Positions 1 to 64,000 of a stretch of DNA of 64,000 bases are shown one piece after another; positions within the stretch are counted from its first letter, which is position 1; every line of letters begins with the position of its first letter. Below the pieces are notes generated by a model, which saw only the letters and a program-made list of their open reading frames with translations, was not told the DNA's origin and ran no database searches. Source of the stretch: Zygosaccharomyces rouxii (lineage: Eukaryota > Ascomycota > Saccharomycetes > Saccharomycetales > Saccharomycetaceae); the NCBI RefSeq assembly GCF_000026365.1, contig NC_012990.1, positions 744,001-808,000 on the forward strand. The letters run 5' to 3'. Both the position numbers and the translations under genes were made by a program.

Positions 1-1
1 A

Positions 2-1516
2 GACGAATTTGTTTTGAGAAATGACTTGATCGATTGTAGAATCGATATTTGCTCACCATTAGTACCCGCTATTTTCCAAGAGAATTTCGACTATCAAATG
101 TTAAGGTCAGATTTTATTAAGGGTGTTTTATCCAGTGATTTACTGCGTAAACACGTATATGCCTACATTACAGAAGAGTACGCAGCTCGTGTGGAGAGTT
201 GGCAATCTTACGATAGTATTTCACAAGATTTCATTGGCCGTTGGTGTTACCCACTAGTTTTAGACTCCAATTTAATGCCAGATCAAACTTATTCCTACGA
301 ATCAAATCATATCTACAAGGAGCAAGGTGTTGTATTGGCACAATCATGTAAGATTGGTAAATGCACTGCTATTGGTTCTCGTACTAAAATTGGTGAAAGT
401 GCATTAGTGGAGAACTGTGTCATTGGCAGAAACTGTTATATCGGTTCAGGTGCAGTAATTAGAGACAGTCACATTTGGGACAATACGGTGATAGGTAACA
501 ACAGTGTCATCAACCATAGTATTGTTGCAAGTGGCACTAAATTGGGTACTAATGTTGTACTTAACGATGGATGTATCATAGGATTTAACGTCGTGATAGA
601 AGATGGTAAGGAATTACCTCGTGGTGTGAGAGTTAATGGTACGCCAGTCAAAGACTCGGAAGATAATGCATTTGGTCTTTCCGATGAGGAAGATGAAGAA
701 GAAACCCCTGAGAAGGATAATCCTGAAATCGCATTTGAATTATGTGGTACCAAGGGTCGTGGTTACATTTATGAAGATCCACTTTCCGAAGATGAACATG
801 ATTTACCGATTGGTGAGGAAATGGTCAGTGGATTGTCTCACCGTTTAGACGAAGTTTATTTGAGTGACAGTTCCATTTCTTCTGTCACTAAAAGTAAAAA
901 GAAGCGTACAATGTCTACGAACAGTGCTTACACCGATAGAGAAGAAGATCCAACAGAGTTTGAAGATGAAGAAGATTTTGGTGTTGAAGGTGTTGCTACC
1001 GTAAAGAGAGCTATCGAAAACAACCACGATTTAGATACTGCTCTATTGGAATTAAACACATTGAGAATGAGTTTAAACGTTTCATATCATGAAGTGAGAA
1101 CCGTTACAGTTGTTGCACTTTTGGATAGAGTTTATCATTTTATCGCTACCCAAACGTTAGGTCCAAAGGATGCAGCTAATAAGGTTTTCACACGCTGGGG
1201 TCCCATGTTCCGCAGAGAAGCTTTTGATCCTGATGAATACGTAGATTTAATGAACATTGTCATGGAACAAGTTGTTGAACAAGAATTGGAGAAAGGTGAT
1301 TTAATTCTGTTCAGCGCTTTCAACGCTCTTTACGATAGCGATATACTAGAAGAGGAAATCATTTACGACTGGTGGTCTCACGTCTCGAAAGATCCAAAAT
1401 TCGACGATATAAAGAAATTGGTAGCTAAATGGATCGAATGGTTGAAAGAAGCGGATGAAGAATCTTCCGGTGAGGAAGAGGAGGAAGAGGAGAGTGAAGA
1501 AGAAGAAGAAAATTAA
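2..1516 (+). CDS. GCD6: eIF2B epsilon subunit, 3' part (GCD6)
   Basis: Catalytic (epsilon) subunit of the guanine nucleotide exchange factor eIF2B, which reloads eIF2 with GTP in the cytosol. The frame is open from base 2, so the gene enters from the left; no start lies in the window. About 504 C-terminal residues are present. The family is about 710 residues in S. cerevisiae, so the nucleotidyltransferase-like N-terminus is missing. Visible are left-handed beta-helix hexapeptide repeats (roughly bases 330-640; IGSRTKIG, VIGRNCYIGSG, VIGNNSVINHS), an acidic linker, and the C-terminal W2/HEAT domain with its aromatic-acidic boxes (EEEIIYDWW, KWIEWLKEADEE), the catalytic part in this family. 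It ends in a Glu-rich tail. The S. cerevisiae orthologue is YDR211W, next to TCP1 (YDR212W); here CDC42 lies between them. Confidence 0.95.
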   Translation, partial: DEFVLRNDLIDCRIDICSPLVPAIFQENFDYQMLRSDFIKGVLSSDLLRKHVYAYITEEYAARVESWQSYDSISQDFIGRWCYPLVLDSNLMPDQTYSYESNHIYKEQGVVLAQSCKIGKCTAIGSRTKIGESALVENCVIGRNCYIGSGAVIRDSHIWDNTVIGNNSVINHSIVASGTKLGTNVVLNDGCIIGFNVVIEDGKELPRGVRVNGTPVKDSEDNAFGLSDEEDEEETPEKDNPEIAFELCGTKGRGYIYEDPLSEDEHDLPIGEEMVSGLSHRLDEVYLSDSSISSVTKSKKKRTMSTNSAYTDREEDPTEFEDEEDFGVEGVATVKRAIENNHDLDTALLELNTLRMSLNVSYHEVRTVTVVALLDRVYHFIATQTLGPKDAANKVFTRWGPMFRREAFDPDEYVDLMNIVMEQVVEQELEKGDLILFSAFNALYDSDILEEEIIYDWWSHVSKDPKFDDIKKLVAKWIEWLKEADEESSGEEEEEEESEEEEEN

Positions 1517-1828
1517 GTAGGTGCTGAAGGTGACAAGTAGAAAGAAACTTTAAAAATGTTGTAAATATACAAAATACGCAATATTATAATATCTTAATAT
1601 TATATTTTTTATGGTTCCCGCTAATCGGAAAAGGGTTACCCGCCCTCGGTTCTTGAACTGAGGCACCAAAAGTTAAAATGAATGGACGTTTCGTTGATCG
1701 TGGGAATGAAATCTAATAACTAACATAAAGAGATCCCAAGAGGTCTTAAAGGAGTGAGAGTTAGCGGTTTGAGGAGGAACTAAGTTTATCCAAATAAAAG
1801 GGAGAAACCTAGAGTGATTGTGAGAAGA
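1517..1828. other. GCD6-CDC42 spacer (CDC42 promoter)
   Basis: A 312-bp spacer. It opens with an AT-rich stretch that probably holds the GCD6 3' end signals (about 1555-1612). It then carries a Reb1-type site at 1636-1642 and purine-rich leader sequence before CDC42. No open frame of note. Confidence 0.6.
1636..1642 (+). promoter_or_regulatory. Reb1-type site TTACCCG upstream of CDC42
   Basis: Exact match to the Reb1 core TTACCCG, about 190 bp before the CDC42 ATG. Reb1 is a general regulatory factor that clears nucleosomes from promoters and can block transcription read-through. Motif match only. Confidence 0.45.
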
Positions 1829-2404
1829 ATGCAAACTCTAAAGTGTGTTGTTGTAGGAGATGGTGCTGTGGGTAAAACGTGTCTTTTGATATCTTACACA
1901 ACGAATCAGTTCCCAGCAGATTATGTACCAACGGTTTTTGATAACTATGCTGTTACTGTTATGATCGGTGATGAGCCATATACATTAGGTCTATTTGATA
2001 CTGCAGGTCAAGAAGATTACGATAGGCTGAGACCACTTTCTTATCCATCAACCGACGTATTTTTAGTATGTTTCAGCGTTATATCCCCTCCATCATTCGA
2101 AAACGTTAAGGAGAAATGGTTCCCAGAAGTGCATCACCATTGTCCAGGAGTTCCATGTTTAATCGTTGGTACGCAGGTAGATCTTAGGGACGATAAAGTA
2201 ATTATTGAAAAATTACAGAGGCAAAGATTGCGTCCAATTTCACAGGCAGAAGGTGAAAGACTTTCAAGAGAATTGAGAGCTGTTAAGTATGTTGAATGTT
2301 CTGCCTTGACTCAACGTGGATTGAAAAACGTTTTTGATGAGGCCATTGTGGCCGCATTGGAACCACCGGTAATTAAGAAATCCAAAAAATGTACTATTTT
2401 GTAG
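1829..2404 (+). CDS. CDC42: Rho-family GTPase Cdc42
   Basis: Small GTPase that sets cell polarity and drives budding, mating projection and septin assembly at the plasma membrane. The frame is open from a GTG at 1814, but the first ATG at 1829 gives 191 residues and the canonical start [17 protein letters not shown]; 191 is the S. cerevisiae length. Visible are the P-loop GDGAVGKT (residues 10-17), the effector loop [11 protein letters not shown], switch [19 protein letters not shown], the TQVDL version of the TKxD motif, the ECSALTQ motif, and a C-terminal polybasic KKSKKC followed by TIL, a CaaX box ending in Leu as expected for geranylgeranylation. The protein is nearly identical to Cdc42 across fungi. 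It maps to YLR229C, the sister track of GCD6/TCP1. Confidence 0.98.
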
Positions 2405-2698
2405 GAAACATAATTGGGTAGATGGATTTTTGTTTATTTGTTACAGAATTGAATTAAATTGAATTAAATTGAATTAAACTGAGTTGAATCGAATTATACA
2501 AAGCATAAGCTTATCATTATTAAACAAATGAAGTAAAAGTAAGATAAAATAGTAATGATCATAACAGTAATGATAAAAAAAAAAAATTGAAAGGAAAAAA
2601 AGAAAAAGCTGAAGGTAAAAATGTGAATGAATGCAAAGGGATTCGAGAAGAATCTTGGCTGTTGAAATTTATTTTGTCTTTTTATTTTTTATTTTTTA

Positions 2699-2730
<32 letters not shown>

Positions 2731-3276
2731 ACATATCTTTTTACTTAACAGACAATTCCACGGTCCCATACCTTACAGCAGCCATCCCAAGATATATGTT
2801 CATACTTTAAAAAAAAAGAAAATTTGATAGTTAAATCTTCAACAAAAATTCTTCAACAAAAATCTTGAAAGCTACAATGATACATCAGCTTCAAGTGAGC
2901 GGTGCTCATTGTCGTCTTATTTTTATTTTAAGCCGTATATGGAGTGATAACATTAGTATATCCATTTATGACAATAGTAATAAGTCTGACGCGAATATTA
3001 GACGCGAGTTCAATTCTCAATGGACGCTTTAGGAGAAAAAGAATGATATCTGTTCGAAACTCGCAAGGCTCCTTTACAATAATTAAAAGAGTCTTTCGTT
3101 CGATTCCCGAAATCGCATTTTCGCTTTTTTTTTTAATTTATTTTTTTTTCTTCGAAAAACTTTTTTTCCCACTGAGTGGCAATAAGAGAACTACTTAACG
3201 TTCTATAGTAGTATAATATTCATCAAGGGAGATCAGAATAGGAAGCTACAGAATTCTCCAATTGTCTTAAGTTTCA
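2405..3276. other. CDC42-TCP1 spacer
   Basis: An 872-bp spacer. Contents: a decanucleotide repeat at 2451-2480, A- and T-tracts (about 2575-2620 and 2680-2723), and two GACGCGA copies at 2988-2994 and 3001-3007 that contain ACGCGA, close to an MCB core. A second T-rich tract (3120-3170) lies just before TCP1 and could be a nucleosome-poor promoter. A 255-base open frame at 2944-3198 has no ATG start in a good context and looks like chance. No RNA gene could be supported. Confidence 0.5.
2451..2480 (+). repeat. Tandem repeat (GAATTAAATT)x3
   Basis: Starting about 45 bp after the CDC42 stop, the decamer GAATTAAATT occurs perfectly three times in a row and decays on both sides (to about 2446-2493). 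Probably replication slippage in the 3' UTR region; no function inferred. Confidence 0.85.
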
Positions 3277-4956
3277 ATGTCTCAGGTGTATAATAATTCT
3301 CATTCAGACACCCTTTTCCTTGGTGGTGAAAAGATTAGTGGTGATGACATTAGAAATCAAAATGTCTTAGCTGCTGCTGCAGTGGCTAATGTTGTTAAAT
3401 CTTCATTGGGTCCAGTTGGATTAGACAAAATGCTTGTCGACGATATTGGTGATTTCACAGTTACAAATGATGGTGCAACGATTCTATCACTACTAGACGT
3501 ACAGCATCCAGCGGGTAAAATTCTAGTTGAATTGGCCCAACAACAGGATCGTGAAATTGGTGATGGTACCACAAGTGTTGTTATTGTAGCTGCAGAATTA
3601 TTAAGAAGAGCCAATGAACTAGTAAAGAATAAAATTCATCCTACCACAATCATCACAGGATTTAGACTCGCATTGAGAGAAGCTATTAGGTTTATTAATG
3701 AGGTTCTTTCCATTAGCGTTGACACTTTGGGTAAGAGTACTTTGGTTAATATTGCCAAGACTAGTATGTCATCCAAGATTATCGGTTCAGAATCAGAGTT
3801 TTTCAGTAATTTAGTGGTGGATGCTCTATTAGCCGTGAAAACTCAAAATTCGAAAAATGAAGTCAAATATCCAGTTAAGGCAGTTAATATTCTAAAGGCA
3901 CATGGTAAGAGTGCTAAAGAGTCTGTTTTAGTACATGGATATGCACTAAACTGTACAGTCGCATCTCAAGCATGTCCCAAACGTATCGGAGGTGGTAACG
4001 TTAAAATTGCATGTCTTGATATAAATCTACAAAAGGCTCGTATGGCAATGGGTGTACAAATCAATATTGATGATCCTGAACAATTAGAACAAATTCGTAA
4101 GCGTGAGGCAGGAATCATTTTAGAAAGAGTCAAGAAAATTATTGATTCTGGCGCACAAGTTGTGTTAACTACAAAGGGTATTGATGATTTGTGTTTGAAG
4201 GAGTTTGTCGAAGCTAAGATAATGGCAGTAAGGCGCTGTAAGAAGGAAGATTTAAGAAGAATTGCTCGTGCAACCGGTGCTACTTTGATCAGTTCAATGT
4301 CGAACTTGGAAGGTGATGAAACTTTCGAAAGTAGCAGTTTAGGTACTTGTCAGGAAGTGGTGCAATCTAAATTTTCCGATGATGAATGTATTTTGATTAA
4401 AGGTACCTCTAAGCACTCTTCATCGTCGATTGTGCTCCGTGGTCCTAACGATTACTCGCTTGATGAAATGGAACGTTCTATTCACGATTCACTCTCAGTT
4501 GTCAAGAGAACCTTAGAAAGTGGTAATGTGGTCCCAGGTGGTGGTTGTGTGGAAACCGCCTTGAACATCTATTTGGATAATTTTGCAACAACAGTGGGAT
4601 CTCGTGAACAATTAGCAATTGCTGAATTTGCACAAGCTCTAACAGTTATCCCAAAGACTCTAGCCGTCAATGCTGCAAAGGACTCAAGCGAACTGATCGC
4701 TAAACTAAGAGCTTATCACGCTGCAAGTCAAATGGCTAAACTAGATGACCATAAAAGACGTAATTACAAAAATTACGGTTTAGATTTAATCAAGGGTAAG
4801 ATAGTCGACGAAGTATCATCTGGTGTTCTAGAACCAACTATAAGCAAAGTTAAATCTTTGAAATCTGCATTGGAAGCATGCGTCGCTATCCTAAGAATCG
4901 ACACCATGATTGCAGTAGACCCAGAGCCACCTAAGGAGGATCCTCACGGACACTGA
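3277..4956 (+). CDS. TCP1: CCT/TRiC chaperonin subunit alpha (Tcp1)
   Basis: Subunit 1 (alpha) of the eight-membered cytosolic chaperonin ring that folds actin and tubulin with ATP. Length 559 residues, equal to S. cerevisiae Tcp1 (YDR212W). Group II chaperonin signatures are clear: [15 protein letters not shown] near the N-terminus, the ATP-binding NDGATIL and GDGTTSVV motifs, and [12 protein letters not shown] in the second equatorial segment. The start ATG at 3277 is followed by a short N-terminal tail typical of Tcp1. It is expected to be co-expressed with the other CCT genes elsewhere in the genome. Confidence 0.98.
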
Positions 4957-5414
4957 ACTCCGGTTCCGTGCTCACTGATATGAGATATACCTCCTTCCCT
5001 GTATAATAATAATAATAAGAATAAGAGCCTCTTTTTTTTTTTTTTTTTTGCCATGGCAACTAACTACCAAGACTTTTTACCAGCAGGAGGGTGCGGTGAG
5101 TAATTCCGGCTTCCTTTCTAAGACGCCTGCCTACAACTCCGGTTGAGTGATAATATCGTAGTATGTATATCAAGAACAGAGATTATGATCAAGTCAAATA
5201 AACTTCATTCTCATCCCATTTTTCTCTTCATGGATAATACTATCCGGTCATAAATGCGAAAATAATTTTGCTCTGTGTATTCTACTCTTGTCTCGTCTAA
5301 TCCACGTCATTCCAGTCAATCATCTTGTTTTTCGTTTCCCACTGATTTACTGACACCATTTTTTATTTTTTTTTTATTATTATCACCAACTGATGTCGTT
5401 TATGAAGTCGGAAG

Positions 5415-5424
5415 CTCGTTTAAG
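5415..5424 (+). promoter_or_regulatory. Sterol regulatory (SRE/AR1)-like element, forward copy
   Basis: CTCGTTTAAG resembles both the Upc2/Ecm22 sterol element (CTCGTATAAGC) and the TCGTTYAG element of anaerobic promoters. It lies about 270 bp before a gene that encodes this very type of regulator, which suggests autoregulation. Motif match only. Confidence 0.5.
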
Positions 5425-5458
5425 ATTTCATGAGCCTACCGAACTCATCAGGTGGTAG

Positions 5459-5467
5459 CTAAACGAG
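5459..5467 (-). promoter_or_regulatory. Sterol regulatory (AR1)-like element, reverse copy
   Basis: On the minus strand this reads CTCGTTTAG, containing an exact TCGTTYAG element. With the forward copy at 5415 it forms an inverted pair 34 bp apart (CTCGTTTA ... TAAACGAG). Confidence 0.5.
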
Positions 5468-5694
5468 AAGGGGAGTTTGAGTCTTAAAAGATCAACAAGC
5501 TCATGGCATTCCATTAATGGATTAATATACAAGAAGCTATTAGATATTTATTCATTCGATATAGGACAAGCTGGTATCTCTCGACAGGCGAAGTTTAGTT
5601 TTTGTATTTCTTTGGACAGGTGCCGGAATGGCCTTAGAGGCTATAATATTAGGTTTATTCATTCGCTAGAGTTATCGAGAGTTTTCTAAAATCA

Positions 5695-6552
5695 ATGATA
5701 AAGGATAAAATGGATAGGAAAAGTGTATTAAAAAAACGAGAGAAAGTAGTTGAATTAATAGAAATCGACGGCAAGAAAGTTAGTATAACGTCAACTGGTA
5801 AAAGAAAATTTCATAATAAATCAAAGAATGGCTGTGATAACTGCAAGAGGAGGAGGGTTAAATGTGATGAAGGGAAGCCCCTATGTCGCAAATGTGTTAA
5901 CATGAAGCTGGATTGTGTCTACACACCCGCACAACCAAAAAAGAGAAGAGAATCTACGGTAGTGAAATATGTTACGAGAAGAGCTGCCAGTGGTCAAGAA
6001 GAAAGGGTGCCCGCAAGCGAACTTGCCGATCATTCGAGTGACGATTCTAGTTGTGATAGTAGTCGTTCTGCTTCTAGGGCTCCAAACCCTACACCTGAAG
6101 AAATCACACAGACAGATTTGCAGGAGAGAAGGATATTTGAAGGAATGCCAGCAAAGGCACCTCCGACTTCTACTCCACAGCAGCTTCCACAACCTCAGCA
6201 ATTACCACAGGTTCCGCAGCAGTTACTGCAGCGGCAGCAGACACATAAGAATATAGGGTCTCCAGACAAGACGTTCTCCACGACAAACGGTTCTCGGGGT
6301 ATGCTTGATGGACTACTATTACCACCATTAGGATCTGAAAGTTCACATTTGAATCAGCAGCAGCAGCAGCAGCAGCTACAACAACAGCTACTTTTATTGC
6401 CGCAGTTGATGACACTGTCGAATTCTGAAAAATATGCTGCTTTTGAAATGCCAAATAGTCCACCTTTGCAACCTGCTGGAATGAATATTACCAATAGTAT
6501 TGGTAGTATATTTTCTCCAAATCGTTTCCAGCAACAGCAACAGCAACAACAA

Positions 6553-6597
<45 letters not shown>

Positions 6598-8076
6598 CCT
6601 GCTCAACCGCCAACTCTGCCTTCATTTCAAGCTGAATCAATTGCTCAACTCAACAAGGCAAGCATCAATTTAAAGGCAATGGGTATGTTTCCCACGGCGG
6701 GTATTGGAGGTGTAACTTACGATTTTCAAGAATTACTGGGTATCAAATATCCTGGTAATTCTCAAGCTTCAAAGGCATCTAATGCTGAGGAAGCCCTGGC
6801 GAATATGCAAGAGCAACAAGAACAGGCAACTAAGGGCGACGGTGATGGAAATGGAAATGAGGAGACAACTGCAAATAATGACAATGAACATAGTGCTGTG
6901 CACATGCTTGCAACTCCAAGTTTACCGAATAATCCAACAATTTCACCAGCTGCACCAATAACTCCCATGACGAAAACGTCGATTAATGCTGCGGCCGCCA
7001 CATCATCTCCATCGGTTACTGCTGTACCAGGTACAACTGCTACTCTAGCAGGAGCTGGTAGGACGGATCAACATCCTGCACAGGAACAGGTTTCTTCGCG
7101 TAATGATTCTAGTGATGGATACGTAGCTAACCTTTTACAGTTATCTCGCGAAGGAAATTTAAACTTGATAGATTTGAAATTGTTCCATCATTATTGCACA
7201 AAAGTCTGGCCATCGATTACGGCTGCAGGGATTTCAGGTCGTGAAGTGTGGAGTACAGAGATTCCTGAACTTGCATTTGAACACCCATTTTTAATGCATT
7301 CACTGCTGGCATTTAGTGCGACACATTTATCACGTACAGAATCAGGTTTGGAACCTTACGTTTCATGCCACAGGTTGGACGCTCTTAGATTGTTAAGGCA
7401 AGCCGTTCTACAAATTTCTGAAGATAATACAGATGCCCTAGTGGCAAGTGCGCTAATCTTAATAATGGATTCACTGGCAAATGCATCGAACCAAGGTACA
7501 ACAAATCCAAGTTCGATGTCACCATCAGCGTGGATTTTCCATGTTAAAGGTGCTGCTACAATTTTAACGGCGGTTTGGCCACTAACTGAAAGATCAAGAT
7601 TTTACAACTTAATTTCTGTGGATCTTAGCGATTTAGGTGACGTTATAAACCAGGAATCGGCCACGATTTCTGAATTGGTTTGCTTTGACGAAAGTATTGC
7701 TGATCTTTATCCGGTGGAAATTGATTCACCATATCTCATCACATTGGCCTACTTGGATAAATTACAAAGGGAAAAAAATCAATCGGATTTCATACTAAGG
7801 GTCTTTGCATTTCCAGCACTGCTGGACAAGACCTTTTTAGCGCTACTTATGACAGGTGACGCTGGTGCGATGAGAATTATGAGAAGTTACTACAAATTAC
7901 TGAGAGGATTTACTACAGAGATGAAGGACAAGATTTGGTTCTTGGAAGGTGTATCTCAAGTGTTGCCACAAGATGTCGATGAGTACAGTGGTGGTGGTGG
8001 TATGCACATGATGTTAGACTTCCTTGGTGGTGGATTACCATCAATGACTACTACAAATCTTTCGGAATTTATGTGA
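5695..8076 (+). CDS. UPC2: Sterol-responsive Zn2Cys6 transcription factor (Upc2/Ecm22 type)
   Basis: Activator of ergosterol biosynthesis and sterol-uptake genes. In the family it is held in the cytosol by ergosterol bound to the C-terminal domain and enters the nucleus when sterols fall. The 793 residues show a basic N-terminus with the family stretch REKVVELIEIDGKKVS, a Zn2Cys6 cluster (C47, C50, C57, C64, C67, C74), long low-complexity regions including a poly-Gln run (about residues 279-301, CAG/CAA codons), and the sterol-binding C-terminal domain from about residue 480. The glycine-rich loop GGGGMHMMLDFLGG (about 766-779), where gain-of-function changes are known in S. cerevisiae Upc2, is intact. 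This is the single pre-duplication counterpart of UPC2 (YDR213W) and ECM22 (YLR228C). ATG 5695 is used; Met6 is an alternative start. Confidence 0.95.
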
Positions 8077-8102
8077 ACTGGGATCGGTAACCCGGCTATT
8101 TG

Positions 8103-8115
8103 GAACTTTCCAGAA
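8103..8115 (+). promoter_or_regulatory. Heat-shock element upstream of AHA1
   Basis: GAACTTTCCAGAA is a perfect three-unit Hsf1 site (GAAnnTTCnnGAA), about 140 bp before the AHA1 ATG; a further GAA follows at 8118-8120 out of strict alternation. AHA1 is a known Hsf1 target in S. cerevisiae, so site and gene agree. Confidence 0.7.
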
Positions 8116-8251
8116 TGGAAACGGCTGAACATGGAAGAGAGCTCGTTATAGAATATATATAAGAATATTTAAAGGTAATAAATAATATTTGATGTTCTGA
8201 TCATGCTGAGGTAGAAAAGTGTAGCAACAGGGGTGTTATTAGTGTTAAAAA

Positions 8252-9262
8252 ATGGTCGTTCATAATCCTAACAATTGGCATTGGGTTGATAAAAACTGTA
8301 TTGGATGGGCTCGTGAATATTTTGGCGAAAAATTGACAAAATTGAATACAGGTGATGTTAATGGTAAATTTGCAGAAATTGCTTCTGTGAGTTCAGTAGA
8401 AGGTGATTGTGAAGTTAACCAACGTAAGGGTAAAGCTATTTCGCTTTTCGATTTGAAAGTTGTCCTTTTAATCAAGGGACACGTTGAAGATTTACCATTT
8501 GATGGTAGTATTAACGTCCCTGAAGTGGCATTTGACAGTGAAGAATCCGACTATCAATTCGAAATTTCCATCTACAAGGAAACCACCAAATTAAACGAAG
8601 TCAAACCAGTTATCAGAGAGAAATTGTTACCACAATTAAGAACAGTTTTCCAAAATTTTGGTAAGGATCTGTTGGCAGTTCATGCAAGTGATATTCAAGT
8701 TCCTGAATCTCAAGTTAAATCTAAATTCACAAGAGCAAATGCATCAACAACATCATCGTCGTCAGCAACGCCAGCATCAACTCCAAAACCAGCACCAACA
8801 ACCGCTACGAAATCTTCAGCCCCAACTACAAGTGGTGCTAACCGTTCATCATTGCATTTAGAGCCTACTTTTAACGTGCCTGCAATTGAACTGTACCGTA
8901 CATTTTTATACAAGCCACTTATCATGGCTTGGTCAAGGGGTTCATTACAAAGTGCAACACCAGGTGATCAATTGAAAACTGGTGATCAATTCGATTTATT
9001 TGGTGGTAACGTCACAAGTAAATTATTGGAATGTAAGGAACCCACCAGATTGGTATTTGAATGGAGATTGAAGGAATGGAGTGAAAAGGTTGTTTCTAAA
9101 TTAGTGATGGAATTTCATGAGTCTCAAGAGTACCATGAGACTAAATTGCAAGTTAGTTGGTCAGGTATACCTGTCGGTGAAGAGGATCGTGTCAGAGGTA
9201 ATTTTGAAGAGTACTATGTAAGATCTATCAAACTGACCTTTGGGTTCGGTGCAGTCCTATAA
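8252..9262 (+). CDS. AHA1: Hsp90 co-chaperone Aha1
   Basis: Stimulates the ATPase of Hsp90 and thereby client maturation in the cytosol. Length 336 residues against 350 in S. cerevisiae (YDR214W). The N-terminal domain that contacts the Hsp90 middle domain opens with the family signature NPNNWHWVDKNCIGWA. A Ser/Thr/Ala/Pro linker (about residues 160-200) joins it to the C-terminal SRPBCC-like domain (about 208-336), which contains the motif WRLKEWSEK. The start ATG at 8252 sits in an A-rich context. A heat-shock element lies upstream. Confidence 0.97.
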   Translation: MVVHNPNNWHWVDKNCIGWAREYFGEKLTKLNTGDVNGKFAEIASVSSVEGDCEVNQRKGKAISLFDLKVVLLIKGHVEDLPFDGSINVPEVAFDSEESDYQFEISIYKETTKLNEVKPVIREKLLPQLRTVFQNFGKDLLAVHASDIQVPESQVKSKFTRANASTTSSSSATPASTPKPAPTTATKSSAPTTSGANRSSLHLEPTFNVPAIELYRTFLYKPLIMAWSRGSLQSATPGDQLKTGDQFDLFGGNVTSKLLECKEPTRLVFEWRLKEWSEKVVSKLVMEFHESQEYHETKLQVSWSGIPVGEEDRVRGNFEEYYVRSIKLTFGFGAVL

Positions 9263-9380
9263 ATTATGCTAATTATGCTAATTTTTTTACTTTTTTTTTT
9301 TCCCAGTCACTCATTATAGTATATTATAGAATCGTCATTAAACATATTTTGTTATTATCTACTTTCCATTAATACGTATC

Positions 9381-11078
9381 CTAACTTGAAGTTTCGGCCC
9401 TTATCGATTTTAAGTCATTCGTAGTCAATGGTGCTTCTCCTTCATCGTCCTCTTCTTTAACTGGTTTTTTATTTCCTTCTTGATGAATCACTGTTTCTTC
9501 AGCACACGATTCATTCCATTCTTTCAATTCCTTTGCATGTTCCCTTTCAATTGCAAAGTTAACGGCCTCCAAAACATTTTCGCATGTTTTCTTTGGGGTA
9601 TACCTTGGTGTAACGCCATCCTTGTAAACACCTGTCTTGACGAGGATGGAGTACCAAGTTGAGTCATGAGAATTAGCAAATCTAATATCAGATTCCGGTG
9701 TATCACCGACAAAATATACTGTTGAAGCTGGTGGTAATTCCAAAACTAAATCACCGGGTCTTTCACCACTATCATTACCCCAATCTGCTTCATCTTCTTC
9801 CGAATCGGAATCACCAAAAGGCGTTTCCTTATTTTCACCTTCATCTGGATCTTCTAATTTTAAGTTTTCAACATGTTCAGAGAGTGTTTCTCTTCTCCAA
9901 TTTGATAGCACTTTTTCAGCAAATCTAAATGTACCTCTCTGTGGTTTACCAAATCTAGTAACCTGTAGTTCTTTACCAGTATGCTCTTCATATAAAGCTG
10001 CAATCGAAACCTGCAATGCACCCATACCATATCTACAAAGACCATAATCGGTTGCCCAAACAAAATCACTATGAGCAAAATAAAGCCCTGGGCCTTGATC
10101 ATAAGTTGGGCTAATTGTTCCCATAACACCTTTTTCACTCATCAATAGTTCCAAGATAATTTGTTGATCGGCGGCCCAGTTTCTTGAATCTGCAAACACT
10201 AATATTGCTTGAATATTAATTTTTGAGAAATCTACATCCTTAGCGATGTTCCTCTCCTCTTCATTTAGCACGTAGTAAGGGGTAACGCTAGGCTTCCACT
10301 TCATAACATCTAATGGAATGTAAACGTTCTTAAATCCGTATCCTTCAGCAACCTTCCTGCAAGAATCCAAGACACCCCCTACAACTAGAACATTTTCATA
10401 GACATCAACCAAATCTTTCATTGGGGTATGACCTTGGATCACTTGATCCTCTGTAACGGTAATACCTAAACGTTTGCTCAAATCTCTACAACGTGCCTTT
10501 TCTGACCTACCACCACCATTGGTAATGAAGATGTAGGGAACTTTGATGTTGTATTTATTATGGCCATTCAACATACGTAAAGCTTCAGGCCCCTGAGGAA
10601 TAGTTTCAGGACCTTTGACCAAAACACCATCAATGTCAAATGCAAAAGCATAAGATGCGACCCTTTCGTGATTGACCACAGACTTCCTATGACGAACTGG
10701 TATAGAACTTTTACGACTACGTGAGCCTTTATGTCCACCGCTTGTCACACTACCATGACGAGAAACTTTCGAAGATGAACCTTCGGGATGCAATGGAGTC
10801 ACTGCTGACCATTGATCACTCAAAGACAAAGAAGAGACACGTTTCTTACGTGGCATTGGTTGAAATTCTTGGGGATTATTATTCTCAAGAAAAGATTTCC
10901 TTCTTGGTTGTGGTTGTTGTTGTTCACCAACTTTCGATTTTGGTTCTTCATCCTCTACTGGGAAAGAAACTGGACTGCCCATACCTGAAGGTCCTGTCTC
11001 CTTAGCCGCAGAGACACCAGCCTTCTTTGAAGAAGACTGGCTCATTTTATTTAATTTTTGACTCAATTTGTCTGCCAT
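9381..11078 (-). CDS. HAD-superfamily hydrolase, CECR5/YKR070W-like, with long N-terminal extension
   Basis: Putative phosphatase of the HAD superfamily, subfamily IIA (CECR5/HDHD5 type). The core starts near residue 143 with the nucleophile motif FDIDGVLVKGPETIPQG (Asp148 and Asp150) and continues with FITNGGGRSEKAR and the downstream VYFVGDTPESDIRFAN motif, the acidic Mg-binding part. The substrate is unknown. The best-known S. cerevisiae relative is YKR070W (352 residues), but this protein has 565. It has about 140 extra N-terminal residues rich in Ser and basic residues, with several basophilic kinase-type sites (RRKS, KRVSS, RKSS, RKSV), and an acidic insert before the last motif. S. cerevisiae has no gene for it between AHA1 and ADR1. 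The first ATG (11078) is used; Met12 is an alternative. No clear mitochondrial presequence is seen. Confidence 0.85.
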   Translation of the reverse strand: MADKLSQKLNKMSQSSSKKAGVSAAKETGPSGMGSPVSFPVEDEEPKSKVGEQQQPQPRRKSFLENNNPQEFQPMPRKKRVSSLSLSDQWSAVTPLHPEGSSSKVSRHGSVTSGGHKGSRSRKSSIPVRHRKSVVNHERVASYAFAFDIDGVLVKGPETIPQGPEALRMLNGHNKYNIKVPYIFITNGGGRSEKARCRDLSKRLGITVTEDQVIQGHTPMKDLVDVYENVLVVGGVLDSCRKVAEGYGFKNVYIPLDVMKWKPSVTPYYVLNEEERNIAKDVDFSKINIQAILVFADSRNWAADQQIILELLMSEKGVMGTISPTYDQGPGLYFAHSDFVWATDYGLCRYGMGALQVSIAALYEEHTGKELQVTRFGKPQRGTFRFAEKVLSNWRRETLSEHVENLKLEDPDEGENKETPFGDSDSEEDEADWGNDSGERPGDLVLELPPASTVYFVGDTPESDIRFANSHDSTWYSILVKTGVYKDGVTPRYTPKKTCENVLEAVNFAIEREHAKELKEWNESCAEETVIHQEGNKKPVKEEDDEGEAPLTTNDLKSIRAETSS

Positions 11079-12297
11079 TATCCTGTAGAGCTTAAATGTA
11101 TAAATCAGCTGACCTCACTGTCCTTGTCTATTCCTGTGTACTAAAAGTTTATTATACTTTGTATAAGCACATCCAGGAAGGGAGACACATAATCTTCATA
11201 ATACAGTTTTTCTTTTCCCTTATATACCCACGATGCATTTACAAATCCCCCCCTAAAAATATAAATACCGAGACGCAGCGGTATGATAGATTGTTATGGA
11301 ACCGCTGTAACGTAGAAGAGAGAAGATGTCCGATGACGCCATTCTTTGCTTAATCTTGGTCTTACTAGAATCGAATCATGTGGAACCAGCTGGAACTTTT
11401 GTTTGCTTTTAAGCTTATTGTTCTCCAAGGGGCAGCAGGAGAGAAGAATAGAAAAAAAAAAAAAAAAAAAAAGGGGAGGGTTACTCTTTTAGTATCGGGA
11501 ATTGCGGTGGTGTGCGTATGTTTTGTGTACAGTTCGTTACTCTTCTTCCAAATTACAAGGGGCCCTTTGCGTTTCTCTCCCTCCCACTTCTCGGCGGCAA
11601 AGTTTTACAGGTGGAGGCGAAGGGCAGTTGGAAGAATCTCTATTGTGATGGGAAAGCCCCGCGGGTTTCAGCCTCCTCGGAGTACAGAAGCGAGGGGCTC
11701 GAACGCGTCGCCTATAGTAACGAACGAGACATCGGGCCTACGACCAGTCATATGATTAGCAGGGAGAGAACCAGTAATTATGGTTTTCGCAAGGTAAAGA
11801 AAGTATCCCTGCTATGTAAGGGCTACAAAATTCCGGTTTATCACTCCTTGACTAGGCAAAGCTAGGCCCATGGACAAGTTGGAATGTTCGATTTAAAGAA
11901 TTTTCTCCCAGCCTATATCACTCATGTATCAGGGGAGTTTCTCTATTGTTAAGGGAAGTATGTCGATTCATGCACGGTAGATACGCGGCTATTCTGCGCC
12001 ATTTTCTACCGCCTGTTACTAGATCGACGTCTTCTTTTTGTTTGTTTTAACCCCGCCTCCCCCTTCGTTCGAAACTACCTTCCCATCTGTCCCTCTCTTT
12101 CTCTCCCCGTATGATTCACATGCACTCGAAGATAACCCCGCGAATATATGTCATGTTGGAACATGGCTGTACCGACATACGTAATATATTTACATAATGG
12201 CATGATGTTCTGATGCGGTAAAAGTTGCCTGCACGGTTCCCCTTATCCGGATTGATTCTGTCAATGGAGTGCCTACTATTTACTTGTCAGGGGTAGC

Positions 12298-12305
12298 TAT
12301 ATAAA
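12298..12305 (+). promoter_or_regulatory. TATA box (TATATAAA) of ADR1
   Basis: TATATAAA lies 554 bp before the ADR1 ATG and just after an AGGGG element. If used, it gives a leader of roughly 450-500 nt. Only two ATGs occur between it and the main start, which fits a long transcribed leader. Confidence 0.5.
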
Positions 12306-12364
12306 GGAGGTGGGGAAGAAAAGAACGAACCGAAAAATTTCGTTCCTCTCTTCCTTACACCTAC

Positions 12365-12385
12365 ATGTCAAGAAATAGCCGCTGA
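12365..12385 (+). other. Short upstream ORF 1 in ADR1 leader
   Basis: ATG followed by five codons and TGA, 67 bp after the inferred TATA box. Whether it is transcribed depends on the start site, which cannot be seen. Confidence 0.35.
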
Positions 12386-12570
12386 CACGAGAATACGAGA
12401 AGTTTCAGTGCACATATACGTATACATATATATATATATATATTGATTGCTACTGTTAATAGAGACTTGTGAAGGTTCTTCATCTTTGATCAAATCTTCC
12501 TTGCCTCCAAAGTGTGTTTTTCTTTTTGTATTTTTTTGTCCCGATATTTTACATCAACTCTGGTTAGTTG

Positions 12571-12588
12571 ATGCGCTGCTGCATATAA
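12571..12588 (+). other. Short upstream ORF 2 in ADR1 leader
   Basis: ATG followed by four codons and TAA, 288 bp before the ADR1 ATG. It is the only other ATG in the inferred leader, so it is a candidate for translational control. Confidence 0.35.
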
Positions 12589-12858
12589 CACATTTGGTTT
12601 TACTTTTCCAACTAGTTGATTTGGCTGGCTGGTACGATCTTAAAAAGAGAGGGTTGTTAATATTCTTCCTTTTTACCTACAAGTTTATTTTTGATTTAGT
12701 CCGAATAACAAATAATCGGGAATCCGCGTTTCGGATTTTAATAAAGTGGGGTTGAGGGGACAGGTCAGAAGCCCACTAGAAAAGAAAGATATTACGAATA
12801 GCATTATTGTTATTATTAAGTTTAATACGTATTTTTGATTGGTATTCAAACGTCAAGT

Positions 12859-12981
12859 ATGGAGATGAACGAGCTGATAGATCGCAGTAGTGATGAGAAA
12901 GAAATTACTACAACTATTGCTAGTTCAGCAACAAGTGTTACAGGGGAAGATTTAACGCTAAGTGACCAAAAGCCTATTAGC

Positions 12982-13013
<32 letters not shown>

Positions 13014-16000
13014 GGAAAATCATAGTATGAATTCGAGAGTGAATAAACAGTTCAACAGGTTACCGGAAAATTTAAGGCTTAACGGTAGAACACCAAGTGG
13101 TAAACCAAGACTATTTGTCTGTCAAGTTTGCACAAGGGCATTTGCTAGACAAGAGCATTTGACGAGGCATGAAAGGTCACATACAAAGGAAAAGCCTTAT
13201 TGTTGTGGTATCTGTAATAGAAAATTTAGTAGAAGGGATCTACTTTTAAGGCATGCTCATAAGATCCATGGCGGTAACTATGGTGATACTATTATTAAAC
13301 AGAATAATGTTAAGGAAAATAGTAATAATCGGGTTAGTAAAGGTAGGCGAAGTGGATCTGTTACAGCTGCAAATGCTGCAAATGCTGTAAATACTGCAAA
13401 TGTTGCTGCAACAATGACACCAAATCTTTCACATCCATCGTCTCTGCCACCGATTAGAGGACGTAGAGCTTCTTATAGTGCACAATCTGGGAATTATGTG
13501 GCGCCTGCTCAGAATGAACAATGGCATAAAGCTGATAGGGTCAAGTTTTCAACACCCGAGTTATTGCCAATTAATATGATGGATGATGATTTATCAAATA
13601 ATGCGACAAAATCAAATAATTTTGACGGTATTGGTGATGATGGTAATTGTAATGGTAATGGTTTTATGGAAAGTATCGCACCTTTAGAACTAAACGCGCC
13701 CTGGGAATTTAACATGTTAGACTCTAATGATTGGATTTATGAATACAATAATCAAAATGTGACAACTTCCGGATCCGCAACGGCGGCGGGTGGGCCCACC
13801 CCTGGTGATTCTCCAAATAGTTCAAGTGTAGATCCTAGCAATTCTAGTATTCGCCTTGGAAATTTTCCGCAAAGTTCTGGTGAACTACGCCGTGAGACTA
13901 TTGATAACAGTTATTTTGAAAATAACAAATCGAGAAAATTATCTTGGGCCATTAATGAAGAGGATGGTAGATTGCAAGTGAAATCTCTATTCATGAATCG
14001 AAATAATAGTGCACCTCTACCAAGACCAATCCGTAATGTGACAAAGAATATTGGTTCACCAAGTAGGTCATCGATAAGCGGTAGTGGAGCTTTAGGGGTA
14101 CGTGATTCTTTAACCGGATCAACTGCTTCTGCAACAACACAAACAACGACTGCAACGACCGCAGCAACAACAACAACAACAACAACTGCAGAAACAGAAG
14201 ATGATTGGCTCCCTATGGCTAATCATACTGATAGCGTTTCATCATCAGTGGCGCCTTTGCATACGATTGATGGGAACTCAAACACGGGCGCCTTGCTGGA
14301 ACAGTTCAATCGTTTAGAATTCAATGATAATGGTATGGGAGATTTGTCAGAGTTCACAAAGGATGTACAAACGATATTCGGTCATTATATTCAGGATGAA
14401 CAATCTGATGTTTACAATATTCCTCATCAATTTCCTTTATCATCTAGTAATGATGAAAATTTAACGGATCCTACGATGGGATCAACAAATCAAACTTCAA
14501 CGAGTGCTAATGATAATTATACTTTTTATGGTTTGGACTACTTGACACTTTCCAATATTTCGAGAGCATCACCTCCAAATAATCTCAATTCTGAAGATTT
14601 ACCATCGTCTAAATTGTTCACACATGAATTACGTCAAATTTGTCTACATTCTTTGAGATATTATAGTAATCATTGCAATGGTGTTTTAGGTTCAGATCCA
14701 GTTTTCATCTCTAAGGATCTCATTCTACCTAGTTGCAGTGAATTAAATGGATATTCGTCGTATTTTCAGAAATATTTTAACCCGCATACGGCTTTTATTC
14801 ATCCTGATTTTTTCCAATTAGATTTACCATCTTTGATGAATTATATCAATGAAGGTGATACGAATGATGAAGAAGATTCACAGTATCTACAATATTCAAA
14901 CATTGCGTGTTTACCCCTCTTTGTGGCTACCGTTGGATCCATTTATAAATCAGGTTGTAACTCGAGAACTATGGAACTTTACGAGATTAGCCGCCGTGTT
15001 CTTCATGTGTACTTGGAGAGACGTAAACAACAACAGAGACAACAATCTGCTGGTGAAACCCCGATGGAGGGAGTACGTTATGAAAATCGTCAACGAATTT
15101 GGTTGATACAATCTTTGATTTTAAGCATCACCTTTGCACTATTTGCAGATTATTTGGAAAGAATGGACTCTGGAATGATTAAACGTCAAGTGAGTGCTAT
15201 TTGCTCCATCATCAAGGGTAATTTCTTGAAAATTATCTCTATCGATTGTCATGAATTTTTTTCCAGCTACAAAGATTTAACCTTCGATAATCCCTGTGAT
15301 TATGTTTTCTTTGAATCCAAAATCAGATGTACATTAATGGTTTACAAAATTTGCCAATTTCTCAAAATTTTCTATCGAGTTGGATCTAAGCTTTTCCTCA
15401 ATGAAAAGGACTTGGATCCTGTTTGTATTCCTGATGATGAATCTACTTGGCTGAATAGTTCGTTATTGGTCCCCAGCAAGTCCACGAAGAAAAAATATAC
15501 TGTAGACTTCCAAAAATTTTATCACAGTTTCACTTTCAACAATACTGGTATGCATTCAATTCCCGAATGCTTGACCACGGCTATGTTGTACTATGAATTC
15601 AATGAAATTAATTTTTCCCCATTCCATGTATTTTTAACAAGAATCGATACCAAAAAATTGGAACTCAATCAGACACAGCTTTCACAGATAGATTCAGATC
15701 CAAATATCGTTACAGCTCATGATATTTTAAATTCTGATAGTATCACTTTGAGGAATTGTCTAATGTCAATGGTTTTTCTCACTAAGATTGACGTTACATT
15801 CGGTTCTAAAATCTGGAACGGTAAATTAAGGGAACTGTTTACTTCATTTTTGGATCCATCATCCATTAACATTTTAACAAAAGGTTCTTATAGTCTCTTA
15901 ACAGATTTCCTAGTGGCATTGAATTTTTCCATTAAAAATGTGTCCCATTTCCTTACTCTTAACGAAAATGGTACTGCTATCGAATTGGATAAGACAAACA

Positions 16001-16899
16001 TGTCTCTGTTCAACTGTCAAGGTTTTTACTGTAATTTTCTCATTTTGATTAAATTCATCCTCGATTTCGAATGCACTCCAAATTTTAAGTTACTGTGCAT
16101 CTTCACAGAGCTAAAGAAATTAGCAAATAATCTATTGATCCCCAAGTATTCTAACCTGTATCCAATGGAATTTGCTAAATTTCAAGATGTTTCATTGACC
16201 AATACTTATTTGCAGCACCATCCAAAATCGGATGCATCAGCCAAGTTTTCCACAATCAATGCTCATAAATTGGAAAAGTTGATTAATAACGTTTTGGTAC
16301 ATGCATTTAATGATGCATCTTTCCTTAACATGTCTGAGCAACCTACCAACGAATTCCTATTCAATAATAACCATCCGACTTATTACCCCTATGCATCACC
16401 AACAACTACAGCCTTTAACTATGAAGAAATTCAATTCAAAAGTCCTTCTTCTCCAACTTCTAATGATAATGATTTCTTACCTTCTAAATCATCAGTTGAT
16501 CTACTTCGTTATCAAAATAACAACAGCGACAACAACGCGAACGATAATGTCGGCGGGAGTGTTAACTCAAACAACGATGAAGGTAATCTTTCCAAACAAG
16601 GATTTGCAGAAAGGTATCAACTCTCGGATAAATATATTGTCATTGCCAAATGTTTTTTCACCCACATTAGAGAAATATATGCCCATTGTCACATCTTTAA
16701 AAAAATGATTGCAGATTTCCAACAATTAGAGGATTGTATTGATGAGAAAAGACGAAAATCAAATATGTTTAAAATGAGTCGAGAAGATGGTTCCAACGCT
16801 ACTATGGCGAAAAATGCTTCATCTAATAGCACCGTTACCATGACAAAAAATCACAGCTCAGGAGATTTAATTAACAAATTTTTGCAAACACAAGTTTGA
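12859..16899 (+). CDS. ADR1: Carbon-source-responsive C2H2 zinc finger activator Adr1
   Basis: Nuclear activator of genes for ethanol, glycerol and fatty-acid use when glucose is absent (ADH2, peroxisomal genes). The open frame begins with TTG at 12835; the first ATG at 12859 gives 1346 residues (S. cerevisiae 1323, YDR216W). Two C2H2 fingers lie at about residues 86-137 (C88, C91, H104, H108; C116, C119, H132, H137), preceded by the basic accessory region [10 protein letters not shown]. The motif RRAS with Ser205 matches the Ser230 kinase site through which PKA/CaM kinase signalling restrains Adr1 in S. cerevisiae. The rest is Asn/Ser/Thr-rich with a fungal-factor-like middle region (about 590-1110). 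Poly-Asn run at residues 42-51. Confidence 0.95.
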
Positions 16900-17286
16900 T
16901 TATTTATAAGTTCGCATTTTTTTTCATACATGTATATGATATTGGCTTTTGCTGATTTGTTTCTTGTGCTCGTTTATTATTATCATTACAATTATAGTAA
17001 CGAATATTATTTTTACTATTACTCTTAGTTGTTGATATCAAAACACGCCCTATTTTTTTTCCGCAAATTATTGTGAGGAAGAGGGTGGATTGCAAAGAGT
17101 AGAAAAAATTAAAGAATAAATTCAAGGTCCCTATTTTGTTATTAGTATTTTTATCGTATTTACTACCCGTCGCCCTTGTACTGTACATAGTGTAAAAATA
17201 ACAACTTTTTTATGTTAATGACTTCATGCTGCAGTGATTCCAATAATCCCGCCCCTCATAAAATCGTCTCCCCGTTTTATAAAAAA
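16900..17286. other. ADR1-RAD9 convergent spacer
   Basis: A 387-bp AT-rich spacer between two gene ends. It should hold two 3' end signals. A 94-codon frame at 16904-17188 (minus) is low-complexity and not called. Nothing else seen. Confidence 0.5.
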
Positions 17287-19049
17287 TTAATCGAACCCAG
17301 AATTTCCATTGATTAAAGTTTGGATTAACCATTCTTTCGATTCCACATGAAAATTCGGAGATGTTTGTCCACCATTAACAAATTCTCCCCAAATTCTTCC
17401 CTTGATTTCTTCTAAAATTTCATTTGGAAGCCCATTGTCCCCATTGATGTAAATAATTATTTTGGAATTGTCTTGTCCTAGCAAAATAGTATTAGTAAAA
17501 TTCGTTAAAACATTTAAATTCTGGATTGTCGCAAAATTTCCAATTTTACTAGAAATTTGGAATGTCGTTTTGACACCCAAACAAGCTAGTATGAATCTTA
17601 TGAATTGATCCAGTCCTGAATGACCAAAAATTATGACGACGTAGTCGGATAAAACGTGATAATTATGTCCAATTTGATCCTTGAGTAATGCATTTTGCAA
17701 AAGCAGGAGGTAAAATTGGAAAATATCGTTGGATTTAATTATACCAGATTGATCTTCACTTCGTGAGTTTAATCTAAAACTTTCACCTGAAGGTAAAAGA
17801 TATTGGTGTATGTTCTTCGTGCATAATTTACCATCGGAGACGCACCGTTCCACAAATTTCCAATGTAAAGTGGGCCATCCTAACGCCAAAGTTTCCAGAT
17901 ATTTTAAGCTTCGAAGATGTTTTGTAGAAAGAAGACACCCAAACCTAAGGTTTTCTGATTTTATATTGGATTTCCAGCCCAAATTCAACGTATATTTCTC
18001 AATATGTTGGTCTCTCTCCTCTAAAAATTCAAAATCAAATAAGTCGGGGAACCCTGCATCAACGATTCTCCCACCTAATGAACCTATCACTTCTGAAAGC
18101 TCATATTTCTCCTCATTAAGACCAGACAATATGAACAAACAGTCTTTAAAGATCCCTGGATCCTGGGAATTGAATAGTTTCCTTTTCAAGCCAGGCGATT
18201 CCAATTTAGAAGATAATTCAATTATACCATTTTTACCAACAGAATCCACGCTATCATTGGATTCATCATCAGAATCCTCTTTGTATGTCAGTCTACCCGT
18301 TGCTCCTGAATCAAGTCTGGCCTTCCTAGGGGATAAACTGGTGATGCTTTTCCTGCCACGAATTGGATGTTGCAGGAACTTGAAGGCTTTGGCTCTGGTA
18401 TGTGAACCTTCCTCCAATATTACTTTTGGTCTTTTGGCCCATTCGTTTAAATCTAAACTAATCGATGAAAGCGGTACCACAGAGGTTTTTTTCCCTAGTT
18501 TTCCAGAAACATTCCGTTTCTTGAGATGAATGGTATCGTAACCGCGAATGCACCTTATCACAATGGGGTCTTGAGTTCTACGTTCCAATGCTATCACTTT
18601 ATGAACTCTGCCATGCCAATTAACCGTATCACCAACCCTGATGTCCAGGTAATATATATCATCGTTCTTTGTCAATGATTGCCCAGTTTCGAAGACGACC
18701 CAGCAACCATCTGCCTTCTCATCGTATGAAATCAGGCGGCCAGGGTAAAAACAGTAGTTGAGATTGTACTGACACCAAACTGCATCCTCGAATTTGATAT
18801 CTTTCTTAGATAAAAAATCTTCCTCCCTTTTCCTAACATCTTGAGGGAAGTCTCTAATTTTTTCCAACCAACTTTCAGATGGAACTTCATTTCCAGAACG
18901 AAGTTCTGTTAAGGCTGATTTTTCACCATCAATCTGAGGACTAGTATCTGGTGTTTGCACCTGAACTTGATGACCGTGGTCTGTATCTCCACGTCGTAAC
19001 TTTTTTTTCGGATGATTTCTGCACCTCTCGTCTAATTCTCCTTCTTCTC

Positions 19050-19082
<33 letters not shown>

Positions 19083-20670
19083 GCACAATGGTTGGTCTAG
19101 TTCTTCCACTTCTTTTCCAAGTTTTTTTAGTGATCTCTTGTGATTCTTCAAATGAACCATCTGCGATTCTTCTGAATGACTCCTGTTCTTTCCTCTTTTC
19201 CTGTGAACCCTGTTCTTCTAGTTCAGGTAAGTCTTGGGTAAGGTCATTTTCACTAATTACAATAGCTGTGTTTTTATCTGCATTCTCTTCCGCCCCTGGC
19301 TCGATATCAAAGTTGGGAAATAATTCTGGCTTACCTGAGATCTGCAGTAAGACCTTTCCCTGATTATCTCTTTCTTGCTCCGAATCATTTCTGGACACTG
19401 AAGGTACACTGTATCTTGGAGAACTGGACCTTGATTCGACATCAATAATATCCCTTGACTTGGAGGCGGGGCTTGTTCCCAGAACTTCGGTGATAGCACC
19501 AACACCACTGAATCTGCCTGGTTCAGAAGGGATTTCTTGCGTGTTTCCATCCATATTACGTTCAGGAGATCGAACAATTTGCGTCGGTGACTCCATTTCG
19601 TTCTTCTTGTGATCCACTGGAGTCTCTTGAGCGTTGAAAGAAGCGACGACTTGAGTTTGTGTTTCATTAGCCTGTGAGAGACTCGTTTGGGTATTTTGAA
19701 ATTCGCTATTCATCTCATCTTTTTGCGTTTCTCCGGTGGGTATTATCTGAGTAGATTTGTTACTATTTTCTTGATCATTTTTATTGGACCTGAAGACCCA
19801 TTGTACAGATATATCACCGTCAGTGGTATCATTTACACGAGTTTCTTCATGGCACATATTCTCATCGTTGGTTTTATTCCCCATGAAAACATCAGGATCT
19901 TTTTCATTTGAGGAAATTTTGGTATGTTCATGGTAATCGTTATCTGGTCTCTGTATTGTATCGTTATCATGATGAAAACTTTCGACTTCCTGAATTCCTT
20001 GAGTCTGTAGTTTTTCCTGAGATTGAGTTCCTTGGCCAAAAAATTTCAATCTATTCGTATGTTCATAATCTGTTTGTGACTCTAGAGTTTTTCCCTCTCT
20101 GCTCGCATTCAAATTATACTGAATATCTGCTTCTGTCACCTCTAGAGAAGGTTCATCATCAACACTATGTAGATTTCTCACATATTCGGTACTAGATGAT
20201 TTTTTATTACTCTTGAGTCGAAGAGGAGAATGATCCCGCCGTTGAGAAACCGGAGTATCTTGTGTCACTGAAGATTCAAACTGAGCTAGAAGTCTTTTCT
20301 GCTTGGGAGTCCTATTGTTTCGAAAGAAATCTGCAATCTTGTCTAGATCAGGTGTCCTTTTATTAAGCCTTAGAGGTGATTGCGGCAAATGTTCGATCTC
20401 ATCTCCCTTGGATTCTTTACTAAATACATCCATATCACGATTTTTATCAACCAGAGGTGAAGAATAATAATCGCCACTATTTTCATTAACATTGTCATTG
20501 GAGAAGACTTTTCCATTCCCTATAGATCTCGTATTATCTCTACTCCCATCAGTCGCGTGTGGGACATCATTGGAGATCATTAGATGATCAGCGATGGGAG
20601 TCTCTTGCATAGCTGGATCCTTCATAGAATTTTCAACAGAATCATTACTCTGTATTATTCCATTAGACAT
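17287..20670 (-). CDS. RAD9: DNA damage checkpoint adaptor Rad9
   Basis: Adaptor of the DNA damage checkpoint (53BP1/Crb2 family). It is phosphorylated by Mec1/Tel1 on a cluster of SQ/TQ sites and then recruits and activates Rad53. Length 1127 residues (S. cerevisiae 1309, YDR217C). The N-terminal half is rich in SQ/TQ pairs and TP/SP sites (for example TQSQ, TQTSLSQ, NETQTQ). An acidic run lies near residue 540. A Tudor region (about 630-750, starting near VWCQYNLNYCFYPGRL) reads methylated H3, and tandem BRCT repeats (about 835-1127, starting near IFKDCLFILSGL) mediate dimerisation and binding to phosphorylated H2A. ATG 20670 is the only good start. Divergent from ADY4, spaced about 200 bp. 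Confidence 0.95.
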
Positions 20671-20780
20671 TACACGTCAGTCAAGTACCGGAGAATTTCT
20701 TATGGGTTTCCATTAGTTAGTATTCGATAATTTAGTCGGTTGATTTGATCTTCTCTTTCCATGTTCGCTTCCTCGTAGAG

Positions 20781-20787
20781 CACAAAA
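20781..20787 (+). promoter_or_regulatory. Mid-sporulation element core (CACAAAA) upstream of ADY4
   Basis: CACAAAA fits the core CRCAAAW of the Ndt80-bound mid-sporulation element. It lies 82 bp before the inferred ADY4 start, and ADY4 acts in meiosis. A 7-bp match is weak alone; the gene context makes it worth listing. Confidence 0.4.
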
Positions 20788-20868
20788 TGATTTACTTACG
20801 ACGACACACTGACACCAACGTTGAATAATGTATAAAAATAAAAAGGATCAAATTTTTAGCCAATCCTG

Positions 20869-22360
20869 ATGAATTATAATGGTAAGTAGAGGGTATAAAA
20901 TACCCGTGAGGTTTTCTATATGGATTTTTGAATGTAAACAAGGTGACTAACATTATGATAAAGAATTGTGCTACGCAGGGGGAAAGTTTGAATACCATAG
21001 TCTTTTAGAATATCTGGATGAAGAGATTGAATTGATTGCCAAAGAATTTCAAACATCTTTGAAATATTCAGAACCACTTTATCGTAAAGTTACAAAATTG
21101 ATACTTATATTATGTCCAGAAGAGAAGATGAGAATGATATTTGACAAGAGTTGTTATACAAGATTACAGTTAGAAGGACTTATGAACAAGGAGATGTTAA
21201 AATACGTGGAGTTAGATTTTAATGTGAATCCTAAAGTTGTTGCCAAAGCATTAGTGAAGTCTACCGCTGATCATCCAAATGTTTTTTGTTATAAAGTTTT
21301 CCTCCTTTTGGCCAACAAGGGCATTTTAGCTTATCTTGCAAACTTTGATGGTGACTATTTGAAAGGATTCATTGACTTTAGATGGTGCCTGCAGTTTATC
21401 TACTATATTAAGCGACTGGATCCACTAGAAGGTGAAATTAAGAATTTTTTGGAGGATTGTGAGAGGATGTTTGCCATACTATGTGCTAAATGTCTAATGA
21501 AGGAAATTGAAGAAAAAGGTGATAAACAGATTACATCTCAATTAGAAATTTTGAGATTGGATGAAGGTAGTATTTTACAGAGTTTGTTGTTTACGGTGAT
21601 AGACTGTACGGATCCTTCCATGATGACTACTGGTAATTATTTAGATCGATACATTTTGAGTATGTTCTTTGAATCACTAGGTGAAATTGAAAGATTCATA
21701 GCAATTTTCAAAGGTAGTTTGGCAGAATATGAATGTATGCCCAATGTTAATGACCTGGCACTTAGAGTTCAAAGGGAGCATTTGAACGATACGATAAGGC
21801 GGTACATTTTATCGATGACCACCAAATTAAATGGTGATCCAGCCATTATTCGCTGTATACATAAAATTCTGGAATGTTTGGTCTTATATGGTGGAGTTCA
21901 CATGGGAATAATACAATTTTTCTATTCACTGAAGAAATACTATCTGGGGGTTTTATCAGCGGCTTCCGAACTTCCATTTGATAGTAAATTGACTAAAGAA
22001 TGTGTCACTCTACTGGACAAGATTTGCCAAGAGTGGGATAATGTGAAAACTAAAAGCAATTCAAGATTGATTCAATCGCCGCAGATCTTACTGAAATCCA
22101 TGTTTGGTGAATTTGTTATAGTAGATGAGGTCTTTGATGAAAATCGACCACTAGAACATCATCATGATTTATCGATTATGTTAAGCTCAATGAAATTAAA
22201 AGTTAAGCATAAATGGCTTGGTGAAGCTCATACTTTTAAAGAATATTCAAATTCCATGTGGAAAATTGGAATGGAATGGGTAGTCTTTTGGAAAGACTGT
22301 TACATAGATAATCATGAAGAATTACCTTTGGAAATGATTCAAATATTTAATGGCATTTAA
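20869..22360 (+). CDS. ADY4: Meiotic spindle pole body protein Ady4, spliced: join(20869..20881, 20979..22360)
   Basis: Component of the meiotic outer plaque of the spindle pole body, needed to start prospore membranes in S. cerevisiae (YLR227C, 493 residues). The uninterrupted frame (to 22360) has no in-frame ATG before about residue 55; its apparent start at 20966 is TTG, and a stop precedes it at 20948. A spliceosomal intron solves this. ATG at 20869, exon 1 of 13 nt, donor GTAAGT at 20882, branch site GACTAAC at 20945-20951, acceptor CAG ending at 20978. Joining restores the frame (MNYNGGKFEYHSLLEYL...) and gives 464 residues. A family-like motif FRWCLQFIYYIKR is present near residue 140. 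The nearer AAG at 20961-20963 would also keep the frame. Context agrees: it sits between RAD9 and SPR28 with BUR2 beyond. The splice model is inference. Confidence 0.85.
20882..20978 (+). other. ADY4: Probable spliceosomal intron in ADY4 (97 bp)
   Basis: Donor GTAAGT (20882-20887), branch GACTAAC (20945-20951, one mismatch to TACTAAC, branch adenosine 20950), acceptor CGCAG ending at 20978, 28 nt after the branch point. Exon phase is consistent on both sides. The intron also contains GGGTATAAAATACCC (20891-20905), a 6-bp stem with 3-nt loop whose right arm, extended, reads ATACCCGT (7 of 8 to the Mer1 splicing enhancer AYACCCUY). Confidence 0.75.
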
Positions 22361-22395
22361 TAGAGATGTAGCTAATGAAACGAAAAGTAAAAGGT

Positions 22396-23586
22396 CTACA
22401 TAATAGCCTCCAAGCAGGCCTTGGCAGCAGCATCGTCGGGATTATTCTTTAACATTTTTTCTAATGCTTCGATCTTTTGCTGATAAGCCTTGATAATCTT
22501 ATTCTTTTCCTCCATTTCTTTAGAGAATGGCATGTACTCATCCTTTTCTTGTTCAGGTACAGATGATGAAACACTGAAGGCGTTTCTGCGTTTCGATCCT
22601 GTAGCAGATGCAGGTAATTGAGAAGGTTCTGGGCCCATAAATTCACGAGAATATTCTACTGATACTTTTTTGGATAAAAGCATCTTTGTTCTATAATTTT
22701 CGTAAAATACATCGTTAGTAACATCCTTCAGCTCTTGCAAATGAGATCCAAGTAAAATGTGCTTGAGAAAAATAAAATCGGAATTGGAACCATCTTCCAC
22801 AACAATTTGACCCCATTGGTAATTTCTCACATGTGCAATTTCACCACGAGGTTCAGTGATTTCCTTATCACCACAAATGAGGGCAAATGGTAACATGTCC
22901 CTTATGTTGACGTCTGGAATCTTCTCATTTCTCCCATCACATAAAAAGTCATCAGCTTCTACCAAACTATCCTGTAGTTTGTCATTTTTAAAATCAAAGA
23001 CGTTCAACTCATGTTTAGCGATATCATGCATGATCAATTTTTTGTTGTGTTGCAATTCTTCTGATGTAAGCAAGTCCGCTTTACCAATCACTGGTATAAT
23101 GTTGACTCTATCTCCCAGCTGTTTCATTAGCTGCACATCAAACTCTCGAAGACCTCTTGACGTGGCTCTAATAAAATAAATGCAAACATGAGACCTACTA
23201 TCGGTATCCACTCGGCTTCTCTTGATTCTAAGTTCTTCATTCAAGACTATATCAAATTGTGCATCCAAATATTCTTTTATTTTCCCAGGTGTAGAAGTAT
23301 TATCCATGCAATCACCACATCCTGGGAACAAAACGATATCGATCGGCGTAGATCTGGCATCATCCAATTGGACCAGTTCGGTCGTTAATTGGATATCAGG
23401 ACTTGCATGAGCCTGTGATGGTTCCGGCACTTCTTTAATCCTCTCTTCTGTGGGAAAAACCGTTTTACCACATAAGTTATTCAGAAAGGTTTTTTTACCA
23501 ATTCCCCTTTCCCCAAGAACAAGCATGCATAGCCTGTACTCCTTACTGGCATTTCTACGGCGTCTAATATCGGCGGCACTAGGCAT
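22396..23586 (-). CDS. SPR28: Sporulation septin Spr28
   Basis: Septin expressed in sporulation in S. cerevisiae (YDR218C, 423 residues), where it lines the growing prospore membrane with other septins. Length 396 residues. It shows the septin GTPase fold with a G4 motif (IGKADLL, about residue 172) and a C-terminal coiled coil (about 345-390, KEMEEKNKIIKAYQQKIEALE). The P-loop reads GERGIGKKT (residues 25-33): Lys stands where GxxxxGKS/T has Ser/Thr, and the DTPG-type G3 motif is replaced by FPGCGD. It is therefore probably a divergent septin with altered nucleotide binding. It ends 35 bp from the convergent ADY4 end. Orthology is from gene order plus family features. Confidence 0.88.
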   Translation of the reverse strand: MPSAADIRRRRNASKEYRLCMLVLGERGIGKKTFLNNLCGKTVFPTEERIKEVPEPSQAHASPDIQLTTELVQLDDARSTPIDIVLFPGCGDCMDNTSTPGKIKEYLDAQFDIVLNEELRIKRSRVDTDSRSHVCIYFIRATSRGLREFDVQLMKQLGDRVNIIPVIGKADLLTSEELQHNKKLIMHDIAKHELNVFDFKNDKLQDSLVEADDFLCDGRNEKIPDVNIRDMLPFALICGDKEITEPRGEIAHVRNYQWGQIVVEDGSNSDFIFLKHILLGSHLQELKDVTNDVFYENYRTKMLLSKKVSVEYSREFMGPEPSQLPASATGSKRRNAFSVSSSVPEQEKDEYMPFSKEMEEKNKIIKAYQQKIEALEKMLKNNPDDAAAKACLEAIM

Positions 23587-23873
23587 TTGACTGTCAACTT
23601 TTTAACAATAGTTTCCGTTATGTTCTTGCTTGAGATAAAATATGGGAGGAAAACAGAGGAAAATAATTCGAGAACAACAGTGAATATTTAAATCCAATAT
23701 CAATTTAAAAAAATAATTACCAGACTTTATTTTTTTCGATCTAAATTGACACAAAGTTTCATTTTTTTTAATTCATGTACTTTAGCGAAGCCAAAGTATC
23801 ACCGCCGGGAAAAAAAATAAATAAAAATAATAATAATAAAATGGGCAAACATATGATAATAAGAAAAGTACTT

Positions 23874-25064
23874 TTAGGTCTTCAACTTTTTCTTACTTTG
23901 TTCTAAATCAGCTACATTTTCCGGTGACATCCTTTTTTTCGTCTCCGCCACTGTTCTTTCATAAATGTCTCTGATTCTCTTATGAATGTGATCCTTTAAT
24001 TCTTGTCTCACTTCACCAGATTTAATTAAATTGTAGTCGTAAGGATCACTTACTTCACCATCCGGTAATGGATCTTCATTTATCAACTCATCAATCTCTT
24101 GAACGCTAATTTGTAATTTTTCTCTCTTATTACTCTTTAAATCAAAAAAGTTCTCTTCCAAAACTCTATAATCGTTAAAGAACTGTCCAAACCGCTGTGC
24201 AGTTACCAAGACCGGAAATTTATCTCTGAAGAAATTTGATGGGAATTGGAACGACTCATCTACGTTTTTCTTGTATTGTAAACCACAGTATATTAGTGCC
24301 AGAGCGACAAAAGTATAACCATCGCATAGTAACGATACCGGTTGTGTTACAGCTTGAACGATAAAATTACGTGCCTCTTGTAAAATTTTGGGGAAGATTT
24401 GTGTAAAGTCATCAGGCAAATTGTAATCTCTGTTGAAACGGTAAAATCCACTAAACATATCTTCGATTAATTCCTTTGGGTTCTCTAAGTTTAAATCAAA
24501 CCCAAAACAACACAATATTTTTTTCTCATTGCTTACTAGCCTATCCCTAACGTCCCACTTTAATTTATCCAAGTTTTGCCTAACTCTCAATCCAGTAGTT
24601 TCTTTGATGAAATAGTCACAAGTAGCCTTAATATATGCATCGATGGGTCTATTATTTTCCATAGTCTTGCAAGCTGTCACTAAAATGGCTTGTGCAATGT
24701 GAATACAATCTGGCAGGTATGGTGGTAGTCCATAAACGTACCAGTATCTAAAGAACAGCATGCATGAGGCCGTATAGGTATGATCAAAAAGGTTGAGAAC
24801 TTTCTTGACGGTGTAAAAATATATTAGACATTTTTCCATATTGCGCTTCAATTCAGCTGTAGCCTGGGGGTTTGTGCCCAGTTTTTCAACAATTTCCTTA
24901 CAGCTAAAAGTCCACGTATTATTTGGCGTCTTTATCATATCGGGCCAAAGTAACCTTGTATTGTACTCTTTTCTAGACGGTTGAGCTGCCGGAGCTGCTG
25001 GGGCTGTTGGAGCCGCTGGAGCTGTTGGAGTTGCTGCTTGATGATTATCAGATTCAGAACTCAT
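23874..25064 (-). CDS. BUR2: Cyclin Bur2 of the Bur1 kinase
   Basis: Cyclin partner of Bur1/Sgv1, the CDK9-like kinase that phosphorylates Spt5 and the polymerase II linker and promotes H2B ubiquitination and elongation. The open frame begins with GTG at 25085; the ATG at 25064 gives 396 residues (S. cerevisiae 395, YLR226W). An Ala/Pro/Thr-rich N-terminal tail (about residues 10-30, APAAPTAPAAPAA) precedes the cyclin fold (about 45-290; YFYTVKKVLNLFDHT, FFRYWYVYGLPPY, ILVTACKTMENNRP). The C-terminus is charged and Lys-rich (SKKKLKT). Upstream, a Reb1-type CGGGTAA lies at 25194-25200. Confidence 0.95.
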   Translation of the reverse strand: MSSESDNHQAATPTAPAAPTAPAAPAAQPSRKEYNTRLLWPDMIKTPNNTWTFSCKEIVEKLGTNPQATAELKRNMEKCLIYFYTVKKVLNLFDHTYTASCMLFFRYWYVYGLPPYLPDCIHIAQAILVTACKTMENNRPIDAYIKATCDYFIKETTGLRVRQNLDKLKWDVRDRLVSNEKKILCCFGFDLNLENPKELIEDMFSGFYRFNRDYNLPDDFTQIFPKILQEARNFIVQAVTQPVSLLCDGYTFVALALIYCGLQYKKNVDESFQFPSNFFRDKFPVLVTAQRFGQFFNDYRVLEENFFDLKSNKREKLQISVQEIDELINEDPLPDGEVSDPYDYNLIKSGEVRQELKDHIHKRIRDIYERTVAETKKRMSPENVADLEQSKKKLKT

Positions 25065-25193
25065 GATGTGATGAGAATCAGGCACAATGGTGGGCTAGGA
25101 AATGGTATTGTTTCGTTTCAGTCCGTTTTGAATGGTTCCCACTAGGCGGACTTTCTGCTCGTTAAAGCGTTTTGAAGTACCTAATGCAAGATC

Positions 25194-25200
25194 CGGGTAA
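25194..25200 (-). promoter_or_regulatory. Reb1-type site upstream of BUR2
   Basis: CGGGTAA (TTACCCG on the minus strand), 130 bp before the BUR2 ATG in its reading direction. Motif match only. Confidence 0.4.
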
Positions 25201-25310
25201 GCTCATCTCATCAACATCAATATACCGAATTTTATTATATAAAAGGTGATTATAAATTTATTACCATGGCAGTTTTTTGTTTCTTCATTCTCGTTTTCTT
25301 TTCCTCGTTA

Positions 25311-26327
25311 TTATATCTTTTCGTAACATATCCTGTTTCCCTGTGTGACAAATGCTTTTAATCTATTCCGTTGGATTCCTTTCGAATTGTTCCTGTAATT
25401 TTTCTTAGACAATGGTTCCTCGGTACATTCTAGTGTATTATCATTTGCTTGTGTATCTTGAAGTTCCCCTGGGGCTGTGGTCGCTGCAGGTTCCCCGTTG
25501 CACCTTGCCAGTTCTTCGATATACCCTTGAGAAACGTTTCTGTCTCTAGTGTCAAAGCTACGATCGGGGAAAAAGTGGGATAACAATCCATAGGATTTTC
25601 TTTTCATCGATTTACCTTGAGAGCGAGTAGTGTGGTTGACGTCCTCTGCCATTAGTTTTTCAAACAAGGCAGCTTTGTCCCTAACTTTGTTGGAAGATCT
25701 TAATTTATCCAAAGAATTAGCGGAGGAGGTAGATTCACAATCACTGATTCCATGAACAGATACATCTGATAGCGTATTTAGTTCATTTATGGGAGAGCTC
25801 CACTCACTGTTGGATAGTCTCGGTGGTAATTCTGAAAAAGTTGAATTTGCAGATGATTTAGAATAATCCGAACAAGCCGGTGAAAGTACCTTTAAAGCCT
25901 TTTCCAACTTAGCATCCCAATCATTAGGGTCGGGTGATGTTACATGATCCGTTTCGACAAGCTTGGTATCTTCTTCGTGAACTCCCTGTAAAATTCTCAT
26001 ATAGGACAGTGTCTCCTCGTTGTTACACATAATTGGTTTGGCGTACATATCCATGAGAAGTTGTTCATCATTATCTTCTTTCTCCTGCTCTTCATGCCCT
26101 TCGTCTTCATCATGCCGTATAAACTCCAAATCCATCCGAGACATATCAAAGAACAGTGAATCCCTAATCCAATTCGAATGAGCACTAATTAAAACGTTCT
26201 TCGTTAATAGAGCATGATTTGCTAGTTGCCGCAGAAGGTGCGAACATTTACCAACTTGCACCAGGTCATTCATGTTTAGTAACGAGAATATTCGTAATAC
26301 CACATCTAGGGGCAGTCCTTGTAACAT
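25311..26327 (-). CDS. MFB1: Mitochondria-associated F-box protein Mfb1
   Basis: F-box protein that in S. cerevisiae (YDR219C, 465 residues) binds the mother-cell-tip mitochondria and helps anchor them. The F-box is at the very N-terminus (residues 1-45; LPLDVVLRIFSLLNMNDLVQVGKCSHLLRQLAN). The rest is acidic and Ser-rich with no other recognised domain. At 338 residues it is clearly shorter than the S. cerevisiae protein; the reading frame ends cleanly with TAA and shows no frameshift scar, so this looks like a naturally short C-terminus. The assignment rests on the F-box and the position between SPR28/BUR2 and GTB1. Confidence 0.85.
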   Translation of the reverse strand: MLQGLPLDVVLRIFSLLNMNDLVQVGKCSHLLRQLANHALLTKNVLISAHSNWIRDSLFFDMSRMDLEFIRHDEDEGHEEQEKEDNDEQLLMDMYAKPIMCNNEETLSYMRILQGVHEEDTKLVETDHVTSPDPNDWDAKLEKALKVLSPACSDYSKSSANSTFSELPPRLSNSEWSSPINELNTLSDVSVHGISDCESTSSANSLDKLRSSNKVRDKAALFEKLMAEDVNHTTRSQGKSMKRKSYGLLSHFFPDRSFDTRDRNVSQGYIEELARCNGEPAATTAPGELQDTQANDNTLECTEEPLSKKNYRNNSKGIQRNRLKAFVTQGNRICYEKI

Positions 26328-26849
26328 TCCCGTTATTCCTATGTTCGATTCTCCTAAAATTCCACAAAATTTTCTCCTGGCTTTTTTAATATCACAGTAT
26401 TCTATTATATACTATTTTCCAATTTAGTAGCAACTGATTTAATAGCTATTAGTCTGAATTACAGATCTTGGCAACTCTAGAAAATGGGACATATATGGTA
26501 AATCCCATCAAGTTCGGTCTTTTCAGTTGATGATGTTTTGGTTTTGCCCAAAAATGACTTTTTTTTTTTTTCAACACTTTCACGTGATCTCTGGTGGTAC
26601 TCAAGATAGGTGACTTTAGTAGGTTTCTGGTACCTCTAAGCTTCTTCCAAATCTCCCTGATGGTCGACTTCAATTGCAGTCTGGATCTCTTTTTGTCAGT
26701 CTTTGTTCTTGTTCTTTGAAATAAGGGTTCAGCTGCTTTTTAGCCTACATGGAAATTGAAATTTGAAAAAATATTTAATGTCTTATCGATGCATTTGACA
26801 GCTTATAAAGGTAAAGATCATTATATTGGGGGGGTTTCGGACTTTGATC
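26328..26849. other. MFB1-GTB1 divergent promoter
   Basis: A 522-bp divergent spacer. It contains a T-tract (about 26559-26571) next to an E-box-like CACGTG at 26581-26586, a usual Cbf1/Pho4-type site. The TTG-started extension before the GTB1 ATG (26826) is not used. Nothing else recognised. Confidence 0.5.
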
Positions 26850-28805
26850 ATGGTGAATAGTCAATTGAAATATGGTCTTCTCGGGTTATATTCCCTTTTC
26901 AGTTTAGTAAAAGGTTCTGAAGGTGTTGTTGGTGTACCTGAATCCAGACAATCCATCTACGAACCCAGAGATGACGGGAAATGGGCATGTCTTGGTGATG
27001 CAAATGTGATTATTGAAGCCACTCAAATCAATGATGGGATTTGCGACTGTCCTGATGGCTCTGATGAACCAGGTACCGGTGCATGTGGTATGAAGGCACC
27101 ACAATTCTACTGTAAGAATGGTGAATTTTTACCACGTTACATATCTCAGAGTAAGGTTGGAGATGGTGTTTGTGACTGCTGTGATTGCTCTGACGAGCAA
27201 TTAACCAAAGGTGAGGTGTTTTATAGAGGTACTCAATGTAGTGATTTGCGCACATCCTTTGACAAATTTGTCCAACAAGAGTTGGAAAACCATCATCATG
27301 GTATGCAGACATTACTGCAATTGAAAGCACAATCTCCAGCACCTGTAAAGACTCAAGAAGGTTTATCAGAACAGATTAGGAGTCTATCTGAACAATTGTC
27401 CAATAATGAAAAGATTCTTGCCTCTGAGAAGGCCGACTATGCCGAAAAGCTAAAAGCAGAAAATCCATTACTCTATGAATTTGAACAGTTACATGTGGAT
27501 GCTCTTGCGAATGCCGTTAATGATCAATTGAGCGAAATTATTAGAGTTGGTAGGGCTTATGAAGATTTGGTAAGGATCCTTGATGCGTTGGTAGAAAACT
27601 ACTCCAGCCATCTAATGGATTTGGTCGTCAATGAAAATGTGAAAAAATATCAATTTTACAAGCTAAAGAAGTTGTCCAAGATTAGTTGTAATCCAGGAAA
27701 TGACAATGAACAACGTGAGCAGCTGTTAGTCTACTTTCAAACAGAATTACCTGAATTATTTGCAAACGGCCTTTCTGACAAACCCGCCAAGTATATTCAG
27801 GGTAAAGCTACATTTGTGGATATGCTCATTTTGAGTAAGGCTGAGTATACTGAAGTTATCATGGAAGCCATTAACAAATTACGTTCAATATTACAAGATG
27901 TCGCGGAAAATTATAACAGAAACTATCAGGATCAAGGTGTGAGGCAAGCTGCAGAGGCATTTAAACACTATACTGAGAAGTATGCCACCGTGGACATTGT
28001 TCGACTACCACAGGATTTGATGGATGAGTTGGATCATTTGAAATCATTTGTCATTGAAAAGGCTCCCGAATTAGTTAGTTCTTCACCTTCGCTTGAAAAT
28101 CAAGATGAAGCTGGTCAAACGGGTGTTATGCAACAGGTTCAAAATTGGGTTGGAGGAATCCCCAACTTTTTTAAGCCAGATATGAGAGGTCAAATTGAAA
28201 AACATGAACAAGACGTTAGATCTTTGAGGGCTGAAATGGCTGCTAGAAGAAAGGAATTGACCAGCTTGGTTGAACAAGAATCCTCAGGTGCTGATGAAAG
28301 GACTAAATACATTAAAGCTCTCATCGATGCAACAAATCTCAGCCTGGAGAAAAATCTTGATGCTTACATTTATGGAATTCAGTACAATGGTCAAATTTTG
28401 CAAAAAGAGAAATCTGGTGATCAGAACAGCGTTCTCATTGGTAATTTCAAGTCGTTGCGTCTCAACGAAGAGTTGGCTCTGCTCAAATATAAGGAATACG
28501 TTAGAATTAATTACTCTGGTGATGACGAACTGGTGCAACATCTGATTAGCGAAACGACAGACGAAGAGGAGGATTACCTATTTGGTAATTTGTACCAATT
28601 GAACAATGGATTGCAACTAGAGTTTGAAAACGGTGACCAGTGTTGGGATGGTCCCAGGAGATCTGCTACTGTTTTCGTGCAATGTAGCGATAAACAAGAA
28701 TTGAAAAAGATTACCGAAACTTCTCGTTGTCGTTACTCAGTCGAAATCGAAAGTCCCTTTGGATGTTCAGAGGACTTCATATATCAGCCATTCCGCGCCG
28801 AATAA
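26850..28805 (+). CDS. GTB1: Glucosidase II beta subunit Gtb1
   Basis: Non-catalytic beta subunit of ER glucosidase II, which trims glucose from N-glycans; the beta subunit presents mannose-bearing glycans to the catalytic subunit. The frame is open from a TTG at 26826; the ATG at 26850 gives 651 residues (S. cerevisiae 702, YDR221W) and a good signal peptide (LKYGLLGLYSLFSLVKG, cleavage near residue 23). Two Cys-rich LDL-receptor-A-like repeats follow (about residues 50-125; CDCPDGSDEPG and CDCCDCSDE), then a long helical/coiled-coil middle, and a C-terminal MRH lectin-type domain (GDQCWDGPRRS, with paired cysteines, to FGCSEDF). No HDEL signal is present; retention is expected through the alpha subunit. 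Confidence 0.95.
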   Translation: MVNSQLKYGLLGLYSLFSLVKGSEGVVGVPESRQSIYEPRDDGKWACLGDANVIIEATQINDGICDCPDGSDEPGTGACGMKAPQFYCKNGEFLPRYISQSKVGDGVCDCCDCSDEQLTKGEVFYRGTQCSDLRTSFDKFVQQELENHHHGMQTLLQLKAQSPAPVKTQEGLSEQIRSLSEQLSNNEKILASEKADYAEKLKAENPLLYEFEQLHVDALANAVNDQLSEIIRVGRAYEDLVRILDALVENYSSHLMDLVVNENVKKYQFYKLKKLSKISCNPGNDNEQREQLLVYFQTELPELFANGLSDKPAKYIQGKATFVDMLILSKAEYTEVIMEAINKLRSILQDVAENYNRNYQDQGVRQAAEAFKHYTEKYATVDIVRLPQDLMDELDHLKSFVIEKAPELVSSSPSLENQDEAGQTGVMQQVQNWVGGIPNFFKPDMRGQIEKHEQDVRSLRAEMAARRKELTSLVEQESSGADERTKYIKALIDATNLSLEKNLDAYIYGIQYNGQILQKEKSGDQNSVLIGNFKSLRLNEELALLKYKEYVRINYSGDDELVQHLISETTDEEEDYLFGNLYQLNNGLQLEFENGDQCWDGPRRSATVFVQCSDKQELKKITETSRCRYSVEIESPFGCSEDFIYQPFRAE

Positions 28806-29229
28806 AAATACATTATATAGACCTTAAACTTCAAAGCTATTTATTTTTTCTATTCTTCATCGTTCTGCCCAAGGTAGCTACCGCCGCTCATCTAGCGGCT
28901 GCGAGAATCCGCGCAGAGAGTGCGTAAATCCTCGATGAGCAAACTCCGAAGCTACCGTACCACAAGGATAAGGTATAAGGGTAACCAACTAATACTGATC
29001 CTTTGTAAGCTTTATTTGGGAGTCATTAACATATTGTCATCCAGATCTCTCATCACCGGATCTTCAAGGGTTATTGAGTCGTCGAGAACTAAATCCTGAC
29101 ACCCTAGTCCTGTCCACAAAGAGGGAGTATTGTACGGGGGGATAAGGAGGAATTCTTTAAAAGCCCTCGGTAATCGTATCTTGACCTTATGCCTCTGGGG
29201 AAAAAACTGTGTGCTACAGGATTTTAACA
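28806..29229. other. GTB1-YLR225C-like spacer
   Basis: A 424-bp spacer. Close to the GTB1 end lie a perfect 10-bp palindrome GGTAGCTACC (28873-28882) and directly after it an inverted repeat GCCGCT/AGCGGC (28883-28888 and 28894-28899, loop of 5). These are GC-rich in an otherwise mixed spacer. No gene seen. Confidence 0.55.
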
Positions 29230-30441
29230 ATGCATTGGGGTAATAAGGACGGAGTTAGATTTGTACCTGTGAGAGAAGTACAATCGGAAGATGACTACAC
29301 CATAGTCGACAATTTGGAGCAATTAGAATGGTATGCTAAAAGCCTACATAAACCTTCACACAAAAGTAATAGGGTCCTTAGTGCTGTGAAAAAATCAACA
29401 GAGACGAAAATTGAGACACAGACGGTTTATTTCACAGATTTGAAATCTGGGAGATGTGGATTTATACAACTGCTCTATTCTAGCGTAATAGGAGGTATCT
29501 ATAAGGGATTTCAGTTGAACTTTAAGAGTTTCCGTAGCGAAGAAAGTGAGGAGAATGAAGAAAAGGAATCTCGAGCTGACGTTTGGGAAAGTTTTAAACT
29601 GGAAGATATCAAAGAATTCTCGGAGTTGACGGTCAACTCATCGCGGGCAACATTTGCATTCAAGCATAGTTTAGATAGTTCAGCAATTTCGAAATTGGAG
29701 ATAAAGGTAGATATCCCGGTTGGAAGTAATACTAATGGACTGAAGATCGATTTAGTGGTAGATCTTTACCGCGGAATCTTGGTAAATCCTGACGGGTGCA
29801 GTTATTACCTGGATAAACCACTAACTAAGGATGAAATTAGCAAACAGAGAGATGCAATATTTTCCAAGAAGATGGTAAGGCACTTGTTTGTACCTAGAGC
29901 TCAATGTTGTGGTAATATAAGTTATCTCGATTCAAAAGGTGAAAAAGTCGACCTTCAACTAGACAAAGTTCCGGGACTTTATATAGATGCGGTTCAAGGT
30001 TTAGTTCCCTATAAGGCTGCGAACAGGTGGAATTTCCTCTGTTTCCAATCATTGACAACGTCTTTACTCTGTATGGAATTCACCACGACCGAAGAGTATA
30101 ATCGAACCACGGTAACCATTTGGTGTTCCACTAGGAACAACCAAATTGAAACAGTCGGATCTAGCATTAATGGCAAAAATATACAGTTCGAGGCAACCAC
30201 TAAGGATGACAAAACTGGTTACGAATATCCGACACAAATTGCATTCCCCATGGGTTTTGTGGAACAACATTTAAGATTAGTAAATCGATATGATATTATG
30301 GGCGAACTACCCTCGCTAGTGAAAAGCTTGGCTGAAAACATCGCTCACATTAAGCCCTATATCTATCAATACTGTCAGTCTTCAACCCATGCCGGGCAAA
30401 AGGGGATATCTATAATTGAAAGCACTTTTATATCATCATAA
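29230..30441 (+). CDS. Conserved protein of unknown function (YDR222W/YLR225C family)
   Basis: Single counterpart of the S. cerevisiae duplicate pair YDR222W (415 residues) and YLR225C (413). The open frame begins with GTG at 29209; the ATG at 29230 gives 403 residues starting MHWGNKDGVRF. No transmembrane segment, signal peptide or catalytic motif was recognised. The mix of short beta-strand-like stretches (for example SGRCGFIQLLYSSVIGGIYKG) and long acidic stretches suggests a soluble, mainly beta protein, and I cannot name a function. Identification is by length and exact position in both tracks (GTB1 before, UCC1/IFH1 after). It ends 13 bp from the convergent UCC1 stop. Confidence 0.85.
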   Translation: MHWGNKDGVRFVPVREVQSEDDYTIVDNLEQLEWYAKSLHKPSHKSNRVLSAVKKSTETKIETQTVYFTDLKSGRCGFIQLLYSSVIGGIYKGFQLNFKSFRSEESEENEEKESRADVWESFKLEDIKEFSELTVNSSRATFAFKHSLDSSAISKLEIKVDIPVGSNTNGLKIDLVVDLYRGILVNPDGCSYYLDKPLTKDEISKQRDAIFSKKMVRHLFVPRAQCCGNISYLDSKGEKVDLQLDKVPGLYIDAVQGLVPYKAANRWNFLCFQSLTTSLLCMEFTTTEEYNRTTVTIWCSTRNNQIETVGSSINGKNIQFEATTKDDKTGYEYPTQIAFPMGFVEQHLRLVNRYDIMGELPSLVKSLAENIAHIKPYIYQYCQSSTHAGQKGISIIESTFISS

Positions 30442-30454
30442 TAGAGTTACGCAG

Positions 30455-31522
30455 TTATTGAATAAGATGTGGAGCCCTCCAATCGGCTACGGTCCGTTCT
30501 TTATTCCAATCTTGCTGAGCTCTTGGAAATCTGTACACGAAGTGTCTCATAGCTCTTTGATTAGGATCAAAATAAGGTTCAATAGATTCTTCTCCGGTGT
30601 CTGCCGTCTGTGAAGGCCAATCGATGTGGCTGAAGGGAAACGCACCTGTAAATTTGGCAAGACTCTCTGCTAGGTAACTTTCAAAAGGGTTAAAGATACT
30701 CGCTTCAAAATCTCGATCACATTTAAACAATATCCACGGTTTGCCGAAGCCATAACTGTTAAAGTCGTACCCTAAGAATGTAATTTCAGAATTTTCAAAA
30801 TAAGTCGGTGGTGCCATTCCCACTTCTACTAACCGTATTTCAAATGGGCAGAAATAATGGCCATTTATCTTATGATCTTGATTATTCAGGAAGATGTCTG
30901 GTAGATCCCCCAAGTTAAAGCAGTATACACCTCTCTCCTTGATAAAATCTGCCACGTTTCCCTGGGTGCTCCTTTTCTTGTAAGCACCATACTGCGATTG
31001 TCTAATTTCAGTGACAAACCCTGGGACCTTGGATGCTGCTATTGGTTTATCGATGAAAAACCATGCGTTTAAAGGTATGCTGCGACCAGTCTTGGTACTA
31101 ATAATCCCATCGTGGCAATCAACGGGCACTACACATTCGCCTGCATAGATGGGCTTCTGCATATCAAGGGAATCCCTCTCACATAATGCAGGACTGTTCC
31201 AACATTTCAACGGACAACTCAGTGCACTGTAAATGATAAACCATGAGTCATCGATAAATTCCTGCGTATCCTTTGAGGTTCTGTAAATCATTCTAGCATC
31301 TTTTCGCAGAAAGTCTAAACTTTTGATATAGGAAGCAATTGGATTCTTCAACTCACTCCAAAATCTTTCCTCCTCATCGACAGTATCCACTATCTGCAAT
31401 GTTTTTTCCCTGTATAATTCGTTGTGTAAGTGATAAAACTTTCTGTTTACCAGTCTCAATTCCAGAGGACATGCCAGCAGTAGTTTCCAAAGAATCTCCA
31501 GTGGGAACTGATCCAATTCCAT
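30455..31522 (-). CDS. UCC1: F-box protein Ucc1 (YLR224W orthologue)
   Basis: Probable substrate receptor of an SCF ubiquitin ligase. S. cerevisiae Ucc1 (YLR224W, 369 residues) targets the peroxisomal citrate synthase Cit2 and so limits the glyoxylate cycle on glucose. Length 355 residues. The N-terminus MELDQFPLEILWKLLLACPLELRLVNRKFYHL reads as a compact F-box. The remainder carries no named domain. Assignment is by F-box plus location between the YLR225C-like gene and IFH1 in the expected orientation. It ends 13 bp from the YLR225C-like gene. Confidence 0.85.
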   Translation of the reverse strand: MELDQFPLEILWKLLLACPLELRLVNRKFYHLHNELYREKTLQIVDTVDEEERFWSELKNPIASYIKSLDFLRKDARMIYRTSKDTQEFIDDSWFIIYSALSCPLKCWNSPALCERDSLDMQKPIYAGECVVPVDCHDGIISTKTGRSIPLNAWFFIDKPIAASKVPGFVTEIRQSQYGAYKKRSTQGNVADFIKERGVYCFNLGDLPDIFLNNQDHKINGHYFCPFEIRLVEVGMAPPTYFENSEITFLGYDFNSYGFGKPWILFKCDRDFEASIFNPFESYLAESLAKFTGAFPFSHIDWPSQTADTGEESIEPYFDPNQRAMRHFVYRFPRAQQDWNKERTVADWRAPHLIQ

Positions 31523-31966
31523 TGCTTATCGAACCGCCAATATGAGCTGTGTTGCGCATTGAACATTGTAATTCTGAACTCATCGCACCTTCTTATCGTT
31601 CATGATCCAGATCACCCATTTAAAGGTCATGTGCTCTGTCTCCATGTCCTTCAGTAGAAAAAAATAGTTGAAAATTTTCCCTTCACAGCTCATCTTAAGA
31701 ACCTTTAATATGCAAACAAGATAAAGAAGAAGAGTCTTATAAAGGAAAAAAGAATCATTTTGAAGTTGTTTAAAGGTGTTAGATAGATTCCTTGGGTAGA
31801 ATTACCTAGTATAGTGTTGATTCGCAGGGTTAGAAACTTTTTTATACAAAGGAATTGAAAAGATATAGAAAAAAATTAAAGAAAAAAAATCAATCGGTTG
31901 GATTTGGATAGAGTAATATTTGAGCAAGATAGATTATATCATTAAAGTAATATTAAGCAGAAGAAT
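31523..31966. other. UCC1-IFH1 divergent promoter
   Basis: A 444-bp spacer, A-rich before IFH1 (about 31850-31895). No clear PAC, RRPE, Reb1 or Rap1 site was found by eye, and no gene. Confidence 0.5.
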
Positions 31967-32417
31967 ATGACAGAGGGTAGTAGCTCTCGAAAAAGTCCCT
32001 TATATAGTGGACAAGTCGGTAAAAAATTACCAGGACCTTTAGCAAAGAAATACCCACAGAATAACCATTTAGGACCTGTTACGAGGCCCAGGCGTTTCAG
32101 TCTTTTATACAGTTCAGACTCTTCAGTCAGTGAAGGATCTGATGTGGATGAGAAAGATGCAGACCCTAAGAAACAAGAGAGAAGAGGAAGCGACAGAGCT
32201 AGAAGTATATCTAGCAATGCTGGAGGCAAGAGAAGTAAACTGATACGTCATTCATCTGACATCCAGGAGGAAGAAGAAGAAGAAGAGGACGATGATGACG
32301 ATGATGACGATGCGAACGATGATGAAAATGACAACGAGAATGGCAATGAGATTTCCGTACCTGAACAAGCTGTCTCCAGTGATGACGAGGAAGTAGGTGA
32401 TGATGAGGAGTCCGACG

Positions 32418-32454
<37 letters not shown>

Positions 32455-35131
32455 CAACTCAGACTCCGAGAGTGAAAGTAATGATACCAGTTCTTCAGAA
32501 GAGGATATAGATTTTGTTAAACTGCAGGCACAGAGAAAGAAAAGATCTATGAAGGCATTGTCTGCTTTGAAAAGAGATGGTTCGAATTTAGGTGAAGAAA
32601 GAGATTCCAAAAGATTGGCCACGGAAAGCCGGCAACCTGATAGAAAAACTGAATTGGAACCTATTAGTCCTATATTGGAAAATGAGCAAGCTGTAAGTTC
32701 CACTGATGGTAGTGACATGGATGAAGAAAATGTGAATACTGAAGCTTTATCGTTTAAATTTAGAAAAGATGACGACGGCATAAGGTTTGGTAAAGTTGAT
32801 GATGAAGACAGTGAAGAAGACATTGGTGAAGAAGTACAAGATGCTGATGATACCTCTAATAACAACTCCCTAGAAATTCAGCCAGACGACAATCTGAATC
32901 AACTGCATGTACCGCACTTCTCAGATTCAGAAGACTCGGAATACAATATTGACCAAGATGCATATTTCAATGCCATCGAAGACGAAGACGATTTGGTAGG
33001 TATTGAGAATGGTTTAGATCCTAATGAAGATGAGGATGGTGATGTTCTACGTGAAGAAGAAAACATGATATCTGCATTGCAAAATGACGATGATATTTCA
33101 TTTGACGGTAGCATAAGAGAATCTGGATCTGATCCAGAAACGATGAGTGTATCAGCGGCAGAGCAGAATAGATCGGTTGATGGCGATGATGAAAGTGATG
33201 ATGAAGACGATGAAATGATGACTGTCTTTGATATGCCCTTTTTCGAAGATCCCAAATTCGCCAGTCTTTACTACTGTGAAGATGGTAGTGAACCTCGACT
33301 CAGTCTTTCCACATCTTTACCACTGCTTACCTCTGATGAAAAGATGCTAAGAAAAAACAGAAGGGAAGCTAAAAAGCTAGAAAGGAAAGAGCGTATACAG
33401 AGACGTAAACAGCTTAAAGAGAAACGCAGTAGAGTAAAGAAATCGGGGGTCAAGAAGGCAAAGTCCGATTATAACGATGAGGAATTTATGTTCGGTGTTT
33501 TTTTCAACAATGACCAAGACGATAGCGAGAGTGGGTTCAATGGTGGAAGCCTAGAGTTGAAGAAGAAATTGGATTTCGATTCGCCCTTGCGTCGTTTGGG
33601 ATCTGCGGCTGCTTCTGATATCAGTTCTGATGACGAATATGATAACATTTTAATGGATATCGCTAATATACCTTCCAGCGATGACTCTGATGATGAGAAG
33701 ATTACCAAGGATAAAAAAGGCCATGAAAATGGTGAGGAAAAAATTGATGAATCCGTTGAATCAACATCTGATGGGTTAGAATTGGAGCTTGGAGAGACGG
33801 ACGATGAATTGCAAGACGATTCCAGCGTGAGCAATGTGTTTATCGACATTGATGATTTGGATCCAGATTCGTTTTATTTCCATTACAGTGAAGATGATGC
33901 ATCCACTTCATACTCTGAAATGATGACTGATGATACAGATGCAGACAAGAAAGAAAAGGAGGAGGATAGTAAAGAGGATGCCGTGGAGACCGTGACTTAT
34001 GCCAATGACGAATCCACTGATGAGGACGATAATCTACCACCTCCTAGTTCTAGAAGTAAAAACATTGGTACCAAGGCTAAAGAAGTCGTTAGCGCAAATG
34101 TTGTTGGCTTGAAACCTCCTAAACTTGGAACTTGGGAAACCGATAGTAAACCTTTCACGATTATCGATGGTCTTTCCACCAAGTCCTTATACCCCTTGAT
34201 ACAAGAACATCAGCATTTATTGGAACAACAACAGAGAGCTCAATCACAAAGCCCAGAATACCACTCCCCTCATGAAGTCACATCTGCTAACGGTGACGAA
34301 TTGACTTTGAACGAACTTTTGAATATGAGTGAGCTGGAAGATGAGGAAGCACCTGCTCCCTCATATTCTCAAGCGGCTTCCGATTGGTACCAAAGACCTG
34401 CAGTTCCCCTATCTGCCTTTAGGAATAAAGGTGTCAATTCCCATGAAGATGATGAAGTTATGTTGCCTGCCAATTCCACCAGAAAAGTGCCCATTGGTTA
34501 TATTGGGAGTGAACGTACTAGAAGAAAGATAGATAAAGTTAAAGAATTACAACGGAAGAAAAACGAAAAGAAGAGAAAGTTGAAGAAGAGAAAGAGACTT
34601 TTGAAATTGAAACGAGACAGGCAGCGTGCTGAAAAGGAGAATGGTGTACAAAGTCATGAGGCTATTGGCGTAGATGAAGGAGAGGCATCTCTACAACTTC
34701 CAGATTCTGATTTTATCATGGATCGTGCAATTGAAGATGCACAGCAGGAGACCGAGGGACAGAGATCGAGGAAGAATTCCGTTAAAAGCGTTGGTCTGGC
34801 AGAAATTCATGAAATTTTGGGGAATGACAACAGTGATCTCTTAGAGAATAACGTTGAATTTTTCGATGCTCAGGCTGAAGAAGATGCAGCAGCCATGGAA
34901 GTCACTGATGCAGATATCCTGGCCTCTTTAACGGCACCAGTAGATCTCAACGATGTGGGTCGTCGTCCATTTTGGAGACGTCGGCAAAGTATGGTGGAAG
35001 CAGCAGCAGAAAACCTGAGGTTTACAAAAAATGGGTTATTTAGCGAAAGTGCGCTAGCAGACATTGAAGGTTTTTTCAACAATAGTGGAGTCACATCTAA
35101 TGCTTTTGAATTCAATGAGAGTTTACAATGA
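31967..35131 (+). CDS. IFH1: Ribosomal protein gene co-activator Ifh1/Crf1 type
   Basis: Co-activator that binds the forkhead protein Fhl1 at ribosomal protein gene promoters and links them to TOR and stress signals. It is the single counterpart of the duplicate pair IFH1 (YLR223C, 1085 residues) and CRF1 (YDR223W); at 1054 residues it resembles the activator IFH1. Very acidic Ser/Asp/Glu tracts fill the N-terminal half (poly-Asp at about residues 146-163). A conserved middle block follows (MPFFEDPKFASLYYCEDGSEP, about residue 425). The region VFIDIDDLDPDSFYFHYSED (about 624-643) fits the Fhl1-binding segment. A basic Lys/Arg block (about 858-890) and a conserved C-terminus (NDVGRRPFWRRRQSM) complete it. 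Next to UTP13 and RSA3, all linked to ribosome production. Confidence 0.93.
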
Positions 35132-35416
35132 TAGATGGATGGAGTTAATTTTCAGTTATTTTTTTTTTTTAACATTATTTGGGTTTGTTTATTTTATTTT
35201 TTTTTTTGTTTGTTATCTTTTTCTTATAAACAATTGTATTTTATTTATTGCATTTTTTCAAAAAAGTGTGAAGTATTCCTTAGTATCAATAAATGGCCTT
35301 ATAGTCCATATAATGTTTATTCTTAACTTTAAAATATGCATTTTTTTATATATATATGTATTTAATATATAGTGATGAGCATTTGAACTTTTTTTTTCAG
35401 CGCTCTGTAGTAAAGG

Positions 35417-35427
35417 TGAAAAATTTT
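35417..35427 (+). promoter_or_regulatory. RRPE (TGAAAAATTTT) upstream of UTP13
   Basis: Exact match to the rRNA-processing element (Stb3-bound in S. cerevisiae), 74 bp before the UTP13 ATG and directly before PAC cores. The pair is the standard ribosome-biogenesis promoter, and UTP13 belongs to that regulon. Confidence 0.75.
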
Positions 35428-35433
35428 GAGTTC

Positions 35434-35459
35434 ATCTCATCTCATCTCATCTCATCTCA
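35434..35459 (-). promoter_or_regulatory. Tandem PAC cores (CTCAT repeat) upstream of UTP13
   Basis: A pentamer repeat (CTCAT)n that on the minus strand repeats the PAC core GATGAG at least four times. Dot6/Tod6 bind PAC in S. cerevisiae. The repeat lies immediately upstream of the UTP13 coding region and may be within its leader. Confidence 0.65.
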
Positions 35460-35500
35460 AAGAACAAAGAGGACAGAATTGTAGTTTTCAAAGATTCGCA

Positions 35501-37927
35501 ATGGATTTAAAATCAAGTTATTCGAATACTGCATTGAATCCAATATATGCAGGTAGTGGTGCTGTCGCTACAGTTTCTTCTGATGGTTCAATATTGGCTA
35601 CACCTGTACTTGATGAGATTAACATTATTCAGTTAGTCCCTGAGAGAAAAACTCTGTTCACTATTGAGAATGATGATGAGCAAGATATTACAGCTTTAAA
35701 ACTTACTGCCGATGGAAGATATCTATGTTTCGCCTCACAGGCACAACTTTTGAAGATATTTGATCTTAGAGAAGGTAAAATAGTTAGATCGATGAAAATT
35801 TCCTCACCCTCCTATGTGGTTGATTCTGATTCTACCTCGACACTTTTAGCTATTGGTGGTACTGATGGTAGCATTACTGTCGTAGACGTCGAAAATGGGT
35901 ATGTAACCCATTCTTTGAAAGGACATGGTGGTACAATTTCCAGTGTTAAATTCTATGGTGAACAAAATGGTGAGGTTTGGTTACTGGCGTCCGGTGATAC
36001 TAATGGTATGGTGAAGATATGGGATTTAGTCAAGAGGAAATGTATTCACACCGTTCAGGAGCATACAGCGGCTGTCAGAGGTATAGATTTCCACGAATCC
36101 AAGAACAATGACGAATCCGAATTATTTTTAATTTCAGGTGGTAGAGATGATGTTATTAATTATTGGCAATTTAACCTTAAGAAAAAATGTACATTGTTAA
36201 AAACTTTACCAGTAAGCCAACAGGTGGAATCATGTGGATTTGCAAACTCTGAACTCATATACACTGCAGGTAGTGATGCTTTCTTACAACTGATATCCCT
36301 AGAGAGTGGTAAAGCTGTAAAAAGAACTCATAAACCTGTGGAAGAACTCTTTACTGTGGGTGTTTTATCCATCTTGGGTGGTTCCAAATTGTACATGGTC
36401 ATATCTGATCAAACATTGGCATTAATAAATTTAGAAGAAGCATTGGAGAGTGAAAGTGCTTTAATAGAAGTTGAATCCTACATTGCCGGTAACCATGGTA
36501 CAATTGCAGATATGAATTTTGTGGGACCTGAACTTGACAAGCTGGCCTTGGCAACCAATTCTCCAACCTTGAGAATTATTCCAGTGTCTATGGAGGGTGG
36601 TTTACCTATTGACGTGGAATTGTACGAAGGTCATAAAGATTTGCTAAATGCTGTCGACGCTACGGAGGATGGTCTTTGGTTGGCAACCGCTTCCAAGGAT
36701 AGTACTGCCATTTTATGGTGGTATCAATCAAATTCCAATAAATTCGTACCGTATGCAAAATTTGAAGGTCATTCATCAGCAGTGACTGCAGTTGGCCTAC
36801 CAAACATCATGCATAAAGGTTGGCCAGAATTTATCTTAACTGCATCCAACGATCTAACTGTAAAGAAGTGGGCAGTACCTAAACCAGTTGCTTCTAATGA
36901 GAGTTTCGAATTGCAAGTCGTCAAAGTATCAGAATACACACGTAGAGCCCATGAAAAGGATATAAATGCATTATCAGTGGCACCTAATGATTCTACATTT
37001 GCTACTGCATCCTATGACAAGACTTGTAAAGTGTGGGATTTAGAGTCTGGTGAGGTAAAGGCAACCTTGGCAAACCATAGAAGAGGTCTTTGGGATGTTG
37101 CATTTTGTCAATACGAAAGATTAATTGCAACATGCTCTGGTGATAAGACCATAAAAATATGGTCCCTAGACACTTTTGCCGTGGTAAAGACTTTTGAAGG
37201 TCATACCAATGCAGTACAAAGGTGCTCATTCATCAACAAACAGACTCAGTTAGTCAGTAGTAGTGCAGATGGTCTTGTGAAAATATGGGATTGTAGCACC
37301 GGTGAATGTGTGAAGACTTTGGATGGTCATACTAATAGGATATGGGCGCTATGTGTTGCCGAAGATGGTGACCTGATTGTAAGTGCCGATGCAGACGGTG
37401 TGTTCCAATTCTGGAAAGATAGTACTGAACAAGAAAGACAACAACATAACGAGCAACAACATTTGAAAGTGGAACAAGAACAATCTTTACAGAATTATCT
37501 ATCACAAGGTGATTGGACCAATGCCTTCTTACTTGCCATCACTTTGGATCACCCCTTGAGATTGTTCAGAGTTTTGAAGCAATCCTTAGGAAGTATGGAT
37601 GATGACGAGAGGAAAGATTCTAAAGTAATCTTTAATAGAGAATTGGACCAGACAATTTCTAATTTAAGCAATGAGAAATTGTTGCTGTTGATGAAGAGAT
37701 GTAGAGATTGGAATACTAATTCTAGGACCCACAGTATTGCACAAAGAACAGTTAGATGCATATTGTTACAGCATAATATCGCAGAACTAAGTGAAATACC
37801 TGGAATGGTACAAATCGTTGATGCTATTTTACCTTACAGTAAGAGACATTATGCTCGTGTGGAAAGTCTTGTCGAACAAAGTTACATTTTGGATTATGCA
37901 TTGGTAGAGATGGACAAGTTTTTTTAG
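35501..37927 (+). CDS. UTP13: U3 snoRNP / SSU processome WD40 protein Utp13
   Basis: Component of the UTP-B subcomplex of the small-subunit processome; it builds a double WD40 propeller on the 5' ETS of pre-rRNA in the nucleolus. The frame is open from a TTG at 35426 through the CTCAT repeat, but the first ATG is 35501, giving 808 residues (S. cerevisiae 817, YLR222C). Many WD40 repeats are visible (GDTNGMVKIWDLVKRK, ASYDKTCKVWDLESG, CSGDKTIKIWSLDTF, SSADGLVKIWDCSTG). The C-terminal helical Utp13 domain (about 690-808) is present. PAC and RRPE elements precede the gene. Confidence 0.96.
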   Translation: MDLKSSYSNTALNPIYAGSGAVATVSSDGSILATPVLDEINIIQLVPERKTLFTIENDDEQDITALKLTADGRYLCFASQAQLLKIFDLREGKIVRSMKISSPSYVVDSDSTSTLLAIGGTDGSITVVDVENGYVTHSLKGHGGTISSVKFYGEQNGEVWLLASGDTNGMVKIWDLVKRKCIHTVQEHTAAVRGIDFHESKNNDESELFLISGGRDDVINYWQFNLKKKCTLLKTLPVSQQVESCGFANSELIYTAGSDAFLQLISLESGKAVKRTHKPVEELFTVGVLSILGGSKLYMVISDQTLALINLEEALESESALIEVESYIAGNHGTIADMNFVGPELDKLALATNSPTLRIIPVSMEGGLPIDVELYEGHKDLLNAVDATEDGLWLATASKDSTAILWWYQSNSNKFVPYAKFEGHSSAVTAVGLPNIMHKGWPEFILTASNDLTVKKWAVPKPVASNESFELQVVKVSEYTRRAHEKDINALSVAPNDSTFATASYDKTCKVWDLESGEVKATLANHRRGLWDVAFCQYERLIATCSGDKTIKIWSLDTFAVVKTFEGHTNAVQRCSFINKQTQLVSSSADGLVKIWDCSTGECVKTLDGHTNRIWALCVAEDGDLIVSADADGVFQFWKDSTEQERQQHNEQQHLKVEQEQSLQNYLSQGDWTNAFLLAITLDHPLRLFRVLKQSLGSMDDDERKDSKVIFNRELDQTISNLSNEKLLLLMKRCRDWNTNSRTHSIAQRTVRCILLQHNIAELSEIPGMVQIVDAILPYSKRHYARVESLVEQSYILDYALVEMDKFF

Positions 37928-38029
37928 TAGATAGAAGTTATATATTTGAGTTACCGCTGTAAAATATCGTAGTGCGGCGCTATCAAACAACAACGTTACC
38001 CTGTAGATGAAAAAAAAAAAATTGAATAA

Positions 38030-38048
38030 GCGATGAGATGAGATGAGC
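38030..38048 (+). promoter_or_regulatory. PAC element cluster upstream of RSA3
   Basis: GCGATGAGATGAGATGAGC carries the full PAC motif GCGATGAG followed by two more GATGAG cores, 64-82 bp before the RSA3 ATG. An A-tract with an RRPE-like TGAAAA precedes it (about 38008-38020). Confidence 0.75.
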
Positions 38049-38111
38049 ATAAGAATGAACTAGATCAATACAGAAGAGTCACAGGAATAACGGTATTCAT
38101 ATCATTGATCA

Positions 38112-38699
38112 ATGGTGGAAAGTGATATTAGAGCTGCTGATAACGTTGCTAAAAAGTCGAGAAGACGGAAGAAGAGAAGAACCACAGAAGTATCGGATTC
38201 TTCAGATTCTTCAGATTCTTCGTCAGAGGAAGAAACAAAGGCATCTGATACTGGTGCAGGTGAAGCACTCCAAGCAGCCTACCAGTTATCAGAAGATGAA
38301 GATGAAAAAATGCCAGATGCTAGTGCAAAACCAGAACGTGAAACACTATCTAGAAACACTAAGGAATCGTTGAATAATATTCCATTTACAAGAACTGAAC
38401 TGAATGGTAAATCAACACGAAATAATGATGATGTTTCCATGGATTTACAAAGGGTTAACGAGGCAATTAATGATGCTAAACAGAAGATCCGTGAATCGAA
38501 AGAAGAATCACAATCTACATCACAACTGAAAAATTCTTATTTGGAATTACTATTTGAAAACTACGGTGATGATATAAATTCCTTAAGAGATGCACCTGAT
38601 TTTACAAGTAACTCATTAATTATGATTGCACAAGTTCTTAAAGATGGATCTTCTATGTTCGACGTGGAAACTTTGAAGACCATGTTAGAAACGAAATAA
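38112..38699 (+). CDS. RSA3: Ribosome assembly factor Rsa3
   Basis: Nucleolar factor of early 60S subunit assembly, together with Dbp6 in S. cerevisiae (YLR221C, 220 residues). Length 195 residues. N-terminus basic (KKSRRRKKRR), followed by Ser/Asp/Glu-rich sequence, and a conserved C-terminal block (about 145-195; NSYLELLFENYGDDINSLRDAPDF) that is the family signature. Placed directly after UTP13 as in S. cerevisiae, with its own PAC elements. Confidence 0.92.
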   Translation: MVESDIRAADNVAKKSRRRKKRRTTEVSDSSDSSDSSSEEETKASDTGAGEALQAAYQLSEDEDEKMPDASAKPERETLSRNTKESLNNIPFTRTELNGKSTRNNDDVSMDLQRVNEAINDAKQKIRESKEESQSTSQLKNSYLELLFENYGDDINSLRDAPDFTSNSLIMIAQVLKDGSSMFDVETLKTMLETK

Positions 38700-39058
38700 A
38701 GATAAAAATTACTAGGGGAATTAACATAAGTAGATAGAAGACCTTCGGTTATATTTATATATGTAATAATATACATTTAGGAAGAGAGAAGGGAAGATTC
38801 AAAAGGAAGGGTCAGAGATATGGATATTCAAAGAGGAGAATTAAATGAATGAAAGATCCAAGTAAACTGATTCGAGGGCAATAACAACAACAATAACAAC
38901 AACAACAAAGATAATAACGATAAGGATAAACTTCCATTAACCTTCCTTTCCTCAACCATTTAGAAAGAAAAAAAATTGCATCAAAACGATGATTATTGTT
39001 ATAGAATGACTAGATGGTAAAATTTAATTTGATTCGTTTGTTTGTTTTTGTGCTTTTT
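38700..39058. other. RSA3-CCC1 convergent spacer
   Basis: A 359-bp spacer between two gene ends. It contains an AAC-type trinucleotide run (about 38880-38910) and AT-rich sequence suited to 3' end formation. No gene seen. Confidence 0.55.
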
Positions 39059-40027
39059 CTATCCCAGGGTCTTAACTAGTAGGAAAGCAGCACCAGCTGC
39101 CACACCACCAACTACGACCATTTGTAAACCTTCAGAAATTTTTTTACCTAAAGTACAAGCATCACTCATCGATACTTGAGTCTTTATGTAACCGAACCAA
39201 AATAGAGTAATTCCCATTACTATAATCGACCATATTAAACCTGTTCCCACTTGCTGGACAAAGAAATAAGGTAACAATGGTACTAATCCACCCATTAGAT
39301 AACCTCCACCAATTGTAACAGCACTAATCAATTGTCTATTTTCGGCAGGTTCCTCTAGACCTCTACCATATCTGATAATAAAATCAACCATTAGCTCTGG
39401 GGTTCGTTGTAAGTCTTTGATAAATGATAGAATTGTGTCATCAGAAAAATTTGGGTTAATATCTAATAAAATATCTTCGATTTCGTGATTGATCATAGTT
39501 GGATTATCGTAAAAGGCACTTTTCTCTTGTTTGACTTCAGCATGGTAATAATCACCCTCAGATTTAGCACCTAAATAACCGCCAAGACCCATTGATATAG
39601 CACCTGAAATTAACTCTGCAAACCCACCCGTAATAACTAATTTAGAATCACCTAATGATGACAAACCTGCCGTTAGAGCAAATGGAACAGTCAAACCATC
39701 ACTTAACCCAATGACCAAATCACTGATTACACGAGGGTCTACGTTATTGAACAGTCCACCATTACTATTACCATTACGATTATTGTTATCGGACGAACCC
39801 CCCAAAGTATCAGCGTCTCTGTCTGAACCTGATGAATTATGTTTCCCATTATTATTACCCTGTGAAGAAGTTCCGTTACCATTTTCTAAATCACCGTTCG
39901 TCGAACCATATGCATTGTGAGAAGTGTGAGAACCATTATCGTTTGTTAGAAGGGGTGCTGTTTTACCTGAATCTTTCTTCGAAGAAACATAGTCCGAAAC
40001 TGCGTTTTTAATAGCTACTATTGACAT
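39059..40027 (-). CDS. CCC1: Vacuolar Fe2+/Mn2+ transporter Ccc1
   Basis: VIT family transporter that moves ferrous iron and manganese from cytosol into the vacuole. The open frame begins with TTG (40060); the ATG at 40027 gives 322 residues, the same as S. cerevisiae Ccc1 (YLR220W), starting MSIVAIKNAV. After a Ser/Asn/Gly-rich cytosolic N-terminus (to about 100), the VIT core begins with DPRVISDLVIGLSDGLTVPFALTAGLSSLGDSKLV (TM1), then FAELISGAISMGLGGYL (TM2), a cytosolic metal-binding loop with conserved Glu residues (EDILLDINPNFSDDT), and three C-terminal membrane segments. A Yap5-type site lies upstream. Confidence 0.96.
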   Translation of the reverse strand: MSIVAIKNAVSDYVSSKKDSGKTAPLLTNDNGSHTSHNAYGSTNGDLENGNGTSSQGNNNGKHNSSGSDRDADTLGGSSDNNNRNGNSNGGLFNNVDPRVISDLVIGLSDGLTVPFALTAGLSSLGDSKLVITGGFAELISGAISMGLGGYLGAKSEGDYYHAEVKQEKSAFYDNPTMINHEIEDILLDINPNFSDDTILSFIKDLQRTPELMVDFIIRYGRGLEEPAENRQLISAVTIGGGYLMGGLVPLLPYFFVQQVGTGLIWSIIVMGITLFWFGYIKTQVSMSDACTLGKKISEGLQMVVVGGVAAGAAFLLVKTLG

Positions 40028-40341
40028 TTCGATAGTTTCGTCTAAAGTCTCAGATAACAATTATTATATTTCTCCTTATTTTCTTACCCTATTCTTCTTA
40101 CCTTCAACCTTATTATCACAAAGTGGTAGTACGCACTAATACGATATATTGAAATGAGCAAATCAAACTTCGACCGTTGATACTGATCGCAGTATACTTA
40201 ATCCTATAACCGGTAAATGATAAATAACTTTCGAATTTACGACATATGAATTATACGCAAAGTTTCTTCTAAATCTATATTCCTTTTATTTGATCTTTGG
40301 GTACTATCCGGTTCACCACAACGAGAATCTCCCTTGAGTGG

Positions 40342-40348
40342 TTACCCG
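40342..40348 (+). promoter_or_regulatory. Reb1-type site upstream of CCC1
   Basis: TTACCCG core, about 315 bp before the CCC1 ATG and 228 bp past the HTB1 stop. Could act in promoter opening or in termination. Motif match only. Confidence 0.4.
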
Positions 40349-40387
40349 GTTTAGATTTTTGCGGTTAGCCAATTAAAAGTGCCTTTA

Positions 40388-40394
40388 TTACTAA
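40388..40394 (+). promoter_or_regulatory. Yap5-type element (TTACTAA) upstream of CCC1
   Basis: TTACTAA is a Yap-family site of the type used by Yap5, the iron sensor that induces CCC1 in S. cerevisiae. It lies about 360 bp before the CCC1 ATG. Motif match plus known regulation; only one copy was seen. Confidence 0.45.
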
Positions 40395-40575
40395 GGCATG
40401 TGACGGCGTCGAGCAGTAGTAGAGTATAAAATAATTAGCCGCCCAAGGTATCGATATTATCACTTCTGTCTCTTTATTATGTGAGAAAGCTCCAGGCTCG
40501 TTGATTATACCTACTTATATTGCTAATATACATATTACAGAAAGAAAAAAACCCTATATTCATTAATTCTTACAA

Positions 40576-40974
40576 TTAAGCCTGAGTTGAAGAGGAGTAC
40601 TTGGTAACAGCTCTAGTACCTTCGGAAACGGCGTGCTTAGCCAATTCACCCGGTAGAATTAATCTAACTGCAGTTTGGATTTCTCTGGCAGAGATAGTAG
40701 ACTTTCTGTTGTAAGCAGCTAATTTAGAGGCTTCGGTAGCGATTCTTTCAAAGATATCGTTGACGAAGGAGTTCAAAATAGACATGGACTTTTGAGAAAT
40801 ACCAGTATCTGGGTGAGTTTGCTTCAAAACCTTGTAAATGTAAGAGGAGTAGGTCTCCTTTCTTGCCTTGTTCTTCTTACCCTTACCTTCGACAGAAGAT
40901 GCGGTTTTCTTGGCAGCTGGCTTCTTTTCAGCTGGGGCCTTGGAAGCGGGTTTCTTTTCAGCTTTAGCAGACAT
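40576..40974 (-). CDS. HTB1: Histone H2B
   Basis: Core histone H2B, 132 residues (S. cerevisiae Htb1 131; YDR224C). The tail is Lys/Ala-rich ([20 protein letters not shown]), the histone fold starts at [23 protein letters not shown], and the C-terminus contains the ubiquitination site context [11 protein letters not shown]. Divergent from HTA1 over a 459-bp shared promoter, as usual for yeast. Confidence 0.99.
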
Positions 40975-41433
40975 TTTGATTTGTATGTGTTGTGTTTGAT
41001 TTGAATCTAATGGATCACCGGGTGGGTAGTTGTAAGGATCGATTATCGTGTTCTATACCAATACCTTGTCTCTTTTTATACCTTTTGGAATCCTTTGTTA
41101 AATTAAATACCGTACCTATTTTTTCGCCCCTGGGTGTGAATTTTTCAGAATGGAGTTACCGAATGCGGTAGTACGGACCGATACCTATAGTTAAGAGAAA
41201 ATTAATTTTTCATCAACTACGGTCACTTTTAATAGTTCTTGGAACCGAATTCCAACGTTCCAGTTATTTCACACCGGGTGAGAAAAAAATGGAACAGGGG
41301 ATTCAGTCAGTGGCGAATTCCTAAGGGAAAGGTAACGGTATAAAAGGAGGAAGGTTACTGGTGAGATACATGATTTCTTTACTCTTACTTTTCTACAACA
41401 CAAACAACAATCACAAATACAACAAATATAACA
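40975..41433. promoter_or_regulatory. Divergent H2B-H2A promoter
   Basis: Shared promoter with a TATA box on each side (minus-strand TATAAAAAGA at 41071-41080 for HTB1; plus-strand TATAAAAG at 41339-41346 for HTA1). One perfect Spt10/SBF-type histone UAS, pattern (G/A)TTCC-N6-TTCNC, lies at 41257-41272. Leaders are A/C-rich. S-phase expression is expected from the family. Confidence 0.8.
41257..41272 (+). promoter_or_regulatory. Histone UAS (Spt10-type)
   Basis: GTTCCAGTTATTTCAC matches the histone UAS pattern exactly. The S. cerevisiae HTA1-HTB1 promoter has several such elements; only one perfect copy was found here by eye, with imperfect TTCC copies just left of it. Confidence 0.6.
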
Positions 41434-41832
41434 ATGTCCGGTGGTAAAGGTGGTAAAGCAGGTTCCGCAGCTAAGGCTTCTCAATCAAGATCTGCTAAGG
41501 CAGGTTTGACCTTCCCAGTTGGTAGAGTTCACAGACTTTTGAGAAAGGGTAACTATGCTCAAAGAGTTGGTTCTGGTGCTCCAGTTTATATGACAGCTGT
41601 TTTGGAATATTTAGCTGCAGAAATTTTAGAATTGGCTGGTAACGCCGCTAGAGATAACAAAAAGACAAGAATTATCCCAAGACATTTGCAATTAGCCATC
41701 AGAAATGATGATGAGTTGAACAAATTGTTAGGTAATGTTACTATCGCTCAAGGTGGTGTCTTACCAAACATTCACCAAAACTTGCTACCAAAGAAGAGTG
41801 CCAAACCTGGCAAGGCTTCTCAAGAATTGTAA
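41434..41832 (+). CDS. HTA1: Histone H2A
   Basis: Core histone H2A, 132 residues as in S. cerevisiae (YDR225W). It shows [24 protein letters not shown] and the acidic-patch helix [17 protein letters not shown]. The C-terminus ends in SQEL, the Mec1/Tel1 phosphorylation motif that makes canonical yeast H2A act as H2A.X; Rad9 (also in this window) binds that mark. Confidence 0.99.
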
Positions 41833-42273
41833 GGGTCTATATAATGGTTTTTTTTATTTTATTTTATAGGTTTTCGGTTTGTACTATAGTAACGAGTTTT
41901 GCGTATTAGGAAGAAATTTTAATTGTGTCTTAAGACTTGCGTGGATTGATATTATTGGAGTGTGATATCAAGAGTTTTAGTGTGTCACCGTTTTGTTTAT
42001 ATTCTGAAGTAAATTATTATGACTTAGTACACTTGTGTAAGCGAGTCGAAAACTGAGTTTTAACAACAAGACATAAACATCAGGAGAAAGAAAAAGATGA
42101 AAGGCAGTTCTGTAGATATTGTACATAGTCTTTATGGAATGCACAAATTTGTGCTTCTATCTGAAATTAGCAATTCATAACAGTCTAAATGTTGGTTCCA
42201 GCAGACGCAAAACTCTGGAGCATTTTCTTACTTGATAAAGATACATCCTTCTCAAGAAATCGTAGAGATATTA

Positions 42274-42346
42274 GCTTCTATGGCCAAGTTGGTAAGGCGC
42301 CACACTAGTAATGTGGAGATCATCAGTTCGAATCTGGTTGGAAGCA
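42274..42346 (+). tRNA. tT(AGU): tRNA-Thr (anticodon AGU)
   Basis: A 73-nt gene without intron. Acceptor stem GCTTCTA pairs with TGGAAGC, discriminator A. The A box TGGCCAAGTTGG (42281-42292) and B box GTTCGAATC (42326-42334) fit the consensus. Anticodon stem CCACA/TGTGG with loop CTAGTAA gives anticodon AGT at 42307-42309 (A34 expected to become inosine). T stem ATCAG/CTGGT. A pol III terminator of five Ts follows at 42356-42360. Confidence 0.98.
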
Positions 42347-42355
42347 GAGTTTAAC

Positions 42356-42360
42356 TTTTT
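42356..42360 (+). terminator. Pol III terminator of tRNA-Thr
   Basis: Run of five Ts starting 10 nt after the tRNA 3' end; a second T run follows at 42363-42367. Confidence 0.8.
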
Positions 42361-42557
42361 ATATTTTTATACCGCTACGGAGCCACTCAGCTCATGTTAC
42401 GTCCGAGATGAAAGCCATCACACATACTTTTGTTCATACTTAAAGACAACAAATCTTGGCACTATTATTAATAATACATTCATTTAGATAAAAAAAGAAG
42501 ATTAGGTTACATACAAATAAAATTTTGGGATTCGAACGATTAAAAATCCCCTTTCGT

Positions 42558-45500
42558 TCATTTCTTGAACAATTTCTTGAACAAATTGCCCTTTTGCTCT
42601 TTAGCTTGGCCTTGGGCCTCTTCTTTGGTCTTGCCTATAACTTTTTGACCCCATGAACTATCCTTGGCCTGGTTCAATTTATCCTGGACGCCTTGACGGT
42701 AGCCCATACCTTCTTGACCACCTTCACCAGCAACGTCGGCAGCAGCGGCACTGCCACCAAGGCCGTTAGCTTTCTCAGTTCCTTCAGCTCTTCCAGCTCT
42801 GTCATACCCACTTTCATACTGGCTATCTCTCAATCCGTCTGCATACCCATCGGCAAAACCTTCATCAACAACGTGTTCGGTATCATAATTGGAAGATTCA
42901 CTGGTTTCTTCAAGACCTGGAGCAGCGGTGCCAAGGTGATTATTAGGTTGTTGAGCAGAACTAGCAGCAGGTGCTTTTCCAGATGCAACACCACCGTCAG
43001 TGGCACTGGCAGGTTGAGCATTACGTCTCCATGGATGAGAACCACCACCGCTTCTTTTACCGACACCTCCCGCGGCGGCACCTGCAGTAGTGCCAGCAGC
43101 GACATCACCAGTAGTGGCACCGGTAGTAGGACCAGCAGTAGTACCGATAGTAGGACCAGTAGTGGCACCGGTAGTAGCAGCACCAGCAGTAGCAGGACCA
43201 CGAGCGCTAGGAACACGGGCGCTAGGACCACGTGTTGCAGCGCCACTACCAACGGCAGGTGCATGGGCAGCAGTACCATCATCAACAACACCATACTTAG
43301 CAGTAGTACTATCAACAGCAGCAGGACCATCTGTAGCAAGACCGCCATCAGTGGTAACACCGCCTGCGCCAACACCATTACCTAAACTGGCACCCCTTTG
43401 GTGCTTAGTGTATGGGACAGAACCTTCACCTTCCCTCAAAAAGCCTGCACCAGTCTTTTCTGCTTTTTGTTGCTCTTTTACCCCGCGTGGAGGTTGGTAA
43501 CCGCTATTTTCAGCACCAAATTCGACCACTTTATTAAGCATGGACTTCAATTTATTCTTTGGACGGCTTTCTGAAGTCTTACCCTCATATTGTTGAGCTT
43601 TGTGAGCTGGGCTATAACCGATTTCTGAGTCTTCCGCTCCAGCTTGCGTCAAATCTGTTTTGGGCAGATCAGGTAATGGTTGCTCATCTGGTTTACCACC
43701 GAACAAAGACTTTCTAGTCTTAAACCTTGAGAGACCAGAACTAAATCCCTTAGATTTACGCCTACTGGCAGGCTCGACACCACCGGCAGCTGCGGCACCA
43801 CCAAGCCCACCGAGTTCTGCTTCACTATCGAAACCACCACGGGCTGCAGAATCTTCCAAGGGAGATTGAATAGGGGATTGCACAGTTTGCTGTTTTCCTA
43901 CTTGTGAGCGCAAAGGAGAACGGGCAGAAGCGCCCACGTTGTTGGCACCAGCTGCTTGCAAATCACCTGCTCTAACTTCTTCAGGAGATGCAATAGGATT
44001 AGAGAACCCACTCTTAGTAGTGTCGATAGGGGAAGCAAGACCGGAAGCAAGACCGGAACGTCCAGAGTAGCCGCTGACGCTTCTTCTTGGTTGTTGCAAG
44101 GCTCCGTCTTGAGCAATACCGGAACGTCTAGAATAGCCACTACCACTTCTTTTTGGTTGTTGCAAAGCTTCGTCTTGTGCAACACCAGAGCGTCTAGAGT
44201 AGCCACTAACGTTTCTTTTAATTGGTGCTCTCTCTTCCCTCTTTTCGTAAACTGGTTCGTATACTTCTTCTGTTTGATACTCAGGTTCGTACTCAGGAGC
44301 GGCTTTTGGTAAACGCTCAGGATCCACATATTCCCGCTCAAGCTCGGGCTCTATGTACTCAGGTTCAGCTTCAGGCTCAGGTTCTTCAAAATCGTAGCGG
44401 TCGCCATTTTCGACTGGATAATCGTAATTACCGTAAGCGCCACCCTTTGGACGAGCGTCCTTCCATTCACCGTCGTAATTTTTAGCATCTTCAAAGTTTT
44501 CCTCGTAGTTTTCATCAATCGTCTGAGCTGGTGTAACGAAGGAGGCAGCAGCATTACTTTGAGGTGAGCGAACATCCTTTTCCACACCGCCAAGATTTAA
44601 AGGTTGAGTTCCCGATTCTGGTTCCTCAACATTACGTTGCGACTTATTCTGGGACATGGCCAATGCCTGACCATACATCTCTTCATCCGATAAGTTCCTT
44701 CTCGAAGCTGTAGAAGCAGAAACAGCAGTAGGCTCGACGTTTTGTCCCAAACGGTTATCTAACGACGAGGCACCAGAAGCACGGGGAGCATCTGCTGCAG
44801 GTAAAGCACCTGCAGCTCCAGCATCTCTATCCTTGTTGAATAGAGTAAACTTCTTCTTGCCTCTACCGCTATCTCTTCTTAATGACCGTTGACCCATTCT
44901 GGAAGGTGCTTGTCCATCTTGGGAGCTAGCGCTGTCAAGTACATCTGGCGAGAAATCGCTGCCGCTGTAGACATTACGTTGAGCGATTTCGAGAGCTCTA
45001 GCATACATTTCTTGCTCCGTCAAACGTCTCTCACCTGCAGCGTTTGCGACAACGGCGGACTGTGGCACTGAACCAGCTTTACGAACTGATCTTGTAGATC
45101 TGGAACGCACGGGCCTTGTCGTACTAGTCGTACGACGAACTGGGGCAGCAGCTGGGGGCGCAAATTCTGATTCAGCTTGAGCTGGTTCTTCATATTGATA
45201 GTCTTCTGGACGGTGATATCTAACAGGACTTCTGGGTGGACTTATAGGACCTCTTTGTGTTCTTGTACTCCGTACACTCTTTGGTGAAGATGGTGCAGTT
45301 TTTTTAACTCTTCTAACTCTTCTTACTGGGTGCTCATCGGCATAATTATCAACGGGTTCAGAAAATTCGTTAAAATGACGAGCATTGTCTTCATCTTCTA
45401 AAGGTGTAGTGGTAACGGTCTCCATATAATCCACGCCGTTGATACGTCTGATAGTTCTCCTTGTAATACTCTTCGTTCCTTTAGTGTCTTGGAAATTTGC

Positions 45501-45785
45501 ATCCCTCATAATGGAATCTGCTCTAGGAGCCTCTCTAGCCTCTCTAGCTTCAACGGCACCTCTAGATTTGGTACGAGGTCTTGTTCTAACAACCCTACGT
45601 GGTTGTGTTAGAGATTGAGAGCGCTGTTGTACTAGAACTGGATTACCCCTAGAACGGGATGCAGCATAAGCAGCTGCCGCTGACAGACGTGGAGACTTGT
45701 TATAGTCGTCCTTGCGCTGGTAGTAGTAGTCATAACGGGAAAGGTCTGGAACCTTATGTTCCTTACGTTGCGTAAGAAGACCCAT
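42558..45785 (-). CDS. MSC3: Msc3/Eis1-family protein, enlarged
   Basis: Counterpart of S. cerevisiae MSC3 (YLR219W, 728 residues), a poorly understood cell-periphery protein of the family that includes the eisosome protein Eis1. Here it has 1075 residues. The N-terminus KVPDLSRYDYYYQRKDDYNKSPRLSAAAAYAA is the family signature. Two related motifs, TEQEMYARALEIAQ and SDEEMYGQALAMSQ (about residues 257 and 371), look like the repeated helix of this family. Three near-identical 22-residue units (SGYSRRSG-AQD-ALQQP, about 525-590) and a Thr/Gly/Ala/Pro-rich low-complexity stretch (about 830-910) explain the extra length. The C-terminus is basic (LFKKLFKK), suited to membrane binding. No transmembrane segment. 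Function in this species unknown. Confidence 0.88.
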   Translation of the reverse strand: MGLLTQRKEHKVPDLSRYDYYYQRKDDYNKSPRLSAAAAYAASRSRGNPVLVQQRSQSLTQPRRVVRTRPRTKSRGAVEAREAREAPRADSIMRDANFQDTKGTKSITRRTIRRINGVDYMETVTTTPLEDEDNARHFNEFSEPVDNYADEHPVRRVRRVKKTAPSSPKSVRSTRTQRGPISPPRSPVRYHRPEDYQYEEPAQAESEFAPPAAAPVRRTTSTTRPVRSRSTRSVRKAGSVPQSAVVANAAGERRLTEQEMYARALEIAQRNVYSGSDFSPDVLDSASSQDGQAPSRMGQRSLRRDSGRGKKKFTLFNKDRDAGAAGALPAADAPRASGASSLDNRLGQNVEPTAVSASTASRRNLSDEEMYGQALAMSQNKSQRNVEEPESGTQPLNLGGVEKDVRSPQSNAAASFVTPAQTIDENYEENFEDAKNYDGEWKDARPKGGAYGNYDYPVENGDRYDFEEPEPEAEPEYIEPELEREYVDPERLPKAAPEYEPEYQTEEVYEPVYEKREERAPIKRNVSGYSRRSGVAQDEALQQPKRSGSGYSRRSGIAQDGALQQPRRSVSGYSGRSGLASGLASPIDTTKSGFSNPIASPEEVRAGDLQAAGANNVGASARSPLRSQVGKQQTVQSPIQSPLEDSAARGGFDSEAELGGLGGAAAAGGVEPASRRKSKGFSSGLSRFKTRKSLFGGKPDEQPLPDLPKTDLTQAGAEDSEIGYSPAHKAQQYEGKTSESRPKNKLKSMLNKVVEFGAENSGYQPPRGVKEQQKAEKTGAGFLREGEGSVPYTKHQRGASLGNGVGAGGVTTDGGLATDGPAAVDSTTAKYGVVDDGTAAHAPAVGSGAATRGPSARVPSARGPATAGAATTGATTGPTIGTTAGPTTGATTGDVAAGTTAGAAAGGVGKRSGGGSHPWRRNAQPASATDGGVASGKAPAASSAQQPNNHLGTAAPGLEETSESSNYDTEHVVDEGFADGYADGLRDSQYESGYDRAGRAEGTEKANGLGGSAAAADVAGEGGQEGMGYRQGVQDKLNQAKDSSWGQKVIGKTKEEAQGQAKEQKGNLFKKLFKK
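44055..44215 (-). repeat. MSC3: 66-bp coding tandem repeat in MSC3
   Basis: Two full 66-bp units and part of a third encode SGYSRRSG...ALQQP repeats. The DNA copies are close but not identical, so the expansion is fairly recent and kept in frame. Confidence 0.75.
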
Positions 45786-47892
45786 TTAGTTCGGTTTCTT
45801 AGTGTTTCTGAGTGGCTTATTAGTTATAATCCTCTTCTCCTCTCAGATTAATTAATTAGCTTATGGTAAAGTGAAGAAAAGAAGAAAGGGAAGTTTTAAG
45901 TTTTCTTAGGCCGCTGGTAGAAAACGTTTCAAGTTTCAGGGGTGTTGGCATCGGGCAGTCCCTTTATATGTATGTCCCGTTAGTTTTGGTTTTACTCTTT
46001 CCGGGGAGTTTTGCTTTTCTCAAAATGGTTTCCTGAAAGCAAAAGAAGAAAACGAAGAGGGAAGGCCGAAAAAGAACTAGGGTTAATATGGGTACTTCAT
46101 CTCCTACCTATAGGGAGAAACACACAATTGCGCAGACCACTGTTGCTAAGGGGAACAATAGAGGAAAAAGTAGTGTAAAAAATTAACTCGGCGGTTAGAT
46201 AATCTTGTCCTGAAAAGGGGGAAGGGGATGATACATTTCACGTGTATTTGGCGTGATACACGCATTACGCTAAGGTTCTTCTCTTAATGACTTGAAAGCA
46301 TCGACCATACTCAGTCTCTGCTGGAATATTTACTTGTAGCCACCATCTTGTTTCGCTCTTCTTTGGCTAGCCTTGTTTTGGTTTCAGATGGGGAATTATC
46401 GGTTTGATAAACAAAACGTTTAATGAAAATCTGCCTCGTTTCGCTTCACCGAGTCAACCGATCACTAAAACCGCTATTTCCGCTTTACTCTCAATCATGA
46501 TATAGTGGAACCGCGAAGGTATCATTCCAAAAACTGCTAAACCGCCGAGCTTTTTAAAGCAAGAAAACTTTCGCCCTTTATATACTACCTATTTTCAGCT
46601 TTTTTTTTCTAACCCTTAAAAATAGCCGCCGTTGTACTCCACTTCAACGCGGTCATCCGCTTTGAATGGCAAAAGAGTCTACCGTAAAAATGACCTAAAG
46701 CTTGAGTTTGCTGAGCGGCTAGACAGCCCAAAGCCAAACATTTGCATCATCCTTTGTTTAATGGATAAAGTTAATGTGGATCAATTTTTTTCGGATTTCT
46801 AATCAGATAAAGTAATAATCAAATCGTTAAGTACGTGAAGATTTTAAATGAAGATTTATAACGGAAGAGACGCCTTCTCCAGATTCAGGCCATATGAGAA
46901 GGGAGAGAGAGAGAGAATAAGCAAGAGGAGAGCAATGTTGGTAATGTAATTGCCGGATTCCAAACCGCAAACTTTGGTTACATCCAAGAAGAATAGATCC
47001 AGTCACGTGACAGCTACACCGTTTTACCGCCGAGACCAAAATCTGGTCAGGAAAAAGTGAGTATTACTCCCAAAAGCTTACTTAATCATGATACTTTAGC
47101 TTCTCGATATTGTTAACTTGTCTATAAATCCTTTCAACGCCTTGCGGCTGGGCGAACAAAAGTTTCTGAAAACCCGTGCACCACGATTATCGAACCAATC
47201 GAGGTATCCGAACCAGGTCAAAACGACGCCGTTGCTGCCCATACTCAAGTACCATTGGTTTGAGAACCGCCGCATTCACCTGGCTATGCATTTATGCCGA
47301 CTTTATCACTTTATCACTTTGGCAAGTAAGAATACGACACCCGTACACCGGCGAACTACACATACCAACTTTTCAATACACTGTAGAAGGCCACTGCTTT
47401 TAACCATCATTGGCATCTCTGTATCTGCGCGCTCAGTTTAAGCATACAAGCGAGGCCCAACCGCCTGCGGGCTTGAAGTAAACTCTGACCCATCTGGGAC
47501 ATTTCTTGAGAGCTATTGCACGACTACATAAGTATCCATGAAGCTTTCGAGAGTGACATCTGCTATATGTCTAGCTAAAAGCCTACTACTTATCTAGGAA
47601 AGTCACGTGAATATATTTGTTTCACGAAGTTATTTGCAATCCTAGTAGGTATAGGTTAATTGAAGTGATGGGAATATCATCAACTATCTTCCAGGGTTAC
47701 TATATAGTACTGTACCGTATTATAGGTATATAATTTCTTTTTTTTTATTTTTTTTTTTCTGATAAAAAATTTGGGGATCCACCGTTGCGTCTGTGGTCTC
47801 CCACTTTTAAGCTCACACGTTTAAACAAAGGGAAAACTTCAGCACCAAGATTAAGAGTTCCAGATAATAATAGGTTCAAATAGATAACCATA
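45786..47892. other. 2.1-kb MSC3-SIR4 spacer without recognised gene
   Basis: The longest gene-free stretch in the window. It holds three CACGTG sites (46239, 47004, 47604; the second in the palindrome GTCACGTGAC at 47002-47011), three copies of ACCGCCGAG (46187-46195 minus strand, 46541-46549, 47026-47034), a URS1-like TAGCCGCCGT at 46623-46632, a GA microsatellite (about 46903-46918) and a T-tract before SIR4 (about 47738-47758). Frames at 46827-47039 and 47118-47441 look like chance. No tRNA, snoRNA, LTR or centromere (no CDEIII-type element) was recognised. Confidence 0.6.
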
Positions 47893-50520
47893 ATGAGCAA
47901 AGAAGACGAAGCTGCTGCTCGTAACATTAAGCTCGTTAGATATACACATCCTAGCCCACAAAATTGGAAAGGTAAAGATGGATTGGAAAAATCGAGATCG
48001 CTGCCGGTTCAACACAAGAAGAAAAGCGAAGGTAGGCTAATGGATATGTTGAAATCTAGAAGCGCCAAGTTTCATAATCTTACTGTGAATCGCAGTCTAT
48101 CAGCGGGACCTAAGGACACACGTAATGGTGTTAAAAAGAATAAAGAGACATGCTTTTTACCTGTGAGAACTCCAAACACCGTTTCTCGTCCAAACCCAAT
48201 TTCTCCAAGTGCTGTACAAAAGTTGAATCTGGATACACGTTTAATCCCAGGTAACAATTCTTCGAATCATGGATCATTTACTTCTAATGTTAAGAAAATG
48301 CTAGAGGAGCAACGTCCTCAATTGAATTCTATACAAAAGCAACAACCCGTACCGCATACATCGTCAAGAAGTGCCAATACTACTCCTAAAAAAACCGATG
48401 GGACTTTTCAAGGGGAGAGGGTCAAATCGCCACAATTGGCCAAATCACCACAACAACAGCACTTAAAGACTAATGATAAAAAATCTGAGCATGAAGATGG
48501 ACGTCAGGTAGAAAAAGAAGCCGACCATAAAGAGGAACAACGAGAGGAAAAAAACAAAGAACCTCTGCCGCAAACCCATCCTAGTGAAAGAGGAAATAGC
48601 ATACGACCAGAACGACGTCTGGATGAAAATCCACACAGGGATCAATTCAACAAAATACCGTCCCAGCGGCAAGATCGCCTTGAAATCGAGGCCGAACAGG
48701 CTGCTGAACAATCACGTCCAAGTTCAACGGAATCACGATTCAACGATGAGACTGCTTCGTCTTCAACTGAGCGCACGACTCCTCAAGCTATAGAACCGGA
48801 AAATCGACATGATTCAATTCGATCCGGTTTACTCAAATTGTTTAAACAAGTGGAGACTGAGAATCTTGCATCTGATAGTGATTCAAATTTTAGAATTGTT
48901 CAATTGCTGCAAGGTAAAAGAAGTGAAGCAGGGGAACAAGAGGAACAAGAGGAAGAAGAATTCGAAGTTTCTGACTTTGATGAACGCGATCGTTCACTTC
49001 AAGGGAGTGTAGTGGCATTTGAAGGAGAATTAGGACCACCAGAGGACTCAGGAACTTCACGCCTTGAAGTGGTTTACCTATCCGACGAAGAAGAAGAAAA
49101 AAGACCAAGGCATAAAGTCCTGCCGCCCAGTTCAGGTTTATTGAGGCCTGCAAGTCCCAGGAGATCGATTCCAGCTATGAAAGATCCTATGGCGGAGAAA
49201 CGTAAAAATGATCGTGAAGTAGCTGTGGATGCGCTTGCTAAACTGAAAGACAAGAAGACTTTTGATAAGGATACCTTTACACAAATTATAGAAAAAGGTG
49301 TTGCTGATCACAGAGCTCTTGAAGGTAATCCAAATGTTAGTGTAACGAATGACGTTTGCTCAGTAAACAATTACGAAACTTCTCATGCCTATTACTATCA
49401 ACAATTTGATAGAAGGTCTAAATTAGCATGGTTATCATTACATGAACCCACAACTAGTACTGGGAATGAGCCGCTCAAAGAGATTTGGAAAAGTGAACTA
49501 TTGGCAAATTTCATGTCGTGTACAATTTTCTTCCATCCTATAACTTCTTCCAATCTAACTGCTGATCAACAAAGTTCCTTGGATTACCAAATCAGTCAAT
49601 TGAAGAAATTGTTGCAAAATAAATTCTACATCAAGTTATCGGGATCTTTGGATAAAAGAGTGGATATTGTGATCTTATATGGTCAAAACGAAAAAGTGTT
49701 GAATGAACTTCTGGAAAAGAAACAAAATTCTTCATTTCGTGTGTGGTCACTCCAAAGAGCTTTGAACTACTTACAGGACGTTGGAATTGATCTACAAGAG
49801 TGGAATATAGAGAAAGACGCGCAGGATCGTGAATCCATCTTGGATGTCCCAATCTCTGAGGATTCGATTCAAGAGGATATTGAAGATTCGACCGAAGAAG
49901 TAGAAAGGGAAGGGAATAAAGAAACAGAAAGAGAAGAAGAAAATGAAGAAACGAAAGAAGGAGAAAGGGAAGAGCATAAAGAAACTGGAAAAGAAAATGC
50001 AGCAGAAAGGGAAGAGAATAAAGAAACTGGAAAGGAAAATGCAGTAGAAAGGGAAGAAGAGAAAGAATTAGAAAAAGAGGAGGATGAAGAGTTAGAGGAG
50101 AAAGTGGAAGAAGAACCACAATCTGAGAAGAGAGAGCCTAACCCGGAGAAGAATGCACCAAAACTATCGAAGAGTCCACCAAAAAGAGTGGTCAAAGCGA
50201 AATCTTCAAGAAAAAAGGATGCATATGTTCAAGAATTATTGCAACAAGCCTCTGGTGCCCTGGACAAAAGAGATGCCCAACTAAAAGCTGCTCATAGCAT
50301 TATATTAGCCCTCTCGAGGGATGTCATGCATCAAGAAGTCCAAATCACGTCCCTAACTGGGCAATTGAAATATTCCAAGAAGGAACTAGATCGCCAAACT
50401 GAGCTTGCAGAACAATATAGATTATGCATGGCGGAGCAAGAAGTCGAAATGGCACAACTGCGAATTCAGTTGGCAAAGAAAAAATCCAAGAAAAATCGCC
50501 GAGCATCTCCAAACCCTTAG
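47893..50520 (+). CDS. SIR4: Silent chromatin protein Sir4 (divergent, short)
   Basis: Scaffold of the SIR silencing complex at telomeres and silent mating loci; binds Sir2, Sir3, Rap1 and Yku and anchors chromatin at the nuclear rim. Recognised by position (YDR227W, before PCF11), by a region fitting the partitioning/anchoring domain (about residues 433-636; SHAYYYQQFDRRSKLAWLSLHE, FMSCTIFFHPITSS) and by a C-terminal coiled coil (about 780-865) followed by a basic end. At 875 residues it is much shorter than S. cerevisiae Sir4 (1358); the N-terminal half is basic and disordered. An acidic insert with EREENKETGKENA repeats (about 665-740) separates anchoring domain and coiled coil. Sir4 evolves fast, so similarity is expected to be weak. 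The S. cerevisiae duplicate is ASF2. Confidence 0.82.
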   Translation: MSKEDEAAARNIKLVRYTHPSPQNWKGKDGLEKSRSLPVQHKKKSEGRLMDMLKSRSAKFHNLTVNRSLSAGPKDTRNGVKKNKETCFLPVRTPNTVSRPNPISPSAVQKLNLDTRLIPGNNSSNHGSFTSNVKKMLEEQRPQLNSIQKQQPVPHTSSRSANTTPKKTDGTFQGERVKSPQLAKSPQQQHLKTNDKKSEHEDGRQVEKEADHKEEQREEKNKEPLPQTHPSERGNSIRPERRLDENPHRDQFNKIPSQRQDRLEIEAEQAAEQSRPSSTESRFNDETASSSTERTTPQAIEPENRHDSIRSGLLKLFKQVETENLASDSDSNFRIVQLLQGKRSEAGEQEEQEEEEFEVSDFDERDRSLQGSVVAFEGELGPPEDSGTSRLEVVYLSDEEEEKRPRHKVLPPSSGLLRPASPRRSIPAMKDPMAEKRKNDREVAVDALAKLKDKKTFDKDTFTQIIEKGVADHRALEGNPNVSVTNDVCSVNNYETSHAYYYQQFDRRSKLAWLSLHEPTTSTGNEPLKEIWKSELLANFMSCTIFFHPITSSNLTADQQSSLDYQISQLKKLLQNKFYIKLSGSLDKRVDIVILYGQNEKVLNELLEKKQNSSFRVWSLQRALNYLQDVGIDLQEWNIEKDAQDRESILDVPISEDSIQEDIEDSTEEVEREGNKETEREEENEETKEGEREEHKETGKENAAEREENKETGKENAVEREEEKELEKEEDEELEEKVEEEPQSEKREPNPEKNAPKLSKSPPKRVVKAKSSRKKDAYVQELLQQASGALDKRDAQLKAAHSIILALSRDVMHQEVQITSLTGQLKYSKKELDRQTELAEQYRLCMAEQEVEMAQLRIQLAKKKSKKNRRASPNP

Positions 50521-50784
50521 GAGTAATTCTTAATGATCAAGAATAAAAAAAAGAGACTTGTATAGCGATATGTAGTATAATCTGTTTTTTATTTTTTATT
50601 TTTTATTTTTTCATTTTATTTATTTTCTGTCGCTGACATCTCGATGCTTCTTGTGCGCGAAAAGAAAAAAAATGGGTGAGGAAGAATTGTTTAGGATGCA
50701 AGCATTTTATACCGACCATGCTCTCCGCATCTAAACGTTCCTTAAGCCAATCAGTCCATACTACTGGCTTAATTAGGTTCTGCC

Positions 50785-52419
50785 ATGGATGGTAATAAAC
50801 GAAGAGGCTCACAAGATTTTGAAGATGATATAGAACCTTTAAATAAGCTTCCAAAGAGCAATGGTAACTCCAATAATATTCATGAACAAAATTCAGGCAG
50901 CATGTGGATTTATTCCAATGTATCTATGAAACGCAACCGAATAGTAGAATCTGATAACAACCCTTTTTTAAAATCCCAAAAATATCTGAGGAGGATTTTA
51001 TCACCAAACCCTCAGAGAGACAATGGATCTTCGATGAACGATGCAGATTCAGGTGATGCAAGAAATTCGAATAAAAATTTGGCCCAAAGTCCTGATGCTG
51101 CTGTGAAGCCAATTGATGAATCATTCCGTGATATTATGAATCAATTAACAGGTGAAATTATGAATTACGAGGTTAAACTTGCTAGTTTATACGGCAAAGT
51201 TGAAGAAATGAAAACGGAAAATGTAAAGATACGAAATCGGTATACTCTAATGTGTCGAGGAGTTGTAGGTAGCCTAGGAGGTTCCAATGATTTTGATCAA
51301 TCAGTGGATACAGAAGAATTTAGCTCAGATGATGAAACCTGTGCATCTGATGGGACTGAGGCCTGTGATGAGCCCGAAATGATGAATGATGGTGGTAAAA
51401 ACGAAGAATTTGGAGTAATTGTACCTTCTGAAAGGTTTTCAAAACTGAAAGACGAGCTGGACACACTAGAGACTCGTATCTTGAATAGATTTGAGGAACT
51501 TCAAGAGAATCAAAAATCTACGAATAACACATCCCCCAATGATCTTGAGAGGTTGGGGGTAAACCTAGAAGATATTCCACTCGTTAAAAATCTTCGAACC
51601 GATTTGAGACGTTCATTAGAAGAATTAAAAGAAGTAAGAAAGTTTACAGACATACGTGTTTCCAACTTAAAGAGCACATTAACTTCAGAAAGAAAGATAT
51701 CAGCTACGGCTCGAAGAGATTTTGAATCAAGTAAAGTGTACGTGAAAAATGCTGCTGATTTTGTCAATAGAGCCAATTCACACATAGAACAGTACAAACT
51801 CGTTAATCAGACGCAGCATAATGTGATTGAGTCACTGCAGAGACAATTAGCCAATGTGCAGGAAAAAATTAAAAATACCCAAGTTCAGTCTGCAAGTGAT
51901 CAGAAAAATGTTAGTGATGAGTATCGTTTGGTCTCAGAGAAATATCAACGCATCTTTACGGCTTATACAGTACTCAATAGCATCTCACAAAAACAGAAGA
52001 GTGATGTAGCCCTTTTGCATCATCTTTACGAGGAAGAAAAAAGAAAGAGTGTTTCTTTAATTGCTGTTGTGGAACAACAGAGAAAACTTATGAATCCAAC
52101 AAGATATATGGGCCCAATCACTGCTTCTGAAGCTTTAACAAGGCTTTCAGCCCTATATGATAACCGCTGTGATGAAAGTGCAAGGGAGGAACGAACGAAT
52201 TTAGCTAGAATGGCAACTATTCACGTAATGTACAAAAACTTGCTGGATCAAAAGGATAGAGAGCATCAAGGTGCTATAGAAAACCTTGTGAGGGAACTCA
52301 ACGAATTGAAAGGTATTAATACTGCTCCTCAGAAATCTGACCCATCAGGCCAATCTAGAGATATTTTTGACGGCGACGTCGATCGAGCTATGGCAAACCC
52401 AGAACAGCATGGTGTTTAG
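50785..52419 (+). CDS. Unidentified coiled-coil protein next to SIR4
   Basis: I do not recognise this gene. It encodes 544 residues. The N-terminal 110 are polar and basic with an NPFLKSQKYLRRILSPNP segment. A short helix follows (about 112-160, ESFRDIMNQLTGEIMNYEVKLASLYGKVEEM), then an acidic stretch (about 175-210), and a long predicted coiled-coil region (about 215-425) with further helices to about 520 (YMGPITASEALTRLSALYD, then EHQGAIENLVRELNELKG). No membrane segment or catalytic motif. It lies 264 bp after SIR4 in the same direction and faces PCF11. In S. cerevisiae, ASF2 (YDL197C, 525 residues, the duplicate of SIR4) sits beside GGC1 (YDL198C), so an ASF2-like or tandem SIR4-like origin is possible but is inference from position and length only. 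Confidence 0.75.
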   Translation: MDGNKRRGSQDFEDDIEPLNKLPKSNGNSNNIHEQNSGSMWIYSNVSMKRNRIVESDNNPFLKSQKYLRRILSPNPQRDNGSSMNDADSGDARNSNKNLAQSPDAAVKPIDESFRDIMNQLTGEIMNYEVKLASLYGKVEEMKTENVKIRNRYTLMCRGVVGSLGGSNDFDQSVDTEEFSSDDETCASDGTEACDEPEMMNDGGKNEEFGVIVPSERFSKLKDELDTLETRILNRFEELQENQKSTNNTSPNDLERLGVNLEDIPLVKNLRTDLRRSLEELKEVRKFTDIRVSNLKSTLTSERKISATARRDFESSKVYVKNAADFVNRANSHIEQYKLVNQTQHNVIESLQRQLANVQEKIKNTQVQSASDQKNVSDEYRLVSEKYQRIFTAYTVLNSISQKQKSDVALLHHLYEEEKRKSVSLIAVVEQQRKLMNPTRYMGPITASEALTRLSALYDNRCDESAREERTNLARMATIHVMYKNLLDQKDREHQGAIENLVRELNELKGINTAPQKSDPSGQSRDIFDGDVDRAMANPEQHGV

Positions 52420-52637
52420 ATCAACCCGGCTAGATACTATGATAGAATTCTGCGCAATTATAACTATAAATGTATATGTATACATGCATCCCGATAAACG
52501 TATTTAAGTTTTCTGATACAGCCGTTCTTAAGATGGCTTTAACCGACTACGACAGAACGAAGTGATTACTCATAAAATAAAAATCATGTCCCTATATAAG
52601 ATGAAATTTCATGTAATCCATGCAAAATACTATTACA

Positions 52638-54506
52638 TCATCCACTTACTAGATGCTTTAACTTTTCTAAATCTAGTTGGACTACGTTAGAACCGCTGTT
52701 GTTCTTAACGGCTTCATAATAACAAGTTGCATGGAAGTATTTACCGTTCGCCTCCATTGAATTTTTCCAGACCCATTCTCCTAAGTCTTCATCATACAGA
52801 CCTGTTACAGCATCCTTACAGATGGGGCACTGGAAGGACATATCTTCAGCTAATTCAGGAACCACGACGTACTTCTTCCGTAGAATACTTTCATCAACGG
52901 CCACGGTCTCTGGTGATTTGATTTCTTCCACTGGTACTGAAGATTGTGCATTAGTCGATTGTGCATCTAAATTCGCTAGAGTTAAACTTTCGTCTGTTGT
53001 ACGATTGGTGGAAACAATCTCTTCGTCTTTGAAATTTACCCATTGTGAATCATGCAAATACCAATTTCTGGATTGAATATTCTTTTGCGCTGCTGTTCCC
53101 CCCAGACCTGTTCCTGAAATAACCGTACCTTCTGATCCTTTCATTCTTTTATGAATTCTAAAATGCCAATCTAAGTGTTCCGCCTGTAATCTCTTCTCTT
53201 CAACGTCATTACCAAACCTTTTACCGCATACGTTGCATTTGTTAGGTTTTGCTCTATATAAGAGATGAACCAAGCAGTTGTTAACAATCGGATTCTCGTT
53301 GGATATCACTTGTTGAGAGAGTTGTAAATTTGGAGTATTTAAAATGTCCACATGAACAGTAGCAAAAGATGCCTTACAATCTGCTAAGATACCGTGTAAG
53401 AAATCCATGGGCGGCAAGGGCTTGTGCGTCTGCTGCTGGTGAGTTCCCAACCCATTTTGATCGGCGCCTAATCTTGAACAAAGTGTTACAATAGATTCTT
53501 TGGGAGGTTTATAAACCAAACCTTCTTCATCTAGTGATTGATATAACTCTTGTAATTTGGTCTTCTTACTCTGCCTATCAAATTCTGAAAAGTTTAAAGG
53601 CGATAATATGCTCTGGGGGCCACCAAAAAGAGAAGAGACACCCCTACCAATATTAGAACTATCTCCAAATAGCGGAATTACCGATTGACCATAAAGTGGG
53701 TTTTGCTGTTGATTCTGATTCTGATTCTGATGCTGCTGCTGCTGCTGTTGATGCTGCTGCTGCTGTAGTTGTTGTTGCTGCTGCTGAACGAACTGCTCCT
53801 GTTGTTGATGCCTTTGTCTATCTTGCAAAGTTTGTTGATCTTGAGCAAAAATCTGTCTCAACTGCATCTGTAACTGTTTGAGAGCACCAGCTGTCAATTT
53901 TTCCCTCTGTAATTCCTGCTTTAACTGAGACAAGACCACTAATTTCATATTTAACTTCTCATCTTGCGGTTGTGCTCTAAGACGTTCTGTAGATAATGCT
54001 GTCAATTTATCAATTTCTCTCATGAGTAATGGTACAGTTGGTGTTGGTAACATGGACTGGAAATTCTTTTGATGTAATGCACTTGCCTTTATTAGAAACT
54101 GTTCAATCTTTTCCAATGCTGTTTTTTCAAAAAGTGGTGAGTACCCACCAGTAGATTCATTGGGTACCATCCAAGTCTTAAACATATTAATTAGTTTAGT
54201 TCTAGTTGTATTATCCACAAGTAAATAAGTCCTCCTGTAAAGTGAAAACAAGTTTCTGCTAAAATAAATCGTATAGGGACTACCAGCATTTTTACAGATA
54301 GAATCTAGAGCATAAAATGCACAAAGCTTTTGTTTTGGTGGACATCTTTCTAGTTTGGCCTCTAAGGCATCTACAAAATACTGAGCACAAGGAATGTTCT
54401 CCTCGGCAATCTTGGTAAGTGTAGTGATTATGGGCCTTGAATTGAAGGTCAACTCCTCCAATATACTGGTAAAATCCTTAACCACTATTTCAGCCTCCTT
54501 ATCCAT
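52638..54506 (-). CDS. PCF11: mRNA cleavage and termination factor Pcf11
   Basis: Subunit of cleavage factor IA; binds the phosphorylated polymerase II C-terminal repeat and couples 3' processing to termination. Length 622 residues (S. cerevisiae 626, YDR228C). The CTD-interacting domain is N-terminal (about 1-135; VVKDFTSILEELTFNSRPIIT, CAFYALDSICKNAGSPYTIYF). A Gln-rich tract (about 220-270) follows, then a region around 310-330 and, at the C-terminus, two Cys/His zinc-binding motifs (CNVCGKRF...HLDWHFRIH and CPICKDAVTG...HATCYYEAV) flanking the Clp1-binding part. It is transcribed towards the coiled-coil gene. Confidence 0.97.
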   Translation of the reverse strand: MDKEAEIVVKDFTSILEELTFNSRPIITTLTKIAEENIPCAQYFVDALEAKLERCPPKQKLCAFYALDSICKNAGSPYTIYFSRNLFSLYRRTYLLVDNTTRTKLINMFKTWMVPNESTGGYSPLFEKTALEKIEQFLIKASALHQKNFQSMLPTPTVPLLMREIDKLTALSTERLRAQPQDEKLNMKLVVLSQLKQELQREKLTAGALKQLQMQLRQIFAQDQQTLQDRQRHQQQEQFVQQQQQQLQQQQHQQQQQQHQNQNQNQQQNPLYGQSVIPLFGDSSNIGRGVSSLFGGPQSILSPLNFSEFDRQSKKTKLQELYQSLDEEGLVYKPPKESIVTLCSRLGADQNGLGTHQQQTHKPLPPMDFLHGILADCKASFATVHVDILNTPNLQLSQQVISNENPIVNNCLVHLLYRAKPNKCNVCGKRFGNDVEEKRLQAEHLDWHFRIHKRMKGSEGTVISGTGLGGTAAQKNIQSRNWYLHDSQWVNFKDEEIVSTNRTTDESLTLANLDAQSTNAQSSVPVEEIKSPETVAVDESILRKKYVVVPELAEDMSFQCPICKDAVTGLYDEDLGEWVWKNSMEANGKYFHATCYYEAVKNNSGSNVVQLDLEKLKHLVSG

Positions 54507-54938
54507 GATAATAAAACCCTCCTACTGCTATATATTCTCACTAATGTGTCTAGTTGATTGCACTTGTAATGAAGCGATGCCTTTAAACTTCGACATATGA
54601 ATGTGTTCTGATAAACCCGTAAACCACAGCATAATGTGTACCGGAAATCGATATTGGGCCATAATTGGCTTTAAATTCCACATTTAGCAGTACTATACCA
54701 TTCTATACCATCTTTACCTGCATTTTGGATGGTCTAAGCTCCCTAAACATATCATCTTTACCCTATAGTGGCACGATTCCCTCTTATCTACGCTATCCGG
54801 TCAAAATTTTTCACTTTTTTTTTTTTTTTTTACAACTTCAATAGAAAATTTCAATTGAATAACTCATCAGTCATAACCACTTCACTTTAATTCCACATTC
54901 CTTTTATCGGTTCCCGTCCCCAAGGATCTGTACACGAT
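54507..54938. other. PCF11-GGC1 divergent promoter
   Basis: A 432-bp spacer with an RRPE-like AAAATTTTTCA (about 54803-54813) directly before a T-tract (54816-54831), then a pyrimidine-rich leader of GGC1. No gene seen. Confidence 0.5.
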
Positions 54939-55844
54939 ATGTCTACCAACGATAAGAAACAGACTGGTCTTGCCCGTTTGCTTGGATCTGCCTCTGCAGG
55001 TATGCTCGAGATTGGTGTTTTCCACCCAGTGGATACCATCTCGAAGAGATTAATGACGAATCACACCAAGATTCTCAACACAACTGAATTGAACCGTGTT
55101 ATTTTCCGTGAACACTACCAGGTGCCTCTCTCCAAACGTGTTTTCACACTTTTCCCGGGTCTTGGGTATGCAGCATGCTACAAAGTCCTTCAAAGAGTTT
55201 ACAAATACGGTGGTCAACCATTTGTCAATGAATTTTTGAACAAAAACTACAAGGCAGATTTTGACAATGCTTTTGGTTCCAAGACCGGTAAGGCATTGAG
55301 ATCCGCTACCGCAGGTTCTCTAATTGGTATTGGTGAAGTTTTCCTATTACCATTGGACGTTTTGAAGATCAAAAGACAGACAAATCCAGAAGCATTCAGA
55401 GGCAGAGGATTCTTAGGAATTTTGAAGGATGAAGGTCTTTTCAACCTTTACAGAGGTTGGGGTTGGACTATGGCAAGAAATGCCCCCGGTTCATTTGCCC
55501 TATTCGGTGGTAATGCTTTTGCAAAGGAATACGTCCTAGGTATCAAGGATTATTCCCAAGCAACCTTTGCCCAAAATTTTGTCTCTTCCATTTGTGGTGC
55601 ATGCGCATCTCTGGTGGTTTCAGCTCCATTAGATGTGATTAAGACTAGAATTCAGAACAGAAGTTTCGATAACCCAGAAACTGGTATTACCATCTTGAAG
55701 AACACTTTGAAAAACGAAGGTATTACAGCTTTCTTTAAGGGTTTGACTCCAAAATTGTTAACTACTGGTCCAAAATTGGTTTTCTCATTTGCTCTAGCCC
55801 AATCTTTTATCCCTATGTTTGATAGACTATTACAGAAGAACTGA
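54939..55844 (+). CDS. GGC1: Mitochondrial GTP/GDP carrier Ggc1
   Basis: Inner-membrane carrier that imports GTP into mitochondria in exchange for GDP; loss disturbs mitochondrial iron in S. cerevisiae (YDL198C, 300 residues). Length 301. Mitochondrial carrier repeats show the PxD/E-x-x-K/R-type signatures HPVDTISKRL, LPLDVLKIKRQ and APLDVIKTRIQ. The last two are canonical, and DVLKIKRQTNPEAFRGRG is specific for this carrier type. The start ATG at 54939 gives the usual N-terminus ahead of the first helix. Confidence 0.97.
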   Translation: MSTNDKKQTGLARLLGSASAGMLEIGVFHPVDTISKRLMTNHTKILNTTELNRVIFREHYQVPLSKRVFTLFPGLGYAACYKVLQRVYKYGGQPFVNEFLNKNYKADFDNAFGSKTGKALRSATAGSLIGIGEVFLLPLDVLKIKRQTNPEAFRGRGFLGILKDEGLFNLYRGWGWTMARNAPGSFALFGGNAFAKEYVLGIKDYSQATFAQNFVSSICGACASLVVSAPLDVIKTRIQNRSFDNPETGITILKNTLKNEGITAFFKGLTPKLLTTGPKLVFSFALAQSFIPMFDRLLQKN

Positions 55845-56186
55845 TTGAAGTTGGTCTTGTAAATATAGATGTTTACTTGATTCTTATGAATAGATATACG
55901 GATAGAGTTTGCAGTAAAATACAACCATCGAAAGCTGGCAAGTATGGGTAGCTGCTTGACTATTCACCAAAATAGCCGCCCAAGTAGTTAATCACATAAG
56001 CTAAGCGTACGACTCACGCGAAAGTCATATCATATCGTACGAACTGGTTTACCCCGGGAAACCTTAGAATGGGGAAGCATAAGTTTATAAACAGATAGTA
56101 TTAGCTGTAGACCATTAAGAACGAACCCAAGAATCTCTACAGAGGTTTCCCATGAATCAATAGGTTTGCTGGATAGGTTGGTAAGG
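55845..56186. other. GGC1-YDL199C-like spacer
   Basis: A 342-bp spacer. It includes an AGCCGCCCAAG element (about 55976-55986) identical to one upstream of CCC1. The open frame of the next gene reaches back to TTG at 56166, but the first ATG is 56187. Confidence 0.5.
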
Positions 56187-58235
56187 ATGGTACAGGCGAA
56201 TTATAACTTAGATGAAGACGGTGGTGAAAATCCCTTCGCAGATCCTAACCTAAGGGAGGATAACCACCAAGAAGAAGAAATTGATGATATTTTGACCCCA
56301 AGTCCTACAACATCTCATGGATTTGGTTTGCATACGAGTATACCTACAGATGAAGACTTGACAGATGTAATGGTTGGAGACAGACGGTCTTCAGGATCTC
56401 CTAAAGCGGTGGAATATGATGGGGAGACGCTTCAACAACAAATTATTCCTCCAGGCTACAATGAGCACATGATGGTTAAAGATTCATTCCTCACAGGAAG
56501 GGCATTGTTGTATTTCACATCAGTGTTTGTATCTATCGGCGTGTTCCTGTTTGGATACGACCAAGGTGTCATGTCTGGTTGTTTAACGGGTAAATACTTT
56601 AAAAGGCATTTCCACGACCCATCTCGAGCCGCTATTGGTATAATGGTATCGATTTTAGAAATCGGTGCCTTGGTGTCCTCTTTGGTAACCAGCAGGTTAG
56701 GTGAAAAACTGGGCAGAAGGCGCACGATTAAATATGGATCGCTCGTCTTTATCATTGGGGGACTTTTTCAAGCATTTGCGGGAGGAATTGGTTATTTGAT
56801 TGCAGGTAGGCTCATTAGTGGTGTCGGTGTTGGTCTGCTGAGTACAATTGTCCCCATATACCAATCTGAAATATCTCCTCCGCACAATAGAGGTAAATTG
56901 GCATGTATCGAATTCACAGGTAACATTGTAGGATATGCTACCAGTGTTTGGATCGATTATGCATGTTCTTATTTTGAGAACAATGCTGCATGGAGGTTGC
57001 CACTTTTTATTCAGAGTGTTATCGGATTCATGCTGTTCAGCGGATCCTTTGTCATCGTAGAGACTCCTCGTTGGTTGCTGAACCACGATCGTGATGTGGA
57101 GGGATTTATAGTCATTGCTAATTTGTACAGCGATGGAGATTTGCACCATGCAAAAGCTAAAGAAGAATTCCAATCCATCAAGGAAACCGTGCTCATATCA
57201 CGTATGCAAGGCGAGGGCAAATCTTATGTGAAAGTCTTCAAAAGGTATCGGAGAAGAATGCTGATTGCCATGAGTTCGCAGATGTTTGCTCAATTAAACG
57301 GTATTAACGTCATCTCATACTATGCTCCTTTGGTCTTTGAAAAAGCCGGCTGGGTTGGAAGGAAAGCCCTTTTAATGACCGGTTTCAATGGGATTATGTA
57401 TATCGTCTCTACATTACCGCCATGGATTCTCGTGGACAAATGGGGACGTAAACCGATGTTATTGACAGGGAGTATTCTCATGGGGTTCGCCCTCGCATGC
57501 ATTTCCTTATCGATGTTGGCAAACATTAAGGCAACACCAAAATTAGTGGTAGTATTTGTGGTTATTTTCAACTCTTCATTTGGTTTTAGCTGGGGTCCCA
57601 TTCCTTGGTTATACCCGGTGGAAATTGCCCCACTTTCAGCACGTTCTGCAATGGCATCTGCATCAACAGCCACCAACTGGCTCTGTAATTGGTTAGTTGG
57701 TATCATGACCCCCATTTTAGAGGAAAAAATCAGCTGGGGTCTCTATTGGATCCACGCAACATCCTGTTTCGCTTCCTTTTTGGCGGTTTACAAGATTTAT
57801 CCAGAAACCGCCGGTGTCAGACTGGAGGACATGGATACAATATTTAATGACAGACTACCCAGTTTTGGTGTGACTAAAAACAACAGATCTAATTCAGATC
57901 CTAACAACTTAGAGATGGATATGGACTCTTTAACCGTAAACGAGAATAACGCTGATGCAGATCCTTTCAAATCCCCGGAAGACGAAGTCAATTTCAAGAG
58001 TAATCAAAGTATGCTGTCTAGAACAAACGCAACAGACTCCTTACCAATTGAAACCCCTTCAATGGATGAAGTTCTCCAATTTAAGGAACAACAAAAAAGT
58101 AAAGGTCTGGGGATGGTCATTAGAAGTGGATCCAGAAATATGTGGTACATGATTAATAAATTTATTCCTTCCAAGAGTTCAGATAGCGGTACTTATAACA
58201 CTATCTGGAATAACGATTTGGAAAATGGATCATGA
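56187..58235 (+). CDS. Putative sugar porter (YDL199C orthologue)
   Basis: Major facilitator superfamily, sugar porter family. Length 682 residues from ATG 56187 (S. cerevisiae YDL199C 687, substrate unknown). A long acidic N-terminal tail (about 1-105) precedes twelve membrane helices. Sugar porter signatures are present: FLFGYDQGVMSG in TM1, RLGEKLGRRRTI after TM2, GRLISGVGVGLLSTIVPIYQSEISPP (PESPR-type region nearby: VETPRWLL), QLNGINVISYYAPLVFEKAGW in TM7, DKWGRKPMLLTG, and SWGPIPWLYPVEIAPLSARS in TM10. It lacks typical features of the high-expression HXT group and has a long C-terminal tail (about 550-682). Substrate cannot be stated. Confidence 0.93.
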   Translation: MVQANYNLDEDGGENPFADPNLREDNHQEEEIDDILTPSPTTSHGFGLHTSIPTDEDLTDVMVGDRRSSGSPKAVEYDGETLQQQIIPPGYNEHMMVKDSFLTGRALLYFTSVFVSIGVFLFGYDQGVMSGCLTGKYFKRHFHDPSRAAIGIMVSILEIGALVSSLVTSRLGEKLGRRRTIKYGSLVFIIGGLFQAFAGGIGYLIAGRLISGVGVGLLSTIVPIYQSEISPPHNRGKLACIEFTGNIVGYATSVWIDYACSYFENNAAWRLPLFIQSVIGFMLFSGSFVIVETPRWLLNHDRDVEGFIVIANLYSDGDLHHAKAKEEFQSIKETVLISRMQGEGKSYVKVFKRYRRRMLIAMSSQMFAQLNGINVISYYAPLVFEKAGWVGRKALLMTGFNGIMYIVSTLPPWILVDKWGRKPMLLTGSILMGFALACISLSMLANIKATPKLVVVFVVIFNSSFGFSWGPIPWLYPVEIAPLSARSAMASASTATNWLCNWLVGIMTPILEEKISWGLYWIHATSCFASFLAVYKIYPETAGVRLEDMDTIFNDRLPSFGVTKNNRSNSDPNNLEMDMDSLTVNENNADADPFKSPEDEVNFKSNQSMLSRTNATDSLPIETPSMDEVLQFKEQQKSKGLGMVIRSGSRNMWYMINKFIPSKSSDSGTYNTIWNNDLENGS

Positions 58236-58416
58236 TGTATTATTAAAAATAATAAAAATTCGTGCACCTGATGCTTAATGTGCTCAACACCTCCACAATA
58301 TTTCCTTTTTTTGTTATAATTATTATTATAGTTATCCTTATATAAAAATCGTCTCATCTTCTATGTATAACGATCATTGAGAAAAATAAGCAGTATAAAG
58401 AAAAGTTCAAGGTATT

Positions 58417-58941
58417 ATGGAGGAGAAATTATATTATAGGTATCTGGATCATCCTATAACAACTGTATTGTTGGTTTCAAGGGGCAAAACTGGGTGTCTC
58501 GTTTATGCCTCCCTAGGTTCTAATCGAAAAGAGTTGTTGAAGATTAGCCAGTCTGATTTCCGGAAGTTGTCCAGAAGCACCAAAGTGTCATACGGTTTAT
58601 ACTATGATGCTAACGACTCCATGGTAAATTTGGAACGGTCATTTGCATCTTATTTAGACGGATCATTTACGGAAACTATACCATACGAATACCTGTTTGG
58701 TACTAAGTTCCAACATAAAGTTTGGGATGAGCTTTTAAAAATTAAGACGGGGGAGACTACTACATACCGCCAAATTGCAGAAGCAATTGGATCACCAAAG
58801 GCCTACAGAGCGGTTGGAACTGCAGTAGGTGCGAACAAGATAGCTGTTATTGTACCATGCCATCGATGCAAACCATGCGATGGATCATTAGGTAACTTTA
58901 GATGGGGTACTCAATTAAAAAACCGACTATTACAACAATAA
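58417..58941 (+). CDS. MGT1: O6-methylguanine-DNA methyltransferase Mgt1
   Basis: Suicide repair protein that transfers the methyl group from O6-methylguanine to its own cysteine. Length 174 residues (S. cerevisiae 188, YDL200C). The active-site motif VPCHRC is present with nucleophile Cys near residue 148, preceded by the helix-turn-helix and arginine-finger region TTYRQIAEAIGSPKAYRAVGTAVGAN. The gene ends only 9 bp from the convergent TRM8 stop, so their transcripts must overlap. Confidence 0.97.
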   Translation: MEEKLYYRYLDHPITTVLLVSRGKTGCLVYASLGSNRKELLKISQSDFRKLSRSTKVSYGLYYDANDSMVNLERSFASYLDGSFTETIPYEYLFGTKFQHKVWDELLKIKTGETTTYRQIAEAIGSPKAYRAVGTAVGANKIAVIVPCHRCKPCDGSLGNFRWGTQLKNRLLQQ

Positions 58942-58950
58942 AACAAATGA

Positions 58951-59805
<855 letters not shown>

Positions 59806-59847
59806 TTACTGATCTAAGTTACTGTATATTGTAAGTGTCTATAGTAT

Positions 59848-59876
59848 GCGATGAGCTTAAAATTTTCAGCGATGAG
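59848..59876 (-). promoter_or_regulatory. PAC-RRPE-PAC module upstream of TRM8
   Basis: Two full PAC motifs GCGATGAG (59848-59855 and 59869-59876) flank an RRPE-like TTAAAATTTTCA (59857-59868), 52-80 bp before the TRM8 ATG. The compact symmetric arrangement is a strong ribosome-biogenesis-type promoter. Confidence 0.75.
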
Positions 59877-59997
59877 CTTAATACGTAGTGAAAATAATCA
59901 CTTGGAAACAGAATCAACGGATAATTTTTATAAAAAATTGATTGACTGAATATTTATTTACAGGGCATCTGTGAATTATCTATAACAAATTCTATTA

Positions 59998-60750
59998 TTA
60001 TTCTTGACCATCCTTCTCGTTGTTATCGTGATGAGATTGCAGGGTCAAGTATAAAGTTTGAGAGCCTGCCTCTAGAGTTTTCACAAGACCTGCACCACTT
60101 AGAATGTGCAACAATCCAAGTAATTGAGATTGTAAACCTTGCTTGTCTGGTAGGTTCTTGAAATGTGACAACTGGTTGATATCGTAGACAGCAGTTTCCA
60201 CCTTAGCCCCCACTACGAAAAGTCTATCTTGCGATTTTTCCAAAAGCTTCAAGACCTTGGCTACAGATTGTGGATCTGTCTCTGGGAAACATATGGCTGC
60301 TGTAGGACCCTTGAACAAAGGGAGCAATGGATGCGACAGATTTTGATCACGACGTTTTATGGGGGCACATGGATCAGGAAATGCTGAGTTCCTCAAATAA
60401 ACGCTGAAAAGGTTATTTCTAAGCACTGTAAGCGAACCGCCAGCTTTTTTAATCTGGGATCTGTAGTGGTGGTCCTCATTTTTCATTAAATTGTTGTAAT
60501 GTACAAATAGAATTACAGGATTTGAACCCATTAATTGCTTATAGGAATCGATTAAAAATGTCTTTCTTGATGTAACAGGTTTAACGATATCACGACCATC
60601 TTGTGGTGATTTAGAAGTCTTGAAGGCAGCAGGAGCAGCCCTAGATGCATATGAAGCAAAACTTCGTGAAACAATGGTTTGTGAACAGATACGTAGGCTA
60701 CAAAAACCTAAACCACTAGAACCCCATAATTGTCGACTAACAAAATTCAT
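59998..60750 (-). CDS. MRPL11: Mitochondrial large-subunit ribosomal protein MrpL11 (uL10m)
   Basis: Protein of the mitochondrial 54S subunit, L10 family at the stalk base. The frame begins with GTG at 60753; ATG at 60750 gives 250 residues (S. cerevisiae 249, YDL202W). The N-terminus is Arg/Ser/Ala-rich without acidic residues ([19 protein letters not shown]), a typical mitochondrial presequence. The middle contains [27 protein letters not shown] and [25 protein letters not shown], matching the L10 fold. Divergent from IVY1. Confidence 0.93.
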
Positions 60751-60998
60751 CACGACCTATTTGAGACTCAAGAAAAGCTCACAACAGTGAGAATTTTGAA
60801 TTATTTCACTGTTTAATTCAGCGAATAAATGTTGAAATTTTTCATTTCATCTTATTTTCCATATCGATTGTTCCAATCATTGGGAACGGATCACACTAAC
60901 AAAACCTTAAAGAACCTTTAAAAGGGGACTCAATAAGCGTAAGAGAGGTTAGTTATAAGGCTTACGAGTATTTACAATCAATTCTAGGACCTTTCATT

Positions 60999-62114
60999 AT
61001 GGATAGACCTGATTCTGGCAGTGTTTCTCCCGGGAGATATGCACCTCATCTCTCCGAATTTTATTCAATTGTCAATAATACGAGTCCCAGTAGTTCAGAT
61101 GGTATGGTTGATGGTGAACGCCGTGGATCACATTCGATGGCCGCTCCCAGTATGACGTCCAATTTTAGCTCTATCAGCGATTTGAGAACTCTAGTCACTA
61201 AAAGGGATATTAAGAATACTGTCGATGCTCTTCAAGGGTTGTTAGATTCATCAAGGGCATATAATTCATCGTTACAAGAGGTTTCACGTAATGCTAGCCT
61301 AATGGGACATTCTTTAGAGAATCTAGCCAGATTGAAAGGCTGTAGTGATGATAGTGCAGAGAAATTATTGAGTGCAAGCGGATTATTCTATCTATTGGCC
61401 AACCATGAAAATATAATGTCACAATGTTTAAAGGGTGTACTTGGTGAGAGTCTATTAGATAAAATTGATCAATTTAAGGTAGAATCTAAAAAGATGGAAA
61501 ATGAATTTAAAAGTCATGCAAGGGAGGAAAGTCTTAAATTGAAGATTCAGGAGAGACATAACTTGAAATTGGCACAGCGTAGAACGAGAAATTTAGTCTC
61601 ATACAAAGAAAGTTTGGTAAATCTACAATCTCAATTGGATCAATTGGAATCTCTAAGGCACGATTATTATCAGGATTCTTACAATTTGGTAGAATCGACG
61701 TGTGCAAAAGTGCTGGACGCCGTAGCGACCGTCTCAAGAGCTCGTGTAGAAATTTCAGAAAATGTTGCACGGAAAGGTTGGTCTGGTGGTGGTCTTGACG
61801 ATCTTTTAATGGACGCTGAAGATCCTTTCAACAAGGAAGATTCAACAATTAACGAAGGCCAGAGTGAAGGTGAAGAAACTATCGAAGATGATAATCTAAA
61901 GAAGGGTGTTGCATCACCACAATTTTCTACTGCACAACCACACAATGAGATGGAATCTGAAGCTGAACATGACCATAGCCATGAAAATGAAGATCGAGAT
62001 GACGATGAAGATGATGGTAACGTTGACCCAGATGCTGATAACTCATTTTCCCTACCACTGGCTGGTAGTTCGAGAAGTCGGGAACCACCAATCGAAAATG
62101 ACGACGAATCATAA
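60999..62114 (+). CDS. IVY1: Phospholipid-binding I-BAR protein Ivy1
   Basis: Inverse-BAR protein of the vacuole and endosome that binds the Rab7-like GTPase Ypt7 and Vps33 and links to TORC1 regulation in S. cerevisiae (YDR229W, 453 residues). Length 371. After a Ser-rich N-terminus (1-60), a helical I-BAR-like region (about 60-255) contains LVTKRDIKNTVDALQGLLDSSRAYNSSLQEVS and KLAQRRTRNLVSYKESLVNLQSQLDQLESLR. The C-terminal 110 residues are acidic and disordered. It is shorter than S. cerevisiae Ivy1, mainly in the flanks. Position between MRPL11 and COX20 fits the interleaved order. Confidence 0.92.
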   Translation: MDRPDSGSVSPGRYAPHLSEFYSIVNNTSPSSSDGMVDGERRGSHSMAAPSMTSNFSSISDLRTLVTKRDIKNTVDALQGLLDSSRAYNSSLQEVSRNASLMGHSLENLARLKGCSDDSAEKLLSASGLFYLLANHENIMSQCLKGVLGESLLDKIDQFKVESKKMENEFKSHAREESLKLKIQERHNLKLAQRRTRNLVSYKESLVNLQSQLDQLESLRHDYYQDSYNLVESTCAKVLDAVATVSRARVEISENVARKGWSGGGLDDLLMDAEDPFNKEDSTINEGQSEGEETIEDDNLKKGVASPQFSTAQPHNEMESEAEHDHSHENEDRDDDEDDGNVDPDADNSFSLPLAGSSRSREPPIENDDES

Positions 62115-62160
62115 CATATCATATTTATAACAATTATATTTACAAATTGAATTACCGAAA

Positions 62161-62757
62161 TTACCAAAATTTGTACCAAGGCTTCTTCCTCTCGTCATGC
62201 TGTTCACTTGCAGTTTCATGGCGATTATCCCATTGGCCCTTAATCCTTTCATCATGATCTACATTTCTACGCATTGGTCTCTCCTTATTAGCCATCGTCT
62301 GTTTAGCCATCTGTGCAATCTGGAAGCTACGTTTGCGACGCATCCTACACTGCTCCCATCCAACAACAGATCCAAGTAAAAGACCACCAATAGACCAATT
62401 AAATGCCCTAGATGGATTTTTGTGATAGAGGAAAGTAACACCCCCCATGACGAACATGCTGGTAAACCCAATAAGACCCGAATCCCTGAAGCATGGAATT
62501 GAGGTCAATTTGGCAACGGAAAAATCTCGCCAACTAACGGTACCCCATGCCTGTTTAAAATTAATCTGCTCCTTGGAATTGGCTAATTGTGATTGAGACA
62601 TCTCATTGTTGAATTTCGGACTAGTATCCTCGAGTAGAATCTTCTGCCCTCTGGAGTAACTCGAAGGTGCAGGCTCCGATGGAGATGCAGAAGGCAAATC
62701 AGTTACTGGTTCAGATGCCGACTCATCCTTCTTAGACTTCCATGGCCACCAACCCAT
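62161..62757 (-). CDS. COX20: Cytochrome c oxidase assembly chaperone Cox20
   Basis: Inner mitochondrial membrane chaperone that presents newly made Cox2 for processing and insertion into complex IV. Length 198 residues (S. cerevisiae 205, YDR231C). Starts MGWWPWKSKKDE as expected. Two closely spaced membrane segments (about 104-117, IGFTSMFVMGGVTF; and 130-145, WSIGGLLLGSVVGWEQ) form the family hairpin, followed by a basic C-terminus (RMRRKRS). Ends 46 bp from IVY1 (convergent). Confidence 0.93.
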   Translation of the reverse strand: MGWWPWKSKKDESASEPVTDLPSASPSEPAPSSYSRGQKILLEDTSPKFNNEMSQSQLANSKEQINFKQAWGTVSWRDFSVAKLTSIPCFRDSGLIGFTSMFVMGGVTFLYHKNPSRAFNWSIGGLLLGSVVGWEQCRMRRKRSFQIAQMAKQTMANKERPMRRNVDHDERIKGQWDNRHETASEQHDERKKPWYKFW

Positions 62758-63114
62758 TATTCCTATAGTACTATCAATGTCTTTCTAGTATATACTAATG
62801 CTTACCATACTCATACTCATCTCATCTCATCTCAACCCAGAATTTTTCATTTTTTACCCGCAATATCAACGCGTGCTTAAGACGAAGTTTGAAATTGAAA
62901 AATTACCAACGGCTAAACCTATAGAATAAGATAATTGAGGTTTGAAAAAGAGCTAAAGCGCCGTATTTGGGTCATATTAGAGGTTCAGTCGAAATTCTAC
63001 GGTATCTAATTATCCCCCTACCGTTTTTTCCTAGTTTCTTTTCCCTTTCGTCTATTATTTTTGGTTCTTGGGTTCAAAGTTTAATGTTGTAAACGAAACT
63101 AATTCATTCCAACA
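62758..63114. other. COX20-ACK1 divergent promoter with CTCAT repeat
   Basis: A 357-bp divergent spacer. It carries a CTCAT repeat (62813-62833), an adjacent GAATTTTTCA (62840-62849, RRPE-like on the minus strand) and a Reb1-type TTACCCG (62854-62860). No gene seen. Confidence 0.6.
62813..62833 (-). promoter_or_regulatory. Tandem PAC cores (CTCAT repeat) between COX20 and ACK1
   Basis: On the minus strand this is (ATGAG)n with three GATGAG cores, next to an RRPE-like element. It is the same composite as before UTP13, although neither neighbour is a classical ribosome-biogenesis gene. Confidence 0.5.
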
Positions 63115-64000
63115 ATGTACAGAGACAAATATCGCCAGAATCCCTCTTATGACGAGCCATTCAATCTATTCCCACCACATTCTGTTAATTCTAGTCGGGA
63201 GGCAGTCGCACCTTATCCGATCGAAGACGCAAATGAAGTTATAAATCCAATACCGGTGTTCACCTCTTCAACTACAAATTCACATTCCACAACACCAACA
63301 AGAAGGAACCATGATCGATACGAAATGCCATTTCAATATGCTGAACCTGGTTTAGATCCTTTAATGACCTCTTCGCACGTTAGGGTACCGCCATCGTTAT
63401 CGACACCGACGGATTCAAGTTTCCCCAGGGAAGTACATGTTGGCACACCGTTAAACGAAGCTATGGTACCGCCGCCACCTTATGAAGAATCAGAAGCTAG
63501 GATATTGCAAGAAAAAGCGTATAGGGTTGAGTCCCCTCCACAGGAAATACAAGAACCACTTCCAGCAGCACCGCAAGCACAGGCCCAAAGGCAAGCGCAG
63601 CGACAGGCCCAACCGCAAGCACAACCACAACCAAGATCAAAAGATCGTCATAAAGGTGTAGAACGTGAAAGAGATCTTTCGGAGTATTCACCAAAAGCCA
63701 TTGAATTTTACAAAGTTTATAAGGCGACCGTGGAAGACTCTACCAACTTCACCCATAGCATTCAAATGAAGTGGTGCGAGACTCTATTGGAATATGCATT
63801 TGATGACGAGTTTTTATCACATTACAATATCAATGCAGAAAAGTTGAAAAGAACGCTAAGGCCTGAAGAAAGTTTAAAAAACCAAAAAGTTATATTAGGC
63901 CATTCGTTCCGCGTTCTAACTAAACTAGTCTCTCACAAGTGTGGCTCTGCTATGTATCTCATGGGGACGCTCTATTCACACCAACCATATTTGCAAATCA
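63115..64000 (+). CDS. ACK1: Sel1-repeat protein Ack1, 5' part
   Basis: 5' part of a Sel1-repeat protein matching S. cerevisiae ACK1 (YDL203C, 623 residues), which acts upstream of Pkc1 in the cell wall integrity pathway; it is related to the chitin synthase activator Skt5. ATG at 63115 (MYRDKYRQNPSYDEP); 295 complete codons before the window ends with no stop. The first 170 residues are Pro/Ser-rich with a PPPPYEES motif and a Gln/Ala-rich run (about 153-180). The conserved helical region begins near SPKAIEFYKVYKATVEDSTNF (about residue 194), and the Sel1 repeats start near the window end (SAMYLMGTLYSHQPY). Position next to COX20 and MRPL11 supports ACK1 over SKT5. Confidence 0.88.
   Translation, partial: MYRDKYRQNPSYDEPFNLFPPHSVNSSREAVAPYPIEDANEVINPIPVFTSSTTNSHSTTPTRRNHDRYEMPFQYAEPGLDPLMTSSHVRVPPSLSTPTDSSFPREVHVGTPLNEAMVPPPPYEESEARILQEKAYRVESPPQEIQEPLPAAPQAQAQRQAQRQAQPQAQPQPRSKDRHKGVERERDLSEYSPKAIEFYKVYKATVEDSTNFTHSIQMKWCETLLEYAFDDEFLSHYNINAEKLKRTLRPEESLKNQKVILGHSFRVLTKLVSHKCGSAMYLMGTLYSHQPYLQI

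What the first reader, a model, noticed from the sequence alone, without database searches (positions are those of the whole stretch)
20869..20990. Hidden 97-bp intron restores the start of ADY4
The long ADY4 frame has no usable ATG and is closed by a stop at 20948. ATG 20869 plus donor GTAAGT (20882), branch GACTAAC (20945-20951) and acceptor CAG (to 20978) join in phase and yield a full N-terminus after a 13-nt first exon. Simple gene callers would start the gene about 50 residues too late or at a TTG. The nearer acceptor AAG (20961-20963) is also in phase and would add five residues. I know of no annotated intron in S. cerevisiae ADY4.
Basis: partly seen in the sequence, partly recalled or inferred. 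Interest (0 to 1): 0.75.

Follow-up and report, generated by a model that had tools for sequence, protein, structure and literature searches.

The report
Small intron in yeast sporulation gene
In the yeast Zygosaccharomyces rouxii the sporulation gene ADY4 very probably begins with a tiny exon and a 97-base intron, an ordinary kind of feature in an unexpected gene, with a hint that a meiosis-specific splicing factor may help remove it.

Summary
ATG 20869, a 13-nt exon, GTAAGT 20882, GACTAAC 20945-20951 and CAG 20976-20978 join in phase to a 464-aa Ady4 protein. Unspliced, the first in-frame ATG is 21128, which drops 54 residues, most of them conserved. Shuffled upstream sequence gives a comparable model in 27 of 20,000 trials. 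Of 24 genome sites with GTAAGT, 40-70 nt and ACTAAC, four give a gene model of at least 100 codons that needs the splice: ADY4 and three others that look like real genes. An independent assembly keeps the same frame across the G-run, against the extra-base rival. Two relatives give weaker support: one N-terminus equals the spliced product in length, another matches the branch region. New here: the intron carries AUACCCGU, 7 of 8 letters of the Mer1 splicing enhancer, 12 nt behind the donor; the genome has MER1, and its MER2 intron has the exact enhancer 13 nt behind the donor. Mer1 control is a hypothesis, with results against it too. No RNA data were available, and the deposited annotation could not be seen. 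Best reading: a real spliceosomal intron, a new member of a known kind.

The parts
20869..20881 (+). Exon 1 of ADY4 (ATG AAT TAT AAT G), 13 nt
   Evidence: Joined in phase to the long frame
20882..20978 (+). Proposed intron, 97 nt
   Evidence: Signals and phase; 27 of 20,000 shuffles hold a comparable model
20882..20887 (+). 5' splice site GTAAGT
   Evidence: GTAAGT also fits splice-requiring models in L007, L008 and L022
20891..20905 (+). Inverted repeat GGGTAT-AAA-ATACCC, predicted RNA hairpin
   Evidence: In the minimum-energy and the centroid structure
20900..20907 (+). ATACCCGT, 7 of 8 letters of the Mer1 enhancer AYACCCUY, 12 nt behind the donor hexamer
   Evidence: enhancer AUACCCUU from PMC6380292 (passages)
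20945..20951 (+). Branch site GACTAAC; contains the TAA stop 20948-20950 that closes the unspliced frame
20961..20963 (+). Alternative acceptor AAG, in phase, adds five residues
20976..20978 (+). Favoured acceptor CAG
   Evidence: P0005 N-terminus has the length of this product
20979..22360 (+). Exon 2 of ADY4, stop codon included
   Evidence: homologs
20779..20788 (+). Match to the middle sporulation element DNCRCAAAWD (consensus recalled)
   Evidence: 25 such matches in the 64-kb window, so about 1 in 12 stretches of 200 bp would have one by chance
20831..20837 (+). TATA-like element upstream of ATG 20869

Best explanation
20882-20978 is a U2-type spliceosomal intron after the fourth codon of ADY4 in Zygosaccharomyces rouxii. 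Shown from sequence: the splice signals, the phase, and that no AUG opens the conserved N-terminus without the splice. Inferred: transcription starts upstream of 20869, probably from a sporulation promoter; U1 binds GUAAGU, the branch forms at GACUAAC, and the 13-nt exon is joined to 20979 (CAG), perhaps sometimes to 20964 (AAG). Unspliced RNA would give only a six-residue peptide from AUG 20869, so Ady4 synthesis depends on splicing. A further step, held at about one in three, is that Mer1 helps this splicing in meiosis (see the section on the most novel reading).
For: Exact signals and phase. 27 of 20,000 shuffles hold a model. Of 24 genome sites with GTAAGT + 40-70 nt + ACTAAC, four give a splice-requiring model of at least 100 downstream codons: ADY4, L007, L008, L022; the last three look like Pef1, Erv41 and Efm5, names recalled. 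ADY4's branch-to-acceptor distances, 12 (AAG) and 27 (CAG), lie in the 8-34 nt span of the 18 other splice-requiring models of that size among the 54 loci. The N-terminal stretch behind the splice aligns across relatives. P0005 MVFNESQFGY equals the spliced MNYNGGKFEY in length. The start of P0003 matches the branch region as well as 2 of 300 shuffles do.
Against: No RNA evidence. GACTAAC is not the common TACTAAC (76 of 99 GTATGT-type sites end in TACTAA). The GTAAGT...ACTAAC pair is not enriched genome-wide (24 against control 63). P0003 has a methionine four codons before FEYY and may not need a splice. DNA of relatives could not be read, so donor and branch conservation is untested.
Confidence: 0.88

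Rival explanations
1. Assembly error: one base is missing in the G-run 20978-20982, and translation starts at ATG 20955 without splicing.
Against: P0001, an assembly with two other residue changes (KWFGET for KWLGEA), reads CYAGGKFEY without a break, so it has the same base count modulo 3 there. It would also leave the donor and branch unexplained.
Confidence: 0.03
2. No splicing: translation starts at a non-AUG codon such as TTG 20966.
For: A bacterial-style caller put the start there in P0001, and the product would keep the conserved N-terminus.
Against: Initiation at UUG is very poor in yeasts (established knowledge), and ATG 20869, 20879 and 20955 upstream would be met first.
Confidence: 0.04
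3. The real start is ATG 21128, giving a 410-aa protein.
For: First in-frame ATG without splicing; P0008 is also called with a late start.
Against: The 54 residues before it align well with P0002-P0007 and, more weakly, with Saccharomyces Ady4.
Confidence: 0.03
4. The intron is real but constitutive, and the AUACCC element is a chance by-product of the hairpin; Mer1 plays no part. (A rival to the Mer1 step only.)
For: 7 of 8 match, not exact; shuffles reach 7 of 8 in 4.0% and the core in 3.8%; 5 of 99 GTATGT-type sites also reach 7 of 8. The motif lies in a predicted hairpin. GUAAGU pairs well with U1 (established knowledge). L007 and L008 use GTAAGT without the core.
Against: The core AYACCC is in 0 of 99 GTATGT-type sites, and MER2 of this genome has the exact enhancer at nearly the same distance from its donor.
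Confidence: 0.6

Closest known systems
Budding-yeast spliceosomal introns near the 5' end of the gene
   Same: Short intron, very short first exon, donor/branch/acceptor of the known kind; L028 and L037 are other such sites with exons of 6 and 3 nt
   Different: Donor GTAAGT and branch GACTAAC instead of the common GTATGT and TACTAAC; sits in ADY4, whose Saccharomyces relatives are read with a normal start
Mer1-dependent meiotic introns (MER2, MER3/HFM1, SPO22, AMA1 in S. cerevisiae; PMC6380292, passages)
   Same: Sporulation gene, donor other than GTATGT, AUACCC core shortly behind the donor, MER1 in the genome
   Different: 7 of 8 letters, in a predicted hairpin; a donor that pairs well with U1; ADY4 is not among the four genes named there
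Meiotic outer plaque component Ady4 (PMC10890087 and PMC6776394, passages)
   Same: Orthologous gene by sequence, beside RAD9-type and septin genes
   Different: The passages on Saccharomyces and Ashbya Ady4 mention no intron; 'intron' does not occur in PMC6776394

Membership tests
Yeast U2-type spliceosomal intron | 5' splice site, branch site and acceptor in order at usual distances | tested here: met
   GTAAGT, GACTAAC 63 nt on, CAG 27 nt (AAG 12 nt) behind the branch site
Yeast U2-type spliceosomal intron | Removal restores a reading frame that is closed without it | tested here: met
Yeast U2-type spliceosomal intron | Signals conserved in relatives | tested here: inconclusive
   Only proteins of relatives were readable; P0003 fits the branch region (2 of 300 shuffles as good), donor not visible
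Yeast U2-type spliceosomal intron | Spliced RNA observed | not testable with these tools
   No RNA data on hand
Mer1-dependent intron | Enhancer AYACCCUY (AUACCCUU) in the intron | tested here: inconclusive
   7 of 8, core AUACCC exact; not a full match
Mer1-dependent intron | Non-consensus 5' splice site | tested here: met
   GTAAGT, not GTATGT; but GTAAGT is used by other genes here and is not weak for U1
Mer1-dependent intron | MER1 gene in the genome | tested here: met
   L067 protein with one KH domain is identical to ZYRO0C10472p; its Z. mellis relative P0016 is named as required for MRE2-dependent splicing
Mer1-dependent intron | Splicing lost without Mer1 | not testable with these tools
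   Needs a deletion strain

The most novel reading that the evidence does not exclude
The ADY4 intron belongs to the Mer1 splicing regulon of Z. rouxii. Mer1 would then gate, through splicing, the spindle-pole plaque that starts the spore membrane, besides recombination and cell-cycle genes. The AUACCC element pairs with GGGUAU right behind the 5' splice site, so the hairpin could be a switch that Mer1 opens. The regulon would have been rewired: SPO22 of this genome has an intron without the core, while ADY4 has one with it.
Probability: 0.33. Interest if true: 0.6.

Novelty: new member of a known kind. Interest (0 to 1): 0.38.

Why it matters
It corrects the start of a sporulation protein in a food yeast with few introns (162-173 reported, PMC4202332). 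If the Mer1 step is true, a small meiotic splicing network changes its members between related yeasts, and one deletion with a few RT-PCRs would test it.

Tried and rejected
Sequence error: disfavoured by P0001. P0001's 464 aa first looked like a spliced product, but its start MCYAGG is the unspliced frame from TTG, so it is no evidence for splicing. Pfam gave nothing above cut-off for the long frame. The motif pair by itself is not enriched. A profile search for more relatives added only P0010-P0012, which by sequence are Saccharomyces-like. The first version of the gene-model script did not turn the minus-strand loci and was replaced. The region as a whole folds no better than shuffles (191 of 200 at least as well).

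Papers. Z. rouxii + intron + ADY4: 0 papers. ADY4 / intron / splicing: 49,204 papers hold two of three; the list puts papers with more terms first and none of the 15 listed holds ADY4. PMC4202332: passages and one section, no 'ADY4' in the main text; supplements not seen. PMC2876123: passages, no ADY4. 'AYACCCUY': 0 papers; the degenerate form is recalled, AUACCCUU is from PMC6380292. These searches cover only open-licence papers.

Background check. The 99 GTATGT-type sites are 99 of the 100 that one search listed, out of 119 counted; I left one row out when pasting, and it has no core and a best match of 5 of 8. Four of the 99 are cut at 80 letters in the listing, chance sites are among them, and the SPO22 intron is one of them.

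Full report
Organism and gene. The genome has 9,764,635 bases in 7 contigs. Its MER1-like protein is 100% identical to ZYRO0C10472p of Zygosaccharomyces rouxii, so the window is Z. rouxii; the size fits strain CBS 732 (recalled). The frame 20951-22360 encodes a relative of S. kudriavzevii Ady4p (E 7e-41, 29% identity). It lies between a gene with the Rad9 Rad53-binding domain and a septin gene, and an F-box gene is near. The names RAD9, SPR28, BUR2 and MFB1 for the neighbours are recalled; the BUR2-like frame had no Pfam match. In S. cerevisiae Ady4 is part of the meiotic outer plaque (PMC10890087, passages).

Observation. Every element is at its stated place. The frame is closed by TAA 20948 in the branch site, and its first ATG is 21128. 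From ATG 20869 unspliced RNA encodes six residues; with the splice to CAG 20978 it encodes 464. The nearer AAG 20963 is in phase too. In 20,000 dinucleotide shuffles of 20677-20986, 27 held an acceptable model.

Genome context. GTAAGT + 40-70 nt + ACTAAC has 24 sites, backwards control 63. GTATGT + 40-70 nt + ACTAAC has 119 sites, control 45. I built gene models at all 24 GTAAGT sites and at the first 30 of the 119 GTATGT sites. Splice-requiring models with at least 100 downstream codons came from 4 of 24 and 15 of 30. The four are ADY4, L007, L008 and L022; the last three look like Pef1, Erv41 and Efm5 (recalled, from the sequences). So GTAAGT appears to be a working donor in this genome, and L022 uses a branch other than TACTAAC (AACTAAC). 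ADY4's distances from branch to acceptor, 12 and 27 nt, are within the 8-34 nt of the other 18 models.

Relatives. The first search gave nine proteins, the profile search three more; their DNA could not be read. P0001 (464 aa, 99% identity) starts MCYAGGK, which is the unspliced frame with M at TTG 20966. Two residue changes mark it as another assembly, probably another strain, and its unbroken frame argues against a missing base in the G-run. P0003 starts MTNTKAINCSMSETFEYY: xTGACNAAY fits GTGACTAAC of the window, which occurs in 45 of 5,000 shuffles, and the whole prefix fits as well as 2 of 300 shuffles do. Against this, P0003 has a methionine four codons before FEYY and may start there; and in the phase of Z. 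rouxii only its AAAG could be an acceptor (by eye). P0005 MVFNESQFGY equals the spliced MNYNGGKFEY in length, which favours CAG over AAG; its start codon was not seen. P0006 and P0007 are called 13 residues late and P0008 later still, which would fit an intron but may be the caller's choice. The Saccharomyces proteins P0009-P0012 start three to five residues nearer to the conserved tyrosine.

Mer1 lead. In S. cerevisiae Mer1 binds AUACCCUU in the introns of MER2, MER3/HFM1, SPO22 and AMA1, which have non-consensus 5' splice sites (PMC6380292, passages). MER1 is old in budding yeasts and lost in Saccharomycodes (PMC8567612, passages). Z. rouxii has MER1 beside an SSB-type HSP70 gene (SSB by eye). 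I found the target genes by Pfam (SPO22, HFM1, MER2) and AMA1 by its neighbour ALG10/DIE2 and by eye. All four have in-phase intron models. MER2: GTTAGT, exact ATACCCTT 13 nt behind it, TACTAAC. HFM1: GTAGAT, ATACCCCT 25 nt behind it, CACTGAC as a guessed branch. AMA1: GTACGT, ATACTCGT (6 of 8), TACTAAC. SPO22: GTATGT, TACTAAC, no core, best match 6 of 8; its frame is open through the intron. ADY4: ATACCCGT 12 nt behind the donor. So of the four known targets two have the AUACCC core here and two do not.

Weight of the lead. In 99 of the 119 GTATGT-type sites the core AYACCC occurs in none; a best match of 6 of 8 within 40 nt occurs in 32 and of 7 of 8 in 5, so the matches of AMA1 and SPO22 are ordinary. 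Shuffles of the ADY4 stretch reach 7 of 8 in 4.0% and the core in 3.8%. L009, a GTAAGT site without a gene model, also holds the core. The ADY4 core is the 3' arm of a 6-bp hairpin. The lead is therefore suggestive only; I hold it at about one in three.

Promoter. A middle-sporulation element match lies at 20779-20788 and TATA-like words at 20831 and, inside the intron, at 20894. The element would occur by chance in about one in twelve stretches of 200 bp (25 in 64 kb). The start of the transcript is unknown; one driven from the inner TATA-like word could not contain ATG 20869.

Conclusion. A real intron is the best reading (0.88), a new member of a known kind. The Mer1 link is the bold reading that the evidence does not exclude. 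Whether the intron is already in the deposited annotation could not be seen.

Noticed in passing
20891-20905: Perfect 6-bp inverted repeat GGGTAT-AAA-ATACCC just behind the 5' splice site, overlapping a TATA-like word at 20894.
   Followed up: partly
L079:957-1021: The MER2 intron candidate has an unusual donor GTTAGT whose TAG closes the unspliced frame, an exact Mer1 enhancer, and acceptors only 5 and 8 nt behind TACTAAC.
   Followed up: partly
L077:731-782: The SPO22 intron candidate is open in frame, so unspliced RNA would encode a longer protein; it has consensus donor and branch and lacks the AYACCC core.
   Followed up: partly
L078:1002-1110: The HFM1 gene has a probable intron with a poor donor (GTAGAT) and a CACTGAC branch-like site, as if splicing there needed help.
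   Followed up: partly
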